The notes under the pieces were generated by a model, which worked only from the letters and a program-made list of their open reading frames with translations, did no database searches and was not told the DNA's origin. From the NCBI RefSeq assembly GCF_026210795.1, contig NC_089431.1, positions 3,720,001-3,784,000 of the forward strand: DNA of 64,000 bases, in the 5' to 3' direction. Position numbers and translations under genes: made by a program. Shown here in pieces: positions 1-64,000 of this stretch (its first letter is position 1; every line of letters starts with the position of its first letter). This DNA comes from Rhizophagus irregularis (taxonomy: Eukaryota > Glomeromycota > Glomeromycetes > Glomerales > Glomeraceae).

Positions 1-407
1 AAATTATCATAATTTTTCAAAGATGGTTCTCCGCCATAAATATACCTAAAAAAAAAATAAGATTAATAAAAATATATAGAAATATAAATTCAATATATTT
101 ATAAAACGCATAAATAATAAATTTGTTAAATTTATTTTATTATTCACTACCTTAAAATTGTTTGAAAAATTTCAGGTGAAATATTTGGTAATTTAATGTG
201 TACCAAAGTTCCATCATTTTTCTTTTTATTAGTTGACAAAATTCTTCGCAAATAAGAAGAACGATAATTCAATATAACCATATGTGAACGAAATATTTTT
301 ACGTAAGGATCATTTCCAACTTCAATAGTAATATCATAATATTCGTCATCATCTAAAATATCGAGTAAATTTTGTGATAATTTTTGTAATAATTTATTAT
401 CATCCAT
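1..407 (-). CDS. BTB(-BACK) domain protein, 5' part, cut by window edge
   Basis: Two exons are visible on the minus strand: exon 1 at 151..407 (85 codons plus 2 nt) and the start of exon 2 at 1..45, with a 105-nt GT-AG intron. The start ATG at 405-407 opens MDDNKLLQKLSQNLLDILDD, the same start as several paralogues in this window. The protein has the BTB/POZ pattern: a YDITIEVG strand, then FRSHMVILNYRSSYLRRIL. Exon 2 restarts with RYIYGGEPS, the conserved end of the BTB fold in this family. BTB domains dimerise and usually bind Cullin-3 as ubiquitin-ligase adaptors. The rest (BACK and any C-terminal module) lies outside the window. Exon 1 is nearly identical to that of the 8120-9721 gene, so this is a recent duplicate. 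A reading that stays in exon 1 past 151 meets a stop at once, which supports the splice. Confidence 0.85.
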
Positions 408-457
408 TTTTTTTTTAAAAAAAAAAAAAAGTTGTCGCAAGAGAAAAAGAAAACTTG

Positions 458-490
458 CCTTATATGTAAATTTTATGTTACTCAATTTTG
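458..490 (-). promoter_or_regulatory. Putative core promoter of the left-edge BTB gene
   Basis: Read on the minus strand, a TATA-like ACATATAAG (459-467) lies about 50-60 nt upstream of the ATG, and a CAAAATTGAGTAAC-type motif (477-490) lies further up. Both recur upstream of the 8120-9721 gene. A long T-run/A-run sits directly before the ATG. Confidence 0.4.
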
Positions 491-539
491 GTGTGAAAAT
501 CGGAAAAAAGGTTTTCCTTTTTTTTTTGTAGTACATTAA

Positions 540-655
540 ATCGCATTTTTTTAATGAGAATATCTTTTCTTTTTTTAGATAATGCCGACCAGAGTGGCAT
601 TATGCATCTCCGACCAGAATTAAGATGCGTAAAGCTACTAATAGTAAATGTGCGC
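540..655. repeat. Decayed MITE-like core
   Basis: This stretch shares blocks with the cores of the two MITEs at 1781-2012 and 12984-13194: TTTAGATAATGCCG, then GACCAGAATTA, then ATGCGTA-AGCT-ATAGTAAA. No terminal inverted repeats or target duplication are visible, so it is either an eroded copy or a shared core. Confidence 0.35.
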
Positions 656-729
656 CGATCACTTGTTACCATTTGCTCGGGAAATCCTGTAAAAAATAAT
701 GCCTAAAATCCATAAATAAATATATAAAT

Positions 730-788
730 TAGCCAATAGTAATTATGATCTGTGTTTATAAAAAAAAGATCATAATTTCTATTGGCTA
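730..788. repeat. 21-bp inverted repeat (hairpin)
   Basis: TAGCCAATAGTAATTATGATC (split as 730-750) pairs with 768-788 at 20 of 21 positions across a 17-nt loop. It has no coding potential. It could be a MITE fragment or a transcription terminator of unknown use. Confidence 0.55.
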
Positions 789-1104
789 TTTATTTAGAAT
801 TTTTAACCATGCTAGGATTGAGATTAGAACTATTAAACATCAATAAATAAATAAATCATGATCACGTCCCTGGCCCTTGACCATAGGGTCTCTGGTCCAT
901 GAGCAAAGATTTGTAATTTTGTATACAATGCAACGTACATAACAATCAAAGTTGTCGATGAGACAGAATATGCAGTTTTATCACGTGCTATAACTAATGA
1001 TGCTGTTTTGTTAAAATAGTAGAAAATTCTAAAGTGATTTATTTTATAGAAGAGGAACTATTAAAGTTTCCTTACATGATAAGATAATCATAGGATATTA
1101 AAAA

Positions 1105-1265
1105 TTCCTTAAATCATTTGAAAAGTTTCATGGCAGGTAATATATTTATTTAATAACTAATTTGTACCAAAATTTCTCTTTATTATCAATTGATAAAATT
1201 ATATAATAATTTTTAATGGTTAATAGTAATATCGAGTAATATCACAATATTTGTTGCCATAAATT
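1105..1265 (-). pseudogene. BTB exon 1 relic
   Basis: On the minus strand this is a heavily decayed copy of BTB exon 1. It keeps the matches to the family in the order ATTGATAAA, GAAATTTTGGTACAAATTAG and AACTTTTCAAATGATTTAAGG, but with deletions and no open frame. No exon 2 follows. The flank at about 1020-1100 also matches 9985-10090, so this is part of a duplicated segment that has lost its gene body. Confidence 0.55.
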
Positions 1266-1780
1266 TAAAGTGAATCTTTTTATCATTTATTTATATTAGG
1301 ATTAATACTAAGAGTGATTAAAAAATGTCGTAAAGGAACTAAGTATTATATACAGAAATTTGATGTTACATAGAATTAAAGCATAAGCATTTACTACCAT
1401 TTCTAGAGAAAACGCTTTTTTCCGTATTTTTTATTCTTTCGTGTAGAACAAATCACAAACTTATCAAGAAAGAACATTTTCGATTCAAAGTCTGATCTTC
1501 TATCTTGTCTCGACTTATAGCATAACTTTAAATTAACTATTTTTTTACCACTTTATTTTTAGCAGGCACCATTACATCTTTAGCTTTATTTATATTTTAT
1601 TTTTGAGAATTGACATTAGAAGTTGAAGGTCCTGGATAACATGGCGTAGAAGGAGACGGGAATAGGGGAAGTGACCGAACAACGAGTTTTTTTTAGCCAT
1701 ACGGGGCATTGATTTATGATTTAGCCTGCCATCAGGATGTAAATTTAAAAGGAATTCGCTTCCTATAGGGTAGAAAACTA

Positions 1781-2012
1781 GGACCCAGAAATATATATAA
1801 AAGGGTCAGGTTTGAGTTTGCGTATTTTGAACTAAAAAAATCATGAAAATCTTTCCTTTTTTAGATAATTTCTGATAATGCCGGTCAGAATTTTATTTCC
1901 TCTTATAGTATCTGACTGACATTATCATAATTCTGGCCCTGAAAAAATGCGTACAGCTCATAGTAAAAAATTTTTTTCATCACCTGACCCCTATATATAT
2001 ATTTCTGGGTCC
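1781..2012. mobile_element. MITE, Mutator-like by target duplication, copy 1
   Basis: This 232-bp non-coding element has ends GGACCCAGAAATATATAT and the imperfect inverse, about 32 bp long. It is flanked by an exact 10-bp direct repeat TAGAAAACTA (1771-1780 and 2013-2022). Removing it rejoins the C-terminal part of the surrounding BTB pseudogene. Target duplications of 9-11 bp are typical of Mutator-like elements. A second copy lies at 12984-13194. The interior contains GGTCAGAATT and TAATTCTGGCC blocks that recur elsewhere in the window. Confidence 0.85.
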
Positions 2013-2567
2013 TAGAAAACTATCCAAAAATTATTTAGAAGTTAAATTATAAAATCGTACAAAAGGAGTTCATTGTTGTAAGGTATTTTTTAAAGAATTA
2101 AAATCATCTTTTGAATAATGAGAGGGATCCAAAGAAAGCTCAGGATTTCGGGCAAGTCCCCATTTAAGAGTATTCTCCCATACTTTAATTTCATTCACTT
2201 AAAGATTATCTCTTTGAATAAGCGAGATCAAAATTTTTTCTGGAATTGAAGAGAAATCTAATGATTTGAATATCTTATCTGGGTTTTTGGAAATTAAATC
2301 AGTGCAATACTTTTGAAGTATAAAGAGAAAATCATTTTCAAAACTTGTTTGGTATATCAAAATAAAATTTTGTTCCTTTTGTAATTAATCAAAAAAGATT
2401 GTGTATAGATAACCAACTCCTGAAGTTTAATTCACTAGCAGCAACCATGATTTTAATGATATTTAAATCATCAATTTTTCAAAGATGGTATTCCACCTAA
2501 AAAAAAATTAATGACAGATAATTATTTACCGATTAAAAAATTTAAAAAGAAATATGAATTCAGTATA

Positions 2568-2768
2568 CAGTTTACCCTCACTATAGCGAATCTCATGATG
2601 GGCTGGAGATTAAAATTTGTTATAGTGAGAATTTACTATACTCAGTATACTGAGGGTCATTTAATTATTTTATTATATGTAAAAAAAAAACCTGTACCTG
2701 AACTTTTCTTCATTATAGCAAGTTATTCACTATATAAAAATTCGCTATAGAGAGGGTGAACTGTACTG
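2568..2768. mobile_element. TA-flanked MITE (pogo/Tc1-mariner type)
   Basis: Left end CAGTTTACCCTCACTATAGC and right end, inverted, CAGTTCACCCTCTCTATAGC. TA sits on both sides (2566-2567 and 2769-2770, or 2764-2765 if the last CTG is outside). The element lies in what was the intron of the BTB pseudogene: flanking bases match the intron of the intact paralogue at 46-150. It has no transposase, so it is non-autonomous. Confidence 0.75.
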
Positions 2769-2821
2769 TATTTATAAAATTCATAAATAATAAATTTGCC
2801 AAATTTATTTTATTATTCTCT

Positions 2822-3677
2822 CATATGGGCGGATTTGATTCACAGGATAAAATTGCTTTATTGCCTCATTGGTCCTTTTGCGTAATACTAAACTGATCAG
2901 CAAACATCAATTGAAAAATTTTTTTTTTTTGAACTTGCCAACGTTAAAAAAAAAATATTTTAAAAAAAAACCGTGTTTTAACCTATCCGACATAGTTACA
3001 ACCCATCTGACTTAAGGTATGTCAGTCTGTGAGTTGTATGAATATTTAGTGCTGGAGTTTTTTTTTATTCTATTGGCTAGTTTTCTATTTCTTTTTTTTT
3101 TTCTTTTTACCTTTTAGATCTAAGAAGTTTTTTAAATAATATTGTTCTAAATTCTCCCTTTTTGCTTATATAGGTTCATTTGAGAAGACTTATTGTAAAG
3201 ATATCTTGAAAGTGAATTTTTGAAAAGAGTTTAGGTGGTTATCTTTGTATTTCACTATTTTTTTGTCACAAGTGTTGAGTGTTCAAAATGTTTTATGTTT
3301 CTTATTATACTTAAATTTAAAGTATTATAAATACTGTAATAGATTAAATTTATAATTTAAAGATCAATTTTTTAGTTTTAACTTGAGACTTGTATACTAC
3401 TTGTGTACTTTTTAAAATTAGAAATTAAATTAAAAAGAAGCGAAAGTAAAAAAAAAATTTTATTGAAGTGGCTTAGTGTTATCATATGATGTTACACTGA
3501 TCTACATATCATAAATCTGGCCAAAATTATGTTAATTCTGGCCAAAATTAAAATCGTATCAAAATTGATTTTTTTTAATCACACATCTTTATGGATATTG
3601 TGCAATGCATCCTCAACTTTGCTGCATAATGCGAAAAATTCAGCATATTTAGGTGATGAAACAAATCCACCGATATG
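2822..3677. mobile_element. Non-autonomous TIR element with 8-bp imperfect target repeat
   Basis: The left end CATATGGGCGGATTTGATTC matches the inverted right end CATATCGGTGGATTTGTTTC at 17 of 20. Flanks TATTCTCT (2814-2821) and TAGTCTCT (3678-3685) agree at 7 of 8, as expected for a hAT-like 8-bp duplication. It sits at the exon 1/intron edge of the BTB pseudogene and separates it by 856 bp. No ORF of note lies inside; there are A- and T-runs and two TCTGGCCAAAATTA blocks. Confidence 0.7.
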
Positions 3678-3814
3678 TAGTCTCTAGCTACCTTAAAATT
3701 GCTTGAAAAATTGCAGATGAAATATTTGGCAATTTAATTTGCACCAAATCCCATTATTTTTCTTTTTATTAACTGACAAAATTCTTTGCATGGTAATTTA
3801 AAATGACATATGGT

Positions 3815-4256
3815 CAAAGATGGTCAATGGTCCTACTCATAGGACTAAACCACGGTTCTGATTATTTGTGGCGCAGTAGAACCATTTTGGGGACCAACCT
3901 AGTAAGACCATAAATTTTTTTTTTTTATTATTACTCTAGTAAATGTTTCTTGTATTAAACAAAAAAAAATAATATACTTATGCTATATACTAAGAAAGTA
4001 GTACCTACTGACTATTTTTTTTTTATATTTTTAATTTCTTTATTTTAGATTTCTTTATAGTCACATTCTTACTACCTAAAAAATGTTATTAAAAAAATAA
4101 ATAAGTATTAATAATATTGATCAGTCTTTTGAAGACTGCGGTCCTAAAAAAGACCATCGGTCTTGTTGATCCATCAGAACCGCAAAAGACTGCAGTCTTA
4201 CGCGGTCCATGTAGGACCAGAGAGACCAATGGTCTTTAGGACCGATGACCATCTTT
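3815..4256. mobile_element. TIR element with 9-bp target duplication
   Basis: The ends AAAGATGGTCAATGGTCCTA and, inverted, AAAGATGGTCATCGGTCCTA are inverted repeats, and the GGTC/GACC motif recurs through the element. The left flank ACATATGGT (3806-3814) is repeated on the right, but that right copy is itself split by an LTR-like insertion (ACATAT at 4257-4262, GGT at 4772-4774). It lies inside exon 1 of the BTB pseudogene. It is non-coding, with a Mutator-like target-site size. Confidence 0.75.
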
Positions 4257-4262
4257 ACATAT

Positions 4263-4767
4263 TGTTACTATCGATTTGCGTCGGGGTCACGTGATAGTAA
4301 CAGAAATTCGTGTCACGTTTATCGTAAAATAAAATGAAATAAAGTATATATGTAAAATTAAGAGTTATATGTATGATTTTAAAGTGTATATTTATTCAAT
4401 GTAAATAATAACTTAAAATAATCAAGCAATACAATAAATAAATGCTAATACATAATAAATTTCATAAATAATATCAGAATAGAATATTGCTGCCTCTGCC
4501 GGCGATCTGCAACATTACCGAATAAACTATACTAAAATTTAACACTAAATAAACCTTAATTATCCCCTATCCCCCACTGTTCGCCCGCTCTATATATACT
4601 GTTCGAAAATTCGGTATAAATTATACTACGTATAAGTTAAACTTCGTATAAATTATACCAAGTATAAATTACACTTAGTATAAACTATACAAAGTATAAG
4701 TTACACCGTTACACTGCGGATCGCTGCTAATTTCTTGAACTTTCCATGTGGCGCAGATCGCGTAACA
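4263..4767. mobile_element. Probable solo LTR
   Basis: This 505-bp stretch begins TGTTACTATCG and ends CGCGTAACA, that is TG...CA with short inverted ends as in LTRs. It is flanked by ATAT on both sides (4259-4262 and 4768-4771). Removing it restores the 9-bp target duplication of the element at 3815-4256. It contains about four degenerate copies of a GTATAAATTATAC-type repeat (4609-4705). No internal retrotransposon coding sequence adjoins it, hence solo. LTR identity is inferred only from the ends. Confidence 0.55.
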
Positions 4768-4774
4768 ATATGGT

Positions 4775-5282
4775 GCTGGAAGTCTATACTCAACAATAAA
4801 AATGTAACACCTAAAAATCTTTCAACTCCTTAAAAAAAATACAATTTAGAAAAAATAAACTGGTAACTTTATTCTTTGAGGTAAGCTCTATTAAATTACC
4901 AGTCAGATTTTTAAAAGAAGATCTACATAAAAAGTTATAAGCATTTGAAATTGCATGATTTTCATATGATTGGTCAAATTTGAAACAAAATATGTTGGCC
5001 AGAATTTATGATTTGGGCCAACTTCATGCATTGTGATAATGCCAGCCTGAATTATCATAATATGAATCAAATGTAATTCTTTTAAAAAAAAAAATTTTTA
5101 TCAATATATGACTTTTATGAAATGGTAGTTGTAATTTTATTCTGAAATCTACTTTTTCTTATGTTTTATCTTTTTTGTAATAAAAAATTTTCAAAAACCA
5201 CATTTTATTAGTACTTTACACAAGAATTCTGGCTTTTTATTGGCTGAATTCTGGATCATGTGATATAAAATCGGCTCAGAAT
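4775..5282. other. Foreign stretch inside BTB pseudogene exon 1
   Basis: This separates two parts of exon 1 of the pseudogene and replaces about 50 nt of it. It holds the hairpin GTTGGCC...GGGCCAAC (about 4999-5027), several TGGCC/GGCCA blocks, and A/T runs. I could not define its ends or find a target duplication. Confidence 0.4.
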
Positions 5283-5349
5283 TCGTCATAATTATCTAAA
5301 ATCTTAAGTAAATTTTGTAATAATTTTGCAATAGATCATTATTATCCAT

Positions 5350-6577
5350 TTTTTTTTTAAAAAAAAAATAATCTTAAATGTAAAATTTAATGTTTCTCAA
5401 TAGACCTGTTCAATTCTGATAGATTGGATTTTAATCAGGTTTTAGGTTGACAAGTATTGGATTTTGCCAAACAAAAAATAAGTGACATTTTTTGATCATA
5501 AGCAAAATCAAAACGGGTTAATTGGTTATTGTTGTTGATCACTGATCTACTTACTTAACTGTATCATCCGGCTTTCAGATTAAATTGGACAAATCCATCC
5601 CTAAATACAAAAATTATAAATGTACAAGTGGTTTTGTAATTTAATAACGTGAAATTTGATTTCATTAATTTCATTAAAAAAAAAAATAAATAAATTTTAC
5701 AGGAATATTTTATAATTGATTAATCATGATAACTTGATCGATCAAATTATTGATCAACCTTTAGTATCATAATATCAAAAAAACATTCTAATAGATTTAA
5801 AAAATCATCAGTTTTTATTACTATAGTAAAACCCGTAAAAATATTTTAATATTAAATAATAATTAAAAACTTTTTCATATACCAGATACCATAACATATA
5901 AATGATCCAATTAACGCCTCGCTAGCTTATTATGTTTTAATTATAAGTAAATGATTGTTAAATAAGTAAATTAAAGAATTTGTTTGTATTATAAAAACTA
6001 TATAAATCAATTTTATTACTAGGTATAGAAATTTACAGTTATGCTGCTTATCATGAAGAATTTTATCACAGATATAGATGAATTAACAGTTAATTCACCT
6101 GTAAATATTTTTTTAATTGAAGTTTATCATAAAGTAAATATTACTTTTATTTAACAATTCAAAGTAAGCTTAATTTATCTTTTTATTGTTTGGATTGATA
6201 GTTTGATACAATTATTTATTTTAGTTAAACCTTATAAAAAATTTTTCAGAAAAATGATCATGTGTCCGAGTTTCTTCAGAATAAAAACTAGAAAGTGATC
6301 ATTTATTGGAGTTTTTCCAGAATTTTTTTTTATGGAGAAAAGGATTAAAATCAAAAATACTTGAGACTCAAATCATCATAATTAAAAAAAACTGTTTTTC
6401 TTTTATGCTTTATTTCTGAATCCCATTAACTAGGAAAAAGGTGCTGCATTATCCCATAAACTAAAAATTTTAAGCATCTCACTACTTCATGAGCTAGGAG
6501 CTTTAAATTATCTTACACACATAAAAAAGAAAAACTTTTCACCACTCCAGAATATGAATTTTTTCAATATCGTGCTA
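5350..6577. other. Intergenic, AT-rich
   Basis: The first about 50 bases match the leader of the BTB genes (T-run/A-run, then a diverged GTTTCTCAA motif). The rest has no supported gene. Confidence 0.5.
6230..6335. mobile_element. Short MITE of the CCTATAAAAAA family
   Basis: About 106 bp with ends CCTTATAAAAAATTTTTCAG and, inverted, TCCATAAAAAAAAATTCTGG. The interior (ATGATCATGTG...GAGTTTCTTCAGAA...TGATCATTTATT) is clearly homologous to the element at 32794-32904. No clean target duplication is visible. Confidence 0.55.
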
Positions 6578-6777
6578 CAGTGACACCTCTCTAAGTGCAC
6601 CCTCCTTGGGACCATAGTAAAAAAATAGTAGAATGTGCACTTAGAGAGGGTGTGCATTTATAGAGAGTAAAATATTAAGAGCTCTTATAAGTTGGGACCA
6701 GGTCCACCGTGCACTTAAAGAGAATTTATATAGTACGTGCACTTATAGAGGGTGCACTTATTATAGAGGTGTCACTG
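6578..6777. mobile_element. TA-flanked MITE (pogo/Tc1-mariner type)
   Basis: 200 bp with terminal CAGTGACACCTCT on both ends (inverted) and TA on both sides (6576-6577, 6778-6779). GTGCACTTATAGAGGG-type repeats follow inside both ends. It is non-coding. Confidence 0.85.
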
Positions 6778-8119
6778 TATTCATGTAGCAAAATATGCAT
6801 ATGAAATATTATCAGACAGGGAAGATGTCATATAATTTTTGAACACTATAATAAAATTTTTAGTTTAGCATGTCCTTTAAATATATAATATATGTATAAA
6901 GTTTAAATTTAATCAATAACGATTTTCAAATTTTAATTCTGGCCAAATTCATAATGCCGGCCTAAATTTAAATAAATTTGAAGAAATACAGGTCAATGAA
7001 TATTATATTTTATATACAATATAATACTTTGATTTAAAAAGTAAAATAAACTTATTGGCCATCCCTACAATTTCATTAAAAAAAAATCATTATTCAAACT
7101 GAGTTATCAAGAAGGATCTTCATTTGAAATTAACGTTTTAAAAACTTATACCATTATGTAAAATGTTAATACCTTCATGTATATTAAATTAAAAAATTAC
7201 AATATTTAATACACAGATAGATTCGATCCTGCTGAACAACTTTTACTAATGCACAAAGGCGATTGTCATATAACCAATGTACTCAAATTATGCTCTAAAG
7301 TTACAAAAAAATAGAAACATAAATAATAAATGTTAGTTGCTCTATACATACCAATTAAATTCTTATGAAATTTAAATTGCATGTAGATTTCCTCGCTGAG
7401 CAACTTTTACTTAATACACAAAGGTAATTTGTCTTATAATCAAAATGCCTAAACAGAAAAAATAATAAATTTAAAGTTATTATTTCATATAAGTTATCAA
7501 ACATTAAATGGAATATAATAGATACAAGTAGTTTTAGCTCTGTTGAACAATTTTTATTTAATATATAAGAGTGATATGCTTATGTCAAAAATACTAAAAC
7601 TGAACTTTAAAAAATTTTACATATATTAAGAACATTATAAATTTTTGATTTTTTAAAGGCTTACAAAATCTATCTAAATAACCAACATCAGAAGCTTAGA
7701 AATACTTTCTTCTCTCGTAAAATTGCATATATTTCTATTGTTAAAACTACATTTTCTTTCCTACCTTTAAAAGAATCTTAAAAAAAGTATGTTTTTTTAA
7801 ATAAACTTTATATATATGTGAAAAAAAATTTTTAATAGTAAAAACGAAAAAATAATTTAAAAAACTGATAGAGCACATGATAATTTATTAAATTACTTTA
7901 TTTAGCATTTAGTACAGCACAGAATATTAAAATTGATGGTTAATTATAAAATGAAGTAACCTAATTAAGGTTACACAAAATTCTTTATACCTGTCTGCTG
8001 TTATGAAATGATTACAAACATTATCAATCAGCATTTCCATGGTAGACTTGAAGGGAATTTCATTCCATGAAGTTGGCATTTTGGACTTTACGACCTTACT
8101 CCATGAACTGCTCCTTGAA
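6778..8119. other. Intergenic; possible frameshifted end of the next gene
   Basis: It is AT-rich, with a TTCTGGCC...ATGCCGGCC block near 6945-6963 and three short near-repeats around GAGCAACTTTTA/GAACAACTTTTA (7230-7560). On the minus strand 7927-8119 is open and begins with a copy of the SSSWSKV repeat found in the 8120-9721 gene, but in another frame. The real stop of that gene may therefore lie here. Confidence 0.4.
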
Positions 8120-8515
8120 CTATTTTCTTTTGAACCAGTCATCGTCATCTGATGAAATTGGATTTAGGTTGGACTTTGCGACCTTACTCCATGAACTGCT
8201 CCTTGAATTGTTATCGTCCAATAAAATGGACTTTGGTTTGGACCAGCCATCCAATGAAATTGGACTTAAGTTGGACTTTGCGACCTTATTCCATGAACTG
8301 CTCCTTGAACTGTTATCATCCAATAAAATGGACTTTGGTTTGGACCAGCCATCCGATGAAATTGGACTTGGATTGTTTGCGATCTTATTCCATGAACTGC
8401 TCCTTGAACTGTTATCATCCAATAAAATTGATGAAATTGGCCTTGGGTTGGACTTTTCATCCGATGAAGTTGGCCTTGGGTTGGACTTTGCGACCTTACT
8501 CCATGAACGATTCCA
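8101..8515. repeat. Minisatellite, unit about 88-111 bp
   Basis: CCATGAAC(T/G) recurs at 8101, 8189, 8291, 8390 and 8501, with CTCCTTGAA and ATCCAATAAAATGGACTTTGG blocks between. Several frames on both strands are open through it. The minus-strand frame is taken as coding because it splices in phase to the BTB-BACK exons. Confidence 0.8.
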
Positions 8516-9721
8516 TGGGTTGGGCCTTTCATTCAATGAAATTGGTTTTGGGTTGGTCCTCCATTCATCAATGTGACCTAATGAAACGGGCTTTCTATTA
8601 TCCCATGAAAAGGTTGAGTTTTCAATCTTAAAAGTAAATTAACAAAAATAAGTAATTCATTCATAATTTTAAATTAAACAAAAATGTTATTATACCTTTC
8701 TTTCATCATCAATAGTTGTAGAAGTTGGTGTCCCTTCTTTAGCTATACGGGGCTTTGATTTATGATTGACCTTGCTATCAGGATGTAAATTTAAAAAGTT
8801 TCTTAATAAATCCGTAAATAATTCCTCTGGTAGAATTTCCTTATAAGGTAGAATATTATCTGAAAATTCTTTAGAAGTTAAATTATAGAATCGTATAAAA
8901 GGAATACATTGTTGTAAAGTATTTTTTAAAGAATTAAAATCATCTTTTGAATAATTAGAGGGATCTGAAGAAAGCTCAGGATTTTGTGCAAGACCCCATT
9001 TAAGAACATTCTCCCATACTTTAATTTCATTCATTTTAAGATCATCAATTTGAATAAGTGAGATCAAAATTTTTTCTGGAATTGAAAAGAAATCTAATGA
9101 CTTGAATATCTTATCTGGGTTTTTGGACATTAAATCAGTACAAAACTTTTGAAGCTCCAAGAAAGAATCATTTTCAAAACTTGTTTGATATACCAAACTA
9201 AAATTTTGTTCCATCCAGTCTGCTTTGTAATTAATCAAAAAAGATTGTGTATAGATAACCAGTTCCTGAAGGTTCATTTCACTAGCAGCGACCATGATTT
9301 TAATGATATCTAAATTATCATAATTTTTCAAAGATGGTTCTCCGCCATAAATATACCTAAAAAAAAAATTAATAATCATTTATGATTAAAAAAAGTATAA
9401 ATCCAATATATTTATAAACGCATAAATAATAAAATTTGTTAAATTTATTTTATTATTTTTTTACCTTAAAATTATTTGAAAAATTTCAGGTGAAATATTT
9501 GGTAATTTAATTTGTACCAAAGTCCCATCATTTTTCTTTTTATTAGTTGACAAAATTCTTCGCAAATAAGAAGAACGATAATTTAAAATGACTATATGTG
9601 AACGAAATATTTTTACGTAAGGATCATTTCCAACTTCAATAGTAATATCACAATATTCGTCATCATCTAAAATATCGAGTAAATTTTGTGATAATTTTTG
9701 TAATAATTTATTATCATCCAT
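8120..9721 (-). CDS. BTB-BACK protein with Ser/Trp-rich repeat tail
   Basis: Model: exons 9465..9721, 8696..9356 and 8120..8626, 474 codons in one frame. The BTB domain spans exon 1 and the start of exon 2 (RYIYGGEPS at about residue 86). A BACK-like helical region follows (KVWENVLKWGLAQNPELSS near 200). Exon 2 also ends in-frame with a stop just after a GTATAA donor (8695). I prefer splicing over 69 nt to an AG at 8628-8627, because phase is kept and the third exon is open for 169 codons. That exon encodes about five imperfect units of an SSSW-KVAKS-type sequence with Lys, Pro and Asn. Unit starts differ by 102, 99 and 111 nt, which keeps frame; only the last spacing (88 nt) shifts it, where the frame changes to that of 7927-8148. 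An unspliced 306-residue form is the alternative. BACK with BTB suggests a Cullin-3 adaptor; the tail has no known function. Confidence 0.75.
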
Positions 9722-9770
9722 TTTTTTTTTTAAAAAAAAAAAAGTTGTCGAGAGAGAAAAGAAAATTGAC

Positions 9771-9815
9771 ACCTTATATGTAAATTTAATTAAATTTAAT
9801 GTTACTCAAAATTTG
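9771..9815 (-). promoter_or_regulatory. Putative promoter of the BTB gene 8120-9721
   Basis: On the minus strand, CATATAAGGT (9771-9780) is a TATA-like site about 50-60 nt before the ATG. The upstream 15-mer CAAATTTTGAGTAAC (9801-9815) also occurs exactly at 16244-16258 upstream of another BTB gene. It may be functional or simply shared duplicate sequence. Confidence 0.45.
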
Positions 9816-9821
9816 TCTGTA

Positions 9822-10189
9822 AATCGGAAAAAAGTTTCCCCTTTTATTATAGTACGAACTTTAAGGATGATCCGATACGAACTAATTTTTCATATTCATT
9901 TGAAATACAAATACAGACAGAAGTCACAGAACAAATTTAAAATAAATCATGGCTTCATCACGTGATTAACGATTTGTGATTCGATAGGAGAAAATTCTAT
10001 AATAATTTTTTATATAAAAGAGAACTATTAAAGTTTCCTTTCAATGAATCAGATAATCAAAGAAATTTATATAAAGGTATTAAAAATTCCCGTTAGCTAA
10101 CGCAATTTATTAATTTATTAAATTACGTCATTCAGAGATAATTTCAAAATTATCAAATGTGCGTTGGATAATACTTGACGTTAAAATAT
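9822..10189. other. Intergenic duplicate flank
   Basis: AT-rich. 9985-10090 matches 1020-1110 (AGAAAATTCTA...AACTATTAAAGTTTCCTT...TATTAAAAATTCC), showing that upstream flanks were copied with the BTB genes. No gene is supported. Confidence 0.5.
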
Positions 10190-10590
10190 CGCTTGTTTGA
10201 TACATCAAATTATACTTTACTCTATCTTTTAGTCAAAAAGGATTATATAGTATATAACTAAACAATTCCTGAAGGTTTAGTTTATCATCAGCAAACAAGA
10301 TATTTAAATTTTTAAACGATATATAAACTATCTTAATATTTCTAAGATAGCTTTCCTCCATGAATATATCTAAAAATAAAAGTCGCAGTTGAAACATAAA
10401 ATTTATAAGACAACAAATTATATTCACAAATTTTATTTATTTTAAAATTATTTAAAAAGTTTTACGGCAGTTAATCTACTTAGTAATTAATTTGTACCAA
10501 AATTTCTCTTTATTAATTGATAAAATTCTCGCACGAAATATTTAATTAATATTCGTCATCATAAATTTTAAGTATTTTGTGATAAAGTTT
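10190..10590 (-). pseudogene. BTB relic, two exons
   Basis: On the minus strand, 10440-10590 is a shortened BTB exon 1 with deletions, and 10190-10370 is a decayed exon 2 start. Its readable part (LNLQELFSYIL) matches LNLQELVNHLQ of the intact genes, and IFMEESYLRNIK is a shifted remnant of the RYIYGG region. It has no full frame. Confidence 0.6.
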
Positions 10591-10820
10591 TTATATTAGA
10601 TTAATGTAAAGTGTATGTCACCGAATTTGTTTTACATAAAAGCATTTACTACTATTTATCGAGGAACCACTTTTTTTTTATTCTTTCGTATAAATAAAAA
10701 TAATAAAAATTAAAAATATTTAAATACAAAAAATATAATCCTTTTTTAAAAATTTAATTTGCAAATATTTATAATACAAATTTTAGTAGACATAATTCCT
10801 ACATTATATAAAACTGATGG
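10591..10820. other. AT-rich spacer
   Basis: It matches 1290-1450 in places (GCATTTACTAC, ATTCTTTCGT), which is another trace of segment duplication. No gene. Confidence 0.4.
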
Positions 10821-12844
10821 CTAATCGGCATCTTTTACCATAATATCACACCAGACTTTGGATCCAAATTGATTGTCCGTACCGTCTGACAATTTCCAGT
10901 ATCTGTAAAAAGTTAAAAATAATATTAATATAAGCTTATGAATTATTGGTCCATTAGCTAATATTATTTTATTATAAGCGTCTAACACCCCTAAAATATT
11001 AGCTAGTATATGGTACTGCCCTTAGAAAATAGTTAATATTATACTGACGAAACGTGTTTTCCATGGTCAGAAGGCGCTTGGAGAGCAACAGAGATATCCA
11101 CACTTTTACCAACTTCAACAGATCCAATGCGGATTCTTGGCGTTATATTGAACTCGAACATACGATCTCCGTCAATGCAACGTAGTACTGTTTCATCAGG
11201 CCACTAACGTTTAAAAAATATCAAATATTAATTGATATAAATGTAATTAAATTAGAAAGTTACATCTACTTACAGGGAAACGGCCGTTATTAGACAGTTT
11301 CCAGGTCTTTTCAAATTTAGCCTGTGGTGCGAGAATTGTTCCATCTTGTATGTTTACATCTTCAATAAATTGCGAATCAAATAACTTCGGAGCTGTTAGT
11401 TGTTTAAGAAAAAAATTAATAAGCTTAATGTCGAATGCTTCATAAATTTCAAATAACATAAATCAAACTTAACTAATATCTTGTTTAAACTAAGAATTTT
11501 CAAAGTGAAAAAAAAAATAGAATTAATTCAAATATTATTGCAACATAATTTCTTGTATTTGTTGATAAATTTACCTTTTTAAACATAATTTCAAATAAAA
11601 ATAAAAAAGAATAAATAAAATAATAAGCAATTTATAATTTCATAATTTAATGTAAAATAATTTCTCAATAAAATTTAAATTATATCGTTACCCCTCTTCC
11701 TCTTATATGGTTGAGTTCGTTAGGTTTATTAGAAGATGCTTTCTCTTCGTTACAATTTTGATTCTTAGGTAATAGTTGTATCCGAGTAGATAAAGGATCA
11801 GTTACTTCTTTAACCTTATTTATATTTTGTTCCTGAGAATTGACTTTAAAAGTTGAAGGTCCTGAATAACATGGCGTGGAAGGAGACGGAAGAGAGAAAG
11901 TGACAGTTTTTTTAGTCATACACGGTTTTGATTTATGATTTAGTCTGCTATCAGGATGTAAATTTAAAAAGCCTTTTAATAGATTCATATATAACTCGTC
12001 TGGTAGGATTTCTTTGTAAGGTACTATATTATCCCAAAATTCTTTAGAAGTTAACCTATCAATCTTAATAAAAGGAATGAGTTGTTGCAAAGTATTTTTT
12101 AATATATTGAAATCATCTTTTGAAAAGGTTGAAGGATCAGTAGGAAGTTCAGGATTTTGCGCAAGACCCCATTTAAGAACATTTTTCCATACTTGAATTT
12201 CACTCATTTGAAGATTATTACTTTGAACAAGTGAGATCACAAGTTTTTCCGGAGCTGAAGAAGGATCAAGTAACTCAAATATTTTATCTGGAATTCTGGA
12301 TATTAAATCATTGCAATACTCTTGAAGTTCCAAGAACGGTCCATGTTCAAAACTTGTTTTATATATCAAATTAAAATTTTGTTCCATCCAGTTGGCTTTG
12401 GTTTCAATCAAAAAGGTTTGTAAATAGGCGATCAATTCATGAAGATTCAATTCGCCGGCGGCAACCAAGATTTTAACAATATCTGAAGTATCGTAATCTT
12501 CAAAAGATAGTTTCCCTCCATAAATATATCTAATAAAAATAAAAATCATTCACGATTAAAAAAAAAAATCGATATATTTTTAAAACGTTAAATTTATCTT
12601 ACTTTAAAATTATTTTAAAGATTCCAGGTAAAATATTTGGTAATTTAATATGTACCAAGTTTTCATCACTTTTCTTTTTATTTTTTGACAAAATTCTTCG
12701 TAAAGAAGTAGAACGATAATTCAATATAACCATGTGAGCACGGAACATCTCATCACCAACTTCAATAACAATATCGTAATATTCTTCATCATCCAATATT
12801 CTAAGAAAATTTTGCGATAATCCTTGCATAAATACATCATCCAT
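10821..12844 (-). CDS. BTB-BACK protein fused to an NBR1-type FW domain
   Basis: Model: exons 12603..12844, 11692..12529, 11474..11489, 11274..11392, 11049..11203 and 10821..10902, giving 483 residues in one frame. BTB is at about 15-115 and a BACK-like region follows (EIQVWKNVLKWGLAQNPEL). A polar linker to about 360 ends GRG at a GTAACG donor; reading through would stop 3 codons later. A 16-nt microexon joins to an FW domain (about 374-483), the Ig-like domain of NBR1. Its four signature tryptophans are W396, W406, W459 and W474, in FEKTWKLSNNG, WPDET, YWKLSDG and SKVWCDIMV. FW domains bind protein partners in selective autophagy. BTB-BACK proteins usually tether targets to Cullin-3, so a substrate adaptor is a reasonable inference. 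The FW exons are sound; joining them to the BTB exons rests on the microexon, which uses a GTTAAG donor. Otherwise these are two adjacent genes or a pseudogene remnant. Confidence 0.7.
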
Positions 12845-14283
12845 TTTTTTTTTATAATATAATTGTTATAAAAGACGATTTTTATGAAAGAAAATATGAT
12901 GAAACGAAGATGCGTTTATATACCGTAGAAAAATTTGGTTAGTTTAAATTTGATCATCAACAAAAGCATTTATTCTTTTGGAAGGACCCCGAAATATACA
13001 TAAAAGGGTCAGGTCAGAGTTTGCGTATAATGAGTCAAAAAAATCATGTAGATCATTCTTTTTATGGATAATCCCAGCCAAAACAATATTTCCTAATTTA
13101 GATAATAACTGAAATTATCGTAATTCCGGCCCTGAAAGAATGCGTATTTTAGACCACTTCTGGACCTGACCTCTACATATATATTTCGGGGTCCTCTTTT
13201 GGATATGCTTCTATTTCTCGGAAAAATATTTTTCCGCATTTATTAAACTCATCGAGATTAATTAATTCTCAACTTTTTTTAAAAATTCGATAATAATCGC
13301 TATGGTTAAAGCATGTGAGGACGAAGACGATGAAATAATGATAATAAAAGATACGAAATATGTGTCTGAATGATTGTTGGGACATAATGAATTATTGGAA
13401 TACGGCTACATAATAGATGAGAAAGTAGAAGAAATAAAAAATTTAGCCTAATTGGACTCAGTTAAAATGAATAGCGGGCTGTAACATCAAAATTGAATGG
13501 GAGTATTCATAATTATGTAATATAAAAAATTAAGAAACTACATTGTTATTGATAAAGCGCATATTGTTTAATACGTCAGGAATTTCGCCAACTCAAATCT
13601 TGAGATTAATCATATTTCGAATCGATTTATAGCATAAACTTCAAATTAACTATTTTTTTTTTTTATCACTTTGATAAATAAGAATTGATACAAAAGCTTT
13701 TACAGTAATTATAAAATTTATATAATTAATGATACAAGTATTAAAATTTCATCCTTTGTTTATTTTAATATATAAATAAAAAGTAAAAATAATTTATTTA
13801 AAAATAAATAAAGCTTCTAATCAGTAACCTTTCATAGTGCCTATAATATTTCCGTATTAATATTTGTCTATCCTAATCTAATTCACAGATATTCATAACA
13901 TAAATTCTTGTAGATACCATCTCTATATACTGTACATTACATAAATAAAATTCGCCTTAATGCAAAACATAAAGCTTCTATTTTAAATTGATGTGCAATA
14001 AAATCAATAAAATCAATAAAATCTAATGAAACGTGCAGTAAATGATGTGATATTATTAAATCTCAGGAAACGGAATATTATGAAAGTTTTTGAGAAAAGG
14101 AGAGGAGGAGGGATGAAGATGCCATTTCTGACCACGATCTATCGGCCACGCAAAAGTGCATCATTATTTTAAAGTCTTCCAATTTGAAGATGTAAGAATG
14201 GTTGCAGCTAAAGATGTTATCTTTTTAAGATCTATTCGAAACGGATTATTGATCATACGGTAATTCAATGCGGTTAAAGATGA
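12845..14283. other. Intergenic with one MITE
   Basis: It contains the MITE at 12984-13194. The stretch around 13560-13690 matches about 1480-1560 (TTATAGCATAA...TTCAAATTAACTATTTTTTT). 14030-14280 is less AT-rich but has no convincing frame. Confidence 0.45.
12984..13194. mobile_element. MITE, Mutator-like by target duplication, copy 2
   Basis: 211 bp with ends GGACCCCGAAATATACAT and its inverse. Flanks are TCTTTTGGAA (12974-12983) and TCTTTTGGAT (13195-13204), a 10-bp repeat with one mismatch. The interior follows that of 1781-2012 (AGTTTGCGTAT, AAAAAAATCATG, AATTCCGGCCCTGAAAGAATGCGTA). It splits a sequence that is continuous in the paralogous flank near 1380-1430. Confidence 0.85.
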
Positions 14284-16189
14284 TTAGTCGTCTTCCACAG
14301 TAATATCACACCAGATTTTGTGTCCAAATTGATTGCCCTCACTGTCTGTTAATCGCCAGTATCTGTATAAAGTAAAAATAAATATTAATATAATTTGATA
14401 AATTGATGATCTATTAAGAGATAATTAATCTTCTACTGACGAAACGTATTTTCCAGGTTTAGATGGCGCTTGGAGATCAACGGCGATACCAACATCTTTA
14501 CCAACTTCAACAGGTCCAATATGGATTTTTGGTTTCTCATCAGATCTATTCTCATGTTCCCGTCTAGTTATGTTCGTACCGCACATCTCACAGGATGTCC
14601 TATTTGGAAGAATATAGAATGTACATCGTGGACAATGAAGTTCTTCCTCATCCGAAAAACTATTTGATCGAGAAGTAGCGAGGGATGATTTAATCAAATC
14701 ATTATTGAACATACGCTCTCCGTCAGCGAAATGTAGTGCTGTGCTTTCGGGCCACTAACGTTTAAAAAATGTTTATATTGTTAATATATAACATAATTTA
14801 ATAAAATAAAAATTCAATGTAATTACTTACAGTGATACTGCCGTTATTAGACATTTTCCAGATCTTTAAAAATTTTGTCTGTGGTGAGAGTATTGTGCCA
14901 TCTGGTACATTTACGTCTTCAATAAAGCGTGCATTTAACATCGAAGCATTATAAGCTTTTACGGGCGATTTCTTTACGACTATTTCTTCTGCGGTTGTTT
15001 AAAAGATAATTAAAAATATTAAAAAAATAAATCTCATAATTCAAAAAAATTCATTTCATGATAAGATTTAATTAATACCTTTTACTTCAGTCTGAGAAAT
15101 AAGTTATGAAAGTTATTAAAAAAAAAAAAAAGAATTAATTCAAAGTGGATCAGCTACATGTCCAAATATAACTTCAAAATCAAAGTAATAAGACTTTAAT
15201 AATATCATAAGCTATAATTAATACCTTTTTTCCTTCCTTTCTATTTTGTCTATCGGATATTGGTGGCTTTCTATCAGGATCCAAAAAAGTTTTTAATAAA
15301 TCCATAAATAATTCCTCTGGTAGAACTTCCTTGTAAGGTAGAACATTATCCGAAAATTCTTTAGAAGTAAAATTATAGAATCTTATAAAAGGAATACATT
15401 GTTGTAAGGTATTTTTCAAAGTATTGAAATCATCTTTTGAATAATTTGAAGGATTCGATGAAAGCTCAGGATTTTGCGCAAGGCCCCATTTAAGAACATT
15501 TTTCCATACTTGAATTTCACTCATTTGAAGATTATCATTTTGAATAAGCGAGATTAAAAGGTTTTCTGGAACTGAAGAAAGATCAAGTGATTTGAATATC
15601 TTATCCGGGTCTTTGGATACTAAATCAGTACAATACTTTTGAAGAACCGAAAAAGAATCATTTTCGAAACTTGTTTGATATACCAAATTAAAATTTTGTC
15701 CCATCCAGTTGACTTTGTTTTTAATCAAAAAGGATTGTAAATAGGTGATCAATTCATGAAGATTCAATTCACTGGCAGCAATCAAGATTTTAACAATATC
15801 CAAAGTATCGTAATCTTCCAAAGATATTTTCCCTCCATAAATATATCTAATAAAAATAAAAATTATTAACGGTTAAAAAAAAAAAAATTCAATATATATA
15901 AATCACGTTAAAATCTATTTTATTATTCCTACCTTAAAATTATTTGAAAAATTTCAGGTAAAATATTTGGTAATCTAATTTGTACCAAAGTTTCATCATC
16001 ATTCTTTTTGCTTGACGACAAAATTCTTCGTAGATAAGTAGAACGGTAATTTAAAATGACCATGTGGGCACGGAATACTTTTACGTAAGGGTCATTACCA
16101 ACTTCAATTTTTATATCATAATATTCATCATCATCTAAAATTTCAAGTAAATTTTGTGATAATTTTTGTAAAAGTTTATTATCATCCAT
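14284..16189 (-). CDS. BTB-BACK protein with FW domain interrupted by a RanBP2-like zinc finger
   Basis: Model: exons 15933..16189, 15225..15846, 15079..15091, 14831..14988, 14441..14754 and 14284..14362, totalling 1443 nt and 480 residues. BTB comes first (ATG at 16189), then a BACK-like region (EIQVWKNVLKWGLAQNPELSS). Exon 2 leaves at GGAAAAAAG/GTATTA; unspliced it would end at 15180. A 13-nt microexon (TEVK plus 1 nt) restores phase to the FW exons. FW tryptophans are W341, W351, W457 and W472. Between the second and third, where the sister gene has about 10 residues, this protein carries about 58 extra (367-424). These hold a C-x2-C-x10-C-x2-C finger (C391, C394, C405, C408) with the PRCTFYILPN...CEMCG pattern of RanBP2-type fingers, often ubiquitin-binding, though the usual preceding Trp is missing. 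The role is inferred as Cullin-3 adaptor with a target or ubiquitin-binding module. The microexon needs transcript proof. Confidence 0.75.
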
Positions 16190-16225
16190 TTTTAAATTGT
16201 AAAAAAAAGTATTTACGAACGGAAC

Positions 16226-16258
16226 TTTAAATATAATTTTGATGTTACTCAAAATTTG
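16226..16258 (-). promoter_or_regulatory. Putative promoter of the BTB-FW gene 14284-16189
   Basis: On the minus strand, CAAATTTTGAGTAAC (16244-16258) is identical to the motif at 9801-9815. A TATATTTAAAG-like site follows before the ATG at 16189. Confidence 0.4.
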
Positions 16259-16299
16259 AAATTCACGTGTAATGTTAAACTTTATTTCAAAAGTCTGCT

Positions 16300-16790
16300 G
16301 ATCCCTGCAGATGGTAAAGAATTTAACATTGTGGTTCTCGACTTTTTAATCACCAAGACACCATTTATGTCTTGATTAGGAAATTCTTAAACTAATATAT
16401 ATATTATCTAATATTTGAAGTTTTGAACACAATTAGTTGTCCTATATAATAAAATAATTTTTTAATTATATTTCAAACTTTAATAAATTTCTTTTTTAAA
16501 ATAAAATATGATTGTAAACATAATTTTTTTGGTTCGTAAATTTTTATTAAAAATAAAAAGATACAACAATAAAGGCATGGAACAAACGGATTAAATAATT
16601 GTATTGCAAATTTTCCGATAATTCTTTAAAATGTATTATTTTCTTTAATTTTATTTTTTTTGAAGATTAGGAGATTTTAATGGATTTTACAGTACATAAT
16701 TGCAACGTTAAAAACATAAAACATCAATATAAAAAATTTTGAATTTTTAATATATATTCTAATATCATAAATCTTACGTTCTAATATTAG
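16300..16790. other. AT-rich spacer
   Basis: No gene is supported. A short imperfect inverted repeat, CACCAAGACACCATTTATGTCTTG, lies near 16351-16374. Confidence 0.3.
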
Positions 16791-16800
16791 AATGAGTAAA

Positions 16801-16995
16801 TATCACACAGTAGAAGATAATCCAATTGAATGGGAATCTGATCGAAATTACGGTGTTACAAAGAATAGTTTTATATTCTCTTTTAAGGATTGTGATGATA
16901 TTAAGAAACCTATTTTCAGTCGTGTTATAAATGAAAAGTCTGCCATATTGAATAAGCGTACTCAAGAGTCAAGGTCCATCAATTGGTGGCGCAGA
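16801..16995 (+). pseudogene. TLDc fragment
   Basis: The plus strand reads NPIEWESDRNYGVTKNSFIF, then SFKDCDDIKKPIFSRVINEK, aligning without gaps to the middle of the TLDc domain of the 33638-35852 gene (NPIEWKSDRNYCATKDSFIF). No BTB, BACK or remaining TLDc parts adjoin it. It is an isolated relic. Confidence 0.8.
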
Positions 16996-17740
16996 CCATA
17001 TTTTGAAGTATATTAAATTATTTGTAATGACTTATAAAATAAACGAGCTATGCATTTGTTTATTAAGGCTTTTTCTATTTGTCAATAATTTCTACATTGT
17101 CGTCTTTAAGATTAAATCATTTTAAGACTGAAATATAATTAATAATCCCATAACAAGTTAAATAGTAATAATAGGAATTCAAAGTATTAGAAAGAGCTTT
17201 GAACAAGTTGTAATAAATATTGGAATTTTAAAAATAACGAAATATATAAAACCAAAGAATAGGTTAATTAAATTGAATATAATTTCATTTTAATTAAAAA
17301 ATTGAGTTTCTAATTTCATCTTGTAAAAAGCGACTAGCAATATATACATATGGACATATGATACATGATTACAAACTTGTTGAACAAATGATAATATTTT
17401 TATATAATTTTCGTAAAAATACTATTGGGAAAAGTGAATAAGAAAGGTAATTTTTAATCCATGAATAAAGTATTTTTATGTGTTTTAAAATTAAAAAAAA
17501 ATTTGAAACTGCGTAAATTCAAAAAAAATGAAGGCACTGTACTGTATATTTACAATTTAATTGCGTGTATATGGATGATGAGTACCGGAATTGAAAAAAA
17601 TCATCAAATTCTGCATAAATTTTTATTATATTTTTTTGTTAACGTTCGCGTAATTTTTAATATTTCAACATTTTCTTTTCTTCTTCAGTTCTTATTCCCT
17701 TATTCCTTTTTTCACTTCATAGTCAAAAAAGAAAGTTAAA

Positions 17741-18586
17741 ATGGAAAACTATAATCAGATGGATGTTCCAACTTCTACTGCCTTTGATATTTTTTTCAAT
17801 GGTATAATACTAATTCTTTATTCAACATCTTTCGAACCACTTTTAAGCGCAACATTAAAATCTAAAATTAAAGATCTCGTTATCCTTTTTGTGGAGCCTC
17901 TTATACCACTTTTTTATGCGTTCAACAAGATAACTTGCAATCAATTTACCAAAAAATACTTTATATTTACTTGTATTTATTGTATTTTCTTATCTATTAC
18001 TTTCATTTCACATTATTTTATCTTCATATGGTTTAAAAAAACAAACCGATATTTCAAATACAAATTATTGACACATTATATAATAACCTTATACCTTGCT
18101 ACTTTAGAAACTAGTACTCGTTTTCTTCCCGTAATTTGTTTGGAAAATATTGGAGAATTGAGAAATATTGCATTTAAAGCACCTAATGCGATAGTTGTAT
18201 TTGGAATTATACTCGTCTTCCTCATTTTGGTATTAATATACCTCATATCCTGTATTCTAATAGAAATGAGTTTCCGGTTTTTGGTAATATTATATTTGCA
18301 CTACATATATTTAGTTCATTTTTTTCAAGTATAGTTTATTTTGGTAATAATACCTTCAAATGTAATTTATGTTAAGATCGCAATTAACATCAATTTGTTA
18401 TTGATCATGAGATTTTTTTCTATATTAGAAGATAAACCTAGTAACAAAAAAAGGGGCTGGGGTTGTGTTGTTCTTTTCGCTTTTGATGATACTGAGGGTA
18501 TAGAAAAAGTATTAAAGAAAGAAGACAGGGGTCAATATTGGTACACGCCATATTTATCCCGTCCTATAATTAAAACCAATAACTGA
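17741..18586 (+). CDS. Hypothetical multi-span membrane protein (one internal stop)
   Basis: ATG at 17741 starts a 197-codon frame with about five hydrophobic segments: near residues 14-35, 46-62, 72-98, 108-120 and 146-175. The frame meets a TAG at 18332-18334, then continues in the same frame to 18586 with a soluble tail (KPSNKKRGWGCVVLFAFDD). The stop may lie in an intron (a GTATAG donor at 18329 with an AG about 48 nt downstream would keep frame) or be a nonsense change. No known family was recognised. The upstream ORF at 17461-17739 is in another frame and is probably not part of it. Confidence 0.45.
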
Positions 18587-18697
18587 AATAATTAATGAGA
18601 TTACAAAAAAAAATGTAAGATATTGAATATTATGAAAATAAATCAATTTGTAATAAAGCAAATATCTTATATTATTATAAATATGGAAAGTCCTTGA

Positions 18698-18940
18698 AGA
18701 GAAAAGGATTTATCAGAGTCACCTCATGAATTTATTCTTGAAAGATACATACCTGGTAATAATTTACATAATGAAATTAAAAAGACAAACAAGGTTTATA
18801 AGCTTTTTGATGGAATTGGTTTAGAAAAGATAGATTATATCGAAAGTTTTTCTGCTGATGATATTGTAAGATTAGAATATATAGAAATTAATGAGATCAT
18901 TAATAGAATAAATACTAAAATACCTTTATGTTATCCCTAA
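18698..18940 (+). pseudogene. Unidentified coding relic or exon
   Basis: An 80-codon open frame without an ATG, bounded by TGA at 18695 and TAA at 18938. It reads as a credible charged protein (SPHEFILERYIPGNN, then KLFDGIGLEKIDYIESFSAD, then INEIINRINTK). No family was recognised. It could be an exon of the preceding membrane-protein gene or a fragment of another gene. Confidence 0.4.
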
Positions 18941-19570
18941 TCATATGGAAAGTTAGCATATACTTTGTCAAACTGTGTCAATCTAACTTAGCTGAATCTA
19001 ATATTTTCAATATTTTCAATATATTTGATATTTGATATCTTTAGATTTATTTATTTTATTAAACTTAAAAAAGTAATTATTTAAAAAAAAAAAAAGATTT
19101 ACTAATACTTTAATAATTAAAGTATTGTAATGAAATTATTAATAATAAAAAATGTGTTATTTTTTATTTTATAATTATTTTTTAATGGTTAAATAAATTA
19201 AATAATTTTTTTTATTACCACTTAGACTACCACTCTAGTCTGATTACCACTCTAGTCTTGGAAAATGATCGACTGGGCCGATTCACAAACCCATACCATC
19301 AACAAGCGTGGAAATAGGAACGAAGAAAATCATAACTTGGAAAAAGTATTGTGACTAGAATTAATAAAGAGCTTAGTCTAATTTCCTGGGACATCATTGC
19401 ATAGAAAATTCAAGAACCTTGTTCGGGATTATAATGTAAGTGTAAGTGTTAATAGACTACTTAAGCACAGGCGAATCCTAAATTTCACTCTCCACATTAC
19501 CTCTGGTGACTAGGTGATGTGAATATATGAATGGAAGTCGAACAGCTAGGAGTCAAACAGGTGTTAGATA
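18941..19570. other. Intergenic
   Basis: AT-rich up to about 19200. The composition then becomes more balanced, with a CTACCACTCTAGTCT direct repeat near 19226-19258. No gene is supported. Confidence 0.3.
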
Positions 19571-19574
19571 ATTA

Positions 19575-19960
19575 AGAAGTTCCGCACTCACTTTTGGGAA
19601 AAACCTGAAGATGCTTTTGATAGGATTCGTGATATGAATATTTCTAATCGTATGCGAGATAGAGGAATTGTTTCACCTGCACCCTCCATTGAGGTGGTTG
19701 GTACTAGGCCAAAGAGGTCTCTTTGGGACTGGATCATCTAGCCGAAGAAGTCAGAGCTGAAGTTTTGGAATCACCATCTCGTCTATCTCCGGCTCCACCT
19801 TTACCTTGTAATGAAGATGGAGATGCAGGAAATCCTGCCGGAGAAGGAAATAACACGACAACTTCATCTGTCCAGCCTCCATTTTATGATGACAATCAAC
19901 AATCATTGAATAGTATGGATGGTGGGTCCCTTTGGAACCTGGTAATTATAAAGCAATGAA
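19575..19960 (+). pseudogene. Higher-GC coding relic
   Basis: This stretch is visibly richer in GC than its surroundings. One frame reads FWEKPEDAFDRIRDMNISNR and continues to GTRPKRSLWDW before a stop. From about 19723 a second frame (LDHLAEEVRAEVLESPSRLS, then PAPPLPCNEDGDAGNPAGEG) goes on to 19959. Together they look like one protein with a frameshift. The base composition suggests a transposon gene or a conserved host gene fragment. The family was not recognised. Confidence 0.4.
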
Positions 19961-19979
19961 GTTATCCTTCTAGAAAATG

Positions 19980-21419
19980 CGTTACCTTTAGTAACTAACT
20001 TTGGTATTCATTTCTTCATTTATTATGCTTGAAAAAAAAAAATAATAAAGTTTTTCGTCTATATTAGTCCTGAACCTGTATAAATTTGAATTGTGATATT
20101 CATTGATATAGGTTGATAGAGAATCGGTGTAATTCTTTAAATGTGCTATAAATCATTAAAATACTAAACTATTTACAATCCTAAAAGTGGTTAAAATTAG
20201 CCACAAATATGGCTTAATTCCTGAGGTAGTGAGTGCAATAACCAATCTGTATTATAGTTATAGTGATGAAATGCTAAAAATGTGATGTTCCCATATTCAT
20301 GCTCCGTTTAGGAAATTTTTTGAACGAAAAATTTTCCAACAATCACGTGGACGTATGTAAAAAGTTCATGTCATAACTAATATAATATATAATAACGAGT
20401 ATCTAATAATGAGTATCACACAAATTATAGTATTGCAAGCTTATTTTTAATTGTAAACTACACTTAGCTAATCACGTTTTATATACTCAATTGTCATTTT
20501 TTAATTAAAAAACAATTACCCTATGGATAATATAAGATATTAAACTGGTTGAGTCCTAATTACATTATATGTTAGCTCAAATAATCGTTTTTAGCTATCA
20601 AAATATGTATTTCTAAATATTCTTTAAAAATATTATGCAAACGATATTGTCACGAAATTGAAATCAATTTCATTTGATGTTACAAAAATTATAAACTTTT
20701 GCCTGTTTCTGGTACCTTATTACTTGCATGGCCTGATATCCAAAGATTACGTTTCTTTCAAACATTAATCATACAAATGAGGGTCTATCATATCAAGGAC
20801 CATGTCATTAGGCGTTCTTAATGGTAAATAAATAATAGGTTTATCGTAAATATTCTATAATAATATGTTAAAAAATTCCTTATAAAAAAAAAAAAAAAAA
20901 TTCAAAGAACGAAATTCTGATAAACTTTATAAAAAAACACTAATTTTAAAACTGTGAAAAATAGATTAATTACGAACCTGACTTGAAAATTTAGTAAATA
21001 TTATAATATTAATTTTATAATGTGTAAAAATTTAGTTGGATATTTGATTAACTAATAATAATCAAAAAGTTTACATTCGTAAAGATAATTTGCCAATCTT
21101 TAACATGATTTCATTCTAAAATATAGATTAAATTTAGAAATTTTAAAATTTTGTGATTTTTTTCAACTTTCTAAAAGGTCCTGATTAGGCAAATAATTTT
21201 ATATAAAGTTCATCGAATGTAGTTATGTAAAGTAAAAAATTTGACACCAAGTAAAATTATTTAAAATAATCATGTCGGGCGTATCTAATCTCCGCACATC
21301 AGCAGATCAGCTAAAGTAGAATCACATGAGCGATGATCAATATTAGTGTTGAGTCGCGAGTCGCGATTTTTTACTGATTTGCCCATATTTATATTTTATA
21401 CAGATTTTTTTACTCTCTG
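19980..21419. other. Gene-poor AT-rich stretch
   Basis: No convincing frame or repeat was found, apart from A-runs and a GAGTCGCGAGTCGCGATTTT block at 21353-21372 that recurs at 21682-21695. Confidence 0.35.
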
Positions 21420-21661
21420 TTAGGCCGGACAAAAAAAAAATTTAGATTCTCGTGACCCGGCCGGGTCAGTTTTTCGAAAAATGGAAATTTTTTTTTTATA
21501 GTAAAAATTTTTATCACGTGTTTTAAGTTATTGGCCAATGTGGCGTAAAAAAATTTTACATATGAAAAAATTTTACAAATATAAAAATAAATGCCGGCCG
21601 GCCGGGTCATTTTTAAAATTTTATGTCACGAGAATCTAAAAATTTTTTTTGCCCGGCCTTA
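21420..21661. mobile_element. Short TIR element with CCGGCCGGGTCA blocks
   Basis: Left end TTAGGCCGGACAAAAAAAA and TTTAGATTCTCGTGAC pair with right end, inverted, CTAAGGCCGGGCAAAAAAAA and TTTTTAGATTCTCGTGAC. Internal ACCCGGCCGGGTCA and GGCCGGCCGGGTCA occur near both ends, and ACCCGGCCGGG recurs in the element at 52034-52482. The ORF across it is incidental. Confidence 0.6.
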
Positions 21662-21868
21662 GTCATGGTTTTTTTACTCACGAGTCGCGATTTTGATTTT
21701 TACAAATACCAGATATACATATACCCTCAACATGTATATATACCATCAGCCTTCTCTAAAAAAAAACATTCTAAAAAATACTACAGTAAAGAAAAACCAT
21801 GAGAGCAAAGTGGCTTAGAAGCTTTAAAAGTAAGAGGTGTGTTTTTTTTTATTTTGCAAAGTGAGTAG

Positions 21869-22058
21869 CTCCTAAGCAAAATTAGAACAGATAGCTCATT
21901 TGAGCCGGGGAGTTCACAAATTTTACTTAGGAGAATACTTGGATTGTTTGCTTGGGTTGGTGAAGGGGTGAAAGGTAATTTTTTTAGTGGGTAACTCCTA
22001 AGAAAATCTAGAACAGATTGCTAATTGAGCCAGGGAGTTCACAAGGTTAACTTAGGAG
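21869..22058. repeat. Duplicated hairpin unit
   Basis: Two direct copies (21869-21933 and 21995-22058) of a unit bounded by CTCCTAAG and CTTAGGAG, each with AGAACAGAT, TTGAGCC and GGGAGTTCACAA inside. Pyrimidine-rich DNA follows (22070-22190). Confidence 0.65.
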
Positions 22059-22199
22059 CTGCTTTTTTTTATTTTTTATTTATTTTTTTTTTATTTCTTC
22101 TTTCTTTTTATTTCTTTATTTATTTATTTTTTTATTTTTTATTTCCTTTTTTCTTTTTTTTATATTTTTTTCTTTACTTGTTTTACTTGTTCACTTGAT

Positions 22200-23855
22200 A
22201 GCCAACTCAAGCAGACATCCTAACTTTGTTATTGGTAAAGTTTGCTAATGCTAAAGGAGGAATTAGCTATGTCTTCTTTACCATTAAATAAAAATTTGCA
22301 CATTATTAATAATTTCTTCTCTCTCATAACAGATAATAGGTAAATGCAAAGATTTACAATCACTGACTCCAATTTCGTAATTGGAATTTCAAACCAATAT
22401 AGGATTGAGAGTAATTAACAGTATGCAGCTTCTTCTATTTTTAGTTATTTATTTCAAATGTATTCATTTCTATGATTTGAAAGAAGGCACTACTGAACCT
22501 GAATTATTTTACAGCATTCAGTTGGAGAATGTTTATGATCACTGGGGCCAAGGTTTTTATTAGTTATAATCTAAGTTGGATATTTATTGGGGACTTCATC
22601 TTAGGTCTTATTCTATTATTTTAGTTAGTTAAGGTCGGTAGTAGAATTCAATATCAAAATTTTCATAATGACTTTACAAACACCCTTTATGTTCATTTTT
22701 GCTAACTTAGGGTATTCAGAAATATCATTTTTTTTGTTCTAAGCTGTGCCTTCATGGAAACGTGAATTTAAGCAATGTCAAAGATTTATTTTTTCACTTT
22801 ATGTTATTTTACTACATTTACAGCAATTATTTATCATGCTGATAACATTCAATTTATCAAATTTTTAAACTGAATTAAAATAGTTTAACAATGAATGAAT
22901 GTTGATGGCTTAATAAAATCAATTTTAAAATTAAGATATTTATTTAAGTATAAATAATCTTTATTAACTAAATCATAAACATATAATTGTAATCTGTAGC
23001 AGGCAGAAAATTATAATTGTTTCCTAGATTTTTTTTTTGTTTGTAGGATAATACAATGTAAATTAAATAATAATAATATTTTTTTGGAAGAAATTCCTTA
23101 TTTGTATAATTTATTATTTAGTAAATTCACGTGTATTGCTGCTAAAATTCTTTAACTCATCCCTGGGCATTTTATAAATGGATAACTATCATTTTTTAAA
23201 AAATTTATAAATATTCTCATGTTATCATTATTATCTATATATACATACACAATTGATTTCATATGCACTCACATTTTATCATTATTGTCTAACATATAAA
23301 TTAGAAAATATGACCAAAAATTTCTTCACCTTTTTTAATAATATCCTTTAAATATTATTACATATGAAGTAGATTCTACTATGTGAATTTCTCCCATTTC
23401 TTCAGCAAAAACTACCTAATCATTAATTTTTTTGAGGGTTACTGGACAAAATATAATAGTCTCAATCTTATAAGCTATCTTCAATACCATCAAAAATGAT
23501 TTACAGGTTTTCTTGTTAAAGATAGAAAGAGGATATTTAACCTTCAAATCAAACATCAAATATATTCTAAACTGGATAAACCAATATAGTGAACATACAA
23601 TAAATTAAAATTTGTTTAATGTACTTATACAATTTAAAATTGCATAAGAATATATTTAACCATCATTACTATGTATTGTAAGCTTCACCAATGTTTTCTT
23701 TTTCTTATAATTAAAGCTAGAAGCAGAGTCGGAATTACATCACTTGACTTCAAAAACTTTTAATCATAACTCTATCTAATACTAGAAACATACTAATGAA
23801 ACCCAAAAATGATATGAGAGACATCATACATACATGGATGTCTCCACTATGATCG
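22200..23855. other. Gene-poor stretch
   Basis: No gene is supported. The small open frame at 22381-22563 has no recognisable features. Confidence 0.3.
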
Positions 23856-23921
23856 CCACCACCACCATATGATGTGCTATATTATGCACCACCACCACCA
23901 CCATCACCACCATCACCACAA
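23856..23921. repeat. (CAC)n microsatellite
   Basis: CACCACCACCA runs, interrupted by TATGATGTGCTATATTATG, with CATCAC variants. Confidence 0.8.
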
Positions 23922-24359
23922 TTTCCGCCTTTGTCATCCTTCTCCATCATGACTGCGATCCAAAAATAGACAAAATAGTTTTTAGGATCTAAATTTAATT
24001 TCTTAAGAGATCTTCCTGATGATATTTCTCTAAAATATATATACAGAGATCTTGAATGTAAACTTGAGGAGCTAATTTCACAATTTTTATAAGGTATTTA
24101 AAAGATTTAACAGCTGCCTCCACTTTCTTTCAATTTTTGGTGCTTCTTTTAAAAGTCCAATAATGTTTAATATTTAGAAATAATTTATAAAAAATGGTGA
24201 ATTCCTATAGTAAGATTAAATACCAGGATAATTTATACACCTTAGTTTGTAATATCTGGTGAGAAAAAAATAGGAGAAATGGTTTTAAATTATAAAGAAA
24301 TAAAAATCTGTTAAATATGAAATTCAATAAATATAAAAAAATGTACAGTGTAATCTTAT

Positions 24360-24880
24360 AAGGGTACATAATAAATGTTTACTAATATCACTATTCTTAA
24401 AGAAAATATAAATATCCTTAGTATTGCCATTATTACGATCAGGTTTCCATTAAGTTGGATTATATCCTCCAAAAATACTATTTATTAATTGTTATAGTGT
24501 AAGAGGAATTTATTAGATATAAAAGCCCATCACAAATAATAAACTGAAGTTATCTTGTATGCAATACCTAATTTTTAAATCATCTTGAATATAATTTCAG
24601 CATGTTGAAATGAAATAATAATTTTAATTATATTTTCATTGGTTAATTTTCTGTCAATAAATCCCTATATAATTAATTCCCTTAGTAAACCTTTCTCATA
24701 AGATAATAGTACTTCATCAAAAAGTTTACAACAATGCATTCCTTTTATTGGAATTAAGAAAGTATTCTTTTATGCATTGTATCTTTTGAAACCCATTTAA
24801 GATCATGTTTCAAACCAAACGAATTAAAATTTTTTCCACTCAGTTGACTTAATTTTCAATCAAATTATAATTTCTTATTA
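24360..24880 (-). pseudogene. BTB-BACK-TLDc relic
   Basis: On the minus strand, 24370-24470 reads GGYNPT, a stop, WKPDRNNGNTKDIYIFFKNS, matching the TLDc stretch GGYNPIEWKSDRNYCATKDS of the intact gene. Upstream pieces at about 24730-24880 match exon 2 of the family (TGGAAAAAATTTTAATT as in NWMEQNFNL, and a KWGL-like remnant). It has many frameshifts and is clearly dead. Confidence 0.65.
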
Positions 24881-24919
24881 AATTAACTGGCACTGATCAA
24901 GTAACATAAAGTACTGTTT

Positions 24920-25480
24920 ATATATAGAAATAGCATTAAATTGCATGTAGGATCAAAGAAATCAACATGATTTGTTGTCATAATAATTATATTACCCCAG
25001 AAATTATGTGGCCATTCAAACATGCTAAAAATGCTGATAAACTAAAATGTGAATTTGTCGATTTCTATTATTTCTTTGATAGATTTTCATTACTTATACT
25101 TTTTGCATTGACAAAATTTTTGTTTATGTTTATTTTTGCATTTCTGTTATGGAGGAATAGCCGATTGTGCATCTACATCTTCAAGTATTATTAATTGATT
25201 TGACAGTACAGTGCTAAACATCACACTTAGCTCACTATCATCCTTTATCATTTAAGATTTAAATGATAAATATCATGAGATAAATGAGTTGAAATTGCAT
25301 GTATTAATCTTGTTTTCCCTATTCCTGGTTTTCCATACAAAAGTATATCCCATCTATAAGACATTCCAATTTTTCATAAATTTGTTATTTATAAAGGTAT
25401 CCAATTCCTTTTTCAATAAGATTAGCAGTAACTTGTTGTTTCGCACCAGGAGTCCAGGACCAATGAATTTGTTTAAATAG
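24920..25480 (-). pseudogene. BCS1-like AAA ATPase pseudogene
   Basis: Minus-strand pieces in family order: SYRWDILLYGKPGIGKTRLI (Walker A, GKPGIGKT), HAISTHLSHDIYHLNLK, a stop and frameshift, DDSELSVMFS, then NQLIILEDVDA (Walker B), an FSLSAFLACLNGH segment matching the sensor helix, IIMTTNH, and VDFFDP. This is the AAA core of the BCS1 family, whose mitochondrial members move the folded Rieske iron-sulfur protein across the inner membrane. At least three frame changes and several stops show it is not functional. The N-terminal region was not found. Plus-strand ORFs across it are shadows. Confidence 0.75.
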
Positions 25481-28327
25481 AAAAATTTAGTATTATAATG
25501 TAATACTAAGTAAATTAAAGATGGTTACAGTAGTTTTTTTTGTTTATAATTAGGAATTTGCCTATATTAATGATTTGACGTTTGCGATTTAATAATTTTT
25601 CACCTAGGGTGATTGAACCTATATAATTTACCCGGTGATATCACCTCATTATTAAATTTGTACATTTAATTTTATTGGCTAATTAATGAGCTGATCATTT
25701 TATATTTTGAATTCATTCTTTTTAGGTCTTTCGGTTCTTCTTTGTAATTACTATTAGGTATGTTTTTTATTTTTTTATTTTTTGTTTATTTATTACATGT
25801 AATTTCCATTCCCTACAAACTTTATTTCTCTTTTAGTTTTATGGGTTTTGTTATTACTTGGTCCCCCTGTTTATCTCATTTCGTCCCTTCTCCACTTTTG
25901 TTTTCTTTTTATCTCTTCATCTCTTTTGCTCTTTTAAGTCTTTTTATTCTTCCCTTCCTTCATTTTTTCCATTGTTTTTTATTTCCTCTTTGTTCCTTCG
26001 TCTTTTTTGCTCCTTTACACTATCCTTTGTCATTTTCATTTTTTTTCCATTCCCACTTCTCTTTACACTACCCTTTGTTCCTTTCATTTTTTTATTCTCT
26101 TTGCTCCATTTCGTCCCCCTCCATTCTTTTTCATTCCCACTTGATCTTTTTCATTCCCCCTTTGTTTCTTTCATTCCCTTTTACTCTCCTTATTTTTTCA
26201 TTCACCCTCATTTTTTTGATTAATTTTTTATTAATTATAAACTTTATAATTATTTCTTATTTTATATTGCGTCAATCTTAAACTTATAACCAACTTAAAA
26301 AAAATATTTGAATAATTAAATGTATTAGAATCTATTCATTTCATTTATTATTATTCTTTTGGTACTTAATTTATCTAAACCAGAATTAAAATCTTTATTC
26401 AAAAATCTGGTAGCTATTTAGAGAATTTCGGGTATGGATTCGGTTATAATAATCTACAATTTTTTCAAAAAAATTGATATTTTACATATTTTATAATTAA
26501 TTGATTGATTTTTATGAATTTGCAAATTCAAACTATTTATCCAGCGTTCAATTTAATTGAAAAAATATTACTCATCTTTCTATCAACGTCGGTCAATTTT
26601 CCTATATCTGATATGTTATATTGATTTTTTTTAAAAAAATAATAATTTTGTAAATATATTTAATATAATATTTTATTTTTTATTTAATAATAAAAAAAAA
26701 TTTAAAAAAAATTTGGGGGAAGAAAAAGGATAAAGAAAGAAATCAGTTTAAAAAAAGGGAAATTTCTGAAAAAAAAGGGAATTCGAAAAAAAATAAGTAT
26801 GACAATAATCCAATCCAAAAGAGTGAAAAAAAATTTTTTTTTAAAAAAAAAAGTAACAATTTTCTGAACTTTTAGCCCAATTTTTTGGGGGGTTTTTTGG
26901 TTGAACGCCAAAAATGACCAACCAAAATTAGATAATTTCTGTTTACGTGACAATTAAGAAAAAAATGTATATCAATAGAAGGAGTTCGAACTAAATTTCA
27001 TCTAAAGCAGTTCAATTTGCGATCGAAAATAAAAAAATTTTATTGGATAATTTTTGTACAACAAAATCCGACCGAAAAATGCAACCGACCGGAAATGAAC
27101 AGGGCAGGGCCAATACGGTCTAAAAAAAAAGATCGAAAAAAAATAAAAAAAATAAATTGGTCTTAAAAAGACCAAAACAATGGGGATTATTCAATAAAAA
27201 AAATATAATTTTTTCGGTTTGGGAAAAAATTTCAACCTAAACGAGAAAATTTTTTTTATATTGTGTTTCTTTACTTTATGTAAATAAGATTATCGATAAA
27301 ACCTTCAAAATATTTAATATTGGTCAAATGACTTATATGACTGACTGGTCATTTGAATTTCAAATGACAAATGACAAATGACTTGTCATTTAATTCATTT
27401 GTCATTTCAAGTCATTTGCCGAACACTGTTTTGTCCTTATGGGTACGATTCATTATATGATAATAGAATTTATAGTTTTGAATATACAATAAATAATAGG
27501 ATTTAAGCATGAAGCATTAAAATACTTCGCGTTAAAATAAAAATATAGTAGAATATCTGATATGCCAATGTAATTTGTAAAGAAGCTAATTTAACAATTG
27601 AATAAATCTCTCAATACTTTTTTATAATACAATCAATTTAACTGTTAATACCTATAATTTTCAATACAACCATTGAGATGTACCATAGATAGTAAAATTC
27701 TGCCTGCGGATGAATTTTTGCCGATTTTTAACTTCGTGATATGAGAAAGGTATCACCCATCAATCACCTCGTTCCGGTATCCTGTGCCACACGCACCACC
27801 TTCGAATGTAAAGAATTTCCTCTTTACAAAAACTTTCAAGTTTTCTAAACGTCTTCTCTACTCCATAAAAATTTGTATAGAGCATCGCTTAACACACTTG
27901 CTGAATTGTTATCGGAAAAAAACTAAAATATTTCACTTTAGTTGTATAACGTCTTTGTTCGATTTTCTCTATTACTAATAAGAAAACTTCAAAAAAAAAA
28001 ATTATAATAAGAAATAAAGGAAAAACAACGGTTGGATGCAATAAAGAGTGAGTAAAATTTCTAAAATAACCACCTTGCATATAACCTTTCTGTCTTTTCC
28101 ACCCTGAAAATTTTTGTTCAAGTGATCGACAAATTATTAACTAGTGAATCGGAAAAAATACGGCCCGAAATTTTTTTTTTTGTTGTAACCTATTTTTAGT
28201 TAAAATATTCCTTAGTAGCTCATTTATGAAACATTATTAAAAAGAAATTTTTTGTCAAAAAAAAAAAAATTCGTCTAAAAAAAAATAAAATATTTTTTTT
28301 CCTATAATATATATTTCTAAATAACAA
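25481..28327. other. Gene-poor stretch, low complexity and repeats
   Basis: It includes a pyrimidine-rich strand at about 25740-26230, where two overlapping frames are open only because the strand lacks purines; an A/T homopolymer-rich part at 26600-27260; and a CAAATGAC inverted-repeat cluster at 27318-27430. The last 300 bases before 28328 are upstream DNA of the Sel1-kinase gene. Confidence 0.5.
27318..27430. repeat. CAAATGAC/GTCATTTG cluster
   Basis: The octamer CAAATGAC or its inverse GTCATTTG occurs about eight times in about 110 bp, giving several possible foldbacks. It ends with GTCATTTGCCGAACACTG. Probably a small MITE. Confidence 0.6.
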
Positions 28328-31300
28328 ATGGCAACTGAATTTAGTAAATCAAACATCTCAGATAAACATACTAAAACAATAAACACCAAAAATTGTTCGT
28401 ATTGCAATAAACCTTTTGCTGAAAAATCATGGTGTAAAGAATGTATTAATTCTTTAGAAAATTTAGTAGAAAATGGCGATAAAGAAGCAATGCTTAATTT
28501 AGCTGACTGTTATAAAAATGGAGAAGGAACAGAAAAGAACTTAGAAAAAGCCTTTCATTGGTATCAGAAAGCAGCAGAAAAAGACCATGTTAAAGCAATG
28601 TATCATTTAGCTGGTTGTTATTATTTTGGAAAAGGAATAGAAAAGAACTTAGAAAAAGCCTTTCATTGGTATCAGAGGGCAGCAGAAAAAGACTATGTTA
28701 CAGCAATGAATAATTTAGCCAAATGTTATAGAAATGGAGAAGGGACAGAAAAGAATTTAGAAAAATCCTTTCATTGGTATCAGAAAGCAGCAGAAAAAGA
28801 TCATGTTACAGCAATGTATAATTTAGCCATATGTTTTGATAATGGAAAAGGAATAGAAAAGAACTTAGAAAAAGCCTTTCATTGGTATCAGAAAGCAGCA
28901 GTAAATGATAATAAAGAAGCAATTTATAATTTAGCCAAATGTTATAGAAATGGAGAAGGTACAGAAAAGAATTTAGAAAAAGCCTTTCATTGGTATCAGA
29001 AAGCAGCAGAAAAAGACTATGTTACAGCAATGTATAATTTAGCTATATGTTATGATAATGGAAAAGGAATAGAAAAAAACTTAGAAAAAGCCTTTCATTG
29101 GTATCAAAAAGCAGCAGAAAAAGACCACGTTACAGCAATGTATAATTTAGCCAGTTGTTATTATTCTGGAGAAGGGACAGAAAAGAACTTAGAAAAAGCC
29201 TTTCATTGGTATCAGAAAGCGGCAGAAAAAGACCATGTTAAAGCAATGTATAATTTAGCTATATGTTATAAAAATGGAAAAGGAACTGAAAAGAATTTGG
29301 AAAAAGCCTTTTATTGGTATCAAAAAGTAGCAGAAAGTGGTATTAAAGAAGCAATGTTTAATTTGGCCTATAATTATAAAAATGGAGAAGGGACAGAAAA
29401 GAACTTAGAAAAAGCCTTTCATTGGTATCAGAAAGCAGCAGAAAAAGACCATGTTAAAGCAATGTATAATTTAGCCATATGTTATGAAAATGGAGAGGGA
29501 ACAGAAAAAAATTTAGAAAAAGCCTTTCATTGGTATCAGAAGGCAGCAGAAAATGGTAATAAAGAAGCAATGTTTAATTTGGCCTATAATTATAAAAATG
29601 AAGAAGGGACAGAAAAGAATTTAGAAAAAGCCTTTCATTGGTATCAGAAAGCAGCAGAAAAAGCTCATATTACAGCAATGTATAATTTAGCTATATGTTA
29701 TGATAATGGAAAAGGAATAGAAAAGAACTTAGAAAAAGCCTTTCATTGGTATCAGAAAGCAGTAGAAAATGGTAATAAAGAAGCAATGTATAATTTAGCC
29801 ATATGTTATAGAAATGGAGAAGGTACAGAAAAGAATTTAGAAAAAGCCTTTCATTGGTATCAGAAAGCAGTAGAAAATGGTAATAAAGAAGCAATGTATA
29901 ATTTGGCCAAATGTCATAGAAATGGAGAAGGGACAGAAAAGAACTTAGAAAAAGCCTTTCATTGGTATCAGAAAGCAGCAGAAAAAGACTTTGTTACAGC
30001 AATGTATAATTTAGCTATATGTTATGATAATGGAAAAGGAATAGAAAAGAACTTAGAAAAAGCCTTTCATTGGTATCAGAAAGCAGCAGAAAAAGACCAT
30101 ATTACAGCAATGTATAATTTAGCCAGTTGTTATTATTCTGGAGAAGGGACGGAAAAGAACTTAGAAAAAGCCTTTCATTGGTATCAGAAAGCAGTAGAAA
30201 ATGGTAATAAAGAAGCAATGTATAATATAGCAATATGTTATAAAAATGGAAAAGGAACTGAAAAGAATTTAGAAAAAGCTTTTCATTGGTTTCAAAAAGC
30301 AGCAGAAAATGGTGATGTAAAAGCAATGAATAATTTAGCCGCATGTTGTGAAAATGGAGAAGGAACAGAAAAAAATTCAAAAGAAGCATTTTATTGGCAT
30401 CAAAAAGTACTAGAAGAAAGTAATAAAGCAAGTTCTAAAGATAAAGTTGAATTATGTAATAAATGCAAAAAACCACATATTGATTACCCATGCCATCAAT
30501 GTAATGAATGTAAACAACCATACATTGATTACCAGTGGTGCCAACAATGTAACGTTAAACGATTTCAACAAGATTTTACAAAGTGGACTAGTGAAAATGT
30601 ATTTATTGATAAATTTATTCAAGAGATACAACTAAATGCTAAAAATAGTCATGAAATTTTAGAGTGGATACCTTATGATAAATTGTCAAGTATTAATTAT
30701 CATGATAAAGGAGGATTTAGTGAAATTCATAAAGCTATCTGGTCAGATGGACCCATTTTTAGTTGGAATAATGATAAACAACAATGGAATAGACAGATGA
30801 ATCATGAAGTCATTCTTAAAATACTTAATAATTCATCAAATTTGAATAGTAAATTTCTTGATGAGGTATAGTATTTGATTTAATAATAAATTTTAGATTC
30901 TTTTATAAAAATTTAATAACTTCTTATTATTTATAGTGGAAATATCATTATAACTGTCAGAAAATGTCATTTTCAAAATTTATTCAATTCTTTGGTTTTA
31001 CCCAAGATCCGAATAATTTAAATCATATTATAGTAATGAGTTATGCAAAAAAAGGAAATTTGAGAAAATGTTTATCTGATATAATTAAATTTAAGTGGCA
31101 AGACAAGTTACAATTATTGAAAAAAATTATATTAGGACTTAAAGTAATTCATGAGTCAAATTTAACTCATGGTGATTTTCATGATGGTAATATTTTAATG
31201 TCAGATAATGAGTCATTTGTTATAGATTTAGGATTATATAAACCTGTGAGTGATTTGCAAGATTCTGACAATAGCGAAGTTAATGAAATTTATGGAGTTT

Positions 31301-31827
31301 TACCTTATATGGCGCCTGAAATATTAAGAAATAAACCCTATACTACAGCAAGTGATATTTATAGTTTTTCAATGATAATGTGGGAATTTATATCAGGCAT
31401 TCCTCCATTTTATGATAGAGCACATGATCACCACCTTATCTTAAGTGTTTGTGAAGGTGAACGTCCTGAAATTTTTGAAAATACTCCAAAATGTTATACA
31501 GATTTAATGAAAAAATGTTGGGATACAAATCCTTCCAATAGACCAACCATAGCAATACTTGAAAATATTGTATCTGAGTGGAGTAGATGTATTAATGAAT
31601 ATGAACATTATAAAAGAAACAGAGATGGAAATTATGTTTATAATATATCTAATATTGATAATCAATTAAAAAATGATATGTTAGAATTTGTAGAGGCAAA
31701 CAAAGTTTTAGTACAAGAACAAGCAAATACTTCTATTATACAATCTCATCCACAAGCATATTATACAAGTCGCAATGTTACTAAAGAAATAGAAAAGTCT
31801 AAGAATGTTAATGAAATTTTTGTTTAA
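28328..31827 (+). CDS. Sel1-repeat protein kinase
   Basis: Two exons, 28328..30865 and 30937..31827, split by a 71-nt GT-AG intron in phase 0; 1142 residues. The N-terminus has a small Cys cluster (CSYCNKPFAEKSWCKECI). About 18 Sel1 repeats of 36 residues follow (about 50-700), almost all of the form EKAFHWYQKAAE...AMYNLAICY-NG-GTEKNL. A second Cys cluster (CNKCKK...CHQCNECKQ) links to a kinase domain. It has a Gly-rich loop GGFSEIHKA near 795-803, a candidate Lys in VILK (831), the catalytic loop THGDFHDGN with Asp near 926 (HGD for the usual HRD), DLG for DFG (943) and MAPEIL near 972. The catalytic Asp and Lys are present, so activity is possible. Sel1 repeats are protein-binding scaffolds. 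The intron falls inside the kinase N-lobe; exon 2 begins WKYHYNC before its first Met. Confidence 0.9.
28470..30420 (+). repeat. 108-bp coding tandem repeats
   Basis: About 18 units of 108 bp, many near identical at the DNA level, for example AGAAAAAGCCTTTCATTGG. The identity includes silent positions, pointing to recent unit duplication or conversion. Confidence 0.9.
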
Positions 31828-32719
31828 GAAAGTTCAGAGTTTTCATAATTAAAATTTAAGATCAATAATAATAATTCCATCATTTATTCTTTACAGAAAT
31901 CCATGATTTGTTACCATGCAGTTAAATGATTGCTAATAAATCACAACAATAGTATCAGATATGTGACTATTACAATAGTGTTGGACAATCTTGTAGAACC
32001 ATCAATGATATGCTTTTTTGTAGTCTTTCAAAGATGTGATATGGTCTTAAATAGATAGAAAATATATTTCTTTGATGCATTAGATATTATTTTACTGATT
32101 TCTTTATTTGTTTTTTTTTGACATATTTATTTATTAAATAAAGTTGTGTGATAAAATTCATTTTAATAAAAAGCTGATTATATATTATTAGTAAAAATTT
32201 TTACTAATAAATTACTAATAATTGTAAAAAGTGTATTATCTGTTATACCACAATAGAAATATTTGCTATATAAACATATAAAAATAATAAATATAATACA
32301 ATGTATTGTATTTTAATATACACCTGTAGTATCTTTTACAAACAATCACTAACTTTTTGAAATATTATTATAAACCTAGATACAGTGACTTTTAAATTAT
32401 TTTATAAAATTTTTAAAATATGGACAAAATATATTTGAATTATTTTTGGAATTAATATATTAAAATAATAAGGTTAATTACACTCAATAACAATTTGAAT
32501 TATTTTTATAGAACCAGATTAAAATCATTGCAGATTTTATAGTGTGATCGTGTCTATATAATAAAACACTTGTATAATATTCTGCTGTTTTCCGGATTGT
32601 ACCACCTACGTGAGCCTGTCAAATGGTCTCAATCGAACATATATATTATTGCCTAAATGCTATATAAAAAATATATATTATCATTCTATGAAAGTACTTA
32701 TTAATGACAATACTTATGA
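31828..32719. other. Intergenic
   Basis: AT-rich; no gene supported. Confidence 0.4.
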
Positions 32720-32793
32720 CTAATCAATTGGTGGATAGTGGACATTGTATAAAAGATAGTTATAAAAAACCAAATCAGAGGATCTCCTTCAGG

Positions 32794-32904
32794 CCCTATA
32801 AAAAATTTTTTCAGAAAAATGATCCTGTGGCTGAGTTTCTTCAGAAATGAAAACTAGAAAAATGATCATTTATTAAAATTTTTTCCAGAATTTTTTTTAT
32901 AGGA
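32794..32904. mobile_element. Short MITE of the CCTATAAAAAA family
   Basis: Ends CCCTATAAAAAATTTTTTCAG-type and, inverted, CCTATAAAAAAAATTCTGG. AGG stands before and after it (3-bp repeat), at the donor site of the relic intron. Homologous to 6230-6335; the ends match 46903-47091. Confidence 0.65.
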
Positions 32905-32953
32905 AGGTATAACTAATTAGTTAACATTTTATATGTGATTAATTTTTTAGGGT

Positions 32954-33099
32954 ATTGCTAAACATCACCGGTGGTGATGGTCACCGATGGTGAAATTATG
33001 ATGTAATTCCGGCCAGTATTTTATTAGGTTTTTAATTCCGGTCGAAAATACATCTTAATGCTGGTACGGTGACCATCACCGCCGGTGAGCTTTAGCAAT
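32954..33099. mobile_element. 146-bp MITE
   Basis: Ends ATTGCTAAACATCACCGGTG and, inverted, ATTGCTAAAGCTCACCGGCG, followed on both sides by GTGATGGTCACCG. TAATTCCGGCC/GGTCG blocks lie inside. It sits in the relic intron. The target duplication is unclear. Confidence 0.7.
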
Positions 33100-33570
33100 T
33101 TACAATTTTTTATATGTAAATAATCAAAATATTTTTTTTTCTTTAGAATCTGTCCTGCATTATGAGATAAGGTGTAATTGATCCATGGAGTGGGATGGAA
33201 GTTTAATTTAAGAACCAAATCATATTCATCATCATCATGTGTTCAAACTTATATCCAGGAATTTGTGAATTATTTCAAATTAATAAAATTTGGAACTTAC
33301 AGTGCGCAGAAAAATATCGTACAAAGATCACGTTTAATTGATCACACACGTTATATTTGATTGGATAATGATCACATGACTGAAAGTTATTAATTTGAGA
33401 TTTTCAGTACTAATTTTGGCCCAAATTATGAATTTTGTTCGCAATTAAGCATGACCGGATTGACTCTAAATCCACTAGTTGATGATCATCATAAATATAA
33501 ATAAGGCTTGTGAACCTGCATATGGCTTGAATCTGCAGCCAACCACTTTTTTGTAACCGCGAAAAAAATA

Positions 33571-33580
33571 TATATAAGGA
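33571..33580 (+). promoter_or_regulatory. TATA box
   Basis: TATATAAGGA, 58 nt before the ATG at 33638. The same 10 bases lie upstream of the paralogue at 39355. Confidence 0.5.
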
Positions 33581-33637
33581 AATTGTAACAAAGGATTATT
33601 TTTTAGAAATTTTTTTTTTTTAAAAAAAAAATTAATT

Positions 33638-35852
33638 ATGGATGGGGATAAATTTTTACCAAAATTATCACAAAATTTACTCAAAATTTTGGACGATGAA
33701 GAATATTATGATATTACAATTGAAGTTGGCAATGACCCTTACGTAAAAATATTCCGTGCTCATATGGTAATTCTAAACTATCGTTCTACTTATTTACAAA
33801 GGATTTTATCAACAAGTAGAAATAATAACAATGGAACTTTGGTACATATTAAATTACCAAATATCTCACCCGAAATTTTTCAAATAATTTTGAGGTAAAT
33901 TATACAATAAATAAGATGTTACTGTATTTACAAATATATATATATACATATATTGTTTTAATTTATATATAATGTTTTATTTCAGATTTATTTATGGAGG
34001 AAGACTTTCTTTGGAGGAATGTGATTCTTTGGGTATTATTAAGATCTTGACTGCTGCTAATGAACTTAATCTTCAAGAATTAGTTAATCATTTACAACTT
34101 TATATAATTAAAAATAATAAAAATTGGATGGACCAAAATTTTGATCTCATATATCAGACAAGCTTTGAAAATCATTCTTTTTTGGAACTTCAAAAATATT
34201 GTACTGACTTTATTTCAAGAAGACCTGATAAGATACTTAAATCAATTAGTTTCTCTTCAATTTCAGAAAAACTTTTAGTTTCAATTATTAAAAGTAATAA
34301 TCTTCATATGAGCGAAATTCAAGTTTGGAAATATGTAATTAAATGGGGACTTGCTCAGAATCCCGAACTTCCTTCTGATCCTGCAACTTTTTCAAAAGAA
34401 GATTTTAATGTATTAAAAAGTACTTTACAACAACTCATTCCTTTTTTTGAGTTTACTAAATTAACTCCTAAAGAATTTTCTGAAGAAGTATTACCTTATA
34501 AGAAAGTTTTACCAAAGGAATTATACAAGGATTTATTGAACATTTTTTTAAATTCACATCCTGATAGCAGACCAAATGATAAATTAAAAATTCAAAATAT
34601 TGATTCAAAAATTATTACATCTCAACATGCTGAATTAATTTCAAAATGGATAGATAAATTAGATATTATGGATAAGTCGACTTCTTTGTACGAATTCAAA
34701 TTAATTCTTCGTGGATCTCGTGATGGATTTGAATCTAAAATATTTCATGAGATTTGTGATGATCGATCTTGCACTATAACAATTATTAAAGTTAAAGGAA
34801 ATAACCAAATTCTTGGAGGATATAATCCAATTGAATGGAAATCTGATCGTAATTATTGTGCTACTAAAGATAGTTTTATATTCTCTTTTAAGAATGGAAT
34901 TAATATTAATGAACATATTTTAAGTCGTGTTACGAATGAAAATTATGCTATATTTAACGATCATACTTATGGACCATCATTTGGTGGTTCTGATCTTATT
35001 TTGCGGGGGAATAGTGAACAATCTGGACATTGTATCAAAGATAGTTATGAAAAACAAATCAGAGGACCTCCTTCAGGTATAATTAATTAGTGCCTTTATT
35101 TGTAAATAACTAATAATATTTTTATATAATCTCTTTATAATTTTTATAGAATCTGTCTTGCATTATGATGTAAGATGTGACTGCTGTGACTATACTATCC
35201 GTGGAATGAGATGGAAGTGCACATCCTGTGAAAATTATGATTTATGTCAAAATTGTAAAGCCAAATCACACATTCATAATCACCCAGATGATCATATGTT
35301 CGAACTTGTGCCACATTCAAAATCTTCTAAACGTGCTCCTCGTACGTATTATTATATCTTTTTTTAATATATTGTTCTATAATACTAATTTTTTTTATAA
35401 TAATTTATGACCTCTTTTTAATATCTTGTAGAATTTGCTTTGCATTTTGGCGTAGTGTGTGATTTCTGTAAAAGTAAAGTTCGTGGAATGAGATGGAAAT
35501 GTGCATTTTGTTATAATTATGATTTATGTAAAGATTGTAAACTAAAATCTCAAAATATTCATGATCATCCAAATAATCATGCGTTTAAACCTATTGCATA
35601 TCCCACTGGTATGTTACTGTCAAATATTTTGAATTGTAGCATTAAATTATACAAATTATAAAATAATATTTATTAATTTCATTTTCATCATCATTATAAT
35701 ATGAATTAGGTGGATTAAGACATTTGTCGCTAAAAAATCCTGCAATTTGTGACTATTGTGAGTTAGCCTGCATCGGTAGCAGATGTTTTAAGTGTGCCAA
35801 TGGCGAATTTTTTTTAGAAGAGTACGAAATATTTCAAATTATAAAATATTAA
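33638..35852 (+). CDS. BTB-BACK-TLDc protein with ZZ zinc fingers
   Basis: Five exons: 33638..33894, 33986..35076, 35150..35341, 35432..35608 and 35710..35852. All introns are GT-AG; the sum is 1860 nt, 619 residues, one frame. Order: BTB (about 20-120; YDITIEVGNDPYVKIFRAHM), BACK (to about 240; EIQVWKYVIKWGLAQNPELP), TLDc (about 283-440; FKLILRGSRDGF, GGYNPIEW, SFIFSF, YGPSFGG), then two full ZZ fingers, each in its own exon (C-x2-C...RWKC-x2-C-x4-DLC-x2-C...H...H), and a third half finger (CDYC...CFKCANGEFF). The single-exon reading that ends GIIN at 35090 is the unspliced form. TLDc proteins act in oxidative-stress resistance and bind the V-ATPase; BTB-BACK suggests Cullin-3 adaptor use; ZZ fingers bind peptides or N-termini. 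The combined role is inference. Confidence 0.85.
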
Positions 35853-37418
35853 AATATAATCTGGAATTGTTCTTTGAGCAAATATTAGATGAGAATATTC
35901 CTTTTGTAATTTGGATTGGTAAATTTTAAAAATTAGAAGAATATAACGAAACATTTATTTATCAATTTAATAAAGTTAAATTATTTTATCATTAAAGCTG
36001 TTGAAATCACAATTTGAATATAATTATTGTAACAGTATATATAAAAATAGATCGCATTTAAATTAAAGCAGAAATTTGATGTATCTATCAATGATTGATC
36101 AAAATTTTATAATTGATCGATTAATTTAATAGATTAATTTATAATTAGTATATTATATTTGGTAATATTAATAATGTTTTTTTATGATTAAAATAATGGT
36201 TGTTACGTATATGTATTCTTTGTAGTGAAGATGTACAATAAAAATATAATTTGTTTCAGCTAAATTTCGCAGTTGAAAAAAAAAATAAAATAATTAATGA
36301 GCTTCTTTTTGTTAAAATATTATCATAATTATAATTAAATATATTAAATAAATTTTTAATAATTTTAATAACTTTGAAATAATTGATAAAAATAAAAATA
36401 TGACTCGAGCTCTCGATCAATGGTTTTAATCACATGATCAATGATATGTGATCAACTAAACGTATCAGTGCAGTATGTATTTGGTCAACTAATTATCAAA
36501 TAATTTAAATAATTTAAATGGTGAGGATAATTAATATGGATAAATCTAATTGTAACAGCCTGTTACGCGTCTTATTTGTAACAACCCCCAATTTTATCCA
36601 ATTAAAATTTAAGATCAGGCGTAATGTAAACAAAAACAAAAGATCAGTTGTGTAACTAAGACAAAGAATTTTTTAAAAAATTTCAAGAAACTGCTTATAA
36701 CTTAAAATTTTGTCTATGAAACTGTCTTAAGTACATTAAGTAAAAGTTTTTCAAATTAAATTTTACATATAAAAATTTTATTTGTGAAACACATATTAAA
36801 TTTATTATTAAAAAAAATAAAAAAAGGATGTTACAAATAAGATATGTAACAGGCTGTTACAAATACATTTCTTCAATTAATATAGTGTTGTTGTTCAATA
36901 TGAACTGTATAATGTATATTTATAATTTTTATATGATACTTTGAAAACAAAATTTTAACTCATTTGTCAAAGGTGAGAAAAAGGTGCTAATCCTCGGAAA
37001 ACTAGAATGTAATAAAAGAGTGTGTGAGTAAGATTAATATAATTAAAAATATAAAATATCTTATTTAAAATGTGAGAATGTAAAGATATAATTTATGCTG
37101 GGATTCTTATTTATGGCCTAGGATCACGGGTGCTTCACCCTTTTTGAAAACAGCACGAATTCCAATCTCTATTTTGATGTTTTTATATTCATTTATATAA
37201 AAAATTGCGTAATTCATTTCATAAAAAATAATGTATTTGATAATCATGTGTATACAAAGCTAATTATAGAAGATTTAAAATTTTGATCAATGACACTATT
37301 TAACACTTGCAAAGATTTATCTTGTGCAGTAAACAAATTAAATGATATAAAACTTTATTAACAGAGGATGTTAAATTTTAAAAAATGAATATTAATAAAT
37401 AGAAAATTTCTATTTGTA
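35853..37418. other. Intergenic with one TIR element
   Basis: AT-rich; holds the element at 36550-36862. No gene supported. Confidence 0.4.
36550..36862. mobile_element. 313-bp TIR element
   Basis: Left TTGTAACAGCCTGTTACGCG then TCTTATTTGTAACA; right inverted TTGTAACAGCCTGTTACATA then TCTTATTTGTAACA. The ends are each palindromic (GTAACAGCCTGTTAC). It is non-coding and no target duplication was resolved. Confidence 0.7.
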
Positions 37419-37428
37419 ACCGGTGGGT

Positions 37429-38167
37429 AGTGTTTCGATCCGGGTAGAAACCGTTACCCGGATAAATTAAAAAAATTATCCGGTTTTTATCCGGATTATC
37501 CGCCTCGGATAAAAATCCGGATATATCCGGATAGAAACCGAAATCCGGATAGAATTAATATTAATTTTTTTTATAGATTGGGAAATTCATGGCATATATT
37601 AAATAAAATTCATGGTATAAGTTTAATTAAGTTCCATAGTAACAAATTTGATTAAATTGGTGGCGTTTATTTAATTAAATCGTAGATCTTAAATTAAGGT
37701 TAGAAACTCTAATTTCGGCCGGCACTATGAATTTTGCCCAAATTATGCTGTAGGTTTGATTTTCCGAAATTTTTTAGAAAATGTGAACTTTTTTTTTGTC
37801 CGTGATCATCAAGATTGTTGCATGCTTTTAGTGCACAAAATGGCTTAATATCAATAAGTCAAAATAATAAACCGAATTTTAGAATTGAAACTTAAGAAAT
37901 GAATAATAATCACGATTGATTGACTCTAAAAATCAATTCTTATTTTGGGAATTGATTTCAATCCTTCACTGAATAAAAATTTAGAAAGAAAACTAATTTA
38001 AACATTTAAGAAAAACTTTTTTTTATTTTCATTATCCGGATTCCGGGTCAAAACCGGATATTTTTTAACCGGATATTTATCCGGGTAAAAACCGCGATTA
38101 TCCGGATATCCGAAAAATAAAATTATCCGGGTTCAACCGGTTGGACCCGAATACGGATCGAAACACT
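37429..38167. mobile_element. 739-bp TIR element rich in ATCCGGAT motifs, 10-bp target duplication
   Basis: Ends AGTGTTTCGATCCG and, inverted, AGTGTTTCGATCCG. It is flanked by exact ACCGGTGGGT (37419-37428 and 38168-38177). The outer about 130 bp at both sides are packed with TATCCGGAT / AACCGGATA motifs in both orientations, like subterminal transposase sites. The middle is AT-rich without ORFs. Mutator-like by target size. Confidence 0.88.
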
Positions 38168-38177
38168 ACCGGTGGGT

Positions 38178-39354
38178 ACCATATTTACCCAGTAACGCCA
38201 CAAAAAATTTCCAACCCCACGTAATTTTTGGCCGGCATTATATGTCTCGGCCGGCATTAAGAAATTAAGCATATGACAAATAAGGCGTGACAAATAGGAT
38301 TTTACACACTGAAAAAAATCCGAGTCCCTGGAATACATAGTAAAAATGGAAAACAGGAAGAGTGTGACGCCGGTGACAAATTTTTAAGATCACGTGGGTG
38401 GAAAATTTTTGGGGAAGATTGGGTACCATACCCTAATCATGTGATATATAGAAAATCCATTAATGATTTGACGTTAAAATACCGAACTATTATGAATATT
38501 AACTAAATATGTTAAGGATCAAAAGGAGAGGGGCTCGAATGACTACTGTAATTCAACAGGCCGGCTTGAATTACAGTAGTCATTCGAGCCATTATTCAAA
38601 TATATTCAAAATGGTACTGAAGTTTACCTCTTGTTGGAGACTATATGTATTAAAACACCTCTTGATATTTTCCCAAGATTCAAATGACAATAATCCAATG
38701 TGAATTTCTGACGTTTAAGTTTCTCTATTTTCTGGTATTTCCTCAAGTTCATCATCAATAGCAATTTCTCCATTGAATGAACATTTGCTTTATCAAGAAA
38801 AGGCATTTCTTGAAGGTTAGATTCCATTTTATATATTAGAGATACTAGATTTCTTTACAATTAAAAGAAAAGAAAGAAAGAGAAAGTTTATTTTACAATT
38901 GATTAACTGATTTATACTTTTTCCGATCATAATTCACGTGACCATCAATATAGGGTAAGAGTAGAGATATTTATAAATAAATGATTGTAAATTTTTTAAA
39001 AGAATTTACTCTAATGTATGATAATTATTTATTGGACAATAGAAAATTTATCCACCTTCAAAAAAAGCTATGTGTTAATTAGCAAAAATCATGTGAATAC
39101 CGGATAATTATATTTATAAAAAATTTATCCAATTATCTTGAAAGAATATTTTTTTTGGATCAGATACGAAATTTATCTGAAAGTTCGAATGTATTCTCAA
39201 CAAATAATACTGATTTGCAGTTCATAGTTTTACCGAATCATGCTATACTAAAGTTAGCTAGGCGAGTAGATTATTTTTTAATTTGTGAAACTGCGCCTGC
39301 TTGTGTATCCATCATTTGTTGTACAATAACCATAGAAGATCTGCGGAAAATGAA
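38178..39354. other. Intergenic
   Basis: Two TCGGCCGGCATTA / TTGGCCGGCATTA blocks (38229-38264), the perfect hairpin at 38532-38590, and a minus-strand open stretch 38624-38827 of unknown meaning. Confidence 0.4.
38532..38590. repeat. Perfect 25-bp inverted repeat
   Basis: GGCTCGAATGACTACTGTAA plus TTCAA (38532-38556) is exactly complementary to 38566-38590, with a 9-nt loop CAGGCCGGC. No mismatches. Confidence 0.9.
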
Positions 39355-39364
39355 TATATAAGGA
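39355..39364 (+). promoter_or_regulatory. TATA box
   Basis: TATATAAGGA, 71 nt before the ATG at 39435, as in the intact paralogue. It still looks sound although the gene is broken. Confidence 0.4.
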
Positions 39365-39434
39365 ACTATCGGAAATTGTTATATAATATATTTTTTTTTT
39401 TAAAAAAAAAAAAAAAAAGAGATAATAAATTGCG

Positions 39435-41634
39435 ATGGATGACAATAGATTTTTACCAAAGTTATCACAAAATTTACTCAAAATTTTGGATGATAATGAA
39501 TATTATGATATTACTATCGAAGTTGGCAATGACCCTTACGTAAAAATATTCCGTGCTCACATGGTTATTCTAAATTATCGTTCTACTTATTTACAAAGGA
39601 TTTTATCAACAAATAAAAAGAAAAATGATGGAACTTTGGTACATATTAAATTACCAAATATTTCACCTGAAATTTTTCAAATAATCCTCAGGTAAGTAAT
39701 ATATAATAAACAAGTTATTATTTTACAAATATTTACACTTTTAATGTATATAAATGTTTTATTTCAGATATATTTACGGAGGAAGACTTTTTTTGAAGGA
39801 ATATGATACTTTAGATATTATTAAGATTTTAATTGCTGCTAGTGAACTTAATCTTCAAGAATTAGTTAACCATTTACAAATTTATATAATTAAAAATAAT
39901 AAAAATTGGATGGAAAAAAATTTTAATCTCGTATATCAAACAAGTTTTGAAAATCATTCTTTGTTAACACTTCAAAAATATTGCAATGACTTAATTTCAA
40001 ACAGACCTGAAAAGATACTTAAATCAATTAATTCCTCTTCAATTTCAGAAAAACTTTTAGTTTCAATTATTCAAAGTAATAAACTTCAAATGAGCGAAAT
40101 TCAAGTTTGGAAATATGTAATTAAATGGGGACTTGCTCATAATCTTAAACTTCCTACTGATCCTGCAACCTTTTCAAAGGATGATTTCAATATATTAAAA
40201 ATTACTTTACAACAACTCATTCCTTTTATTAAGTTTGATAGTTTAACTTCTAAGGAATTTTCTGAAGAAGTATTACCTTATAAGAAAGTTTTACCAAAGG
40301 AATTATATAAGGATTATTGAACATTTTTTTAAATTCACATCCTGATAGCAGACCAAATGATAAATCAAAAATAATTCAAAATATTGATTCAAAAATTATT
40401 ACACCTCAACACGCTGCATTAATCTCGAATTGGATTGATAAATTAAATATTACAAATAAGTCAACTTCTTTATATGAATTCAAATTAATTCTTCGTGGAT
40501 CTCGTGATGGATTTGAGCCTAATAAATTTCATGAGATTTGTGATGATCGATCTTGCACTATAACAATTATCAAAGTTAAATTTAATAACCAAATTCTTGG
40601 AGGATATAATCCAATTGAATGGAAATCTGATCGTAGTTATAGCGCTACTAAGGATAGTTTTATATTCTCTTTTAAGAATTGTGATGATATTAATAATCAT
40701 ATTTTAAGTCGTGTTGTAAAAAAAAATTATGCTATATTTAACGATCATACTTATGGACCATCATTTGGTGGTGTTGATCTTGTTTTGCGAGGAAATAGTG
40801 GATATTGTATAAAAGATAGTTATAAAAAGCAAATCAGGGGACCCTCTTCAGGTACAATTAATTATTAATTGCCTTTTATCTGTGAATGGCCAAATATTTT
40901 TATATAATCTCTTTATAATTTCTATAGAATCCGTCTTACATTATGGTGTATTTTGTGATTACTGTAAATATACTATTCGTGGATTGAGATGGAAGTGTAC
41001 ATACTGTAGAGACTAAGATTTATGTCAAGATTGTAAACCCAAGTCACATATTCATCGTCATCCAAATGATCATGCGTTCAAACTTATTCCACATTCGGAG
41101 TCTGCTGAAAGTGCTCCTCGTATGTACCATCATAATTTTTTTGAATATAGTATTATAGTACGAAGATTTTCTTAAAATTATTTATGATTTCTTTATAATA
41201 CATTCATAGAATTTGCTGTGCATTATGGTATAGTATGTAAGTCCTGCAACAAGAAAATTCATGGAATGAGATGGAATTGTACATTTTGTAACAATTATAA
41301 TTTATGTCAAGATTGTAAATTCAAATCACCAAATATTGATAAACATCCAAATAATCATGCATTTCGACCTATTGCATATTCAGATAGTATTTCAGTATTT
41401 TTAAATCGTTTTGGTAAGTTATCACTAAATCTTTTTATACTATGATATTCACTTATTCAAATTTTACTTTATTCATTGCGTATTTAATCATCATTATAAT
41501 ATGAATTAGGGTTGATAGAAAATGCTATTTGTGACTATTGTGAATCAGAATGCATCAGTGGAAGATGTCATAAGTGTGCTAATGGTGAATTTTCTGTAGA
41601 AGAATACGAGATATTTCAAATTGTAAAAAAATAA
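39435..41634 (+). pseudogene. BTB-BACK-TLDc-ZZ pseudogene, young
   Basis: It is a paralogue of 33638-35852 with the same five exons: 39435..39691, 39768..40851, 40928..41119, 41210..41413 and 41510..41634. All splice sites are kept. Two lesions break it. One T is missing at about 40314-40318 (GATTATTG for GATTTATTG), so the first frame stops at 40318-40320 and the rest continues in another frame from 40317. In the first ZZ finger TAA replaces the Tyr codon before DLC (TGTAGAGACTAAGATTTATG). Exon 1 and the TLDc exon are otherwise highly similar to the intact gene, so inactivation is recent. A sequencing error could explain one lesion, less likely both. Confidence 0.85.
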
Positions 41635-42961
41635 AATATAATATGGACTTGTTCCCTAAACATATATTGGACGAAAATATTCCTCTGCAATTTGATTAGA
41701 AAATTATAAAGATTGAAGAAATTACTTTACTATATCAAAGCTGTTGAAACTCACGATGTATTATAGTCGAGTATAACTATTGTAACAATCTATAAAAATG
41801 AATCTATTCAAATAAAAAAAGTTATTGCAGTATCTAAAATGCTACGTTTCTGACCCTTTGGGCTAGAATTATGACAAAACAATTTTGATCAAATATTTAT
41901 TAATTCTAACCCAAATTACGTTTAAAAGGGCCCAGTAAGATTGATTTGTCCATTTTGTGACTATTACTAATGAGTTATTCAATACGTTAATTAAAAATGG
42001 TTGATATTATTATATTACAAGTGATATTATAAAATATGATAATTTGGTATTGTTAATATTGTAATTTTCTATATAAAACGATATATTTAATAATTTACTT
42101 ACAAAAAAAATAATATGTTGCTTGAATCTTGATTGCCGTTAATCAGGAATCAGCAATAATCTATTTTGATTGAGTATAATGTCAAATAATTTTAATTCGT
42201 TTCGAGAGAAATTTATTAATAAGTTTGAAGCATATTCTTATATGGGAATTGCTTAAAATTCAGAATTTCCTTTTGATCTTACAAAATTATGAGTAAGGAT
42301 AGTTGATTATTTTTTATTTTTGGAAAACTATACACCATCTTGTAGATAGATGTTTCACAAAATTATATAAGAATTACGTAACCATTTATTCGCTATAAAT
42401 AAAAATTTTTTTTTTTGCAACAGCTTCTATTGTGAAATTAGGTAAATTTTGGTTTGTAAGTGGTGATGATTTTTTAGCATACTAAACAAATAATGTCTAA
42501 GATTTTTTTTTCATCAGAAGTTAAGCTAAAAATGACCATTAATTTTATTAAGGGATTTTTTTTATCAAAATACAATTTTACTTTGCATAGATTTTACTAA
42601 CTAAATTAAGTAATGTTAATTTTTTTTTTTATTGATATGTTATTTTTATTATTTCAATTTAATTAAATCAAAAAAAAGATATGAATTCCTTTTTTTAAAA
42701 AAAAAATAGTAATCCAAATATCATAATAATCAGTATATAATTACTTTAATCTGTGTCAATTGTGTCATAACGATCAAAATTTAATTTTTTTTTACCAAAT
42801 AAAAAGAAAGAATTTTTTTCAAAAAAAATACTACTAATTTCTCTTCTTATATGACTTTCTTATAGTGTTGTATGATAGTCAAAAAATTTGTTTTTGTTTA
42901 TAAAAAAATATGCTTGTCATTTATTGCCATTTTCAAAATTATTGACAAAATCTTATTTTTG
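41635..42961. other. Intergenic
   Basis: 41940-42300 matches about 59560-59950 (ATCTATTTTGATTG(A/G)GTATAATG, then TTCGTTT/ATTT-GAGAGAAAT, then GGAATTGCT/GAAATTGCT), a copied 3' flank of the BTB-TLDc unit. T-rich afterwards. Confidence 0.45.
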
Positions 42962-43820
42962 CGATGATATCATGTGATTTTTGTATTGAAAATTGTAATC
43001 ACCTTTTTACATGAATTTTTAATATTTTTATACCAGATTTTTTTTTGTGTGAATCATTAAATTCAAGATATAAATGGTACCCTACTGGCCTACTTGGATT
43101 TTTAATGGTATATTGTATTTATATTTTTATTATAGTTATTTGAGCAAAAATTGAAGTGAATCACCATTTAACGAATTCTTAATATTTTAATGTTTTTTTT
43201 TTTGATGAATCAACAAATTCTGAATTTTTTTTGTATTAGTATTATTTATAATAAATATAAAGATTAAATAGGTGAATCTACCATTTTCATGAATTGCTAA
43301 TATGTTTATATCATATTTTTTTGATGAATCATCTAAATATATGTTTTATATAAATTTTTTGTACTAGTATCTATAAAATTAATTAAATCGTCATTCTCAA
43401 TAAATTTTTTAATATTTTTATATTAGATTTTTTTGATGAATCATCAAATTTTATCCACGAAATCACCATAGTAATATTTTAAATTGTTTTATATGAATAT
43501 TTTGATTACTTAAATAGCAGTTAATAAATAATGCTAATAAAGATACAAAATTTTGTATAAAGCATATAATAAAAATGTTATTACTTATTATGGTGTTTAT
43601 TATGAATAAAATTAAAAAATTCATGAAAATGGTGATTCACTTCAATTTTTACTTAAATAACCATAATAATAATATACTATGACAATAAACTTATATAATA
43701 TGCTGTTAAAAAATCAAGTAGGGTACCATTTATGTCTTGAATTTAATGATTCATATTAAAAATTCGTGTAAAGATGATGATTCATATTATTTTCAATACG
43801 AAAAATCACATGATAACACG
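42962..43820. mobile_element. Foldback element with about 200-bp arms
   Basis: The left arm (42962 to about 43190) and right arm (about 43610-43820) are inverted copies: ATCATGTGATTTTT, ATTGAAAAT, AATCATTAAATTCAAGA, ATAAATGGTACCCTACT and AAAATTGAAGTGAATCACCA occur in the same order. The centre holds GATGAATCAtCaAA repeats. It is non-coding. Target duplication is uncertain. Confidence 0.8.
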
Positions 43821-45198
43821 ATTGCAGAGATTATTAAATTTCTTGCCATATTTAAATTATATAGTAGTTTTTACATTGAAAGTTAGCTAATAATTGTTAA
43901 TATGAAATAGCACTAGAATTTTTTATTAAATTAGACATATTTCTTTCACAAAATTAATATGATAATTTTTTTTTATTAAATTTTTTTTGCAAGCCTAATG
44001 TATTTTTATTAATAAATAATTAGTAACTAAATTCTTTTTTCTTTATTAAAGGACATAATTATCCGATCCTTTTTTCTTGACAGTCATGAAAGAATTTTTT
44101 TTGAAGATTTATTAATGGCTTAGTACATTATATAATTAAAAGCCTAAAATCTTTTCAGTCATAGAGTATTTATATTGATTCTATTATTTGTTATTAATAT
44201 ATATACCCATCAAAAAATACAATTTCATCTCAAAACTTCTAATCATTATTAAATTTTACTATTCATTAATATTTAAAGCTCCCTGACATGTTTAATGTTT
44301 ACTTGTTTCTAAAAAAATATTTGTTCATAACGTTCAAAAAGCTTTTTTAGTATATGCAAGTATTTTGCTAAGGAATTTTTTTTTTTATGAAAAATTTCTC
44401 TACATTCATTCCTTGCAGGTAGATAATTAATCTAGAATTCATCTTGGGAAATTCTGACAAAAATCGTTCTATCAAAGAATAAAAGAATTCCATCAAAGAA
44501 TAATAGAATTATAGATGCGGTGATTGGCCAGTCTTATGTGGGACTAATTAAATTTCAGCCACAATAAAAATAAAATATGAATGTATAAAATTATAATTTA
44601 TGTTATACAAAACATTCAAATTTTTATAAACAACTTCAATAAATCCTTTATATTAAATTTAATTCAAAAAGATCCCTCTTGCTTTATTTTTATTGTTGAC
44701 TATGCACAGTGAGTACATTACTTCTCAAATTATAGTTTTTGAAGAAAAAGAATACTCTTTTTACAAAGCAAATAAAAAAATAATATAATCATATATCTAC
44801 TCTCCTCTCCTATTCTTGGAATTTCTGAGATGGTATTTTTATGATATATTAATAAGCGGACCAAGAAAACAATTTGCATTACTTTCACCACTCTTTTTTA
44901 TTTGAAAGTTCTGAATAAATTAATAGATATGTATTCTGGTAAATTATTTTTTAAAAAAGTCATTTGTGAAATTATGATTTTATTCATTTTAAAACTTTTT
45001 GTTCTAAACTCATTTCTCATAAAATAATAACTGAATCTTAAAAGTATAAAAACACCAAAAGTTTGATCTAAAAGTTTTAACAATGAACAGATAACCCATT
45101 TATTTATCTTATGCACACAAACACATTATTACTTCAAAATATGAATTATACCAATTACATTCTAAAAAATTTATGTTAATAATTATATTCATCCACTT
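43821..45198. other. Intergenic
   Basis: AT-rich; the small minus frame 44898-45116 shows no family features. No gene supported. Confidence 0.4.
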
Positions 45199-46575
45199 TT
45201 ATTCATTTGACCATTTAATTTCATGATTCCAAAAATCATCATCATAATAATTAAGTTCAATAGCTTCCACTTCACATATTTCAATAAATTTATGCCAGTG
45301 ATTAGTACGATGATATAAATGTAAAGTTTTTTTACATCTATTTCTCCATTTAGTAAAAAATAATTTTAAAGATTCTTCATTAAATAGAATAAAACCAAGA
45401 TGAATTTTGTATAAAGTGAATGGAGCCAATTCAACCAATAAATCCAGAAATTTATCATAATATTTATTCATGATTTGCTCATCTATATCTATTGCTACCA
45501 AGTGTTGGCAATTGATGAAGATTTTCTCCAGTTCTTCTAGGGTTCCCTCACGGGTTAAAAATACTGTAACATATTTTATATTTGGACAATATTTGTAGAT
45601 TGACTGATTATATTCTTTTGCTCGATCAGAACTAGCAAATTTGATTTTAATTTTCCATAGACTTCCATTTGTATTTTGAATAATATCTATTGCTATATCA
45701 AGTGATACGTTTAATAAATCAAGTATTTGAAGGTTATAATAATTTAAATATATTTTATGCTTACTTAGTTGATAATTTGTATCATTTATTCTTAAATATT
45801 GTAAATTAACTAATTTTGGAAGGAGAAAATCATATTGAAAGGATTCATTTGTTTTTAAATGCAAATTCAAATGAACAATTGAATTTACATGTTTTTCTAA
45901 AGCTTGATTTATCTTCTTACATTTGTGATATTTATCTATAAATATGTATTTAATCTGTTTTTGCATTTCAATTAATTCAGCAATTCCAGAAATTTCTTCA
46001 TAAATACTTATGTAAATTTTTTCTATTGACCTGCATATTTGTGCCAATTCATGATAAAACGTACATAAACGTCTTCTTATATCTAACTCATATAGATTTG
46101 AAAGAGAAATATTTGATCCTGGATATTTGCATATTGAAACTGATATCATATTTGAACTCAAACATTTAATTGATGAACATTCACTAATAAAAAGCTTATA
46201 AATTTCTTCCTTTAATAAATCTTCATCTGGAATAACTTCATGAATATTATTAAGATATTTGCAAAATCTAACATAGTTAAATGAAAGTTTTTGCTTTTGA
46301 TAATTTGCTTCAATGATATTTTTGTCTTTCAAAAATTTAATTGAATTATCTGATAAATGCGAAATAATAATATCTAATAATGATTTTTTGTTATAAGCAT
46401 ATTTATAAGGATAACTCCATAAAATTTGAATTATGATTTCACACCAATGTTTGTTAATAAGCAAACAATGATGTAGAGATTTTTTAAAATTTCTTTCATT
46501 ATTTGAATTAGCAGTAATTAAGTAATGTAAATCTTGAAAAATATGATAAAGAACATCACTATTTAATTTTGACAT
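45199..46575 (-). CDS. F-box-like protein with leucine-rich C-terminal region
   Basis: Intronless, 458 residues from the ATG at 46575 (MSKLNSDVLYHIFQDL). An ATG 19 codons further up would add only a low-complexity FFSSKNKILF stretch and is less likely. Residues 1-50 fit an F-box: LxxDVLYHIFQ, then CLLINKHWCEIIIQILW. The rest has irregular Leu/Ile-rich segments with the NLQYLRI, NLQILDL and HLVAIDI spacing of degenerate leucine-rich repeats. F-box proteins connect targets to Skp1-Cullin-1 ligases. No sequence repeats are conserved enough to name the target class. Confidence 0.75.
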   Translation of the reverse strand: MSKLNSDVLYHIFQDLHYLITANSNNERNFKKSLHHCLLINKHWCEIIIQILWSYPYKYAYNKKSLLDIIISHLSDNSIKFLKDKNIIEANYQKQKLSFNYVRFCKYLNNIHEVIPDEDLLKEEIYKLFISECSSIKCLSSNMISVSICKYPGSNISLSNLYELDIRRRLCTFYHELAQICRSIEKIYISIYEEISGIAELIEMQKQIKYIFIDKYHKCKKINQALEKHVNSIVHLNLHLKTNESFQYDFLLPKLVNLQYLRINDTNYQLSKHKIYLNYYNLQILDLLNVSLDIAIDIIQNTNGSLWKIKIKFASSDRAKEYNQSIYKYCPNIKYVTVFLTREGTLEELEKIFINCQHLVAIDIDEQIMNKYYDKFLDLLVELAPFTLYKIHLGFILFNEESLKLFFTKWRNRCKKTLHLYHRTNHWHKFIEICEVEAIELNYYDDDFWNHEIKWSNE

Positions 46576-46579
46576 TTTT

Positions 46580-47386
46580 TTTTTGGGAAATAAAATAAAT
46601 AAAATTTTATTTTTCGAAGAAAAAAAAAGCAATTTATACTGATAAATTGTGTCATAATATATTAAATTGACATAAATCCATTATTTTAAACAATCACATT
46701 AAGAAATAATTGCTATAAAGTTATCAATAATTATAACAGTCCATCATATTATAAGTCATAATAACTCTTACAATAACTGTTTGTTATATGTAATGGGAAA
46801 GAATTACAGTGATTTAAAATTAGCAGATAAATAAATGCAGACTTTAATAATTTTATTACTTATTATTTACAGTATCATATATAAAATTAATGTCTTCTAT
46901 TGCCCTATAAAAAATTTTACCCATTATTTCTGTAAAAACTCCATAAAAATGAGCCTTCCATGGATCAATTCTCAGAAAATATAAATAATTCGATAAATTC
47001 TGTGATATAGTAGGGTTATTATTCCAGAAATATGAACCTTTTACAGGAAAAAGATGGAATATAAAAAACGGAACTATTTTTTTATAGGGTTGTTATTTAA
47101 TTATCGATTATAAAAATTAATCTGTTCGAGAAAAATTACTAAAGAAATTTGTACCCATTAAAATATTTTATGTGCTAAGCCTCAATATTTCTTACTCATT
47201 ATTTTCCAATGAAACTGAAAAAAAGATAGAAAATTTATTCTCAAAAATAAACATTTCATAGCAATTGTTTTATATCAAACATAATTTATAAATATTTTAT
47301 TTCAAAAACTATTATACTTATTTATTATGAAAATTAAATATTGAATTGAAAATTTTACAAGTAGTGAATACTGGCAGGTATATATC
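46580..47386. other. Intergenic with one MITE
   Basis: A CCCTATAAAAAA element lies at 46903-47091. Otherwise AT-rich. Confidence 0.4.
46903..47091. mobile_element. 189-bp MITE, CCCTATAAAAAA ends
   Basis: Perfect 12-bp terminal inverted repeat CCCTATAAAAAA, with TTG on both sides (3-bp repeat). The interior differs from the 32794 copy. Confidence 0.65.
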
Positions 47387-47802
47387 ACAATGGTCAGCAT
47401 AGCGGACATGCTTATATCACCATGCCGATCATTTTGCTGATCATATATATTTTTCAAACTTCAATAAACAATATCTCGAAATTCAGTCATCCAATTTTGA
47501 TAAAGTTGTGCTCATTGGATTCGCCTCATCGAGACGAGTCAAATGGTGGTATTTTCATTAATTTTGGATCACTAGATGCCAAGATATTCACGATTTTGTA
47601 TTTCTATTATGAATTATCACATTATATAAAATCGGCCGATCTGGCTTGGCTACACCGATATACATTCGGCCGGGCTATAAAAATTGATAAATTTAAGTTT
47701 TTTAACGATATAGAATAAAATAATAAACCTTTTTCATTACTAAAATTGATATTTATTAATTTTATATATAAATTTTTAGTATTTAATTAGGAAATTTACT
47801 AT

Positions 47803-48137
47803 TTTTAGACTTTAAAACTTTGTACAAAGCCACAGACTTTTAAGCCAACTCTGAAATTTTCATCATATATTTGTTAACCATTTAGAAATATATGGTGAAA
47901 AAATGGCATCCTAATTCGCTTGAAACCAAAAGTTACCTATATACTATATTTAGTCAATTTTAATAAATTTGCAATTTTTAGACTTCAAAGTTTTGTACAA
48001 AGCCACAGACTTTTAAGCCAACTTTGAAATTTTCATTATATATTTGTTAACCATTTAGAAATATATGGTAAAAAAATGGCATCCTAATTCGCTTGAAACC
48101 AAAACTTACTTATATGTTATATTTAGTCAATTTTAAG
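47803..48137 (+). repeat. Tandem duplication, unit about 173 bp
   Basis: Two adjacent copies starting TTTTAGACTT with GTACAAAGCCACAGACTTTT, AACCATTTAGAAATATATGG and GGCATCCTAATTCGCTTGAA in each. They lie between the left terminal repeat and the transposase ATG, so they may be promoter or transposase-binding DNA. Confidence 0.85.
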
Positions 48138-48374
48138 TAATATATGATTATTTGATTTTAAAACTTTATATATTTTCTAAAATTTATTTTTGTTTACTAT
48201 TTTAAAAATATAAGATAAAATTAATTATTTTAAAAGTTTTCTATGTGTTATATTTAATCAGTTTTTTTATAAATAGACAAAAAAATTGCTTTAGCAAAAT
48301 TAGAAAATCCAATCCAATTTAAAATAAAAAAACAATATTTTTTTAAATACTTTCATAATTTTTAATTATAAAAA

Positions 48375-51300
48375 ATGGATAACACTTCTACTTTTTCAAA
48401 TATTTGCAATTTTGATTCCATTGAATGTAATGGAAGAATAAAGCCAATCACTTATAACACTAAAATACCAAAATCTACTGAATTAATTATTTCAGTTGGA
48501 ATGTATTTATGCCAAATACATTACAATCAATTTATTTTAAATGAAACTAGAAATATTAATTATAATAAGAGTTGTGAGCATCCAAAACATGATGAATATA
48601 AAAATCAATCAAAAAATACAAAAAAAAAATCAAGCAAACTTAATCTTAAAAAGGTTCCAAAAAGATTAATTGAAGTTTTAGAATTAAATGAATCTTCAGA
48701 AATTTGTAGTATGTGTAGAAATAAAACTGATAAAGATTCTGAATATTTACAAAATGAAAAATACAAAGCACCTATTCCAATTAAAAAAAACAATTTAAAT
48801 GATAATGATAATTTACAAGATGAATCAATAGAAACTATACAAGATGAACTAATAGAGGCTATACAAGATGAATCAATAGAAGTTATACAAAATGAATCAA
48901 TAGAAGTTATACAAAATGAATCAATAGAAACTAAACAAATAAAAACTTGTCAACATCCAAAACATGATGAATACTTAAATCAATCAAAAAATACAAGCAA
49001 ACAATTTAGTCTTCAAAAAGTTCCAACAAGATTAATTAAAGTATTAGAATTAGATGAACTTGCAATGATTTGCAGTATGTGTAAAAAAAAAACTGATAAA
49101 GATTCTCAATATTTACAAACTGAAGAATATAAAGCACCAATTTCTAGAAAAAATAATAATGACAATATATCAAAAATAGGAAATCATACTTATTTATTTA
49201 GAAAAGATATCTTATATACTGGAGAAGAATTACAACAATTTGAATCAGATTATCAAGAAATTATGACACAATTAAAAATTTTAAGTGAAATTAAATTAAG
49301 TAGTAAAATAATAAAAATGTCTAATATTCTTTATAATAATCAACATAGATTAAATCTTAAACCTATTTATGATCCAATAGCTTTTAAAACTATGTTAGAA
49401 ACAGCTGATAAAGATTTAATTGGATTTTTTGATGAATTATATGCTGGAACTAATCCTAATACTAAATCTGAAACAACAAATAATAACAACAAAAAAAAAT
49501 TAGTTTCTTTATGTTATTTTTTAGCTAGCATTAATAATAAATATATTAATGGAATTAAAGTTGATATTGGATCATACTTGGAAACTTCTGGAGCTTCTTC
49601 TTCTTCTATTGATACATTGGCAAATATAGGAGTTTCAGTAACAAGAAAAACAGTAAATCGTAAAAAAAATTTTATTTCAAATGAACACCAACAAACTGTA
49701 GATAATTATTGTTTACAAAATATAGAAAATATGTTTATTCTTAATATAGATGATTACCATAATATTCATAGGCGTAATCAACCAACATTGTTACAAACTC
49801 ACAATATTTATCATTTTGTAACAATATTATTGAATACAAATACTAAAATTCCAAAAATACCATTTTATTCATTAAATAATTTTTCAATACATAATCCTAA
49901 AGGAATTGATTCTGGATTAATTATTAATAACATTAAAAATAATTTTATGAATCAATTAGGTAAAAGTTATTATATGCAAAAAGAATTATGGAAAAATTTT
50001 TTAATTGAAGATTCTTATGAAAATAGAGTTGAACTACTTAATATTCATAATTATGATGGTAGAATTCAAAATTACCATGAATTAAGATCAATGTCTAATA
50101 GCAAATTAGTAGACTTTATTTTGCATCCTTTACATAGTACTAAGGATTATATTGAATGTTTAGATTATGTATTTAAAGCATTTGAAAGATTAGAAAATAT
50201 TGAAGAAAATTATTTAAATAATTTTATCATTCCTGTAATTGCTGATTGGCCAGGACAAGTAAATATAAGAAGAGCTATAACACTTAGAATTAAGAAAGGC
50301 ATTAATTCTGGAGTTCCAGAGCAAGTGTTAAATTTAATTCCTATGATAGGTCCACTTCATGTCTCTTTAAACAGCAGAGAAATACTATTTCAAACATATC
50401 ATTTCTTTTTTGAGATGCTATATCATAACTTATTTGGAGATAAAAAAATATTATCTCAAAAACCAAAACAAACAGTAATCAATCTTATTTTACATTTAAC
50501 TTATCATGGATGGAAAAATATTCGTGATATTGTTACAAAAAGATTTGGAAATTTAAAAGATGCAGAATATCAAATGATGATAGATTTATTAGATAATTCT
50601 ATTCCACTTACTTTGGATATATATGCAATACTTTTTAGAAGTGGATTTTTTGAAGGATATTTAGAAAGTACTGTAAAAATTTGGATATTATTTCAAAGAT
50701 TGAGAAGACATAATTATAATAAAGCACCACTTATGTTTTTAAGTGATGTATTTTATTGGACTTCAAAAAATCATCCAATAATTAATATTTTAAAAAATAA
50801 TTTACCAATTTTTAATGATTATTTTGTTGAAAATTTTCATAGCTCTTTAAGGCATCAAACAGCAGAATCAAATTCAGAGTTACAAATTATACAAAAAGCA
50901 AAAATTATTGATGCTGAAAGAAATAATAATCCTTTTAAAAATTCTTTTGTTAATTTGAGAAATCCAGCTAAGTCTCAAATTAAAGAATTAAAATCTTTAG
51001 AAAAAAAGGTTTCATTATTTTTATTCTCAATATTTGATAAGATTCATCAGAATATAGGAAATACAAAACAAATTAATAATGATAGATATCCAAAATTTTA
51101 TCTTCCAAGTTTTGATATTGAAGTGGATGTAAAGGTACTTCCTTTAGGCTGGAATACACAAAAAATACCAGCAGATGATAAATTTTGTGATGCAAATAAT
51201 TGTTTATTATCAAATAGTATAGATTTATCTAATGGAATTGTTTTACTTTGTGGACACAGTTTTCATAAAGAATGTTTAAGTACTTTATATGATGATAAAT

Positions 51301-51539
51301 GTAATTTTTGTTTTGATTATTTATCATCTGGAATTGAGAAAAATATTAAGAGTTTGGATCAAAGATTGTCGACATCATTAAAAGAAAATGAAATCCCTTT
51401 ATTTGAAAAGGAAAATAATAATGATGATGAAAATGATGAAGAAGAGAATATTGAAAACATATTAGAAAGAACAGAATGTGATGTAGAAAATCAATATGAT
51501 ATAATGTATCAACAATGGTTAAATTATAATGATATATAA
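48375..51539 (+). CDS. Putative transposase of the 47396-51948 element, 1054 aa, with RING-like C-terminus
   Basis: One intronless frame, ATG at 48375. The N-terminus has Cys/His groups (C11, C18, C46, H49). Then come two copies of a module, CEHPKHDEY...KVPKRLIEVLEL...CSMC (67-134 and 192-255), separated by five DESIExIQ-like units (149-187). The central region has candidate acidic residues for an RNase H-type core: FILNIDDYHNIH (D459/D460), VIADWPGQ (D624) and YFVENFHSSLRHQT (E819). This assignment is a guess from spacing and local hydrophobic strands. MIGPLHVSLN (657-666) and DAEYQMMIDLLDNSIP (729-744) are striking motifs. The C-terminus carries a RING-H2-like pattern (C938, C943, C959, H961, H964, C967, C976, C979) and an acidic tail. 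Its position between matched terminal repeats argues it is the transposase. I cannot place it in a named superfamily. Confidence 0.8.
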   Translation: MDNTSTFSNICNFDSIECNGRIKPITYNTKIPKSTELIISVGMYLCQIHYNQFILNETRNINYNKSCEHPKHDEYKNQSKNTKKKSSKLNLKKVPKRLIEVLELNESSEICSMCRNKTDKDSEYLQNEKYKAPIPIKKNNLNDNDNLQDESIETIQDELIEAIQDESIEVIQNESIEVIQNESIETKQIKTCQHPKHDEYLNQSKNTSKQFSLQKVPTRLIKVLELDELAMICSMCKKKTDKDSQYLQTEEYKAPISRKNNNDNISKIGNHTYLFRKDILYTGEELQQFESDYQEIMTQLKILSEIKLSSKIIKMSNILYNNQHRLNLKPIYDPIAFKTMLETADKDLIGFFDELYAGTNPNTKSETTNNNNKKKLVSLCYFLASINNKYINGIKVDIGSYLETSGASSSSIDTLANIGVSVTRKTVNRKKNFISNEHQQTVDNYCLQNIENMFILNIDDYHNIHRRNQPTLLQTHNIYHFVTILLNTNTKIPKIPFYSLNNFSIHNPKGIDSGLIINNIKNNFMNQLGKSYYMQKELWKNFLIEDSYENRVELLNIHNYDGRIQNYHELRSMSNSKLVDFILHPLHSTKDYIECLDYVFKAFERLENIEENYLNNFIIPVIADWPGQVNIRRAITLRIKKGINSGVPEQVLNLIPMIGPLHVSLNSREILFQTYHFFFEMLYHNLFGDKKILSQKPKQTVINLILHLTYHGWKNIRDIVTKRFGNLKDAEYQMMIDLLDNSIPLTLDIYAILFRSGFFEGYLESTVKIWILFQRLRRHNYNKAPLMFLSDVFYWTSKNHPIINILKNNLPIFNDYFVENFHSSLRHQTAESNSELQIIQKAKIIDAERNNNPFKNSFVNLRNPAKSQIKELKSLEKKVSLFLFSIFDKIHQNIGNTKQINNDRYPKFYLPSFDIEVDVKVLPLGWNTQKIPADDKFCDANNCLLSNSIDLSNGIVLLCGHSFHKECLSTLYDDKCNFCFDYLSSGIEKNIKSLDQRLSTSLKENEIPLFEKENNNDDENDEEENIENILERTECDVENQYDIMYQQWLNYNDI

Positions 51540-51957
51540 TTAGTATTAATATAATAATTTTTATTAAATTGCAAAAGTCACTTTATTGAAATTTTTTAAT
51601 AATAAAAATTAATATTTTATTTTGATTAATGAAAATTAATGAATTATAATTGTATAATTACTCCAACTAATAAGATAAATTATATAATAAAATAATTAGA
51701 AGATTCCGAATGCAAATATCTCAAGATATATAACTCCAAATTTTGTAAAATAAAGATGATCGGATTCATCAAGTCCTAAGCTTTCTAACAAGCTAAAAAT
51801 CATAAAATTCTGATCACTGGATGCTGAGATAACTGAGATTAACTTTAAAAAAAATCTAATATTAAATGTGATATGATAAAATAGTGATCAACAAATGATC
51901 GGCAAATGATCGGCAAAATTGTGATAAAATAGGGATGTCCGCTATGCTACAATGGTC

Positions 51958-53406
51958 TTAGTATTTATATACAGTTTGTAACTATTACAATATTACACGT
52001 TTATTAATAACAAGAAAAAATCTTTAATAAAGATAAGGCGATATAAAGTTAAAAAATTGGTTCTCATATCAAAATTTGCTTCAATTTAACCCGGCCGCAC
52101 GGCCTTTTATTTTTTTTTTTAGAATAAAATTTTTTTTCATCCGATCATGTAATACGGAAAATTTCATATGTAACGTTTATATTAATATAACAATTCAATA
52201 AAAAGTCAGACAAATTTTATATATCAAGTTAATTACAAGTTTATTTCTCATGTTTAATTGTAGTTTTTTTAAAAAAATTTTTTTTATTGTTCGTTAAATG
52301 TTAGGCATTTACATAGCAGATAGTATTACGATATATCAGATATGCGTACAAATTTAATTTATCATGTGATATAGTTTAGAGCAATTTAATTGGTTAACAA
52401 AAAAAAAAAAAAAATTTAAGATTCCCGCTCTGGTGACCCGGCCGGGATATGAGAACCAATTTTTTAACTTTATGTCGCCTAATAAAAACTTCTCAGCAGA
52501 TTAAAAAATGGTAATATACATTTAAAAGTACCAACCAAAGAAGACTGATACAAATCATCTAACAATAAAGTGAAAAAAATGCCTAATAGTCATAAAAAAA
52601 AGGTATTTTAAAAAAATATTTGAAACTTTGTAATATATTATTAAGTGCCAAACTGGTTAAGATACTATATTAATTTTGAATTATATACTATTTGATGTTT
52701 TGCTTATTTTCTTAACATCTATCATGTCTAAAAATTTGAAACTACTACTTTTAGATTCATCTTGGAGGGGTAATTTTAATGGGCTGCATATTGTCTTTCT
52801 GATCTTTCTATGATTATGGAACTGAACTGGCTCATTCTATTTGATATGTCTCAAGTCAGTCCATTCAATAATATCAATCCAGAACTGAAATAGACTGGGT
52901 GAATCGTTTTCCATTCCAAGTTCAGGAAGGAATGACTACAGTTTTTTCCGCACTTTTTGATAATTCTTCATATTTTTTGAGTGACTGCAATTTTTTACAT
53001 TTTCACACTAAACTGAAAATTGATTGGTTGATTAATGATAATATGATTCATTTTTTACTTTATATTAATTTCAGCCCAAATTTAGCGAATTTAAAGTAAA
53101 ATTAATAATTTTAGAAGTATTAAAGAAAACAAACAAATAAGGCGCATGAAAATGACAAAGCCATAATTCACATAAATTATAGCATTTCTTGCAAGATTCA
53201 TTAATGTAATTGTTTAATATGTTAATTGCAATCATTTCTTTAATTTACGTAACTTAAATTAGTTGATATCAAATACATTGAACTATATCGAAATTTTGGG
53301 CTTTCTTTATTCTAGATAACCAAAAAAATTTTTTATTACATTTTTTAAAATTCTCAAGCAAAATAAGTATATATTTGTCATCATTGCATAATGATAAAAA
53401 GCGATA
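51958..53406. other. Intergenic with one long-TIR element
   Basis: It holds the element at 52034-52482. The ORF at 52899-53099 shows no family features. Confidence 0.4.
52034..52482. mobile_element. TIR element, about 35-bp ends
   Basis: Left TAAGGCGATATAAAGTTAAA then AAATTGGTTCTCATATC; right inverted TTAGGCGACATAAAGTTAAA then AAATTGGTTCTCATATC. CCCGGCCG blocks lie inside both ends. Flanks AATAAAGA and AATAAAAA agree at 7 of 8. Non-coding. Confidence 0.78.
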
Positions 53407-55611
53407 TTAACAAAAGTCCTCGTTTACTTTAGCCACATTATACCAATACTTAGCCAATTCAATATTTTCTTCAGTTCCTTCACCATCTAAATATAAAATT
53501 GCAAGCTTTCTTTGTGCTTCAACATTTCCTCCTTCTGCAGCTATTTTATATAAGTCAAATGCTTTCTCTTTATTAACATCATATTGAATTCCATTACTAT
53601 AAAAATATCCAAGCTTATAATAAGCATCTATAAATCCTTGGTTGGCTGATTTTTCATAAAATTCAATTGCTCGCATTACATTTTTACAAATGCCTTTTCC
53701 TAATTCATGATATTCTCCTAATTTATACAATGCAAGTTTATTGTCATTTTCTGCAGATTTATGATACCAATAATTAACTTTACCCAAATAATCATCTATT
53801 TCATCCTCATTTTTACATAAAATATTTTCAACATTACTACTTTTACCAGTTGCCTCATTATATAATTCAAATCCTTTTTCTTTATTAATTTCAGTTCCAA
53901 TTCCATTTACATAGTAATATCCAAGTATAAAATTTGCTTCTAAATATCCATTTTTAGCTGATTTTTTATAATATTCAAATGCTTTACTTTCATCCTTCTT
54001 TACACCAAGTCCTAATTCATAGTATTCTCCCAAATTATATTGTGCTACTTCATCTCCATTATCTGCAGCTATTTTGAATAGCTCAAATGCTTTTGTTTTA
54101 TCTACTTTAGTTCCAAATCCCTGGTCATAACAATATCCAAGTTGAAATTGACCATCTAAATAACCTTGATCAGATGATTTTTTAAAATATTCAAAAGATT
54201 TGATTTCATCCTTATCAACTCCAAATCCATATTTATAGCATTCTCCAAGATTATATTGTGCTACTTTATTACCATTATTTGCTGCTTTATTATACCAATA
54301 AAATGCTTGTTTATTATCTTTTTTCGTACCTTTACCATACTCAAATAGTGATCCTAAATTATTTTGTGCAATATCATGCTCTTTTTCTGCTGCTATTTTA
54401 TACATTTCAAATGCTTTTGTTCTATTAATTTTAGTTCCAATTCCTTGGTCATAACATTTTCCAAGTTGAAATTGTGCATCTTCAAATTCTTGTTCAGCTG
54501 ATTTTTTATATAATTTAAAAGCTTTAATTTCATCTTTTTTTACTCCTTTTCCATTTTCATAACATTTACCTAAATTATATTGTGCAAATTTATTTCCATT
54601 TTCTACTGCTTTTTTATACCAATAAATGGATTCTTCTAAATCTTTTTTTACTCCAATTTCATTTTGATAACAATTACCTAATATATTTTGTGCTTGTGAA
54701 TATTCTTTAGCAGAGTTAAAATACCATTCAAAAGCTTTCTTATCATCTTTATTAATTCCTATTCCATTTTGGTAACAAATACCTAAATTATATTGTGCAT
54801 ATATATCTCCTTTACCAGCAGCTTTTAAATACCATTCAAACGCTTTTTTTTCATTTTTTTCTATTCCAATTCCATTTTGATAACAATAACCTAAATTATT
54901 CTGTGCATTTAAATTTTCTTCTTCTGCTGATTTCAGATAAAATTCAAATGCTTTTAATTCATCTTTCTTTCTTTCTATTCCATATTGACCATATTGATAA
55001 CAATAATAATTAAGCTTATTTAATTTTACTAACTCTTTCTTATTAAATATAATAGAACTTTTATCTAATAATTCAAAATATTTTTCCATAGTATTCAATT
55101 CATCTTTGCATAAATTTATTTTTAATCCATTAAAATATTCGAACTGATAATAAGACATTACATGTGCATATTCCAAAGTTTTAAATTCCTTTGAAATTGA
55201 ATATTTATTATATAAAATATCCTTATAATAATAGAATGATAATAAATATTTTGAAATAATGATATTAAGTAATTGATACATGGAAGTTAATTTTTTATCT
55301 TCATTTTATTCATATTTATTAATTGATAATAAATATAAATCAAAAGATTTATTTTTATCAATGGTATTATGTACTATACCAAATTCATAAAAAAATCCTA
55401 TCAAACTTGAAAACCAATTTTCATTTTCTTCCATTAATTTTAAAATTATTTCAGGATTTTTTTCATTATCAATTAGAAATTCTTGTATCCATTCTGATAA
55501 AATATTTTTATATTTAGTATAATTCTCCAAATTTATAATTTGACGGTAAAAATCTTTTAAAAAATTTTTTAAGAAATTCTCATCATCTTTTGTAATGTTA
55601 TTTGAAGACAT
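53407..55611 (-). pseudogene. Sel1-repeat protein gene with one in-frame stop
   Basis: A single frame runs from ATG 55611 (MSSNNITKDDENFLKNFLKD) to 53407, interrupted only by TAA at 55306-55308 between ...SINKYE and NEDKKLTS. Both sides fit together: an N-terminal helical domain (EWIQEFLIDNEKNPEIILKL), then about 14 diverged Sel1 repeats (KAFEFYLKSAEEENLNAQNN, LGYCYQNGIGIEKN and so on) to the C-terminus; no kinase follows. The stop may be a real inactivation, a base error or, less likely, readthrough. There is no plausible GT-AG intron that removes it. If read separately, the downstream frame from 55281 still encodes all repeats (624 residues). Confidence 0.75.
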
Positions 55612-55701
55612 TCTTGAAAGGAAAATTTCTATGTAAATATTAAAATTAAAATTGGTAATTGTATTTATATCAGTATTCGGTACTACAGTGAATACGGTCA
55701 C

Positions 55702-57105
55702 ACCTTGTCAATACGGTTGGATGATTAAATTATGTATGGTTTCATAAATTACGCCAAAAACTTTGTACACCCTTTTCGACCCCCTTCATATTACCCGGAA
55801 AGGACGATCATTAACGATTAGAATTTACAATTTTGATATTCTTTAAATAACAATTAGTTCTAACTTATTAGGCTATAACTTTGTGTTTCAGAAATTTAAT
55901 GTATTTAGGAATGAGTATATTTAAAAGAAAAACATTATATTTTTTTAATAATCGTAAGGTCGATTTTTTTTTCATTATAAATTCTGTTAATAAAAATTAT
56001 TACTCTAAATTCAAATATTTAAATCATTACAAAAATGAATTAAATATACTTTTAATTAATAAAAATAATAAACATTTCTTCTAATGTGATTTGGTGAAAA
56101 ATAGTTTGTCCTAATAAGATTTGTATTTTGTCGTATGTTTAAACAATTCAAGTAATGTTTCATAGTTATTAAAATTGTTTCATATCAAATATACTACGGT
56201 AAGATATATCAACATGTATTACTAATTTAATTTATATCAGATATAGTTTAATTTAAAATATTTTTTTTTTCATATAATGTTCAACTAAAATTAAAATTAA
56301 AATTTATCAAACTATTTTAAATATTTTATAAAAAAAGAATTATTTAAATTTCAAACATAACTATTCACTATACGTTCAGTTCAAGTCTTTGATGTTTAAA
56401 TAATTCAAATAAATTTTGCTCTAAATATGACGATTATCTCGTCCTGCACCTCAAACCATTATCTTAAAGAATTTTAAGATTGCATAAGAATCGTAGGATT
56501 CTCAAATTCATCATGTTTTTTCCTATATACATATAACATTTTGATCTTTATCTTATTTATTTTTTTGTCTAATATATTAAGCTTTATTACATAGTACCTC
56601 AGTAACTCAGTATCATTAAAATTTTAAACTTTTCACTTAATTCATAAAAAGTAAAAAAAATTAAAACCAAAACGTGATATTAAAAAATTAACTAATTTAT
56701 TTAAAAAATAATTTATATTTTTACCCTTTTTTTTTTACTTTTTGATTTTCTTGATTAATTATTATATCATCTACTTATAAGATCGACTACTATAATTATT
56801 AGCTGAATGAATATTTTAATATTTCTTTAAAAAAAGTCTTTATTAGTTTTCTAATTTTTCATAATCTTATAGCCAATTTTTGAATTTCAAAAAAAAATAT
56901 ATATATATATAAATCGATTAATTACTGATCATTTCTTCTTCTTAAAATCTTTTGGAATTTTAACTTATTATTATACAATAATCGCAAATTAAAGTTACAA
57001 AATTCATGATTAGAGTTTCTGAGTTAAGAAGTTTATATAGAGAAGAGTTCCCTATAAATATAAGAAGTTACTTGCATTACTTGCATAAGTGAGAGCTCTT
57101 AACTT
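55702..57105. other. Intergenic
   Basis: AT-rich; the small open frames in it show no family features. Confidence 0.4.
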
Positions 57106-57345
57106 TTAATGTTCCCAGACTTGAGTTTCATTCATTTGGAGATAATAAACGAGATCAGAATTAAGGAGAGTTTGTAATATCATAATAACTTGCAGACAGC
57201 AAATCTGTACAATATTTTGTAGTTCCAAGAAAGAAATGTTCTCGAAATTAGTTTGAAAATTTATTCTACTCAAAGTTAATTTAATGATATCTCGTAAATA
57301 ATAAATCATAATCATCACTAATTTTTTCTCATTCCCTCTCTCCAA
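57106..57345 (-). pseudogene. BTB-BACK exon 2 relic
   Basis: The minus-strand translation contains FQTNFENISFLELQN and LQMNETQVWEH, matching YQTSFENDSFLELQK and LQMSEIQVWKN of the intact proteins. The stretch between them is deleted and out of register. No BTB exon adjoins it. Confidence 0.75.
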
Positions 57346-58449
57346 AAAAAAATGAGAAATTAGCTTTTGTTACTATATGTGTCAGTATATTCTCTGGTTA
57401 ATACTACTTTTTTGGGTTATCAAAGTTAATTTAGGGTTGATTCAAATTTGTAAGTTACAGAAAAAGATAAATTTTTAATTTTTTAAGATAATAATAAATC
57501 AGTCAAATTCGACATCATACCTCCATATGTATTTCTCCCTTTAAACACAATCATTACATTTTTGTTTAATTTATCAACCAATCGTGTTTTTTAGAATTAT
57601 GAATAATTATTCTATAGAATGTTCAAATTTTGTACAAAGGACATTCTACTGTACTGCATCAGACGATTTTGTGGTAGCCCATGCAATTTCCTTCCTTTCG
57701 CCCGCTGACGTTACCTCATATATTGCCCTTGCTTTGATTATACCTCCTTTTTTTTTACTAATGATTTCGTAAAATTGCTTACTTTATTACCTGTTATTAT
57801 AAAAATTGCTATTTTTCGTAATTAATTTTTTGTTTGTTATGTTTTAATAAAAAAAAGATACTGAGTAAATAAACGTGACGGACTTTAATGGTTTTCGTTT
57901 CTCTAGTATAATTTCTTTGATCATTTGATCTTGGAAGGAGACTCTTATGCGTACACTTTATAATATCATATTAAAGAATTTGAATCACTATCATATAAAT
58001 ACCGCATTCTGTTAACTAATGTTATATTATCACGTGATAGAGAGTAACTACACATGATCGTAATTCATTTTTAAGTTTAAAATTGATGTTTACCGATTTT
58101 GAAATGGTTAAAATGGTTGAAAACCGGAGTGATATTATATTGCTCAAGTTCTGTCTGTATTTAAAAATAGGAATGCAAGCATTTGATTAATAATAGTGAA
58201 AATGAAAATTAGTTAATAAAGTCGTATTCACGATTTAATCTCAATCCTTGATCAATTCTTTTTACAAAAAAAAAATAAATAAATAAATAAGATGAAAGGG
58301 ATTTAAGATACACGTAGTAAATTTAAATTGTAACCTTTTTTTAAAAATCCTTTTATTAATTTAAAGTTCTTATTACAAAATGAAGATTTTCCTGATTTTC
58401 AATTCAATTTTTTTCTTTCATAAGTACATTTTTTTTTAAAAAAGAAAAA
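57346..58449. other. Intergenic
   Basis: No gene supported; the small frame at 57584-57772 is without features. Confidence 0.35.
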
Positions 58450-58870
58450 TGAATAATAAATAATCTATTATTGAAATTTTGGATAATAATGATAATTAAT
58501 GTGATATTATTATTGAAGTCGGAAATAACTCTTACGTAAAAATATTTTGTGCACATTTCGTTCTTCTTATTTTTCAAAGAATTTTTGTCTATTAATAAAA
58601 AGGTACAAATTAAGTCACTAAAAATTTCACTTGAAGGTAGAAAATATTAACATAAATTTAACAATTTTGTTATTCATATGAATATATTGAATTTATGTCT
58701 TTTTTAATTCGTGAACGATTATTATTATAATGGGAAAAGATTAGGATAATTTAATGACAATTTAAATCTCATTAAATCCAGTAAACTGAACCTTTAGAGT
58801 TGGTTACCCATACACAACCTTTTTTGATTAATTATGATCGAACTAGTATTACTATACATTATTACGAACA
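58420..58870 (+). pseudogene. BTB relic, exon 1 and start of exon 2
   Basis: 58430-58640 follows BTB exon 1 on the plus strand (T-run/A-run leader, ATGAATAATAAA, then ATTATTGAAGTCGGAAATAA, then CTTACGTAAAAATATTTTGT) with stops and deletions. 58780-58860 follows exon 2 (AAACTGAACCTTTAGAG, then ACACAACCTTTTTTGATTAA), close to the 8690-9356 exon. Confidence 0.7.
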
Positions 58871-60083
58871 AAACAATTAGATAATAATTGTTCATAACTT
58901 TCATTTGGACAATGTGAGTTCTTTTTTATTATTAAAAAAATTTTAGGGTGAAAATTAAATTTGGCGTGCATTTTATTTTTATCGTGAGTCAGTATACGTC
59001 TTTTATATTAAAATGCTTAGAAAAAAATGTTTGCGACAATTTTATCAAAATAAAATTTGTCACCTTTGAGCTGGGGTAGTTGTAATAATCTTCTGCGTAT
59101 GATTGCGTATGAAGCTTCAGAACGAAAATGAATTGGGTGGTCCATTCTTTTTTCAGTTCGTCTAGAATTAAGGCTTAAAACAATTCTGATCAATTATATT
59201 ATATAATTCTAGCTCGAATTATACATGTAGCCGAAATATTTCAGCTATTTCGGCTTTGGTTATGTTAATCCATGTCTAAAGAACCTGTGCAACACTCGAC
59301 TTACCTGTAGAAATTGTGACAGACTCTGGAATTATTGTCATCCTGTATTTAATAAAATATCGATATGGTCGATGTTTCAAAGACTGGCCGAAATTGTTGT
59401 ATATTTGCCCGAATCTTACTAAATTCTGCTAAAAATTCTGGTTCAAATTATCCGAGTTCTAAAAAAAAATTATTGGAGATCTATGAGTAGCTTTGCTTTG
59501 GGGCAGTGCAGCTGAAATTGGAAAAAATTTTCGGCCACATGTATAGCCCGAATTATGTCTATAATTGATTTATCCATTTGGTGATGTATTATTCAATCAA
59601 ATCATTACGTGATGCTTGATACGTTAAATAAGATATTATAATACAGGTAAAGTAATGAAGTATTTATTAATTTGTCTGGTAAGAAAGTAAGTAAAGTGTT
59701 TTTTTTTTATAAAACAGTAATTATATGATTTCCTACGAAGAAAATTTGTTATTGAGATCTTGGCTGATGCCAATTAATTTAATCAGTTATTAGTTATCAT
59801 CTATTTTGATTGGGTATAATGATGTTAACTGTTAATTCATTTTGAGAGAAATCTAGCATGAATATTGGGTAGAAACATGTTCTTAAATGGAAATTGCTCA
59901 AAATTTAGTTAGTTCTTCTGATCTTTGCATTAAACTTTGTGACTAAAAATTTATTCATCGTGGATAATTTGAGTTTTTCAATACTAATTTTAACCTGAAG
60001 TATGAATTTTGAGCGATTAATCAATCAACATACTAACTATTTTGATCGGTTACATCACGATTTCCCAACATCCATTTTCCGAC
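58871..60083. other. Spacer with copied 3' flank
   Basis: 59560-59950 matches the flank behind the 39435-41634 pseudogene (about 41940-42300). No gene supported. Confidence 0.45.
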
Positions 60084-60900
60084 GATATTATTAAGATCTT
60101 GATTGCTGCTAATGAGCTTGATATCATATTTATGAATTAGTTAACTATTTTACAACTTTGTATAATTGAAAATCATAAAAATTGGATGGAACAAAAATTT
60201 GATCTCGTATATCAAACAAATTTTGAACATTCCTTTTTGGAAACTTAAAAAATATTGTATTGACTTACTAATTTAATAACTTTTAGTTCCAATTATTCGA
60301 AATAATCTAAAAATTAGGTTTGAAAATATGCGATATAATGGTGATTCCGCAACCTTTTCAAAAAATGAATTAATGTATTAAAGAATACTTTACAAACAAT
60401 TCTTTACATTCCTTTTATTAAGTTTCATAATGTAACTTCTAAGGAATTTTCTGATATAGTATACCCTTATAAGTAAGTCTTACCAAAGGAATTATATAGG
60501 AATTTATCGAAAATTTTTTTTAATTCATATCTGATAGCAAACCATGTGATAAATCAAAAATGCAAAATATCGATTCAAAATTAATACATTCAGCATTCTG
60601 CATTAATCTCAAATTGGATTGATAAATTAAATATTACAGATGAGTCAATATCTTTTATATCGTGGATCTCGGGATGTATTTGAATTTAATATATTTCATA
60701 AGATTTGTGATAATCGATCTCGCACTATAACAATTATTAAAAATGAAGGTAATAACTAATTCTTGGAGGATATAATCCAATTAAATGGATATCTGATTTT
60801 GGTTATGATGATACTAAAGACAGTTATATACATATTCTCCTTTAAGAAGGGTGATATTAACAAACATATTTTAAATAATGTATGAATAAAATTGGCCATA
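60084..60900 (+). pseudogene. BTB-BACK-TLDc exon 2 relic
   Basis: The plus strand keeps the order of the 33986-35076 exon: ATTATTAAGATCTTGATTGC, AAAAATTGGATGGAACAAAA, CTCGTATATCAAACAAATTT, ACTTCTAAGGAATTTTCTGA, TCTCAAATTGGATTGATAAA and GGAGGATATAATCCAATTAA. Many indels and stops are present. It probably belonged to the unit whose 5' relic is at 58420. Confidence 0.8.
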
Positions 60901-60955
60901 CTTGTATCCAATAATTTGATGAAGTTAAGCTTTTATTTTGCAAAGGATAGTAGTA

Positions 60956-61129
60956 AAATAAAGTTAACAATAAAAATAACAATAACAATAGCCAAGAAGA
61001 AATTAATGAAAATGGAATTGAAGAAGAAACCGGAAGGGGAGTAATGGATTTTAGAGTTGTAGATTTGTCAAAGGAGTTTAATGATAAACAATTGAATGAT
61101 GAAAATTATGAAAATGAATATGATGAATA
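60956..61129 (+). pseudogene. Unidentified C-terminal coding fragment
   Basis: An open stretch with Asn-rich then acidic residues (EEINENGIEEETGRGVMDFR, then VVDLSKEFND, NYENEYDE, stop at about 61127). It follows the TLDc relic directly but is not part of that family. It may be the tail of a transposon or host gene. Confidence 0.35.
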
Positions 61130-61283
61130 AATGAAATAACGGCAAATAGTAATATAATAGGTTATATGGTAATATTAATAATAATAATTAATAGTGTAGA
61201 CACTAGACATATAGTTAATAACTGAATAACATTTATTATTGTGAATTGTGAATGTAGTTAAATAATAATAATAATAACTAATA

Positions 61284-62196
61284 CAGAGGGCGATCAAAAT
61301 TATCCGGCCAGTTTATTTTGCTAAAATTTTGTAGATCATGATGTGTTAATGTAATATAAATAAATATAATTTTGTATTTATAATCACAATAAACAAATTC
61401 CCATGCTTCATACTTTTCGAAAATATGATATCACCTATTGTATAAATTTTATAAATTTTACAATTTTGTGTAAACAAACTTAAAAATCTTAAAAATATCA
61501 TAATTCCGCCAATATTGGTCTGATAGACCTGTGCTTACCACCATTCGAATCGTCTCAATGAAACGGATCAAAAGAGCTATAAATCGTAAAATTTCAATCA
61601 CAGGATCAGAAAATATCGTAGGTGACATTTAGGCTTTTAGAGCGTAATCATGTGATGAATATCGATCTTACAAATATTAAATTATTACCATTCAAATCCT
61701 CTCAGTGAGACGAATCTGATAAACCCAAAATTACAATATTTCAATCACTATATCTCGAAATATCCTTAACATACAATTTTAAATTTTAAAATTCGTGAAT
61801 TTCGCAAACTCGAAAAATTTCATAATTTACATATATAGTATTACACTTGAATAATACCTGTAATTAATATGCAATATTATGGTATAATACTTTTTCAACA
61901 TTATGCTTGCATACCTTATTAAATTTTCTGATAAAACTACTTGAAAAGTACTATGTTAAAGATGCATTAAAAGGTATTACTCCAGAATATTATAAAAAAT
62001 TTATCAATGGCATAACTAATTGAATTGGGAAGTTATTTTTGCAAATGGAGATAGAATTTATTATTAAAATTTTATCTAAATTAGTAAACAAAGACATAAT
62101 GAATTTGTTTAACTTTAAATTTTTATTATTGCTATATAATATATATATAAGTTTTTCCAACTTGAAAAGTGGCCGGATAATTCTGATCGCCCTCTG
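61284..62196. mobile_element. 913-bp TA-flanked TIR element (Tc1/mariner-like)
   Basis: Ends CAGAGGGCGATCAAAATTAT and, inverted, CAGAGGGCGATCAGAATTAT, each followed by CCGGCCA. TA is on both sides (61282-61283, 62197-62198). No open frame of transposase size is present, so it is deleted or non-autonomous. Two ATTC-AATC-TCTCA--GA-ACG-AT blocks lie inside (61553-61570 and 61691-61708). Confidence 0.82.
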
Positions 62197-64000
62197 TAAG
62201 TAATAACTAATAAATAATTACATACATTTATGTTGGCTTATTGCAAATTTAATTTTTTCGTACATGATTTTATTTTATAAATTTATATAAAAAAAATTTT
62301 TGCCAATTTCGTCATTTCAGCATGTTGAAAATAATTTTGTACAGTTATAATATTTTGTCAATTTCATCGGGATAGCAGTTTTGACAAGAATGGTCTATAG
62401 CAGTAGGTGGGTTTATATTTAAAAGATGTTGAGCGGTATGGCGAGTAGTTAACTGTAATTGTTATTTGAATTGGTCTTGTATGGTCATAAATCTCTTATG
62501 ACCTGGCAGGAATCACCACTTTGTTAACAGGTCTGTCTCAGACTCTGTCAACTATAACTAAACATTAGGGAGACAATAGCTATAACATAGTTTATATCAG
62601 CAAGACATGCAAAAACACAATACACAAAAATATAACACAATCACAGTTCGTTTTTAATATAAGTTAATCTCTAACTTATACTATCTAAACTTAACACACT
62701 TCGATCTAAGAATGAAAACCCAAAGATTCGTAAGTACGGATCTTTAATTTTTTTTTTATTTTTATTATTACAAATGGTTTACTAACCATTCTTTCTTTTT
62801 TTTATAGGTTCAGATGGGCTTCCAAGAATTGGAAAAAGGAGAACTAAGGTTCATTATGAACCTTGGATTTTTTTTTAATATTATGAACGGCTCTATTTCT
62901 ACCTTTGACTCAAGAAAAATCAAAAGATATTTATATAAAAATAAAATATAAGAAAAATAATATAACTAAAATAAATAAAATAAATATAATAAATAAAAGA
63001 AATAATATAAATAATAAAAATAATATAAATAATATAAATAACAAAAATAATAATTGTAACGTTAATCAGATCTACAAAATTATTTGATTACATAATAATT
63101 GATCTACTAATTAATCAACTGATTTTTGAGTTACGTGATTTTTACTCTTCATTATCACCAGTTTGACTGACCGTTTGACCAACCGTTTAACCAACCATTT
63201 AACCGATTATTTAGCCAAATATATTCACTTAACACTTTTTTTACGAACTTAATTAATAAAAAAAGTTAATTAACATTTTTTTTTGATTAAATTATACTTT
63301 TAAACATTTTTTCTTTGTTAAAATAATAAAAAAGTGATCAGTTAAATGGTCGGTTAAACAGTCAGAAAAATGGTCAGCCAAAATGGTCAGTCGGTCAAAG
63401 GCCTTAACCGGTTATGACCAACTGCTAACTGACCATGACTGACTGTTGCCATTCCTATTTACAACACACTGAATACAAGCAATATAATTATTTTTATTAA
63501 TAATTTAAGATCATACATAAAATGCAGTACATAGCTAACTGTGTAAGAAAATACCAAAGACTTTACCTCATTATAAGAGATAAATACTATATCTTGTTAT
63601 TTTTTAACCAACTGATTATGATTAGGTGAACCAGGATTTCCTTGCATATAGACAATTCAAAAGTCTGGTACAATAGTAGTACAACTGGTAAACCATTTTT
63701 GAAAATATTAAATTTGCCATTTATAAGCATAACTGCATGCTGAGTTGCTGACCACCAAATACTGTATCCAGATATATTTCTATTTGATTTTTTAAATCAT
63801 GGCCATCTTTATAATAGCATTTAAAGGCTTTTGAAATATTTGCGAATCCTTTGTTATATTATATGAAAGAGCTGATGGATACTTGGATAAATATGTAACC
63901 AATTATGAAATCAAACTGAGGGTAACATTTATAATCACAAATTAAGAACTTTGAATGTTGTGAATTAGATGTGAGTTGGTCCTTATCAAGAAGGATGAAA
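62197..64000. other. Repeat-rich end of window
   Basis: It has an AAT-rich simple stretch (62930-63060), an inverted-repeat cluster of GACC/GGTC units (63155-63445), and a final 400 bases whose minus strand reads like a shattered gene (SYNITKDSQIFQKPLNAIIK) that I cannot name. Confidence 0.4.
63155..63445. repeat. Inverted-repeat cluster of GACC/GGTC units
   Basis: The left part has ACTGACCGTTTGACCAACCG and AACCAACCATTTAACCG. The right part has the inverse sense (TTAAATGGTCGGTTAAACAG, AATGGTCAGTCGGTCAAAGG). Probably a small TIR element with tandem subterminal units; exact ends are not clear. Confidence 0.5.

Follow-up and report, generated by a model that had tools for sequence, protein, structure and literature searches.

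A young transposon family of Rhizophagus irregularis with 9-bp target duplications, a predicted DDE core and a RING-H2-type tail

The element, its ends and its gene

The window analysed here is a stretch of 64,000 nucleotides from the genome of the arbuscular mycorrhizal fungus Rhizophagus irregularis. A direct reading of its sequence places an element of 4553 bp at 47396-51948 (Table 1). The 14-bp terminal inverted repeats (TIRs) are exact complements of each other and continue into an imperfect repeat of 27 nt at 81% identity, GATCAT units are found in the left and right subterminal regions, and an exact 9-bp target site duplication (TSD) encloses the whole. Between the ends runs a single open frame without a stop. 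The initial annotation had named these same features, namely fourteen identical terminal bases, a longer imperfect repeat with GATCAT units, the exact duplication and one undamaged gene, as the marks of an intact DNA transposon, and all of them are borne out. On the best reading, the 1054-aa protein would be the transposase of the element.

Table 1. Features of the element, in window coordinates
Feature	Position	Strand	Basis
Left copy of 9-bp TSD, ACAATGGTC	47387-47395	.	direct reading, copy comparison
Left TIR, AGCATAGCGGACAT, 14 bp; imperfect repeat onward to about 47422	47396-47409	+	direct reading, repeat analysis
Left subterminal TGCCGATCAT / TGCTGATCAT units, candidate transposase-binding repeats	47423-47444	+	
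Two tandem 173-nt copies, 92% alike, 5' non-coding part	47787-48132	.	repeat analysis
Single open frame, 1054 aa, putative transposase	48375-51539	+	full-length frame also in L001, L002
N-terminal C-x6-C-x27-C-x2-H cluster (C11, C18, C46, H49), putative zinc finger	48405-48521	+	
Duplicated Cys/His-rich module, 209 nt, 75% alike, 24-nt repeats between	48586-49160	+	
Predicted RNase H-like DDE core with helical insertion, residues 391-859	49545-50951	+	model, structural matches
D459-D460, strand beta1 (NIDDYHNIH), candidate first catalytic Asp	49749-49754	+	16/16 rows each
D624 after strand beta4 (ADWPGQ), candidate second catalytic Asp	50244-50246	+	18/19 rows
E819, helix after insertion (VENFHSSLR), candidate catalytic Glu	50829-50831	+	19/20 rows
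C-terminal RING-H2-type zinc finger (C938, C943, C959, H961, H964, C967, C976, C979)	51186-51311	+	
Right subterminal TTGCCGATCAT-type units, GATC 11 bp apart	51884-51916	-	
Right TIR, exact complement of left 14-bp TIR	51935-51948	-	direct reading, repeat analysis
Right copy of 9-bp TSD, ACAATGGTC	51949-51957	.	direct reading, copy comparison

Both ends of the protein carry cysteine- and histidine-rich motifs. The N-terminal cluster is invariant in three subfamilies and has no Pfam match; the duplication of the Cys/His-rich module behind it is not present in relatives L015 or L016. The C-terminal finger has eight ligands in a C3H2C3 order with RING spacing, invariant in the 14-15 aligned rows that cover them. 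Pfam RING matches all fall below the cut-off, the best matches among PDB profiles are RING E3 ligases (E 0.089 or weaker), and two weak zf-BED matches (best E 0.036) lie within the same stretch. Nor is this the only RING finger to accompany a transposase: a separate RING ORF is described for the MULE group Ghost in an excerpt of PMC6446971.

Copies, target sites and diverged relatives

Genome-wide, the terminal 14-mer has 173 exact copies (86 on the forward and 87 on the reverse strand) and its reversed control none; these ends are therefore more frequent than chance would allow. Among the first 100 places listed, 70 form 35 convergent pairs, as recounted by hand. At least 15 copies of the element exist, the window included, and the other 14 are 99.34-99.93% identical to it; copy counts are lower bounds, the best 40 of 405 candidates having been scored. 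The near-identical copies are spread over many contigs, and full 1054-aa frames are found in three, L001 and L002 among them. Since four other copies differ from the window by only 3-5 substitutions over 4.5 kb, the element is young, as initially proposed, and judging from these sequences the family is possibly active. In 14 of the 15 copies (window included) both ends lie within one mismatch of the 14-mer, and in L004, the remaining copy, the 5' end is missing its first 11 bases. Differing boundaries, which the initial annotation had considered fatal to its reading, were thus not encountered. The TSD is exact in 12 of the 15; L002 and L014 have both ends between flanks without a matching TSD, and that of L004 cannot be judged.

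With boundaries fixed at the TIRs, the flanks of 46 out of 50 insertions match at exactly 9 bp, those of one at 5 bp and those of none at 6, 7, 8 or 10-14 bp. Such fixed-length duplications beside TIRs at many sites are a criterion of class II elements. Eight insertions (L026, L051, L053, L056, L058, L059, L062 and L063) came from a scan that required a 9-bp duplication and are therefore not independent evidence on TSD length, although their TIRs are; once they are removed, the duplication is exact in 38 of 42. The 50 are the insertions with two recognisable TIRs. Those with an end or flank missing or unrecognised were left out (L004, L019, L024, L025, L027, L028, L052, L054, L055, L057, L060, L061 and L064-L066), and L029, L030 and the short fragments L067-L086 likewise stand outside the count. 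Where two candidate end pairs competed, in L020 and L021, the better one was used; the best scan hit for L057, which has four mismatches and other termini, was set aside as a chance match.

A genome search with the flanks of the window also supplied an empty site, which had been suggested as a check on the insertion: one diverged paralogous locus, 76% identical, that carries a single ACAATAGTT. The left flank alone scores 47, the right alone 68 and both together 112, compared with 59 for the best of 200 shuffles, and the right flank carries most of the signal. Among the element loci of the analysis, a search for empty sites gave three self-matches only.

Beyond the close copies, the element represents one of three or more clades that separated long ago and have 9-bp TSDs; the older clades stand at about 35-75% protein identity, and their ends mostly begin with AGCAT. 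Subterminal TTGCCGATCAT repeats were seen in the clade of the window. Outside the host genome, an environmental contig carries a full-length relative with an open frame; the flanks of this copy do not match as a 9-bp TSD. The viral contigs searched held no relatives. Values of dN/dS from 0.37 to 0.45 (NG86) show purifying selection among three subfamilies, as read from their coding sequences. This selection, together with intact frames in a few copies, would suit a host gene family that merely sits between repeats, or a domesticated transposase. The gene, however, usually moves with the same ends and 9-bp TSDs, both in the close copies and, among the relatives, in 9 of 14 (clade A), 5 of 9 (clade B) and 2 of 7 (clade C); moreover, an empty site exists and near-identical copies sit on many contigs. 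For the window copy, TIRs, TSD and empty site already refute a host gene caught between repeats, and the explanation as a whole is highly improbable.

The same ends delimit miniature inverted-repeat elements (MITEs) of about 620 bp. Both 14-bp ends are exact in 20 of 20 examined and the TSD in 18 of 20, the sample being all but one of 21 listed end pairs with a spacing of 608-628 bp (the pair at C15:3672392 was omitted). In the single detailed comparison, MITE L032 shared 62 and 47 bp with the two element ends. The MITEs were probably moved by the same transposase. Two longer loci with these ends, L029 and L030 (4.7 and 6.6 kb), were rejected as autonomous elements because they hold no frame of 150 aa, and neither matches the transposase significantly. 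L029 consists of a MITE plus an insert of about 4 kb, between flanks one mismatch off a TSD; the broken fragment in L030 is taken, from our reading of its residues, for a hAT remnant.

Predicted fold and relation to sequence families

An AF2 model of residues 300-1005 reached a pLDDT of 82.3 and a pTM of 0.78; a first model, built from a 3-row alignment, was worthless (pLDDT 29.6) and was discarded. D459/D460, D624 and E819, together with H662, are conserved across clades and are compatible with an RNase H-like core interrupted by a helical insertion; the residue counts in Table 1 omit rows that have few aligned neighbours, and several of the rows counted come from a single locus as fragments. 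A further criterion of class II elements, conserved D, D and E in an RNase H-like core, applies here with the fold given by the model.

Structural comparison with VIA-align, which covered Foldseek's top 1000 chains, ranked the Hermes hAT transposase first (Z 10.7, rmsd 7.0, 296 residues aligned), followed by the P element (Z 10.3, rmsd 5.8, 354 aligned) and ISCth4 (Z 9.5, rmsd 4.7, 260 aligned), which we take to be an IS256-type element. RAG1 (Z 8.4), Transib (7.4) and Metnase (6.0) complete the best 43 of 50 rows, and the rest reach at most 4.9. Behind this structural link stand Z values of 6-11, obtained at high rmsd; a Z below 8, or below about 13 for helical arrangements, may reflect a common arrangement only. 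Foldseek against the PDB and viral structures (BFVD) gave nothing below E 0.001, the best viral row being a Pandoravirus hAT protein at E 0.1. The fold predicted for the protein is of the DDE/RNase H type and resembles those of the hAT, P, ISCth4 and RAG/Transib enzymes.

No transposase domain was found in Pfam scans of 21 family members, nor any transposase family in NCBIfam for the window protein; most matches weaker than E 0.1 are lost to the HMMER filters, which makes the E 10 limit a nominal one. The initial statement that no signature of a named superfamily is visible therefore holds for the complete Pfam listings of these members, and the predicted DDE/RNase H-like fold and the diverged clades are new beyond it. 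The listings contain no Tc1/mariner, PIF/Harbinger or piggyBac domain (searched without specific positive controls), no KDZ domain (without a KDZ control) and no hAT, TNP-like or THAP domain (THAP without a control); the TSD here is 9 bp. Sub-threshold hits to HEPN_RiboL-PSP in L055 (E 0.0011) and MHC_II_beta in L019 and L023 (E 0.008) were taken as chance. DUF6589, a first guess from sequence motifs, had no genome match, and its control was also silent, so that search is uninformative. In hhalign comparisons with sets from this genome, MULE, P-like and hAT C-terminal proteins gave probabilities of 0.1%, 0.5% and 0.1%, and the control of clade A versus clade C gave 100%. The null is weak because the sets are shallow (3-5 sequences) and do not see each other either (0.0-0.2%); the hAT set consists of C-terminal frames only and thus does not test the hAT core.

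A very divergent MULE/MuDR (IS256-like) branch, instead of a separate superfamily, is an unlikely reading. It would agree with the 9-bp TSD, inside the 8-11 bp range of MULEs, and with the presence of a RING finger, Ghost having one in a second ORF (both from an excerpt of PMC6446971). In Repbase, according to a passage in PMC4455052, groups of weak similarity, Rehavkus for example, have been placed within MuDR. ISCth4, a strong structural match, has the lowest rmsd among the ten top rows. However, Hermes scores above ISCth4 and the P element ties with it. The MULE model PF10551 has at least 150 matches in the genome (best 150 of 407 candidates scored), and none of those listed falls, compared by eye, on the copies studied. 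Neither MULE nor SWIM matches appear in the Pfam listings of the 21 members, and hhalign against four MULE proteins of this genome, a shallow test, stays at 0.1%.

Membership of a divergent P-element or hAT group, which we rate as improbable, would agree with Hermes and the P-element transposase as best structural matches, with the weak hhalign signal to P-like proteins (0.5%, model residues 179-337) and with the N-terminal C2CH cluster, whose spacing in L057 (C-x2-C-x39-C-x2-H, our own count) resembles that of THAP domains. P elements usually make 8-bp TSDs. For hAT elements, 8 bp is likewise usual and 5-7 bp rare, as far as an excerpt of PMC12730594 describes them, whereas 8 bp fits none of the 50 insertions here. 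The P-like model PF21787 has 24 genome matches, none on the copies studied, and the hAT dimerisation model PF05699 at least 150 (best 150 of 836 candidates scored), none on these copies among the matches listed. No THAP or hAT domain was matched, and the zf-BED matches sit inside the RING stretch.

Interpretation and comparison with known superfamilies

These observations make it quite probable that the locus holds an autonomous, recently mobile DDE cut-and-paste transposon of a young family, within a superfamily-level lineage that was not found described. Given a predicted fold like that of cut-and-paste transposases and no match to the sequence families tested, this lineage of jumping genes appears undescribed within the Pfam, NCBIfam and PDB comparisons made here; the open-licence PMC literature searched yielded no description of such a superfamily. 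A fuller reading, which we favour with some reserve, is an undescribed superfamily recognised by its 9-bp TSDs, its AGCATAG-type ends, its subterminal TTGCCGATCAT repeats and a DDE transposase that carries a RING-H2 E3-like domain in the same polypeptide. Such elements would be active in arbuscular mycorrhizal fungi today, or would have been so until very recently, and their RING finger would link transposition with ubiquitin signalling, as in RAG1.

In the proposed mechanism, the N-terminal zinc clusters would bind the subterminal repeats, 11-12 bp apart, at both ends, and the RNase H-like core, predicted around the conserved D459/D460, D624 and E819, would make its cuts at the AGCATAG ends. 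In the model, a helical insertion separates the second Asp from the Glu, which suggests chemistry of the hAT/RAG/Transib kind, with hairpins on the flanks. The element would then join a target cut with a 9-bp stagger, the 9-bp duplication itself being observed. The RING-H2 finger is probably an E3-ligase or protein-contact module that may act on transposase turnover or host repair; as a fixed tail, it allows testing whether the transposase uses ubiquitin signalling, in parallel to RAG1. If confirmed, the lineage adds a superfamily-level branch to the DDE transposases and helps to name repeats in a genome of which a large part has resisted classification. Excerpts of two papers put unclassified repeats at 32% of the genome, or 24% after removal of gene families (PMC8647823), and have later curation raise the classified part from 12% to 36% of that genome (PMC11075540).

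Compared with known superfamilies, the element shares with hAT (Hermes) a predicted RNase H-like core in which a large helical insertion precedes the catalytic Glu, as well as TIRs and MITEs; it differs in its 9-bp rather than 8-bp TSD, its AGCATAG ends, its C-terminal RING-H2 and a protein without a hAT dimerisation domain match. P elements have an N-terminal C2CH-type cluster and short TIRs with subterminal repeats, both of which recur here together with the core fold (Z 10.3 over 354 residues), whereas the 9-bp TSD, the RING tail and the absence of THAP or TNP-like matches set this element apart. It resembles MULE/MuDR in TSD length class and, in Ghost, a RING ORF, and IS256 in fold (ISCth4), but has short TIRs, a RING fused to the transposase, no MULE or SWIM Pfam match in its family, and GPLH where the C/D-x2-H motif is usual in MULE/MuDR and IS256 transposases. 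Its TSD is 9 bp; in Zisupton, of the KDZ group, it is 8 bp. With Transib/RAG1 (CMCT) it has in common the fold and a RING finger, which RAG1 carries on its N-terminal side. The window protein, however, has no Cys between D624 and E819 and thus no C(2)C motif as defined in an excerpt of PMC12730594, its termini are not CA..TG, and its 9-bp TSD stands against the 2-5 bp of that group.

Structure and recent multiplication of the element

The initial annotation had described fourteen identical terminal bases within a longer imperfect inverted repeat, an exact 9-bp target site duplication (TSD) and a single undamaged gene, all of which were recovered in the window (see table). A search for further copies with identical ends, which it had suggested, covered the whole genome (146.7 Mb in 32 contigs, with the window on contig C3) and returned 173 occurrences of the perfect terminal 14-mer, against none for the reversed control, and at least 15 element copies. 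The whole 385-bp 5′ end is matched by at least 14 copies including the window, while a fifteenth, L004, is matched from base 12. The 14 other copies are 99.34–99.93% identical to the window, and the full 1054-aa frame is present in three of the 15 (window, L001, L002). The closest four (L001, L002, L003, L005) differ from the window by only 3–5 substitutions each, in agreement with the youth claimed for the insertion. The window element is a real, young transposon that has multiplied recently.

Features of the element and its surroundings (window positions)
Feature	Position	Size	Remarks
Window element	47396-51948	4553 bp	sequence inspection
Terminal inverted repeat (TIR) AGCATAGCGGACAT	both ends	14 bp	perfect over 14 bp, imperfect extension to 27 nt
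TSD ACAATGGTC	both flanks	9 bp	exact
Open frame	48375-51539	1054 aa	sole frame carried
Cys/His-rich module	48586-49160		doubled, with 24-nt spacer repeats
Second dispersed repeat	about 52033-52483		just right of the element
Inverted partner in this repeat	~52446-52483
Large open frames	28328-30871, 53407-55281 and 8690-9379, 11680-12549, 33972-35090

Exact 9-bp TSDs flank 12 of the 15 copies; L002 and L014 have both ends without a duplication, and L004 has no assessable one. With boundaries fixed at the TIRs, a 9-bp duplication was found in 46/50 insertions (38/42 when eight insertions from a scan demanding 9 bp are excluded), and one of 6–8 or 10–14 bp in 0/50, a 9-bp stagger signature. The 47 exact duplications, including that of the large insertion L030, are all different, with 31% GC and no strong consensus. 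The suggested check for empty sites located a diverged, paralogous unoccupied site on contig C31. The alignment, to which the right flank contributes most of the score, spans the junction with a single ACAATAGTT at 76% identity (98/129 columns); the insertion thus interrupted a once-continuous site.

The dispersed repeat to the right looks like another MITE family: its ~70-bp end (CCGGCCGCACGG side) has further copies in the genome, several of them facing an inverted partner at a distance of about 400 bp, as in the window. By eye, the five large open frames look like Sel1-repeat and BTB/Kelch-type proteins, gene classes described as expanded in R. irregularis in the portion of PMC8647823 consulted.

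Short relatives and diverged clades

By hand count, 70 of the first 100 14-mer places listed form 35 convergent pairs. At least 21 pairs among the matches listed are spaced 608–628 bp; the 20 examined all have exact 14-bp ends, and 18 have an exact 9-bp TSD. In one ~620-bp MITE (L032), 62 bp and 47 bp at the ends match the two ends of the element at 90–92%, and detailed comparison of the two revealed no long interior match. Since 13 of the other 19 short elements are 94.7–99.8% identical to L032 and six only 61–73%, several MITE sequence subfamilies exist. The 1054-aa protein would be the transposase moving both the element and these MITEs. Two large insertions carry the same ends without a transposase: L029 (C2:3935274-3939928), a MITE bearing a ~4-kb insert, and L030 (C1:6825539-6832177), with the exact 9-bp TSD AGTATAGTA and a broken fragment that reads by eye as hAT-like.

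Deeper clades were found by genome searches with diverged members as queries. Clade A (L015–L028) shares roughly 55–80% identity with the window protein in the segments that match, with both ends and an exact 9-bp TSD at 9/14 loci. Three of its members (L016, L017, L026) begin with AACAGGGCGG, so the AGCAT start is common, not universal. Clade B (about 40% identity) comprises 3.2-kb elements whose termini read, for example, AGCATAGGGAAAGT or AGCATAACGGAATT; exact duplications occur at 5/9 loci. Its members share in-frame stops and frame changes, which suggests that the genes contain introns. In clade C the ends are AGCATAGTTAAA and AGCATAGGTAAA, with exact duplications at 2/7 loci, a count that takes in L065, whose placement is uncertain, and several loci with short flanks.

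Outside the genome, an environmental contig titled Bacteroidetes MAG (VBAS01000141.1; 4276 bp, 24% GC) holds a full-length related transposon. An open frame of 930 codons with 92% identity to L016 lies between exact AACAGGGCGGACAT ends; the flanking sequences show no 9-bp duplication. Of the 80 pattern matches from the bacterial and archaeal collection, this contig, probably mis-binned fungal (eukaryotic) DNA, was the sole relative; the viral contigs searched yielded none.

Predicted fold and conserved residues of the protein

An AlphaFold2 model of residues 300–1005, built from a 51-row alignment of the window and locus fragments (A3), reached a pLDDT of 82.3 and a pTM of 0.78, with a predicted RNase H-like core. 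No transposase family emerged from the profile searches proposed earlier, and Foldseek alone gave no significant match with the model. In VIA-align the predicted structure resembles DDE transposases. The 43 highest of the best 50 rows belong to DDE transposases or recombinases (Z of 10.7 for Hermes, 10.3 for P element, 9.5 for ISCth4, 8.4 for RAG1, 7.4 for Transib and 6.0 for Metnase), and the remaining rows score 4.9 or less.

The candidate catalytic residues are conserved: D459 and D460 in 16/16 rows, D624 in 18/19 and E819 in 19/20, with H662 of a GPLH motif kept in 18/18. The model places D459/D460 in beta1, D624 after beta4, H662 after beta5 and E819 in a helix past a helical insertion; insertion-bearing DDE enzymes place these residues alike. 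Movement would be by cut-and-paste with hairpin chemistry, and the transposase would bind the subterminal repeats. The doubling of the Cys/His-rich module in the window's subfamily is absent from L015 and L016, and may reflect a recent alteration of the putative DNA-binding region. A C3H2C3 RING-H2 finger (residues 938–979), whose Pfam scores lie below cut-off, may have a ubiquitin role; its eight ligands do not vary in the 14–15 rows that cover them. Among three subfamilies, dN/dS is 0.37–0.45 (NG86).

Relation to known transposase families

The earlier impression that the protein bears no signature of a named superfamily held in the profile databases searched: complete Pfam listings for 21 members (A2) contain no transposase domain at an E limit of 10, nominal owing to HMMER filters, and the window protein finds no match among the NCBIfam models. 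The two weak zf-BED matches in Pfam both fall inside the RING. The same genome holds at least 150 MULE, at least 150 hAT and 24 P-like Pfam matches, none of those listed lying on the copies studied when compared by eye. Against small same-genome sets of these three, hhalign gave 0.1–0.5%, versus 100% for clade A against clade C; this excludes only close kinship, because MULE, P and hAT miss each other there too.

The duplication length of the P element disagrees with the 9 bp found here. That of hAT, as given in the sections consulted of PMC12730594, likewise speaks against membership. From CMCT as defined there, the window protein differs in having no Cys between D624 and E819, and the element in its duplication length and termini. 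In the portions consulted of PMC11075540 and PMC8647823, which deal with R. irregularis transposons, no such family is named and a large share of repeats is unclassified; the copies may be present in those repeat libraries under a different label. The duplication length of MULE in the part consulted of PMC6446971 agrees with the 9 bp, and a RING ORF is known there from one MULE group; the Pfam listings of the 21 members hold no MULE match. On the comparisons with Pfam, NCBIfam and proteins of the same genome, the family would best be classed with the DDE transposons, as a new lineage at superfamily level.
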